Positions 1-22,746 of a stretch of DNA of 22,746 nucleotides are shown here, one piece after another. Every line of letters begins with the position of its first letter. Positions within the stretch are counted from its first letter, which is position 1. The stretch covers positions 23,640-46,385 of IMG/VR virus record IMGVR_UViG_3300030102_002336; one strand, given 5' to 3'. Below the pieces are notes generated by a model, which saw only the letters and a list, made by a program, of their open reading frames with translations, was not told the DNA's origin and did not search any database. This stretch comes from a virus. The position numbers were made by a program, and so were the translations under genes.

Positions 1-428
1 TGAACATAACGGCTATCTTTACGTTGCTCATTGAAAATTGTGTTATCCAATGCCTCACGTTTTTTAGCAGTTTGACCTTCGTAATAAGCGTTACGCTCAT
101 TCTTGGTCTCTACAGGAATTTTCGCTAAGAGTAGTCCATCGTTATATACAATGCCAGCATGTCTGCCTTCTTCCATAGTAGGTAAAACAAATTCAGTAGG
201 CAGATCAGTACCTCTTACGAGCTCCCAACCTTCTCTAAGTCTTTTGCTTACGTTACTTCTATCCTCTTGACCCAGCATGGATTCTCTTATCCAACGATAT
301 TCATATCCTTCTGGTGGGGTAGGTGTTTCTAGCTTTCTTACCGGCCTCCATGGTTGTCTACGAGTAGTATTAGCGTGACTCTCGGATTCACGGGATTGTC
401 TGGTTGTAGTTACTTTTTCTTCGGTCAT
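1..428 (-). CDS. Phage head-region protein, C-terminus beyond the window
   Basis: Open from an ATG at 428 to the left edge, giving about 142 residues with no stop. The start overlaps the stop of the scaffold-like gene by ATGA, and GGGAGG lies just upstream as ribosome binding site. The product starts MTEEKVTTTRQSRESES, is hydrophilic and charged, and has a middle part around GYEYRWIRES that reads as a compact domain. There is no signal peptide or membrane segment. It lies between the scaffold gene and the place where a major capsid gene would be expected. I recall similar short proteins beside capsid genes in marine podovirus contigs, but cannot name a function. It is probably a virion or assembly protein. 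Confidence 0.8.
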   Translation of the reverse strand, partial: MTEEKVTTTRQSRESESHANTTRRQPWRPVRKLETPTPPEGYEYRWIRESMLGQEDRSNVSKRLREGWELVRGTDLPTEFVLPTMEEGRHAGIVYNDGLLLAKIPVETKNERNAYYEGQTAKKREALDNTIFNEQRKDSRYV

Positions 429-1375
429 TTTGCCTCCCTATTGGCTATTTTTTGTTTTTCTTTAGCAACAGATTTTAACCACGCATCTTCCGTCATATTG
501 TGTGGTTTCAATCCTCTGAGACGCTCAACTTCCGACTTTGAGAAAGTTACACCGTTCTTTTTGCCTTGTGTTTTTTGTCGACCTCCCACAGAGGTTGAGG
601 CGACTCTTTGCACAGCGGGTCTACCTTCTGATTGCTCGACATTACCAGATGGTTCAAGATCTGGATAAACTTTATAAACTCTTCTATTTAATTCATTATA
701 GTATTCATCAGAGTCCATTTCATAACCTTCGTTGTATAACATAATATGAGTAAACTCTGCAAACTCAGCGGCTTGCTTATTTTCCGGATCTGTACGATCT
801 GCAAACCAAGGATTTAGTTCAAGCCAGGCTTTTGCCTCCTCTGAGGCTGGAGCTTGAGTTGTTTGTTGTTGCACATTTTGTTCTGGTTGTTGCACAGGCT
901 GAGGGTTTTGAAAATTTTGTTGCTCTGCTTGTTGTTTTGCTATTTTTAACTTTTCTTTTTGAATACTAAGATCGCTTTTTAATGTGTCAGCCTTGCTTAT
1001 CAATTCAGCATCGTTTGACTGTATTGCTTTTTTATACAAATCATCGGCTTGTAATTGTTTGGCCTCTAAAGCCTCTTCTTCTTTAACTAAAAGCTGAGCC
1101 TTGGTTTCTTGCGCTTGTTGTCGCGCGCTTGCTGTTTCCATTTCTTTTTCAGCCAGCATTTGCTCTAACCTAGCCGCTTTTTCCTCTGCGGCCCTATTAC
1201 GCTCATTTAGTTTGTTAATTCTTTTTGATACACCTTTAGTGTAATTTTCTAACTCATCGTCCGTAGAAACAGATTCAGATTTAGCATCTGCGGTTTCTAC
1301 TTGATCTACTACCTCTACTTCTAACTCTTCGGCCTCTGGCTGAACAGCTTGAGCATTTTCTTGTTCATTCATCAT
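425..1375 (-). CDS. Scaffold-like capsid assembly protein
   Basis: A 316-residue, highly charged protein without hydrophobic segments. Residues 1-50 are acidic. About 55-150 form a long Glu/Lys/Gln/Ala coiled coil, about 150-180 are Gln/Pro-rich, and about 180-230 hold a conserved-looking block (AWLELNPWFAD, then DSDEYYNELNRRVYKVYPDL). The C-terminal 60 residues are basic. An acidic start, coiled coil and basic C-terminus are typical of podovirus scaffolding proteins, where the basic tail binds the coat protein. The gene follows the co-chaperonin gene with an ATGA overlap and comes just before the presumed capsid region. The role is inferred from layout, composition and position; no catalytic motif is expected. 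A virion structural role is the alternative. Confidence 0.8.
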   Translation of the reverse strand: MMNEQENAQAVQPEAEELEVEVVDQVETADAKSESVSTDDELENYTKGVSKRINKLNERNRAAEEKAARLEQMLAEKEMETASARQQAQETKAQLLVKEEEALEAKQLQADDLYKKAIQSNDAELISKADTLKSDLSIQKEKLKIAKQQAEQQNFQNPQPVQQPEQNVQQQTTQAPASEEAKAWLELNPWFADRTDPENKQAAEFAEFTHIMLYNEGYEMDSDEYYNELNRRVYKVYPDLEPSGNVEQSEGRPAVQRVASTSVGGRQKTQGKKNGVTFSKSEVERLRGLKPHNMTEDAWLKSVAKEKQKIANREAK

Positions 1376-1794
1376 AAACTCACTATGTCATCTGGATTGA
1401 GAATGGTGGCTATAACTTCGTCATCATTAATAATTCTGACCTCCGCACCATCTTCAAGTTTAAACCTAGAGCCAGAGTAGCGCCCTATTAAAACCCATTG
1501 TTTTTCTTGGCACCAAGGTTTATCACCATATCGTGCCTTATCGTTGTAACATTGTGGGCCCATTTTTACGACATAAGCTACTACGGTAGCAAGAGCCTCA
1601 CGATTAACTGTTTCTTTTGCTAGGTGTATTCCACCTTTTGTTTTTGACTTACCGGCGTAGGGTAAAACCAACATACGCCAACCTGTAGGTTGTGGCATAC
1701 GGTCTAAAATTGATTTATCCAACAATTCTGGATCTAGTATTCTTTCATCTGGATCTATGTATGCGTCTGCCACTTTTTTACTTTCTGCCATCAT
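1372..1794 (-). CDS. GroES-like co-chaperonin (phage Cpn10)
   Basis: A 140-residue protein whose residues about 38-140 follow the GroES fold. GWRMLVLPY matches the first strand of GroES. KSKTKGGIHLAKETVN (about 49-64) matches the mobile loop, with GGIHL where GroES has GGIVL, the residues that dock on GroEL. ATVVAYVVKMG matches the EVLAVG strand, and DDEVIATILNPDDI matches the C-terminal EEVLIMSESDIL strand. It differs from bacterial GroES in a 37-residue N-terminal extension and an insert at about 81-98 carrying C82 and C95. Like T4 gp31 it would cap the host GroEL so that the phage coat protein can fold, a role supported by its place between scaffold and portal genes. It overlaps both neighbours by ATGA. 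Two ATG codons stand in tandem at the start. Confidence 0.87.
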   Translation of the reverse strand: MMAESKKVADAYIDPDERILDPELLDKSILDRMPQPTGWRMLVLPYAGKSKTKGGIHLAKETVNREALATVVAYVVKMGPQCYNDKARYGDKPWCQEKQWVLIGRYSGSRFKLEDGAEVRIINDDEVIATILNPDDIVSL

Positions 1795-1973
1795 TTACCT
1801 TTATATATGTCACTAAGTTCGTTTGCAATATAGTATAAAGCACTAAGCTCTCCTTGCAAATATTTATAATGTTCAATATCCTTTAAACCGCCAGACATTA
1901 GAGTTTCTTGAATTTGCTTTTCGCGGTTTTCAATTAATTTTTTTACTCTATCAAGTAGATCTATTTCATCCAT
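1791..1973 (-). CDS. Small helical hypothetical protein
   Basis: Sixty residues, mostly Leu, Glu, Lys and Ile, predicted by eye to form two amphipathic helices (about 3-25 and 31-58). No motif, membrane segment or cysteine is present. It starts at a TAATG overlap with the stop of the AT-hook gene and ends in an ATGA overlap with the co-chaperonin gene, so it is almost certainly translated with them. Its place among portal, chaperonin and scaffold genes suggests an assembly or packaging accessory role, but I do not recognise a family. Confidence 0.75.
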   Translation of the reverse strand: MDEIDLLDRVKKLIENREKQIQETLMSGGLKDIEHYKYLQGELSALYYIANELSDIYKGK

Positions 1974-2287
1974 TATTTTTTATTTTTGGATCCTGCTGGT
2001 CTACCCCTTTTTTTTGCCGTCGTTTTTTTAGCTGGTGTTTTTTTTGGTGTGGTTTTTTTTGCTTTTGTTTCTTTAGGTTTTACTTCCTCAACCACAGGTT
2101 TTGGATCTGGCACGACTCCACCAGCATCAATTATTTTTTGTTTTGCCGCTATTCTGGCATCACTAGCAATTTTTTTGGCCTCAGCCTCCATTTTAGCTTT
2201 GGCGGCATCTTGCATTTCTTGTGCTCGGCTCATTGCTTTTTCGTGTTTTAACTTTTTTACCGCATCAATTTTATAAGATGTTGTCAT
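1973..2287 (-). CDS. Lys/Ala-rich protein with C-terminal AT-hook
   Basis: A 104-residue strongly basic protein. Residues about 10-55 form an Ala/Lys/Glu-rich helix. The region around 60-95 is a histone-H1-like Lys/Thr/Pro/Ala tail (KKTTPKKTPAKKTTAKK). The end, KKRGRPAGSKNKK, contains the RGRP core of an AT-hook, which binds the minor groove of AT-rich DNA. The gene lies directly after the portal gene and before the co-chaperonin cluster. It could bind phage DNA during packaging, travel in the capsid with the DNA, or act on host DNA; the sequence supports DNA binding only. Low-complexity composition means family assignment by similarity would be unreliable. Confidence 0.75.
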   Translation of the reverse strand: MTTSYKIDAVKKLKHEKAMSRAQEMQDAAKAKMEAEAKKIASDARIAAKQKIIDAGGVVPDPKPVVEEVKPKETKAKKTTPKKTPAKKTTAKKRGRPAGSKNKK

Positions 2288-2288
2288 A

Positions 2289-4772
2289 TTATCTCCTCAA
2301 TTTACTCTCTAATTCTAGCAATTTAAGATCAGCATTTTGCTTTAATCTATCTATAGCTACTTCGAGTTTATCATCTGCTATTGATTTTTGCACATCAATA
2401 CGTTGTTTTTGTATATCTGCGTCAACTAACTTTTCTTGTGCTCTTTGTTCTTGTTTAGCAACAAATTTATTAGCATCTAGGTCTAGCTCTTTATCTTTTA
2501 ATGCAAGTTCTGTTTTTCTAATTTCCACAAGAGGATCTTCATTAGCACCTTGGCCTATAGACTGGAGAAAATCTGATGTTAATTCGGCCATGATTGGGGC
2601 GCTAAATTGATCTAAAATCATTTGGATTTGTTGACCTATTTGTTGAGCCTCCTGTGGAGTAACTTGTTGCATTTGCATTTGGATTTCTTGAATACGAACC
2701 ATAGTCTCTTCTGGTATCTGTTCTTGAGCCAATTGTGCTGATAAAAACTGTAAATGTTGCATACAGTGACTAATAATAATAGATTGTATTTGCGGGTTTT
2801 CTTTTACTATACTTGTTAAAAATAGACTTTTATGTGCGTCTAAATGAGCTTGATGATTTTGTTGCTCAAAAGCCTGTGCTGGCTGTCCCATCAATAATCC
2901 AGAGTTTTCTATACCTGCATCTATAGGTTTTGGTGTCATGTCTGGAGGAGGTTGCAACAATGAGTCAACATTATCTACGCCTAAAGCTGAGTACATACGT
3001 CTATATGCCTCATAGATACCCATGGGTCCATGCACATCTGGTGCTGATTGAACCATTTGTAACAACTCTTGGGCCAAAGTAACTCTTTGACTTTGTGAAA
3101 ATATATTTGGATCTGATACTGGAATTACATCAATACGTCCGTCAAAGTCCATGCTTTTAATTTCTTGAGATCCAGAGCCAACTGCAAACTCGTAAACTGG
3201 AGGTAAATACTCTGCAAAAACTTTTGACAGTATTTGAAACTCCATTTTTTGTGCATAGTGCAACCTTTTATGTATTGCAGACATAACTTTTGTACCACGT
3301 TCTAATAAAGCTACGGTTGTACCAACAGGCATTGCTTGGTTCATATCACCAACATTCATATCTGCTATGGCCGCAAAACGTTTACCAGAATCTACTAACA
3401 ATCCTAATAACTGCATTAAAACACTGCTTGGTTCTTTTATGGGTAACGGTATTAAATTTTCTCTTAGAGAACCTCCTGTGGTATCAATATCTCTAAACTC
3501 TCCAGGTTGTAATGGCTCATCTTCGTCTCTAATTCTCATGCCTCTAGCTTTAAATCCAGCTGGCAAGTTTGCTAGAGTACCACTATCTATAAGCTGTCTT
3601 AATATTGACGTTGATGCTTTCGATAAGCCGCCTATCATGTGCGATAAACCTAGTCCGTAGAAACCTAAACCTGGTAAAAATTTGTATTGAACAAAGTAAT
3701 TAATTTTGTTTTTTAACGGATCTGTTTCTAAAAAATTTCTTCTAATGGATAAAACAGTAGCCGAATCCTCGTCTATCGTAATAATATAAGGCAACTTTAG
3801 TCCGGTATTTTGACCTTGTGCATCAACATCTTCAAAACCTTCTATATCTAAAACAGTGTGTATTTCGTAAATAGTTCTATTACGATCTTCTTTATAACTT
3901 GGTTCAACTCCCTGTATATCGTCTATTGCTTTTTCAATTTCAGAATCAGTATCATCGTATGTTTCTTCGTTAATCTCTACGTTTGCATAAAAACCAGTAA
4001 GTTGTTGTTTTCGCACTTCATTTAATGACATGCTTATTGCATGTGTAATTCTTTCAGCTGAGGTTATATCTGAGGCCTCGTAAGGAACAATTAGATCTTC
4101 TGGGGGTATAAATTTAGATACTGCTTTACCTGTGACGCTATCATAATAAATCTTTTTAAATGCAGAACCAGCCAACGGTAAGTAAAACAAAAGCATATCA
4201 AGTTCTGGATCATAGTCACTCATTACATTCATAATGTAATAATTCATAAACTCCTGGACTCTCTCAGCTTGATCTTCTGTTTCAATGGTCCTAGCACCGA
4301 TGATTTCTGTTTTTACTGGCCCTTTTGGTGGCAACATTTCTTTATAGGCCTGTGCTTGGAATTGTGTTACTGCCTCGGCAAGTATCGGGTGAATTACTCC
4401 AGAAGATCCCTCAAACGGTTGCGATCTTGATTCATCAAACTTCATGCCTAAGTATTTAAGGCCGTCTGTGTAAGTTTTTTCCCACTCGGATCTGGATTGT
4501 TTATCTGTTTTGATTGAGCTTAATAAATCGGAAGAAATTTTTTGTAAAACATCATCTCTTATAAATTCAACTAGATTTGCATTAAAATCCATTTGTGGAG
4601 CCTCTGGCTCCATGATTTCGTCATCTAGGAGTATTTCTTCTTCATTAACCAAAATTTGAGCGGCATTTGCTATTTTGTCCTGCCTGGTTTCTTCCGGAAA
4701 TACCTCAACCGTAGAGGATTGATTTTTAATATCTGGTGAGTTTTCTGCGTCTAATACTTTTTCAATTGCCAT
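2289..4772 (-). CDS. Portal protein (P22-type, podovirus-like)
   Basis: An 827-residue protein, long as in podoviruses with P22-like portals. The portal forms the dodecameric ring through which DNA is packaged and to which the tail attaches. After an acidic N-terminus of about 65 residues, the body contains FDESRSQPFEGSSGVIHPIL, AYKEMLPPKGPVKTEIIG, FYLPLAGSAFKKIYYD and FIPPEDLIVPYEA, a pattern I recognise from portals of this class. The stretch GLGFYGLGLSHMIGGLSKA also fits. The last 130 residues are Gln-rich and then a long coiled coil (about 745-827), probably a barrel-like C-terminus projecting into the capsid. The gene lies two small genes from the terminase in the usual packaging order. 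The AT-hook gene begins one base after its stop. Confidence 0.9.
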   Translation of the reverse strand: MAIEKVLDAENSPDIKNQSSTVEVFPEETRQDKIANAAQILVNEEEILLDDEIMEPEAPQMDFNANLVEFIRDDVLQKISSDLLSSIKTDKQSRSEWEKTYTDGLKYLGMKFDESRSQPFEGSSGVIHPILAEAVTQFQAQAYKEMLPPKGPVKTEIIGARTIETEDQAERVQEFMNYYIMNVMSDYDPELDMLLFYLPLAGSAFKKIYYDSVTGKAVSKFIPPEDLIVPYEASDITSAERITHAISMSLNEVRKQQLTGFYANVEINEETYDDTDSEIEKAIDDIQGVEPSYKEDRNRTIYEIHTVLDIEGFEDVDAQGQNTGLKLPYIITIDEDSATVLSIRRNFLETDPLKNKINYFVQYKFLPGLGFYGLGLSHMIGGLSKASTSILRQLIDSGTLANLPAGFKARGMRIRDEDEPLQPGEFRDIDTTGGSLRENLIPLPIKEPSSVLMQLLGLLVDSGKRFAAIADMNVGDMNQAMPVGTTVALLERGTKVMSAIHKRLHYAQKMEFQILSKVFAEYLPPVYEFAVGSGSQEIKSMDFDGRIDVIPVSDPNIFSQSQRVTLAQELLQMVQSAPDVHGPMGIYEAYRRMYSALGVDNVDSLLQPPPDMTPKPIDAGIENSGLLMGQPAQAFEQQNHQAHLDAHKSLFLTSIVKENPQIQSIIISHCMQHLQFLSAQLAQEQIPEETMVRIQEIQMQMQQVTPQEAQQIGQQIQMILDQFSAPIMAELTSDFLQSIGQGANEDPLVEIRKTELALKDKELDLDANKFVAKQEQRAQEKLVDADIQKQRIDVQKSIADDKLEVAIDRLKQNADLKLLELESKLRR

Positions 4773-4774
4773 AA

Positions 4775-4957
4775 TTAATGTAATACCTTCGACCCTTGCT
4801 CTATATCAAAAGCCTGTATTATGTCTTGTAATTCACCTAAAACTTCGAGTCCCTGTGACTCAGCAATCAATTCTGCATTGTCAAAATTTTCTGCATGAAT
4901 GTTGGGGCCTGCATGTTCCTGTCCGTCCCAGATAAATTTAGTTATATATATCTTCAT
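4775..4957 (-). CDS. Small hypothetical protein between terminase and portal
   Basis: Sixty residues beginning MKIYITKFIWDGQEHAGPNI, with a likely beta-alpha-beta fold: a short strand, then an Ala/Glu helix (AENFDNAELIAESQGLEV), then another strand. The start forms a TAATG overlap with the terminase stop and the stop lies two bases before the portal start, so it is translationally coupled to both. I recall similar small proteins at this site in marine phage contigs, always without function. Nothing suggests a small terminase: it lacks a helix-turn-helix and is too short. Confidence 0.75.
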   Translation of the reverse strand: MKIYITKFIWDGQEHAGPNIHAENFDNAELIAESQGLEVLGELQDIIQAFDIEQGSKVLH

Positions 4958-6441
4958 TAATAATATACTTGTCTGTTAGATTTTAAAAGCCTAACCTCAT
5001 CTTGATAATCCTCTTCAAGCGAAACAAAGCCGCCTTGTCTAAAACGCATAAGAGCCATTGTAGCACTATCGCAATAGTCATCATAATCGCCAAACGGAAA
5101 TGATGCCATTTCTTCTATGACTTCATCTGCAAAATCATGCTCCGGGGCCCATACCATGCCCGATTCAAATATTGGTGCTACAGAGTTCATTCTAGCTATT
5201 TTGTCTTGTCCTCTGCTTGGTGTGTAAGCTGTAACAGGTATACCCATACGCCTTAATTCGTGAGTTAGAGGCGTTCCGGATGCTTTTGCCTCAATCAATA
5301 CACAATCTGGGTTCCAATACCTGTACTCTTCCATAGCCATTCTTTTTAACTCTGGAAAGTCAGCTCTTACTCGTTTTGCATCTAAAAGTATTATTGCGTC
5401 TGGTGTTTCATCACCAGCATTGAATATCGCCCAGGTTGTAATTGCAGAATAATCCGCAGTTTCTTTTTTTGAAAAAGCAGTATCATAACTTTGAATTACA
5501 TAAGAAAAAGGTGGTATATCTTCATACTCCCACCTACGCCACCACTCTCTTTTTACTATAGATCCCTCTTCTGCCGTAGGGTTTTGCATCCATTGTGAGT
5601 TCCATTTGCTTACAGGCAACGACGCTTTTACACTTAATAATTCTTCTTTTTCCCAAAATTCTGGCCACAAAGGATTTTCTGACTCTGGCATTATTGCTGG
5701 AAACTCTACAACATCCCACTGATCCGCATTATCGTCGCCCTGTTTTTGTAAAACTTTACCAACCAAGTCTTTAGTAGACCACCTAGTCATAACTATTACT
5801 ATTATTCCTCCTGGTTGCAAACGTTGTCTTGGACCAGATGTATACCAGTCATAAGCAGATTCTAAGGCTTTGGGTGATAAAGCATCTTGTTCAGAGTGTG
5901 GATCGTCAATGACCAATAAATCAGCGCCACGACCTGTAATTGCACCACCAACACCTGCCGCGAAAAATTCTCCCTCTTGGTTGCTAGTCCATCTACCAGC
6001 AGATTTGTTATCTGCTTGTAGCTTAGTCTCTGGAAATATATGTTGATATTCTTCGCTATCGATTATGTTTCTAACTTTACGTCCAAAACGCACGGCTAGT
6101 TCTGCGGTATGGGTGGTTTGTATTATTTTTAAATTACCTCTGCGACCCATCATCCATGCGGGAAAAAAAGTAGATGCAAATTCAGATTTAGAGTGTCTTG
6201 GCGGCAAACAAACAATTAACCTTTTTAGCTTACCGTCTGCTATTTTGTTAAATTTATCAGCAATAATTTTGTGGTGTCGTCCTTCAATAAAATCTGGCCA
6301 CATGTGTTTTACAAAACCCATAAAGTCTTGTTGGCAAAGATCTTGCTTATCTAGTTGCTCATATCTGTTTAAGAGTGCAACAGCCTCAGCTTTGTCTTGT
6401 TCTGATAATATATCAAAATCTTTTAGGGAAACATCACTCAT
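4957..6441 (-). CDS. terL: Terminase large subunit
   Basis: A complete 494-residue packaging motor with both domains. ATPase domain: Walker A PPRHSKS (80-86, K85), Walker B LLVIDDPHSE (175-184, DD at 179-180) and coupling motif VMTRWST (217-223). Nuclease domain (RNase H-like): D320 in SYDTAFS, E384 in VLIEAKASG and the acidic cluster DYDDYCDSA (452-460), the expected three metal-binding positions. It cuts concatemeric DNA and pumps it through the portal encoded two genes on. Unusually for this array, no clear ribosome binding site precedes the ATG; upstream is a 24-bp gap after a 29-codon open frame. No small-subunit gene is recognisable anywhere in the window. The gene sits after the lysis genes, as in circularly permuted or terminally redundant genomes cut at an arbitrary point. 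Confidence 0.95.
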   Translation of the reverse strand: MSDVSLKDFDILSEQDKAEAVALLNRYEQLDKQDLCQQDFMGFVKHMWPDFIEGRHHKIIADKFNKIADGKLKRLIVCLPPRHSKSEFASTFFPAWMMGRRGNLKIIQTTHTAELAVRFGRKVRNIIDSEEYQHIFPETKLQADNKSAGRWTSNQEGEFFAAGVGGAITGRGADLLVIDDPHSEQDALSPKALESAYDWYTSGPRQRLQPGGIIVIVMTRWSTKDLVGKVLQKQGDDNADQWDVVEFPAIMPESENPLWPEFWEKEELLSVKASLPVSKWNSQWMQNPTAEEGSIVKREWWRRWEYEDIPPFSYVIQSYDTAFSKKETADYSAITTWAIFNAGDETPDAIILLDAKRVRADFPELKRMAMEEYRYWNPDCVLIEAKASGTPLTHELRRMGIPVTAYTPSRGQDKIARMNSVAPIFESGMVWAPEHDFADEVIEEMASFPFGDYDDYCDSATMALMRFRQGGFVSLEEDYQDEVRLLKSNRQVYY

Positions 6442-6464
6442 ATTTATAAGGCCGGGCCAGGCAA

Positions 6465-6554
6465 TTAGGTAGTGACATAGTAATTACCCAACCCTAAACG
6501 CTTAATTGCGTCTAAGGAAAGTATAATGTAATTTTCTGTTCTGTTACACCTCAT
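6465..6554 (-). CDS. Possible 29-residue mini-protein between lysozyme and terminase
   Basis: An ATG at 6554, inside the end of the endolysin gene, opens a 29-residue frame: MRCNRTENYI, then ILSLDAIKRLGLGNYYVTT. It fills most of the otherwise empty 100-base gap before the terminase. In favour: the overlap with the upstream stop is like that of other genes here, and the product looks like a plausible amphipathic helix. Against: very short, no strong ribosome binding site beyond the Gly/Glu codons of the endolysin end, and no family recognised. Treat as tentative. Confidence 0.3.
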   Translation of the reverse strand: MRCNRTENYIILSLDAIKRLGLGNYYVTT

Positions 6555-6990
6555 GCCAGTCTGGATTATTTTCAAATAACATTGACTCAGCTAATCTTCT
6601 TCTTTCTAATCCCTCTAAAACTTTGTTACCAGCTTTATTCCACCTACGCATTTGCGCTGGAACCTCATCAAGTTTGTTTTCATTTAAAACTTTTAGCATG
6701 GTTGAATTGTTAAGATTTGTTGGGCCTAAATTGTAGGTCCAGGCTACAAGGGCATCAAACTGGTTTTGTGTAAGAGGCACTTTTACAGCATCGTTTACAT
6801 AACCACCATATTCCTCAAGCTCCTCTTCTAGCCAAGCGTCTGCTTGTTCTTGAGTGCAAGTATCACCAGCTTTAACACCTTTAGTTCGGCCGTACGCTAT
6901 TGTTAAAACATCTACGGCATCGTAGTAAGCCTCTAGCTTACACCCTTCAAACTTTTTAATTAAGGATTTACCTTCTTCTGATATATTCAT
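6544..6990 (-). CDS. Endolysin, T4-lysozyme-type muramidase (GH24)
   Basis: A 148-residue single-domain lysozyme that cleaves the N-acetylmuramic acid to N-acetylglucosamine bond of peptidoglycan at the end of infection. The catalytic triad matches T4 lysozyme in spacing: E15 (KKFEGCKLEAYYD), D24 and T30 (T4: E11, D20, T26). Other family blocks are AYGRTKGVKAGDTCTQEQAD (33-52), LTQNQFDALVAWTYNLG (73-89) and GLERRRLAESMLF (about 127-139). There is no signal peptide or signal-anchor segment, so it needs a holin to reach the wall. It starts in an ATGA overlap with the upstream lipoprotein gene. Together with the two upstream genes it makes a lysis cassette. Only the small ORF at 6465-6554 separates it from the terminase. 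Confidence 0.95.
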   Translation of the reverse strand: MNISEEGKSLIKKFEGCKLEAYYDAVDVLTIAYGRTKGVKAGDTCTQEQADAWLEEELEEYGGYVNDAVKVPLTQNQFDALVAWTYNLGPTNLNNSTMLKVLNENKLDEVPAQMRRWNKAGNKVLEGLERRRLAESMLFENNPDWHEV

Positions 6991-7373
6991 TCTTTTTCCT
7001 CCGTTGTTGTAATTTTTTTATAATAAACCACAACTTGTTTTAATTCATTAATGTATCTTTTTAACTCCTGCATGTTATAAGCCATTAATTCATAATCTGG
7101 TACAGACATCGCAAAAAACACTACCTGGCCTTGATCCTTTTCGACTCTAGCTAAAAATTCATCAATATTTTTTTCAGAAACTACATACCAGTAAGGATCT
7201 TTTAGATCTATTTCTCTTGGCATAATTGGCTGTATAAAAGTTCTTTCTATTGGTTTAGAAATTACTTGTACTTGTTGTTTGCTAGGGAGCAGACTGCAAC
7301 TGCAAACCATCGTCAAGGCTATCAATGTTACGACTGTCCTCTTCGATGCTATTGAAAACTTCTTTAGTTCCAT
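6987..7373 (-). CDS. Lipoprotein, candidate outer-membrane spanin subunit
   Basis: A 128-residue protein. Its N-terminus has a basic stretch (residues 1-12), a hydrophobic core (13-23) and a lipobox VCSC with the acylated Cys at 26. The mature part has PYWYVVSEKNIDEFLARV and FFAMSVPDYELMAYNMQELK, then a helix rich in Lys/Tyr. A lipoprotein start lying within an inner-membrane coiled-coil gene, directly upstream of an endolysin, is the Rz/Rz1 arrangement: the start lies 92 bases inside the preceding gene in another frame. Classical Rz1 is shorter and Pro-rich, so the spanin role is inferred from layout. I recall relatives in marine phages only as unknown lipoproteins. Confidence 0.7.
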   Translation of the reverse strand: MELKKFSIASKRTVVTLIALTMVCSCSLLPSKQQVQVISKPIERTFIQPIMPREIDLKDPYWYVVSEKNIDEFLARVEKDQGQVVFFAMSVPDYELMAYNMQELKRYINELKQVVVYYKKITTTEEKE

Positions 7374-7674
7374 TATTTACTCTCGGTTCTATTAAGCCTG
7401 GCTTAGCCGCGGCTAGTTTTGTTAAATCGTGTCTTTTAAAAATATCTAAATACCTATTCATTTCTGCTTGTATTTCTTGATTTTTATTTTGCAGATTAAG
7501 CAACCCTTGCGATTGCACGGCAAAATCGTTTTGCATGGTTTCTATTGTTGCAATTTGCTCTTGATTTCTAATTTCGAAGGCTTGATTTAATTGTGACAAA
7601 CGCGAGTTTTCATTCCACAAAAAAAATATTATCAAGCACATCACACCAATAATACCTAGAAACACTTTGCTCAT
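7282..7674 (-). CDS. Membrane-anchored coiled-coil protein, candidate inner-membrane spanin (Rz-like)
   Basis: A 130-residue type II membrane protein. Residues 3-20 (KVFLGIIGVMCLIIFFLW) are one transmembrane helix with a short cytoplasmic end. Residues about 22-85 are a Gln/Asn/Glu-rich coiled coil that would lie in the periplasm. The tail contains HDLTKLAAAKPGLIEPRVNN, a block I associate with proteins widespread in marine T4-like and other phages. The last 30 codons overlap the lipoprotein gene in another frame, as in the lambda Rz/Rz1 pair. Inner- and outer-membrane spanin partners fuse the membranes after the endolysin has worked. The start overlaps the stop of the 57-codon lipoprotein gene upstream by ATGA. 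Confidence 0.75.
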   Translation of the reverse strand: MSKVFLGIIGVMCLIIFFLWNENSRLSQLNQAFEIRNQEQIATIETMQNDFAVQSQGLLNLQNKNQEIQAEMNRYLDIFKRHDLTKLAAAKPGLIEPRVNNGTKEVFNSIEEDSRNIDSLDDGLQLQSAP

Positions 7675-7844
7675 ACTTCAAAAGTACCCATACACTGTGT
7701 CCAAAGATCTGTGTCTATTAGATCTTTGCAAATTTCGTATCGAGCTCGCCACTGTGCTGGATCATAAGAATCCGACCATTTTTTTTCTGGTTTTGTCGAT
7801 AGTGCACAAGACGACATAATTAAACAAACTAATAAAAAACGCAT
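7671..7844 (-). CDS. Small lipoprotein, 57 residues
   Basis: Starts MRFLLVCLIMSSCALSTK: one Arg, a hydrophobic stretch and a lipobox MSSC with the lipidated Cys at 13, so only about 45 residues remain after processing. The mature part contains WSDSYDPAQWRARYEIC and two further cysteines (39 and 51) that could form a disulfide. The ATG shares a base with the previous stop (TAATG) and the stop overlaps the next start (ATGA), which strongly supports translation. It comes just ahead of the spanin-like pair, so a second outer-membrane lysis partner is possible. Superinfection exclusion lipoproteins are also this size. Function unknown. Confidence 0.75.
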   Translation of the reverse strand: MRFLLVCLIMSSCALSTKPEKKWSDSYDPAQWRARYEICKDLIDTDLWTQCMGTFEV

Positions 7845-8203
7845 TATCCGCTCAGTGGGTTACTGTCTTTTTTATCTAATTTTGTTTCTAATTTTTGTAA
7901 ATCCTCATCCAAACTTAATAAATCTGCTTTGATTGTTGCTATGTCTGTTTTAATTTCTGTAAGATCCGGAACCTCGATATTATCAATTTCTTTTTCTAAA
8001 AATTGCACAGATGTTTCTATAGACGCGAATCTCTCTTCTATAATTTGTACGTTATCCTCTGCCTCGCTAATACCGCCTATTTTAGACTCAAGGTTTTCTA
8101 ATCTATTAACGTATTCAGCACCCGTGTAGCCAAACCCGGCTAACGTGCCTACGATTCCGACAAGGGCAATTATTTGTGTAGTTTTGCTTTGAAACCAATC
8201 CAT
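7844..8203 (-). CDS. Membrane-anchored coiled-coil protein
   Basis: A 119-residue protein from the ATG at 8203, chosen over an upstream TTG (8215) because GGAGGT lies five bases before it. MDWFQSK is followed by a transmembrane helix (about 9-28, IIALVGIVGTLAGFGYTGAE) and then a long coiled coil (about 32-113) rich in Glu, Ile, Asp and Leu with heptad spacing. The C-terminus is DKKDSNPLSG. The layout (short N-terminus, one membrane helix, long heptad region) resembles i-spanins and Rz-like proteins, making it a second such candidate besides 7282-7674. It forms a TAATG junction with the small lipoprotein gene. No enzyme motif is seen. Confidence 0.8.
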   Translation of the reverse strand: MDWFQSKTTQIIALVGIVGTLAGFGYTGAEYVNRLENLESKIGGISEAEDNVQIIEERFASIETSVQFLEKEIDNIEVPDLTEIKTDIATIKADLLSLDEDLQKLETKLDKKDSNPLSG

Positions 8204-8205
8204 TT

Positions 8206-10461
8206 TTACCTCCAAAGGTTAGGTTGGTCCTCAATCATCTGGCCCAAACCTTTTAAATTTTCATTAACCAAGCCAAAAAAAGCCTCGTTATTGTCATCTA
8301 GTGTAGCAGAAGTATAAATATTTGCACTAATATACCAATCTGTGTTGTCGACCATGGTGGTTTCTTGATATGTTGAAAAACCAGGGACATATCCAATAAG
8401 AGCCACTAATGTGGTTTCGTCGCCATATTCACCTGTTTCCTGTTGTTCTTGTTCTATTTCTTCTTGTTGCGCCTCAATGTTAGCCGCAATTATTTGATCT
8501 GCTATTTCGTCTGCCTCTGAGGCCGTCATAACCCCGGATGAGGCTGTATCAATTTGTCCTTGAACGTTAGAGACCTGTACGTCTGCGATAGCTACAGATG
8601 CCTGGTTGTCAAAAGTAGGCAACGGCGTGATTGAAACACTCATACCGCCAGATCCTTCAAGATTGTCTGACATGGACAAAACTTGGTTTGTTTGTTGTGT
8701 TGCGCTGGCAAATTGATCTGAAACACTTGGACTGCTTGTCGTACTGATTCCACCGCTAGAGCTTGTAGCACCGCTAGTATTTATGCTTGATGTAGAGTTA
8801 GCGTTTGTATTATTAACAGAGGATCCGCCAGAGGTTTGTGAATAACTATTTGCCGCTGTTTTTATGCCAGCTTTTATGACATTTAAAGCAGTCGCCATAA
8901 GTTTATTTTTTCCTGTTGGCGAATCGCCTTCTACTGCAACAAACTCTTCTTCAACTTCTTCTAGTATTTCTTCGCGTGTTTCTTCTTCTCTTTCGGCTAA
9001 TCTTTCTTCTTCCATCATTTCTTGCATTTCTTCTATTTCTTCAAACACTTCTTCCACTGCCTCTTCTTCAAATATTTCTTCTATGAATTCCTCTTCTGGA
9101 TCTTCCAGGTCTGCTAATCTCTCTTCGTGTCGATCTTCTCTATGTTCGTTAGTTTCTTCTTCAAACCACTCTTCTAATTCTGCAACGTTATTAAATTCAA
9201 TAAATGTGTTTGGTTCACTATAGTCCTCTACTAAAAATGTTTCTTGAAACACAAACTCATCTAATAATATTTCATCTTGTCGGTGCAAAGGCTCATCGTG
9301 TCTAGGTCCAAAATCATCTAAAAAAGGTAAAGGATCTGGCTCAAAAAATATTGTAAATTCTTCTGTGCTAGGGCCGTCAAAAAACTCATTAGGATCTTCA
9401 AAAAAATCATCAAAATGTAAAAAAATTTCTTCTTCAAATATTTCAATAACTGTGAATTGTTCTTCAAAATTATGATGATCGTGATGTGGCTCATCTATAA
9501 AAGATCCTGTTGCAAATTGATCTTGTTCATCTACAAAACCATAATTTACATTGCTATCGTCAAAAAAAGCCACAGATTCTTGTTGTCTGTAACCAGGACA
9601 AAAAGGTGCATATTGTGGATCTTCTCTACATTGTTGATCGTCATAAGCGTCCCAATAACCAGGACAAGACTCACTATAAAGATCAGTGATATTACATTGT
9701 TGAGTTAAATAAGCGTCTGCATAACCAGTACAACTGGTGTCATTTAAAGGATTGCTACAGTCTATGGCATTGCCACTACCTAATCCATAAAGAGAGCCAC
9801 CATTCTCAAGTGTGGTATTTATGGCCGTGCTGTTCCAATTTGTGTTTACGCAAGTAGATGAGTTGGTTGTTCCTGTATTACACTCATCGTGATAATAATA
9901 GGTGTAAGAATTGTTTTTGTTAGCTCCAACTTCTCCTATTAAAACATCGTGATTGATTATATCTAGTTCCCTATAACGTATATCAAAAGTATTATTGGGC
10001 CATAGAATTACTTCAAAACTGTTATCCGTTCCTGCTCGATTATACTCCCTAAGACGATACCATCCAAAGACCATCTTTGAACTATCGCCCCAAGACTTCA
10101 TCCTAGAGTTGTTATCTCTTATTAAGTCTGTCCAAAAAGGATATAAGGTGTAGGTATGCTGACCGTTAATAGGATCTGGAGTGTAATCAGAGCAATAGCT
10201 ACCACTAGAACCAAAATGTAGACATCCGTTCGTGGCCATTCGTGCTTTTGAAAAAGTAGAGCCGTAAAAAGTAAAATTAAAAGAAAGGTCAATTGCAGGA
10301 GATATGCCATCATCGGAAACCTCGTAGGCTAATTCACCCTGGAAATTATTAGCGTTGTCGTGTAAGTCATATAATCCTTGATTATTTTCGTATATGTATT
10401 GAGCATATACATTTAAGGATAACAGACTAACTATTGCGTAGCATAAAATTCTTGCTTGCAT
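8206..10461 (-). CDS. Secreted NIDO-like, Cys-repeat and Glu-rich protein
   Basis: A 751-residue exported protein. Signal peptide 1-20 (cleavage after VYA). About 55-190 resemble a nidogen-like (NIDO) domain: FNFTFYGSTF, ATNGCLHFG, LYPFWTDL, then beta-rich segments ending YTYYYHDEC. Residues 235-290 hold a 22-residue cysteine repeat, CTGYADAYLTQQC, CPGYWDAYDDQQC and CPGYRQQ. Residues 330-515 are extremely Glu/Asp/Phe-rich, with a coiled coil at about 425-510. A Ser/Asn/Thr linker (540-600) leads to a C-terminal domain with LVALIGYVPGFSTYQ and ending EDQPNLWR. The start overlaps the previous gene by 31 bases. NIDO domains occur in adhesion proteins, so binding to a surface or to another exported phage protein is plausible. 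It may sit in the virion or in the host envelope. Domain assignment is by eye. Confidence 0.8.
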   Translation of the reverse strand: MQARILCYAIVSLLSLNVYAQYIYENNQGLYDLHDNANNFQGELAYEVSDDGISPAIDLSFNFTFYGSTFSKARMATNGCLHFGSSGSYCSDYTPDPINGQHTYTLYPFWTDLIRDNNSRMKSWGDSSKMVFGWYRLREYNRAGTDNSFEVILWPNNTFDIRYRELDIINHDVLIGEVGANKNNSYTYYYHDECNTGTTNSSTCVNTNWNSTAINTTLENGGSLYGLGSGNAIDCSNPLNDTSCTGYADAYLTQQCNITDLYSESCPGYWDAYDDQQCREDPQYAPFCPGYRQQESVAFFDDSNVNYGFVDEQDQFATGSFIDEPHHDHHNFEEQFTVIEIFEEEIFLHFDDFFEDPNEFFDGPSTEEFTIFFEPDPLPFLDDFGPRHDEPLHRQDEILLDEFVFQETFLVEDYSEPNTFIEFNNVAELEEWFEEETNEHREDRHEERLADLEDPEEEFIEEIFEEEAVEEVFEEIEEMQEMMEEERLAEREEETREEILEEVEEEFVAVEGDSPTGKNKLMATALNVIKAGIKTAANSYSQTSGGSSVNNTNANSTSSINTSGATSSSGGISTTSSPSVSDQFASATQQTNQVLSMSDNLEGSGGMSVSITPLPTFDNQASVAIADVQVSNVQGQIDTASSGVMTASEADEIADQIIAANIEAQQEEIEQEQQETGEYGDETTLVALIGYVPGFSTYQETTMVDNTDWYISANIYTSATLDDNNEAFFGLVNENLKGLGQMIEDQPNLWR

Positions 10462-11555
10462 TGTCTATCCGATTTAGTTTTTCTTGTATAAGTTTTTTTC
10501 ACTAAGCCAACAACGTCCTTATTGATACCAGACCTTTTGGGGTTTATTTCTTTTGTGCATTGTTTTATAAACTCTTTTTCTTTTTCTTTTGCATCTGGTC
10601 TTTTAGATTGATTGTTGGCCCACTCTGCTTTTGCCTCTTTGCCAATTTTACCTTGATATGGACAAGGAGTTCCTGCCATTTCCATGGCTTTGAAAACCCT
10701 TTCATCTTGACAAAGTAGGGCCACACTAGCAACTTTCATCCCCATATCGTATAGATATTTTGAAAGTTTTAACCTTTCACAATTTTGGTCAACGATTGTT
10801 TTTCCTCCAGATAAACCAAACACTTGGCCCTGGAAAGCTCCACTAACTCCTGTAGTACACAAGTCTTGGCTATAACTCATAATGCTCGGTGCTATTGCAG
10901 ATGCAGGCGGGGCCTCTGATTTTATATTTTGATTAATGGTTTGAGTTGAGTTTGTTTCGTTAATATTCCTATTTGTGTTATTGCTCGTCGTATTATTTTC
11001 ATTAACGTTTTTATTATTGGTCGTAACATTAGATTCAGACTCAGATTTATTTATGTTTGTATTTGTATTGTTACTGGTCGATGTTGACGTATTATTGTTA
11101 TTAACATTCTGATTTACCGTTGAATTAACCGTAGACGTAGATGTGCTGGTATTAACGTTATTGTTATTGTTGGTATTGGTCGAGGTCGATGTTGCCGTCG
11201 AGGTGTTTACATTAGTGTTGCTGTTGGTATTGACGCTCGTATTATTATTAGTATTGACGCTCGTATTATTATTTGTGTTGGTGTTGTTGTTGGTATTCGT
11301 CGCCGTAGAGGTCGAAGTCGAGGTATTGGTGTTGTTGTTTGTGTTCGTGTTGGTGTTTGTCGTAGTCGTAGTGTTGGTCGTATCTAGGCTATTATTTTCA
11401 CAGTATTGAGTGCCGTTTGTGCAAGCTGTACCAGATTGTTGTGAAGATTGTGCGTTAGTGTTTATTGAAAACCCGACTAGAGCTGTAATTAAAAGCATTA
11501 CAGCTGACCATTTAATTAATTGGTCATGTTCATTTTGATCCTTCGTTTTCCTCAT
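10431..11555 (-). CDS. Secreted Asn/Thr-repeat protein with Cys-containing C-terminal domain
   Basis: A 374-residue protein from the ATG at 11555; a TTG at 11579 lengthens the frame but is a poor start. A basic N-terminus and hydrophobic stretch (residues 15-31) form a signal peptide, probably cleaved after TNA (35). Residues about 58-215 are almost only Asn, Thr and Ser with a little Val and Ala, a flexible stalk such as NTNTNNNTNTSTSTSTATN. Residues about 216-374 are a folded domain with SQDLCTTGVSGAFQGQVFGL, CERLKLSKYLYDMGMKV and AMEMAGTPCPYQG, six cysteines and a basic tail. I recall this C-terminal domain from marine phage contigs without a function. It overlaps the nuclease gene (26 bases) and the NIDO-like gene (31 bases). 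An exported stalked protein acting with the NIDO-like protein is the simplest reading. Confidence 0.75.
   Translation of the reverse strand: MRKTKDQNEHDQLIKWSAVMLLITALVGFSINTNAQSSQQSGTACTNGTQYCENNSLDTTNTTTTTNTNTNTNNNTNTSTSTSTATNTNNNTNTNNNTSVNTNNNTSVNTNSNTNVNTSTATSTSTNTNNNNNVNTSTSTSTVNSTVNQNVNNNNTSTSTSNNTNTNINKSESESNVTTNNKNVNENNTTSNNTNRNINETNSTQTINQNIKSEAPPASAIAPSIMSYSQDLCTTGVSGAFQGQVFGLSGGKTIVDQNCERLKLSKYLYDMGMKVASVALLCQDERVFKAMEMAGTPCPYQGKIGKEAKAEWANNQSKRPDAKEKEKEFIKQCTKEINPKRSGINKDVVGLVKKTYTRKTKSDRQCKQEFYATQ
11227..11274 (-). repeat. Tandem 24-bp repeat (two units) in the Asn/Thr stalk
   Basis: Two adjacent copies of a 24-base unit beginning GTATTGACGCTCG on the plus strand, differing at the last base, encode NTNNNTSV twice. 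They sit in a wider run of Asn and Thr codons (roughly 10910-11390). The unit is a multiple of three, so copy changes would keep the frame. This suggests the stalk length can vary by slippage or recombination. Confidence 0.8.
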
Positions 11556-11970
11556 TAGGTGTGTAAACTCCCAATTCAATCAATTTCTCTCTATTGATTA
11601 AATGCTCCTGCTCAACGTCATCTTTGCTTTGACCGTAATATCTAACTGCTAAATAATTTTCTATCATTGCAACGTTGATGTTAATATCATCTACCACTAC
11701 CTCACCTAAGATTCTACCATACTTTCCCTTTGAGTCTTTGAGTTTTGACCTCAAAACGATTGTTTTTCCGTTATTTATTGAATCTTCTAGGTATTTTGCG
11801 GCTAATTTGCCCCTTATTTTTTCATCTGGGTCTCTAGTTCGCGATTCCGGAGTATCTATACCGTAGAGTCTAACTCTGCATTTATGCAAAACAGAAAAGC
11901 CTAAATCAAGTATGCAATCGATTGTGTCACCGTCTACTACGCGAGTAACCTGGCAACTATATTCGTACAT
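11530..11970 (-). CDS. Staphylococcal-nuclease-like (SNc) endonuclease
   Basis: A 146-residue protein made of one thermonuclease (SNc) domain that hydrolyses DNA or RNA with Ca2+. All catalytic positions known for staphylococcal nuclease are present: D13 (VTRVVDGDTID; family D21), R34 (CRVRLYGIDTPES; R35), D39 and T40 (D40, T41), E42 (E43) and R86 (KGKYGRILGEV; R87). No signal peptide is seen, so it should act in the host cytoplasm unless released on lysis. It may degrade host DNA to provide nucleotides. The TAATG junction with the membrane gene upstream and the overlap with the exported-protein gene downstream place it in the late array, which is later than expected for host-DNA breakdown. 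Confidence 0.92.
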   Translation of the reverse strand: MYEYSCQVTRVVDGDTIDCILDLGFSVLHKCRVRLYGIDTPESRTRDPDEKIRGKLAAKYLEDSINNGKTIVLRSKLKDSKGKYGRILGEVVVDDININVAMIENYLAVRYYGQSKDDVEQEHLINREKLIELGVYTPNEENEGSK

Positions 11971-12347
11971 TAATCCTCGCCTTTAAATCCTTTAGATGCG
12001 TTTGAGGTGCCAGCATATAAACCAAACCAAGCGGCTCCTGCTCCGACTATTATTGATATTAGTCCAGATTGCTCTAGGCTGGGATCCTGTAAATCCATAA
12101 ACCACATGGTTGAATAATAAAGTAAAAAAATGTAAACGCTTAAAAAAACTCTGGGAAATATTCGCCATGAATCAACAGCTCTAGCTAAATGAATCCATTT
12201 TTGATGTGGATTAACTTTTGTGTCTGATTCTAGTTCCCTAATCTTTTCTTTTAGATCGTTTATTTCTTGAACCATGGACATAAATTTCGAGAGGTCAAGT
12301 TCGACCTCATTCCGACTGGTATCACCACTGAATCTATGATCTTCCAT
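11970..12347 (-). CDS. Two-helix membrane protein, holin candidate
   Basis: A 125-residue protein with a hydrophilic N-terminus containing a short coiled coil (about 20-42) and two membrane helices: about 66-86 (VFLSVYIFLLYYSTMWFMDL) and 97-115 (ISIIVGAGAAWFGLYAGTS). The end is charged. GAGAAWFGLYAGTSN resembles a motif I recall from holin-like 2-3 helix proteins in marine phages and gene transfer agents. The gene overlaps its neighbours by TAATG on both sides and lies in a run of small membrane genes that ends at the lysis cassette. Holin is the likeliest role, though three other small membrane proteins compete for it. Confidence 0.8.
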   Translation of the reverse strand: MEDHRFSGDTSRNEVELDLSKFMSMVQEINDLKEKIRELESDTKVNPHQKWIHLARAVDSWRIFPRVFLSVYIFLLYYSTMWFMDLQDPSLEQSGLISIIVGAGAAWFGLYAGTSNASKGFKGED

Positions 12348-12529
12348 TATAAAAATTTAGCTAACACCACGCTAATTACGATGAATGGGTAAACGCCCCA
12401 TATCATGTTTTCTAGCTTATCAAACCTTTTAGATCCAGCCTCTAGTCTTTTATCTATGCTTTTATATAGAGCTCTACACTCACGTTCATGCGATTCTATA
12501 GCGTTTAACGCGTCTCTTACCGATGCCAT
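12347..12529 (-). CDS. Small coiled-coil protein with C-terminal membrane helix (XhlA-like)
   Basis: Sixty residues: a charged amphipathic helix (about 5-40, including HERECRALYKSIDKRLEAG) and a membrane helix near the C-terminus (about 43-58, MIWGVYPFIVISVVLA). This helix-then-membrane order matches XhlA-type proteins, which assist holin and endolysin in some phages and prophages. The start overlaps nothing but is spaced zero bases from the preceding small gene. Its stop forms a TAATG junction with the two-helix membrane gene. The XhlA relation is a layout resemblance only. Confidence 0.7.
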   Translation of the reverse strand: MASVRDALNAIESHERECRALYKSIDKRLEAGSKRFDKLENMIWGVYPFIVISVVLAKFL

Positions 12530-12694
12530 TTATTTTGCCTTTTTTGTTTTTTTAACTCTTTTAGTCGTGTAGGCCTCGTTCACGTCTGGTGTAGATTCAT
12601 CATCTGCAATGTATCTACCTTTTTTGTTTCGGGATCTAACCTGTATTTCTTCTGTACCTGTAAAAAAATCCACTACCTTAGTCCACCAGCTCAT
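12530..12694 (-). CDS. Small basic hypothetical protein, 54 residues
   Basis: Starts MSWWTKVVDFFTGTEEIQVR, an amphipathic aromatic N-terminus that may rest on a membrane, followed by a charged middle and a strongly basic end (TTKRVKKTKKAK). AAGGAGAAG lies 3-4 bases before the ATG, a strong ribosome binding site that sits across the stop of the previous gene. The stop directly abuts the next start. It fills what would otherwise be an empty stretch. Not recognised; perhaps a virion or membrane-associated accessory. Confidence 0.7.
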   Translation of the reverse strand: MSWWTKVVDFFTGTEEIQVRSRNKKGRYIADDESTPDVNEAYTTKRVKKTKKAK

Positions 12695-12695
12695 G

Positions 12696-12860
12696 TTACT
12701 TCTCCTTTGCGCGGCCTATATTTAAAGCGGCCCAATCCACCAATTTGTAGAGTTTGCCAATCCAGGCATCATCTTTTGGCGTAGGCGTGGAGGCGGCAAT
12801 TAAAGAGGCCACGGTTACTATAATTGTCACCCAAGTCACTAGATCTACTATCATTTCCAT
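12696..12860 (-). CDS. Small single-helix membrane protein, 54 residues
   Basis: Starts MEMIVDLVTWVTIIVTVASL; residues about 3-24 form one membrane helix, then TPTPKDDAWIGKLYKLVDW and a basic end. AGGAGA lies six bases before the ATG at 12860. Similar TP-KDD-GKLYK proteins are known to me from marine phages as membrane proteins of unknown function. The size and layout fit a class III-like holin or a holin partner. Its stop is followed after one base by the next start. Confidence 0.75.
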   Translation of the reverse strand: MEMIVDLVTWVTIIVTVASLIAASTPTPKDDAWIGKLYKLVDWAALNIGRAKEK

Positions 12861-12876
12861 GTGTTTCTCCTAGAAA

Positions 12877-13494
12877 TTATGCTTTGTAATAAGATGGTAA
12901 ACCAATCATAGGCCTACGGTCAAACCGATTAGCCTTTGCATTTTCACCAGACGCGTCATTGTAATGTAAAAAAACCTGGCCACAATGCTCGCCTTCAAAA
13001 GCATCACGCCAGTGTTCTAATTCACAACCTTGGTACATCAACATATCTCCTGGCTGTAACTTAATTTCTTTACCTTTTTTACCTTCTTCACCAGAGGGTT
13101 CTAAAAATATGGACCACTCGTCTCCTCCTAAGTGTAAGGTTGTAGATATTTCACACGAATATCTGTCTTTGTGTCTATGCAAAATGTCACCTTTTTTATA
13201 AATTCGTGCGTAAGAATAAGTTTCATAGAGTTTAATATCTGTTTCTTTTTCCATTACTGGTTTTACTTTTTGCAACAAAGTTTCCATAACTATGTCTGAG
13301 TAATGTGAGTAAGTTTCTGGCACTTGTGCATCATTCCAAATTCCATAGTATTCGGTAAATTGTGATATGTATTGAGTATCAAAAAGGTGTCTAGCTACAG
13401 CTCTTTTATTCAAAAAATATTGATAACAAAAATCTGCTAATTCATTTGATATAGCGCTCTTAATAACTTGATATTTATTCTTTTTAAAACTCAT
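12877..13494 (-). CDS. 2OG-Fe(II)-dependent oxygenase-like protein 1
   Basis: A 205-residue protein starting at ATG 13494 in an ATGA overlap with the second oxygenase gene; a GTG at 13521 would lengthen it but has no advantage. The iron-binding facial triad is H108-x-D110 (HRHKDRYSCEISTTLHL) and H161 (ELEHWRDAFEG). The core beta strands read EWSIFLEP and KLQPGDMLMYQG. The usual Arg that binds 2-oxoglutarate ten residues after the distal His is not there; the corresponding strand reads CGQVFLHYN, and R163 may serve, so the cosubstrate site is atypical. Enzymes of this fold hydroxylate proteins or nucleic-acid bases. Two in tandem next to adhesins suggests tail-fibre modification, which is inference. 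Confidence 0.8.
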   Translation of the reverse strand: MSFKKNKYQVIKSAISNELADFCYQYFLNKRAVARHLFDTQYISQFTEYYGIWNDAQVPETYSHYSDIVMETLLQKVKPVMEKETDIKLYETYSYARIYKKGDILHRHKDRYSCEISTTLHLGGDEWSIFLEPSGEEGKKGKEIKLQPGDMLMYQGCELEHWRDAFEGEHCGQVFLHYNDASGENAKANRFDRRPMIGLPSYYKA

Positions 13495-14111
13495 CTGAAT
13501 GGGTGTCCCAAATTCCAACACACTAAGGAGTGCCGTATTCCTTTAGTTACAGGTGTAACTCTATGCCAAACAAAAGAAGGAAAAACTATTACACTTCCTT
13601 TTGCTCTTATTTCTTCACATACTCTTGGTTGTGAGCCTTTTTCAGTGTCTCTAAAATCAAATTCAAGATCACCGCCTTCATATTCGCTTGGATCAGATAA
13701 AGAAATGGTCATGCTAAGTTTTCTTTGTTTACCATGTATGTTTATGTTATCTGGATTATTATATGGTTCTTCGTGTGAATCACAGTGCCAATCATAAAAT
13801 TGTCCTTTTTTATATTCTGTAAATTGACAAGCCTCAGACCAATCCCATTCAAAATTCCAACCTGCATTTGCATTAGCTTGATTAATATAAGGCTGTATTT
13901 CTTTATATATCCATCTATCTGACATCCAAACAATATCCGATTTTCTTTTTTTTTGAATATTTTTTAATTCCTCTTCTGTAATTTTGTCTTTATCAGCACT
14001 TCCTGTAAGAGCTACAGTTTTGTTTTCTTGCTGGCCATAACGAATTATATCGTCACAAATTCTTTTGGGAATAACGGATTTGAAGTACCAGTAATACCAT
14101 TTTAAATTCAT
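13491..14111 (-). CDS. 2OG-Fe(II) oxygenase 2, PKHD/prolyl-hydroxylase type
   Basis: A 206-residue single-domain dioxygenase with a complete active site: H109-x-D111 (FYDWHCDSHEEPY), the strand LSMTISLSDPSEYEGGDLEF, distal H183 (FPSFVWHRVTPV) and R193 (GIRHSLVCWN), exactly ten residues on, which binds 2-oxoglutarate. This is the P4Hc/PKHD pattern of prolyl hydroxylases such as those in cyanophages. The reaction couples 2-oxoglutarate decarboxylation to hydroxylation of a substrate, probably protein. It comes directly after the two Gly-rich adhesin genes, whose products contain many Gly-Pro steps. No signal peptide, so it acts in the cytoplasm during assembly. Confidence 0.93.
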   Translation of the reverse strand: MNLKWYYWYFKSVIPKRICDDIIRYGQQENKTVALTGSADKDKITEEELKNIQKKRKSDIVWMSDRWIYKEIQPYINQANANAGWNFEWDWSEACQFTEYKKGQFYDWHCDSHEEPYNNPDNINIHGKQRKLSMTISLSDPSEYEGGDLEFDFRDTEKGSQPRVCEEIRAKGSVIVFPSFVWHRVTPVTKGIRHSLVCWNLGHPFR

Positions 14112-14145
14112 AAGTCACTACACGCTAAAATTAAAAATACGTTAA

Positions 14146-15156
14146 TTAAACCCAATCATCTTCTACCAGTTGCCTAAATACTGTTCTAAGATCCCAACAA
14201 CTTGATGCAACGGTAACATTTACTGCGGGTTGTTTTGTAATTACTACTCCAGAACCTCCTGCTGTTGTAGATGGGGTTGATGCAATAACTGGACTTCCAG
14301 CACCACCACCGCCAACTGTTATTGTATAGGGTGTGCTACCTGTTACTGTTAAAACTGATTCAGCAGATGCTCCTCCTCCAGAACTTTCACCAGGTACAGA
14401 GCAACGATATCCACCTGCTCCTCCTCCACCACCAAAGTTTTGAAAATTTATAGAATCTTCAGCATAGCCACCGCCTCCACCACCTGTGTTAGCAGAGCCA
14501 GATGTTGACATTGTTCCAGGTGTACCACCTTGAGTGCTACCACCTGTACCACCGCCACCAGAACCACCAGAACCAGTTGTTTGGACACCAAAATAGAATG
14601 ATCCTCCACCACCTCCACCACCTCTTGTTACGGGTGATCCAGTGATAGATGATGCAACTCCAGCACCTCCATCTCCACTTTTAAGTGATGATGGTGGTCC
14701 TTGATGCGGTTGACCTACAGCACCAGCACCTCCGCCACCACCAGCCATATCGGCACCAACATTTGCTGCTCTAGCACCAGCACCACCATCATGTCCTTGT
14801 CCTGGTGTTCCTGTTCCTAATGGGAAGAAAGTAGTTCCACCTCCGCCACCAGATCCTCCATTGATACCTGGATATGGATAGGGTGAGTAAGATGCACCAG
14901 TACCACCTCCACCTCCTCCTTCTGAGGTCACTGTAGTAATAGGTGTTCCTGCTATAGAAGAATCAGAACCTTTGGCTCCTACATGATTTGATCCAGCATT
15001 AGAACCACCGCCGCCGCCTCCACCTGCAATAATCAAATATTGAAGTTGTGTTGTGTATTGTTCTGTGGTTAATGTTCCGCTTGAGTTAAATGTACTAATA
15101 ACTTGACTTTGTGATATAGAAGTTACTGCTTGTGCTGATCCTATAAGTCTTGGCAT
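14146..15156 (-). CDS. Glycine-rich tail-tip adhesin 2
   Basis: A 336-residue protein. N-terminus about 1-45 (STFNSSGTLTTEQYTTQ) looks like an attachment domain. About 45-300 is a Gly-rich body with runs of five to seven Gly (GGGGGGGSNAG) alternating with loops containing Pro, Ser and Tyr. The last 30 residues form a small closing motif, CWDLRTVFRQLVEDDWV. Gly-rich sandwiches of polyglycine-II helices make up the receptor-binding tips of some T-even phage adhesins (gp38 of S16), so host recognition is likely. The next gene upstream (15158-16129) is a clear paralogue with the same start and end motifs, one base apart. Low complexity blocks precise domain limits. Confidence 0.85.
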   Translation of the reverse strand: MPRLIGSAQAVTSISQSQVISTFNSSGTLTTEQYTTQLQYLIIAGGGGGGGSNAGSNHVGAKGSDSSIAGTPITTVTSEGGGGGGTGASYSPYPYPGINGGSGGGGGTTFFPLGTGTPGQGHDGGAGARAANVGADMAGGGGGAGAVGQPHQGPPSSLKSGDGGAGVASSITGSPVTRGGGGGGGSFYFGVQTTGSGGSGGGGTGGSTQGGTPGTMSTSGSANTGGGGGGYAEDSINFQNFGGGGGAGGYRCSVPGESSGGGASAESVLTVTGSTPYTITVGGGGAGSPVIASTPSTTAGGSGVVITKQPAVNVTVASSCWDLRTVFRQLVEDDWV

Positions 15157-15157
15157 A

Positions 15158-16129
15158 TTACACCCATGTTCCTGCTGTTACACTTTCATAAACTGCTTCT
15201 AAATTCCAAACTCCAGATGCAGATGTTATAACTGGTTCTTTTACAATAACAACACCAGAGCCACCATTACCACCTAAACCTTGATTACCCGATCCACCAC
15301 CACCACCACCGCCTGTGTTGGCTGAACCAGCTATTCCAGATGAGCCTGGTCCTGGATTACCAGGCTGTGGATTTCCATTACCTCCACCACCTGCTCCTCC
15401 TTGTCCTTGAATATTTCCAGGTCTTGTAAGATACATACCACCTCCACCACCGCCACCTCTAGTTACAGATGAGCCTGTGATTGAAGATGCGATTCCATCC
15501 CCACCGTCGTGTTGATACGGGCCGCTTGGTGGTGTTGAGGGAGTGTACCCCTGTCCTGTTTCTGAGGCACCACCACCTCCGCCAGAGCCGTAAGTTACAA
15601 GTGGAGAAAGTTCTCCTGCTAAACCGCCTGCAAAACCTTGATTGGCTGTGCCCGAGCCTTGATTGCCACCTAAAAAGCCACCGCCACCCGATCCGCCAGG
15701 ATCACCAGCGCCAGGGGGATTACTGTTTTGTACCGCAGAGGATCCGCCCACTCCGCCGCCAGCAGAGGTAACGCCTGCTACAGACGAATCATTGCCTGGA
15801 GAGCCTTTGGTTGCCTCGGCGGCACCTTTAGTGCCACCTGCTCCCACTACTACTGGGTAAGGTGAATTTCCAGATACGGGAGCTGTAGTTTCAGCACTAG
15901 CACCTCCACCAGAATTTTCTCCTGGTACTGATGAACGATAACCTCCAGCACCTCCACCACCACCAATACCACCTCCACCAGCACCTCCACCAGCTACAAC
16001 TACGAATTGAATTGCTTGAGTTTTTGGTTGTGTTGTTAGTGTTCCACTAGAGTTAAATGTAGTTATTTGTTCATTTTGTTTTGAAACTGGATTATCTACG
16101 CCAATAATACCGCCATTTATATCAGCCAT
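15158..16129 (-). CDS. Glycine-rich tail-tip adhesin 1
   Basis: A 323-residue paralogue of the next gene. The shared N-terminal motif is TTFNSSGTLTT, followed by QAIQFVVVAGGGAGGGG. The body has Gly runs and collagen-like Gly-Pro stretches (GNPQPGNPGPGSSG), and repeated blocks such as GGGGGAGGYRSSVPGENSGG and ASSITGSSVTRGGGGGG, both of which recur nearly unchanged in the neighbour. The end, WNLEAVYESVTAGTWV, parallels the neighbour's W-L-V-W pattern. It is likely a receptor-binding tail tip. The TAA of the preceding gene lies two bases upstream of the ATG. Two versions side by side could give a two-receptor host range or arise by recent duplication. Confidence 0.85.
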   Translation of the reverse strand: MADINGGIIGVDNPVSKQNEQITTFNSSGTLTTQPKTQAIQFVVVAGGGAGGGGIGGGGGAGGYRSSVPGENSGGGASAETTAPVSGNSPYPVVVGAGGTKGAAEATKGSPGNDSSVAGVTSAGGGVGGSSAVQNSNPPGAGDPGGSGGGGFLGGNQGSGTANQGFAGGLAGELSPLVTYGSGGGGGASETGQGYTPSTPPSGPYQHDGGDGIASSITGSSVTRGGGGGGGMYLTRPGNIQGQGGAGGGGNGNPQPGNPGPGSSGIAGSANTGGGGGGGSGNQGLGGNGGSGVVIVKEPVITSASGVWNLEAVYESVTAGTWV

Positions 16130-16131
16130 TA

Positions 16132-16593
16132 TTAAGCCTCAGTCCAAGACGATGTGTCGGGATTCCATATATACTCTGTGATTGTCATAGGATCTGTGCT
16201 TTGGTCAACTGTTTCGCCTTTCCATCTAGTATTAGACTCATCCCAACTAATGTAAACAGTTTTACCTCCAATTTCATTAACTGTTGGCTCTGCAATAGGT
16301 GCCTCCCAGTCATCATCAGAGTTTAATACCCAAGAACCATAAGGTTTAATTGCTATAAATTTATCTTTAGATGAATCGTAAGTATATCCAACACCTGCGT
16401 ATTGTTTTCTAAAATTATCATTATATGAAGTTTGTTTCCATGCTACTCCACCTGTTGTATGTGGGACTAAATTAGATACAAAAGTTTCAGCTTGTGAGGA
16501 CTGATCTCCTCCATTAGCATCTACATCATCATTTGATATTACTACTACTCGTAATACTTCGTTACTGCTATTAAGTTCTGCAAAGTGAGCCAT
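16132..16593 (-). CDS. Tail-associated protein of the MAHFAEL family
   Basis: A 153-residue protein that I recognise from cyanophages and other marine phages by its start, MAHFAELNSSNEVLRVVVIS, and blocks VAWKQTSYNDNFRKQYAGVG, YTYDSSKDKFIAIKPYGSWV and ISWDESNTRWKGE. It is annotated there as hypothetical or tail-fibre-associated. Trp-rich beta strands suggest a small beta domain; the repeated Trp/Tyr spacing at the C-terminus could bind carbohydrate or a fibre. AAGGAGGT lies nine bases before the ATG, one of the strongest ribosome binding sites here, suggesting high expression as expected for a virion part. It lies between the fibre and adhesin genes. Confidence 0.85.
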   Translation of the reverse strand: MAHFAELNSSNEVLRVVVISNDDVDANGGDQSSQAETFVSNLVPHTTGGVAWKQTSYNDNFRKQYAGVGYTYDSSKDKFIAIKPYGSWVLNSDDDWEAPIAEPTVNEIGGKTVYISWDESNTRWKGETVDQSTDPMTITEYIWNPDTSSWTEA

Positions 16594-16607
16594 TGTTAAA
16601 TACCTCC

Positions 16608-16973
16608 TTAAGCGTCATCTAGTTCTTCGTAACTAATGGTGTAGGTTAAGTCTGAATTAGCACTTGCACCACCTTCTAAGATGTCTCCTTCTTGTAGATA
16701 AATACTTGAATTTTTATCAATTAAGACAAGAGTAGCATCCGCAGGTACAGCTATCGTTGATGCAAATAATACAACTGAGCCGCCGCTTTTTATAACTCCC
16801 ATCGTTACGGTCGCAGAATTAGTGCCATCGATATTGGCTATAATTATACTGTTAATTTTTATTAGCTTATCACTAGCGCAAGTCAATAAATCGGTCGTAA
16901 CTGTAGTGGTAAGAGCGCCACAGATACTTTTACCGTTTATCGAGGTTACATTTACTAAATTTGGATTTGCCAT
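16608..16973 (-). CDS. Small beta-rich virion protein
   Basis: A 121-residue protein of alternating hydrophobic and Thr/Ser residues (for example INSIIIANIDGTNSATVTMG and LFASTIAVPADATLVLIDKN), so mostly beta strands. It has no signal peptide. The pattern is known to me from neck or tail-associated small proteins of marine phages that decorate the connector. It follows the fibre gene at 15 bases, with AGGAGA upstream of the ATG. It could be an adaptor or a head-tail completion protein; the exact role is not determined. Confidence 0.75.
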   Translation of the reverse strand: MANPNLVNVTSINGKSICGALTTTVTTDLLTCASDKLIKINSIIIANIDGTNSATVTMGVIKSGGSVVLFASTIAVPADATLVLIDKNSSIYLQEGDILEGGASANSDLTYTISYEELDDA

Positions 16974-16988
16974 AATATTCTCCTAAGT

Positions 16989-18248
16989 TTAACCAAAGAC
17001 CAAAGCCATAGCAATAGCTTTACCCGTTGTAGCTTTTGTGTCGAGCTGAGTTTGGATATTGGATGTTACTCCGTCCGTATGATTAAGTTCTGCCGCACTT
17101 GCTGTAACTAATGTTCCTGCTAATTTAAGACCGTTAGTGCCGTCGTGCGATGCTATATTTACATCAATGGAACCATCTGTAAAAGTTGTGTTTTGGTTTT
17201 CATCAATGCTTATTGCTATGTTAGATCCTACTGTACTACCAGAACCAATAACTAAATCATCTGCTGAGTCATCTAAAGCTATATGAAAGTCCTGTGCATT
17301 ACCGTCAAATATTAGAGCTGTATCTGCGGCCGCACCGTCACCTAAAGTTACCGTATCGTCGGTGATAGTAAGTATGTTATTTGTTCCAACGGTAGATCCT
17401 TCACCAATGACTAACTTGTCGGCTGAGTCATCGTTAGCAATATAAAAATCTTTTACGCCATTAAACTTAATAGCTACATCTTCTTCGCCACCGTCGCCTA
17501 AAGTAAGTGTGGGTGTGGTGCCTAGCAAAGACATGGTTTGCGCGGCAATATCACCTGTGGTTGATGATGCCGCTTGGCCAACACCTATCGATTGAGCAAA
17601 CTTAATATCTTGGTTTTCATCGATTTCAATAGCAGGAGTAGTTCCCACCGCTGAGCCAAGACCTATTACTAAATCATCGGCGCTGTCATCTAAACCCATG
17701 TAAAAATCTTGTGCGTTACCGTCAAAAACTATTTTTGTATCTTCTGCGCCAGCATCACCTATTGTAAGGGTTGGTGTAGATCCAGATATTGTTACTGAGT
17801 CTGTTAAATTCAAATCTGTAAAAGCCTCTACCATAGCGCCACCGGATCCAGCGCCATCTGAATAAATGCCTTTAACGTGGCTGTTTGGTACGGTTACGGT
17901 TGCGCCTGTACCTTGTTTGATGATGATGTTATAAGGTCCAGAGGATCCACTATCTGTGGTTGCATTTTCTATAAACCAAAGTTTTGATACAGTGTTTGGG
18001 CCTATAGTTATAGTGCAATCAGAATCTAATGCACCTGTATATTTTAAAAATATAGATCTGCCTGGATCTGTAGATCCGTCTGCTATTGTTGTGGTATGTG
18101 TATTAGCGTTGGTTGTTATGGCCTCGGTGCCAAAACTAAAAGCCTCTGCAATAAGTTCTAAATTAGTGTTTGTCTCACTTCCCCAAGTTCCACTGGATTC
18201 TCCGGTTCCAATTTCTTTGAGTCTTAAATCATTTACATAAGTTGCCAT
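16989..18248 (-). CDS. Tail fibre protein with internal repeats
   Basis: A 419-residue fibre. The N-terminus (MATYVNDLRLKEIGTGESSG, then TWGSETNTNLELIAEAF) is a module found at the start of many marine-phage fibres and probably joins the fibre to the tail. Residues 50-150 are a beta-rich section. Three divergent repeats of about 55 residues occupy 158-217, 245-297 and 299-356, each with TLTIGDAGAED, FDGNAQDFYMGLDDSADDLV and IGSGSTVG. The end has ASAAELNHTDGVTSNIQTQL, a coiled segment common near fibre C-termini. The composition is acidic and Gly/Thr/Ser-rich, fitting a trimeric beta-structured shaft. The adhesins further on could form the tip. Confidence 0.88.
   Translation of the reverse strand: MATYVNDLRLKEIGTGESSGTWGSETNTNLELIAEAFSFGTEAITTNANTHTTTIADGSTDPGRSIFLKYTGALDSDCTITIGPNTVSKLWFIENATTDSGSSGPYNIIIKQGTGATVTVPNSHVKGIYSDGAGSGGAMVEAFTDLNLTDSVTISGSTPTLTIGDAGAEDTKIVFDGNAQDFYMGLDDSADDLVIGLGSAVGTTPAIEIDENQDIKFAQSIGVGQAASSTTGDIAAQTMSLLGTTPTLTLGDGGEEDVAIKFNGVKDFYIANDDSADKLVIGEGSTVGTNNILTITDDTVTLGDGAAADTALIFDGNAQDFHIALDDSADDLVIGSGSTVGSNIAISIDENQNTTFTDGSIDVNIASHDGTNGLKLAGTLVTASAAELNHTDGVTSNIQTQLDTKATTGKAIAMALVFG
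17181..17777 (-). repeat. Three coding repeats of the fibre shaft
   Basis: Residues 158-217, 245-297 and 299-356 of the fibre gene are copies of one module ending in ADDLVIG or ADKLVIG followed by xGS-VG. DNA copies have diverged, for example in the codons for DGNAQDF, so they are old relative to the strain. All lengths keep the reading frame, allowing shaft length to change by unequal recombination. Confidence 0.8.
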
Positions 18249-18274
18249 GTTGGTCCTCTTCTATATATTAAACG

Positions 18275-18826
18275 TTATGCCGCATCACGGCCAGCGTCAA
18301 TCTCAGTATATGACGGACTTTGACTTGTTGCAACGGCGGAATAGCCAGGAGATTGATCCGTGTCTATTTCACCGAACACTAAAATAAATCCTGTCGATGC
18401 TGTAAATTGTACTCCTGTTAGTGATACGTTTGCTTTTGCTTGTGTAGTAACAGCTCCAATTCCAGATGCTATTTGGAAACCAGATAAATTTATAACTTCA
18501 TTTTCGTGAACAATAACAGATCCTAGAGCCGAGGTTGTAACTAAAGTGGTTGGCGTTACGTTGGCTTTTGCTACTTGTGTTGTTGTCCCGAGGCCAGAGG
18601 TTATGGCCAGTGTTGTTAATGTTTGATTGGCTTTACCGCTTTGAGTTGTGGTTCCTTGGCCCGAAGTTATGGCCAGAGTTGTTGGCGTTATATTAGCATC
18701 TGCGGTTACGGTGACAGATCCAAGGCCAGCTGTTATAGCTCCGACACTTGTTAGTTCAACAGGCAAAGCGGTGCCCCAAGCACCTTCGTTCCAGGTTCCT
18801 CTACCCCAACCGTTTATAATAGCCAT
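18275..18826 (-). CDS. Repeat-containing tail/virion protein
   Basis: A 183-residue protein beginning MAIINGWGRGTWNEGAWGTA, a Trp/Gly start recurring in marine-phage structural proteins. Residues about 25-150 are about six degenerate repeats of 20-25 residues in two alternating strands (ITPTTLAITSGQGTTTQSGK and similar). The C-terminus is TDQSPGYSAVATSQSPSYTE, ending in DAGRDAA. There are no cysteines or charged clusters in the repeat region, a typical beta-shaft or beta-helix composition. It is coupled by TAATG to the 47-residue gene upstream and followed by the fibre gene, so a tail spike or fibre connector is the likely role. Confidence 0.82.
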   Translation of the reverse strand: MAIINGWGRGTWNEGAWGTALPVELTSVGAITAGLGSVTVTADANITPTTLAITSGQGTTTQSGKANQTLTTLAITSGLGTTTQVAKANVTPTTLVTTSALGSVIVHENEVINLSGFQIASGIGAVTTQAKANVSLTGVQFTASTGFILVFGEIDTDQSPGYSAVATSQSPSYTEIDAGRDAA

Positions 18827-18969
18827 TAACTTATCATTGAATCGCGCACTTGTTCTAGTTGCGATTTAAGTTGTGTTAGATCTGCTCTAACGGGTTCAGT
18901 CATAAAATCCAAATGCAACATGGACTCAATTGTGGTTATACACCAAATTACTTTTTCTAGGTCACTCAT
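18826..18969 (-). CDS. Small helical protein of 47 residues
   Basis: The ATG at 18969 lies eight bases before the end of the large gene upstream, preceded by GGAGAT, and is chosen over an in-frame codon at 19080 that would run deep inside that gene. The product, MSDLEKVIWCITTIESMLHL, then DFMTEPVRADLTQLKSQLEQ, is an amphipathic helical hairpin. The stop forms a TAATG junction with the next gene. It could be a partner of the large RelA-like protein, but a plain structural accessory role is as likely. No family recognised with confidence. Confidence 0.7.
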   Translation of the reverse strand: MSDLEKVIWCITTIESMLHLDFMTEPVRADLTQLKSQLEQVRDSMIS

Positions 18970-20743
18970 TAGGATCTCCAAAAATATTGATGCTATCAAG
19001 GTTGTAATTTTGTGCACTTTTTTGTAAAATAGGGTCGATGGAAGTTTTAGACACATTATATTTTTCTTGGGAACGATCACCAGCTGTTATCGTTGATGTC
19101 ACTCCAGAAAAAAGCAGAGGATTCACATTGCCAGTTACAGATACAGAGCTTGGCTGGAGAGAGGCTACACCAGACCAAGTAAAAGATTTCTTTGTGGACG
19201 GCTCAAGATTATCAAAGTCTGAGTTTGAAAACATGTTTGGTGTCATAGGCGACAATCTTCCAGATTTACCTGCGCTTACATAACCTCCAGAAAAAAACCT
19301 TTCAACCACATCTTTAAAAAAATTTGGGTCTATCTCTTTACCTGCGGCCTCAAATATTTCTTGCATGGCCTTTTCTAATCTAAGGCCCTCAGCTTTTATT
19401 TTTCTTATGTCAGTGCCGTCTGGTAAACCAAAATTAGTTTTTCGATAAGCCTCATAGAAACCGTGTGCTTTATCTGCGGCATCTAACATGGGTTGTGTAA
19501 CAATACCTATTTCACCGATTATTTTTTCTCCGTTTGGACCTGTTACTTGAACATTTAACTTCCTATCTAAATAACCAGATTTTTTCATTAGAACTCGTTC
19601 GCCGTCTACCGTTGGAAATAATTTGGCTATAGCCTCTGCCGCTTGTTTTTCTTGTTGCGGTGTATTGACCACAATTCTTGTTCGTATCGGATCTGTTATT
19701 TGTGAAAAGTCGCCATCATATTTAGTCATAACTTTTTCGATTGTTCTTGGCATGAGTTTTACCTCACCAACCGGGAATCCTGTAGCCTCATCTATTTCAC
19801 CTATAACTTTACCACCAACAGGATTAAAACCTTTGCCTAGTCCTAGGCTATCTCTTACTCCATCAATCGCCATTTGAAATTGTGGATTTAGTCTTAAAGA
19901 TCTATCAAACAGTTGTTCTGCGCTTGTTATGTCGCCTTGGTGTTTATTAAAAGAAAATTTAAACTGTTGTTCCATTTTATTACCTAGTTGTCTAACAGGT
20001 GATTCAAAAGTTGGGTTGCCTTTGGTCGGTAATAATTTTAACGAGTCTGTTTTTCTTTTAAGGTTTTTATTATTTTTTCTAATAAAATCAAAGGTATTAT
20101 ATTCTTGTAAATTATCAAAAACCTTAACTGGTATTTGTTTTACGCCGGACAATTCTAGTGCCTCAAGTGTAGATTTACCACCTAACTGCTCAAAAGTACC
20201 ATCGGGTTTTTTTAAAACTTCAATTGGTTGTCTTTTTTCGACACTAACTCCTTTGTATGAAGAACCGGTCGCGGATTTTTCTAATAACTTTGTGGCCTCA
20301 CCTACGCGTTTTTCCTCGCTTTTTACTTGTTTGCCGCTTACATCTTTTGGCTTATTTATATTTTTTATGTCTACAATTTCGTCGGCTTGTGAAGTATCTA
20401 TGCCTTTTAACAATGGATCTTTAGTTTTAGGGGTTAAAGCCTGGCGTAAAAGTGATTTAGGTCCGCGGGCCAAATCACCAATTAAAGGGATAGCGCCTAA
20501 TGCAGATAGTCCAGCTATGCCAAGGTTTATTGCTCCTTCTCTGCCTTGACCAGCGGCAAAATCACGAAAAGCATCGCGGCCGTATTTACCTGCTGATAGC
20601 AGATCTATTCCCATGCCAGGCGGAGTAAAGCCGGCGGCAACTTGTCCTAGTAGGGGGACGTTTTCTTCATAAGCAATCACACCTCTATCGAGGAGATCTT
20701 GTTGGGGTGTAAATATATCTATGCTATCGACTTCACTCGCCAT
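18962..20743 (-). CDS. Large protein with ParB-like and RelA/SpoT-like regions
   Basis: A 593-residue protein. Residues 67-95 are a hydrophobic Gly/Ala/Leu stretch (LGIAGLSALGAIPLIGD), like helices that precede toxin domains in polymorphic toxins. About 167-215 resemble a ParB-like domain (RQPIEVLKKPDGTFEQLGGK, then IPVKVF). About 325-435 resemble the nucleotidyltransferase core of RelA/SpoT: D351-x-x-R354-x-R356 in DPIRTRIVV, SGYLDRKLNV (389-398), GEIGIVTQ (410-417, with E411) and H427/Y430/R434 in AHGFYEAYR. The last 100 residues are Ser/Asn-rich and probably disordered. Similar combinations occur in large phage virion proteins, so ejection into the host with the DNA is possible. A (p)ppGpp-like synthetase activity is inferred, not shown. 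No ribosome binding site precedes the ATG. Confidence 0.75.
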   Translation of the reverse strand: MASEVDSIDIFTPQQDLLDRGVIAYEENVPLLGQVAAGFTPPGMGIDLLSAGKYGRDAFRDFAAGQGREGAINLGIAGLSALGAIPLIGDLARGPKSLLRQALTPKTKDPLLKGIDTSQADEIVDIKNINKPKDVSGKQVKSEEKRVGEATKLLEKSATGSSYKGVSVEKRQPIEVLKKPDGTFEQLGGKSTLEALELSGVKQIPVKVFDNLQEYNTFDFIRKNNKNLKRKTDSLKLLPTKGNPTFESPVRQLGNKMEQQFKFSFNKHQGDITSAEQLFDRSLRLNPQFQMAIDGVRDSLGLGKGFNPVGGKVIGEIDEATGFPVGEVKLMPRTIEKVMTKYDGDFSQITDPIRTRIVVNTPQQEKQAAEAIAKLFPTVDGERVLMKKSGYLDRKLNVQVTGPNGEKIIGEIGIVTQPMLDAADKAHGFYEAYRKTNFGLPDGTDIRKIKAEGLRLEKAMQEIFEAAGKEIDPNFFKDVVERFFSGGYVSAGKSGRLSPMTPNMFSNSDFDNLEPSTKKSFTWSGVASLQPSSVSVTGNVNPLLFSGVTSTITAGDRSQEKYNVSKTSIDPILQKSAQNYNLDSINIFGDPNE

Positions 20744-20780
20744 AGCATAAATTATATGCTTTAGTTTTAAATTTTGCTAA
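20744..20780 (-). promoter_or_regulatory. Candidate internal promoter with inverted repeat before the RelA-like gene
   Basis: Directly before the 20743 start lies AGCATA-AATTA-TATGCT, a perfect 6-bp inverted repeat with a 5-base loop (20744-20760). On the leftward strand it contains TATAAT (20756-20751), with TTAGCA (20780-20775) 18 bases upstream as a weak -35. Transcription would begin about at the ATG, giving a leaderless message, consistent with the missing ribosome binding site. Purely sequence-based. Confidence 0.35.
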
Positions 20781-21592
20781 TGCCTAACGTCGTATTTCTG
20801 ATCTTCCATATCGAGCAAGCCTTGAAACTTTCTGTTAAGGATCTTATGAACTTTGTGATAAGGAAAGTCCTCATAGCCTTTGTGTAAATTTTGCACCTGC
20901 TTAGCTATCCTTCTAGCGCCTAGGCCACGCGATTTACAAGCGTAGATCGTTTTTAAAACTTCCTGCTCCTCGGGTATGGGAACCAATTTAGTATGACGTT
21001 TGGCCCCGTGATCTTCGTATTCTTTTCTGTAACCAAAAGGAACATGGCCACCAATCGAATAACCTTTTTCGGCCCAGGCGATCTTGCCACCTGCTAATCT
21101 CGACTTAATCATGTCGCGCTCAAACTCTGCAAACTGAGCCAAGGTCGCGACCAAGTTACGGTTGTTAATCCTGGCCATATCTAGTTTGGCATCTAAACCT
21201 TTTGACTCTTGATCTCTAGGTAGCACCACCGGTGTATCGCCAAACATTTCGCAGAAATAAAGTGTGATCCCTGTCTCTTCTAGCATTGGAACCATGTTGA
21301 CCATTTCGGTAAACGACCTGGCCAACCTGTCTAGTTTGGTGGTTACTATCACATCATGCTTGTCCATGATGTCAGTTAGATCTCTGGATCCTGGTCGATC
21401 GACTAGATCCTTCATGCCACTAACGCCAGCGTCAATAAAGAATTTATCCACGGGCCTGTTAAACTTAGCCTGGACAAACTCCTCTATGATTCTTTTTTGC
21501 TCGTCCAGAGACGAGCCGTCTTTGACTTGTTGCTCCGAAGAAACTCGGACGTAACCGTAAATGTTATTAATTTGTTTGCGCGGTTGTATCAT
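20777..21592 (-). CDS. Serine recombinase (resolvase/invertase family)
   Basis: A 271-residue site-specific recombinase. The resolvase domain (about 10-165) has YVRVSSEQQ (14-22) with catalytic S18 and R16, FFIDAGVSGMKDLVDRPG (51-68), TTKLDRLARS (84-93) with active-site Arg residues, and ATLAQFAEFERDMIKSRLAG (149-168) leading into the dimer helix. After GHVPFGYR (182-189) comes a short DNA-binding recombinase-type region. It is longer than simple resolvases (about 185) but much shorter than large serine integrases (above 400). The likely function is DNA strand exchange at specific sites, for example inversion, dimer resolution or integration. The start overlaps the upstream stop by ATGA. Why a late-array phage carries it is not clear. 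Confidence 0.92.
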   Translation of the reverse strand: MIQPRKQINNIYGYVRVSSEQQVKDGSSLDEQKRIIEEFVQAKFNRPVDKFFIDAGVSGMKDLVDRPGSRDLTDIMDKHDVIVTTKLDRLARSFTEMVNMVPMLEETGITLYFCEMFGDTPVVLPRDQESKGLDAKLDMARINNRNLVATLAQFAEFERDMIKSRLAGGKIAWAEKGYSIGGHVPFGYRKEYEDHGAKRHTKLVPIPEEQEVLKTIYACKSRGLGARRIAKQVQNLHKGYEDFPYHKVHKILNRKFQGLLDMEDQKYDVRH

Positions 21593-21897
21593 GCAATGTC
21601 CTCGTCTATAGATTTATAAAACTCAACCCATTCTTGTAATTTCTTTGAATTTATTTCGTTGTCTGCAACACATTTAGCCAAATCTTCTTGCAGATTTTTA
21701 AGTCTCTCAATTACAGATTTGAACTCTGACATTTCAGCTCTGTTAAGTTTTTTTAAAAAACTTTCTGTCTGCAAAGCTGTTCTGTCATACGCGGGCGTAT
21801 CTTCTGGAACAAAGTCTAAATATTGCAAATAAATGTCAATCATATTTACTGCATCCTCTAAAGGACATTGTCCAAACATATTAGTAATGTATTTCAT
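21589..21897 (-). CDS. Helical hypothetical protein before the recombinase
   Basis: A 102-residue protein rich in Glu, Lys, Leu and Asn with amphipathic helices; a coiled coil is likely at about 52-95 (SEFKSVIERLKNLQEDLAKC). The N-terminus MKYITNMFGQCPLEDAVNMI is followed by another helix. No domain recognised. It joins the preceding and following genes by ATGA overlaps, so it forms a unit with the recombinase and could modulate it, though nothing in the sequence shows this directly. Confidence 0.7.
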   Translation of the reverse strand: MKYITNMFGQCPLEDAVNMIDIYLQYLDFVPEDTPAYDRTALQTESFLKKLNRAEMSEFKSVIERLKNLQEDLAKCVADNEINSKKLQEWVEFYKSIDEDIA

Positions 21898-22217
21898 GCG
21901 GCCTCCTCATCAATAATGTAATTACCATTTTCGTCTTTGTCACACTCCCAGTTTCCATACCAATTGACTTTGCCTTTGTATTTAACTTTAAACATGGGAT
22001 CATTCAATATGGCCTCAACAATGTATCTGGCATCGGCGTAAGTGTTACAGCTGTCGATACCGTAGCCAGCATCAAAGTAGCCTGCGTCTCCAAACCAGTA
22101 ACCTTCTCTAGCTACAATGTTCCAATAAACACTGCCGTCATGGTCATCTTCAATTTTTGAAATGTCGAACACGTCCCACTCGTATTCGCCAGGACAAATT
22201 CGTTTTGGTCCTTTCAT
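21894..22217 (-). CDS. Aromatic-rich hypothetical protein, first gene of the leftward array
   Basis: A 107-residue protein from the ATG at 22217, chosen because AAGGAGAAA lies a few bases upstream; the GTG at 22253 has no such site. It is unusually rich in Tyr, Trp and Asp (ICPGEYEWDVFDISK, YWNIVAREGYWFGDAGYFDA), with a final acidic tail. There are no membrane segments or known motifs. As the first gene after the divergent promoter region it could be an early or regulatory product. Its overlap with the next gene is ATGA. Confidence 0.75.
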   Translation of the reverse strand: MKGPKRICPGEYEWDVFDISKIEDDHDGSVYWNIVAREGYWFGDAGYFDAGYGIDSCNTYADARYIVEAILNDPMFKVKYKGKVNWYGNWECDKDENGNYIIDEEAA

Positions 22218-22259
22218 ATTTTCTCCTTTTTGATTATTAACTTTATTTCCCACTCTTTT

Positions 22260-22288
22260 ATTATCGGTTATTTTGCTTATAATTGCAA
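22260..22288 (-). promoter_or_regulatory. Leftward sigma70-like promoter for the late array
   Basis: On the leftward strand TTGCAA (22288-22283) and GATAAT (22265-22260) are separated by 17 bases, a good sigma70 match (-35 and -10 elements). It lies about 45 bases upstream of the first gene start at 22217 and faces a rightward promoter with the same ACTTGCA -35 neighbourhood. Transcription start would be near 22253. Confidence 0.55.
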
Positions 22289-22339
22289 GTCTTTATACAA
22301 AAAAATATTTATTAATAAATACTTGCATAATTGTATAAA
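22284..22339. repeat. Interleaved inverted repeats in the divergent promoter region
   Basis: TGCAAGT (22284-22290) is the reverse complement of ACTTGCA (22321-22327), and TTTATACAA (22292-22300) is the reverse complement of TTGTATAAA (22331-22339). The two pairs cross instead of nesting, so this is not one hairpin. The ACTTGCA copies overlap both -35 elements. The repeats could be operators for a regulator of both directions. The AT-rich block between (22301-22320) is about 95% A+T. Confidence 0.65.
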
Positions 22340-22350
22340 AAGTGCATAAT
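22323..22350 (+). promoter_or_regulatory. Rightward sigma70-like promoter
   Basis: TTGCAT (22323-22328) and CATAAT (22345-22350) with a 16-base spacer. It lies about 45 bases before the rightward gene at 22395, with a start expected near 22357 and an AAAGGAG ribosome binding site after it. It mirrors the leftward promoter at 22260-22288. Confidence 0.55.
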
Positions 22351-22394
22351 AGATATGTGAGTAAATTAATTAATAAACCAGAAAGGAGTCAAAT

Positions 22395-22676
22395 ATGGAT
22401 ATTAATGATCTAAATGGTTTTACTGCTACCAAAAAAGCAGAAGGTAAAAGGGTCGCTCTTTACGACGGCACTGACTATTACTTAGAGGGCACTGTCGCCG
22501 TGGTTGATTATACGAGTGGCTATACTCCGCTTTATGATTATAAAGTTGGGTGTTATGCAAACTGGGATCAAGCGACTATCGATGCTTGGAACAAAAAACA
22601 AGGATTGACCGATGCAGATGTTGAAATGTTGATTGACCAAAGTTTCAAACCTGCAAAGAATGAGGAGGTGGCGTAA
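22395..22676 (+). CDS. Hypothetical protein opening the rightward gene set
   Basis: A 93-residue protein with a very strong ribosome binding site (GAAAGGAG, seven bases before the ATG). Sequence starts MDINDLNGFTATKKAEGKRV, then beta-type stretches with many Tyr/Asp (YLEGTVAVVDYTSGYTPLYD) and an acidic/Lys C-terminus. No known domain recognised; small early phage proteins of this size often modulate host functions. It shares its final A with the ATG of the following gene (TAATG), so a rightward operon begins here. The divergent region between this gene and 22217 contains no other gene. Confidence 0.75.
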   Translation: MDINDLNGFTATKKAEGKRVALYDGTDYYLEGTVAVVDYTSGYTPLYDYKVGCYANWDQATIDAWNKKQGLTDADVEMLIDQSFKPAKNEEVA

Positions 22677-22746
22677 TGAGTGCATTTTGCGTAAATCCAG
22701 AGCAGATTAGTGAAATAGTAAAATATGCTAAAAAGAAGGAGTTTAG
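22676..22746 (+). CDS. Second rightward gene, N-terminal fragment
   Basis: Opens at an ATG sharing one base with the previous stop (TAATG), with GAGGAGGTG eight bases upstream. Only the first 23 codons are inside the window, MSAFCVNPEQISEIVKYAKK and a few more, still open at the right edge. Too short to identify; the start resembles small proteins of marine phages that begin MSAF-V. Function unknown. Confidence 0.65.
   Translation, partial: MSAFCVNPEQISEIVKYAKKKEF

Follow-up and report, generated by a model that had tools for sequence, protein, structure and literature searches.

Phages of SAR11 rank with the most abundant viruses of the sea, and how they open such small cells and leave them is poorly known. 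Pelagiphage genes for type VIII secretion (curli), which are exported envelope genes of SAR11 podoviruses and myoviruses, have been proposed to act in lysis control, aggregation or exclusion (PMC7029224, PMC9599517, PMC9004378). A second point of reference is the spanin pair Rz/Rz1 (phrog_739 and phrog_812), which combines an N-terminal anchor with a periplasmic coil and is located in the lysis cassette. We have analyzed a viral locus encoding three proteins, here termed A, B and C, of which C shares the topology and location of the spanins. Like the curli genes, whose debated roles are those that we consider here, the triad consists of exported envelope genes, but the two systems have no proteins in common. 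We found no description of the A-B-C triad in the literature. Our reading, to which we assign a probability of roughly 0.5, is that A-B-C is an envelope module that is expressed late, moves horizontally and acts in concert with lysis or release.

The window, by which we mean the whole 22,746-nucleotide stretch of DNA analyzed, is the final 22.7 kb of a 46.4-kb virus record and has a GC content of 38.9%. The nearest relatives of its terminase are those of 023Pt_psg01 (62%) and of the SAR11 phages HTVC027P (60%) and HTVC023P (58%). A probable GroES co-chaperonin is encoded at 1372-1794, much where HTVC023P and HTVC027P each have a gene annotated as phage GroES. On the upstream side of the lysis region are a pair of neighboring 2OG-Fe(II) oxygenase-like genes and a tandem pair of Gly-rich paralogues (12877-14111 and 14146-16129), each pair being kept together in the loci of several relatives. 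At 20777-21592 we recognized by eye a serine recombinase/resolvase-like protein, which may bear on the ability of the phage to integrate.

The genes of the region are on the minus strand. They are transcribed in the order holin candidate, SNase, A, B, C, lipoprotein, Rz, Rz1, GH24 endolysin, terminase and portal-like protein, and the first nine have the following features.

11970..12347, minus strand: membrane protein, a holin candidate by its hydrophobic segments only; matches phrog_10198 (function unknown), E = 2.6e-20
11530..11970, minus strand: SNase-type nuclease, the upstream neighbor of A; PF00565, E = 2e-13
10431..11579, minus strand: protein A, with a signal peptide, an Asn/Thr/Ser-rich stalk and a conserved four-cysteine C-terminal domain (residues about 235-335); 382 codons from the TTG start at 11579, or 374 from ATG at 11555
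8206..10461, minus strand: protein B, 751 codons, with a signal peptide, a NIDO-like beta-sandwich (residues about 20-200), Cys-rich repeats (about 235-290), a Glu-rich linker and a C-terminal segment
7844..8215, minus strand: protein C, 123 codons, with an N-terminal transmembrane segment, a coiled coil and a C-terminal NPL motif (SNPLSG end); start TTG at 8215 or ATG at 8203
7671..7844, minus strand: lipoprotein of 57 amino acids, 57 codons, lipobox MSSC
7282..7674, minus strand: Rz-like i-spanin, 130 codons; phrog_739, E = 6.8e-12
6987..7373, minus strand: Rz1-like o-spanin lipoprotein; phrog_812, E = 6.3e-11; lipobox VCSC read directly
6544..6990, minus strand: GH24 endolysin; PF00959, E = 1.9e-44, and phrog_7, E = 4.5e-55

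By their profile matches, the Rz gene (7282-7674), the Rz1 gene (6987-7373) and the GH24 endolysin are a textbook lysis cassette, in which the first two are a canonical two-component spanin, i.e., an ordinary lysis gene pair whose reading frames overlap by 92 nt. A preliminary description of this DNA had placed a row of five exported or membrane proteins at 7671-11555, with a nuclease gene on one side and lysis genes on the other. The five reading frames are all present on the minus strand, but the fifth, described there as a second anchored coiled coil, is the i-spanin gene, which lies outside that range except for four bases. Since this gene encodes the i-spanin (phrog_739), and the o-spanin and GH24 endolysin come next, the end of the block is itself a lysis gene and the block sits within the lysis cassette. 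The overlap of starts and stops, calculated from the coordinates, amounts to 31 nt for A and B, 1 nt for C and the lipoprotein, and 4 nt both for the lipoprotein and Rz and for Rz1 and the lysozyme; with TTG 8215 as the start of C, B and C overlap by 10 nt, and with ATG 8203 they do not overlap at all.

Do the five genes belong together? Among window-like contigs A, B and C keep a constant order, and the spanins, nuclease, holin candidate, lipoprotein and endolysin shift or are absent; the position of the SNase gene varies among relatives. Strict A-B-C order is found in more than 150 contigs, the loci being contigs that are partly redundant, with mechanical ORF calls. When IMG/VR loci were found by the NIDO domain alone, A was upstream in all 66 loci with room for it, and C was downstream in 58 of 62. 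We therefore rejected the five genes as a single unit, only A-B-C being constant. The expectation that relatives would preserve the block thus held for three genes in fixed order and association, and not for the other two. Conversely, the possibility that all five are only independent accessories fails for A-B-C, and largely describes the canonical spanin and the lipoprotein of the window-like family. The latter is nevertheless a genuine family by its alignment, with two cysteines and a conserved lipobox. Relatives have the lipoboxes LTAC, IGC and SSC, and the motif W(N/S)DxxDxxxWR...C...C is conserved in the family alignment as judged by eye; the seed family occurs only in window-like loci, where it is beside the triad.

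A and B have the character of exported proteins in most homologs. A signal-peptide-like N terminus was found by a hydropathy heuristic (not SignalP) in 156 of 179 A proteins and 161 of 179 B proteins, compared with 83 of the 1315 remaining ORFs in these loci with a length of 180 aa or more (6.3%). Such N termini are thus commoner in A and B than chance would give.

The triad is present in a number of isolates, comprising HTVC023P (gp45-46-48), HTVC033P (gp46-44), HTVC202P (gp24-26), Baldr (001/003/004), HTVC115P (gp54-52), the myovirus Mosig (00202-00200) and uvMED S28-C10 (Autographiviridae). The roseophages CRP-207 and CRP-810 have the triad with a different B. Queries with A gave matches in 11 of 50,697 phage records, and its relatives in IMG/VR come from, at least, more than 500 environmental phage contigs. 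Comparing S28-C10 with the window, A proteins are 42% identical (E = 7e-23) and C proteins match with E = 1.5e-5, while the large terminase gives E = 0.014. Because the triad is common to phages with unrelated terminases, these comparisons indicate that it has moved between lineages. HTVC027P, a cultured lytic phage, and 023Pt_psg01, both close to the window by terminase, lack A, and it follows that the triad is optional.

One role that might be considered for such proteins is as a component of the virion, A and B being surface decorations or fibers gained on passage through the envelope. The genes do lie in the late region with those for terminase and portal, and B resembles the sugar-binding heads of fibers. 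However, nearly all homologs of A and B have signal peptides, which speaks against assembly in the cytoplasm, and the presence of one triad in both podovirus-like and myovirus genomes fits a structural role poorly. Moreover, the triad of Mosig is located after a GTA-type holin and beside genes of nucleotide metabolism, away from those of the virion. We regard a virion component as very unlikely.

Protein A is a single family across the groups (hhalign probability 99-100). It matches phrog_20531, of unknown function, with E = 1.5e-15; this PHROG also takes in the A proteins of HTVC023P (2.8e-18) and CRP-207 (1.3e-8), and records neither a function nor the triad. The C-terminal domain can be aligned across phages, with its four cysteines conserved, and is predicted by AF2 to have a helical core (pLDDT about 90). 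Its fold gave no match in the PDB, and the domain matches uncharacterized viral proteins only; on these searches, no known structure or family accounts for A. The most distant match is in Achromobacter phage phiAxp-2, where ORF51 (L417:44598-45710, minus strand) is an A-like exported protein at 32 bits, so that the A family would reach past marine phages. ORF51 adjoins a second exported protein that is rich in Gly and Ser (ORF52). Manatee Spring phage ctXG6705 encodes an A-type domain (L160:5863-6363) that its annotation misses, since the record shows at this place short ORFs on the opposite strand and a 'transport protein tonB'. Cellular matches of A were discarded as evidence of the host; they occur in nine MAG contigs of mixed taxa that are probably mis-binned phage DNA.

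The stalk of A is of variable length, and includes a nucleotide tandem repeat at 11227-11280 in the window. Its Asn/Thr/Ser repeats might suggest an adhesive or aggregating fiber, in which the stalk polymerizes on the surface with B as a sticky head, so that infected cells or debris would stick together with new hosts, the 'sibling capture' that has been put forward for phage curli. Curli secretion genes are indeed present in other pelagiphages (PMC7029224, PMC9599517). Yet the stalk is nearly missing in some A proteins (HTVC115P), and a curli-bearing phage gave no clumping (PMC9004378). CsgG was found neither in the record containing the window nor in the genomes of eight isolates, Mosig among them, that carry the triad or are related, and a search of the window's own record for curlin repeats was also negative. 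Given the lack of CsgG in this record and the tested isolates, a curli system is unlikely to be the carrier, and a fiber of this kind seems to us distinctly improbable. Mosig (L154), without CsgG, has a relative HTVC008M that is reported to carry curli genes (PMC9599517) and gave no match to A. The triad and curli may be alternatives.

The N-terminal domain of B had been labeled NIDO-like from its sequence. The label has indirect support. The Pfam model PF06119 matched none of 34 B proteins at E <= 1, but an HMM of the phage domain finds NIDO proteins of three bacterial genomes with 18-31 bits over about 140 residues, that of a fourth genome being marginal (5.9 bits). Thus the domain aligns with bacterial NIDO members while lying below detection by the Pfam model. 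It differs from them in its fusion to Cys-rich repeats and a Glu-rich arm, and it was always within the triad in the phage loci examined. A sequence search of the PDB with the NIDO region found nothing, and a full-length AF2 model of B was discarded (pLDDT 37.5). The Cys-rich repeats following the domain (9590-9760 in the window, minus strand; CxGYxxAYxxQQC...) differ in copy number between relatives, with several additional copies in locus L081 at about 8700-9000.

By its N-terminal half, B belongs to one of two classes with no relation to each other: 113 loci have the NIDO-like form and 66 the carbohydrate-binding-like form, the latter being that of most SAR11 phages. In HTVC033P and S28-C10 the place of the NIDO domain is filled by a CBM_4_9-like domain of unrelated sequence, for which the Pfam match is weak (E = 0.009, below the cut-off). 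In roseophages and freshwater phages a third, shorter exported protein occupies the position of B. Judged by sequence, the B slot is exchangeable. We rejected a single B family, which depended on one C-terminal BLAST cluster held by weak bridges through one sequence, with a profile comparison probability of 6; B of HTVC115P was also rejected as an intermediate (E = 0.056, not significant).

An exchangeable exported binding protein invites an explanation in terms of receptor masking or superinfection exclusion. The beta-sandwich of B, with A, would cover glycans or receptors on the cell surface and debris; rivals could not then adsorb, and progeny would not be lost on dead cells. This would be consistent with a module that is exported, optional and transferable, and with the occurrence of at least two unrelated binding-type modules in B and the third exported protein; a role in exclusion has already been suggested for other exported genes of pelagiphages (PMC9599517, PMC7029224). 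Against this, the NIDO domain is the best-conserved part of B in the window-like group, with all the invariant columns at residue 308 or below, and such conservation counts against an arms race over receptors, in which fast divergence is expected. Furthermore, the triad has late lysis genes, and not early ones, as its neighbors, and a simple mask needs no anchored C. We consider masking or exclusion unlikely, while according it some weight.

Protein C has a hydrophobic N-terminal segment in all 103 window-like proteins, together with coiled-coil profile matches; its orientation in the membrane is assumed. All 103 window-like and all 50 pelagiphage-type loci have a transmembrane protein with an NPL motif no more than 3.5 kb from A. 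An NP(L/M) ending occurs in 238 of 6155 ORFs of similar size in those loci, most of these being C itself. Window and pelagiphage C proteins are related (hhalign probability 98.7, with controls comprising Rz, the holin candidate and a small transmembrane protein all below 15). In roseophages and freshwater phages an NPL-type motif is present in 26 of 50 loci, and the same protein has a KPL ending in the others inspected; C of the roseophages probably belongs to the same family (hhalign probability 51-74). CRP-207 gp73 (L162:3292-3873) and CRP-810 gp51 (L163:7162-7584) are annotated as lysozyme and have no Pfam match. They resemble C in their anchor, coiled coil and NPL end, and the label is likely to be a misannotation.

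We rejected C as a homolog of Rz (hhalign probability 10.8 against Rz; phrog_739, E = 0.044). Despite the common topology there is no detectable homology, C ends with its conserved NPL motif, and the partners that constantly accompany it are two proteins with signal peptides, where that of Rz is the o-spanin lipoprotein. Could C and the 57-amino-acid lipoprotein nevertheless be a second, unrelated two-component spanin pair, with A and B as passengers? C has i-spanin topology, a small lipoprotein with two cysteines and a lipobox is directly next to it, and their order is like that of i- and o-spanin genes (reviewed in PMC6139136). However, the lipoprotein is confined to window-like phages and C always accompanies A and B; C is unrelated to Rz, and a canonical pair is already present. 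We give a second spanin pair very little credence.

We return therefore to a late envelope module acting with lysis or release, and to its linkage with lysis genes. Within -3.0/+4.5 kb of A, a recognized lysis gene, as defined by a limited seed set, was present in 50 of 51 window-like, 19 of 31 pelagiphage-type and 26 of 26 roseophage and freshwater loci; in the remaining 12 of the 31 pelagiphage-type loci this limited set recognized none nearby. The endolysins belong to several unrelated families (GH24, M15, GH19 and amidase). After dereplication, endolysin or holin genes were near the triad in 23 of 34 loci; if the background is assumed to be 15-35%, the binomial p value lies between 6e-12 and 1e-4. 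The earlier suggestion of an envelope apparatus co-expressed with lysis genes accordingly fits A, B and C, which are exported or anchored, overlapping, ordered, and linked to lysis genes in unrelated phages, but it does not extend to all five proteins. The linkage does not prove function. With the canonical Rz/Rz1 already beside the triad, no missing lysis step calls for it, and this argues against a role in lysis. The lack of homology between C and Rz, and the absence of A from the lytic phage HTVC027P, count on the same side.

How might such a module work? Phages would exchange A-B-C as a unit and keep it beside their lysis genes, with late expression and Sec export of the products. A would be secreted and probably disulfide bonded. 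B would also be secreted, its long acidic arm presenting a beta-sandwich that binds sugar or matrix. C would be anchored in the inner membrane with its coiled coil extending into the periplasm, where the conserved C-terminal NPL tail could dock A or B. Together, the three proteins might link the inner membrane with the wall or the outer surface of the cell, and contribute to dismantling or opening the envelope during the action of holin and endolysin, on top of the ordinary spanins.

Taken further, and only tentatively since we judge the odds to be somewhat against the full proposal, A-B-C might be an unnamed, self-contained envelope machine composed of a secreted stalk protein, a glycan-binding arm that can be exchanged, and a coiled coil that sits in the inner membrane and docks by its NPL tail. 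Spanning the envelope, this machine would control the opening of, or binding at, the outer surface at lysis, and phages that are unrelated to each other and infect SAR11, Roseobacter or other aquatic bacteria would pass the cassette among themselves. Two features offer direct, testable handles, namely the NPL tail of C, which hardly varies, and the binding domain of B, which is swapped. The conservation of an exported three-gene module across unrelated lineages suggests that a common envelope step has escaped notice in cultured models.
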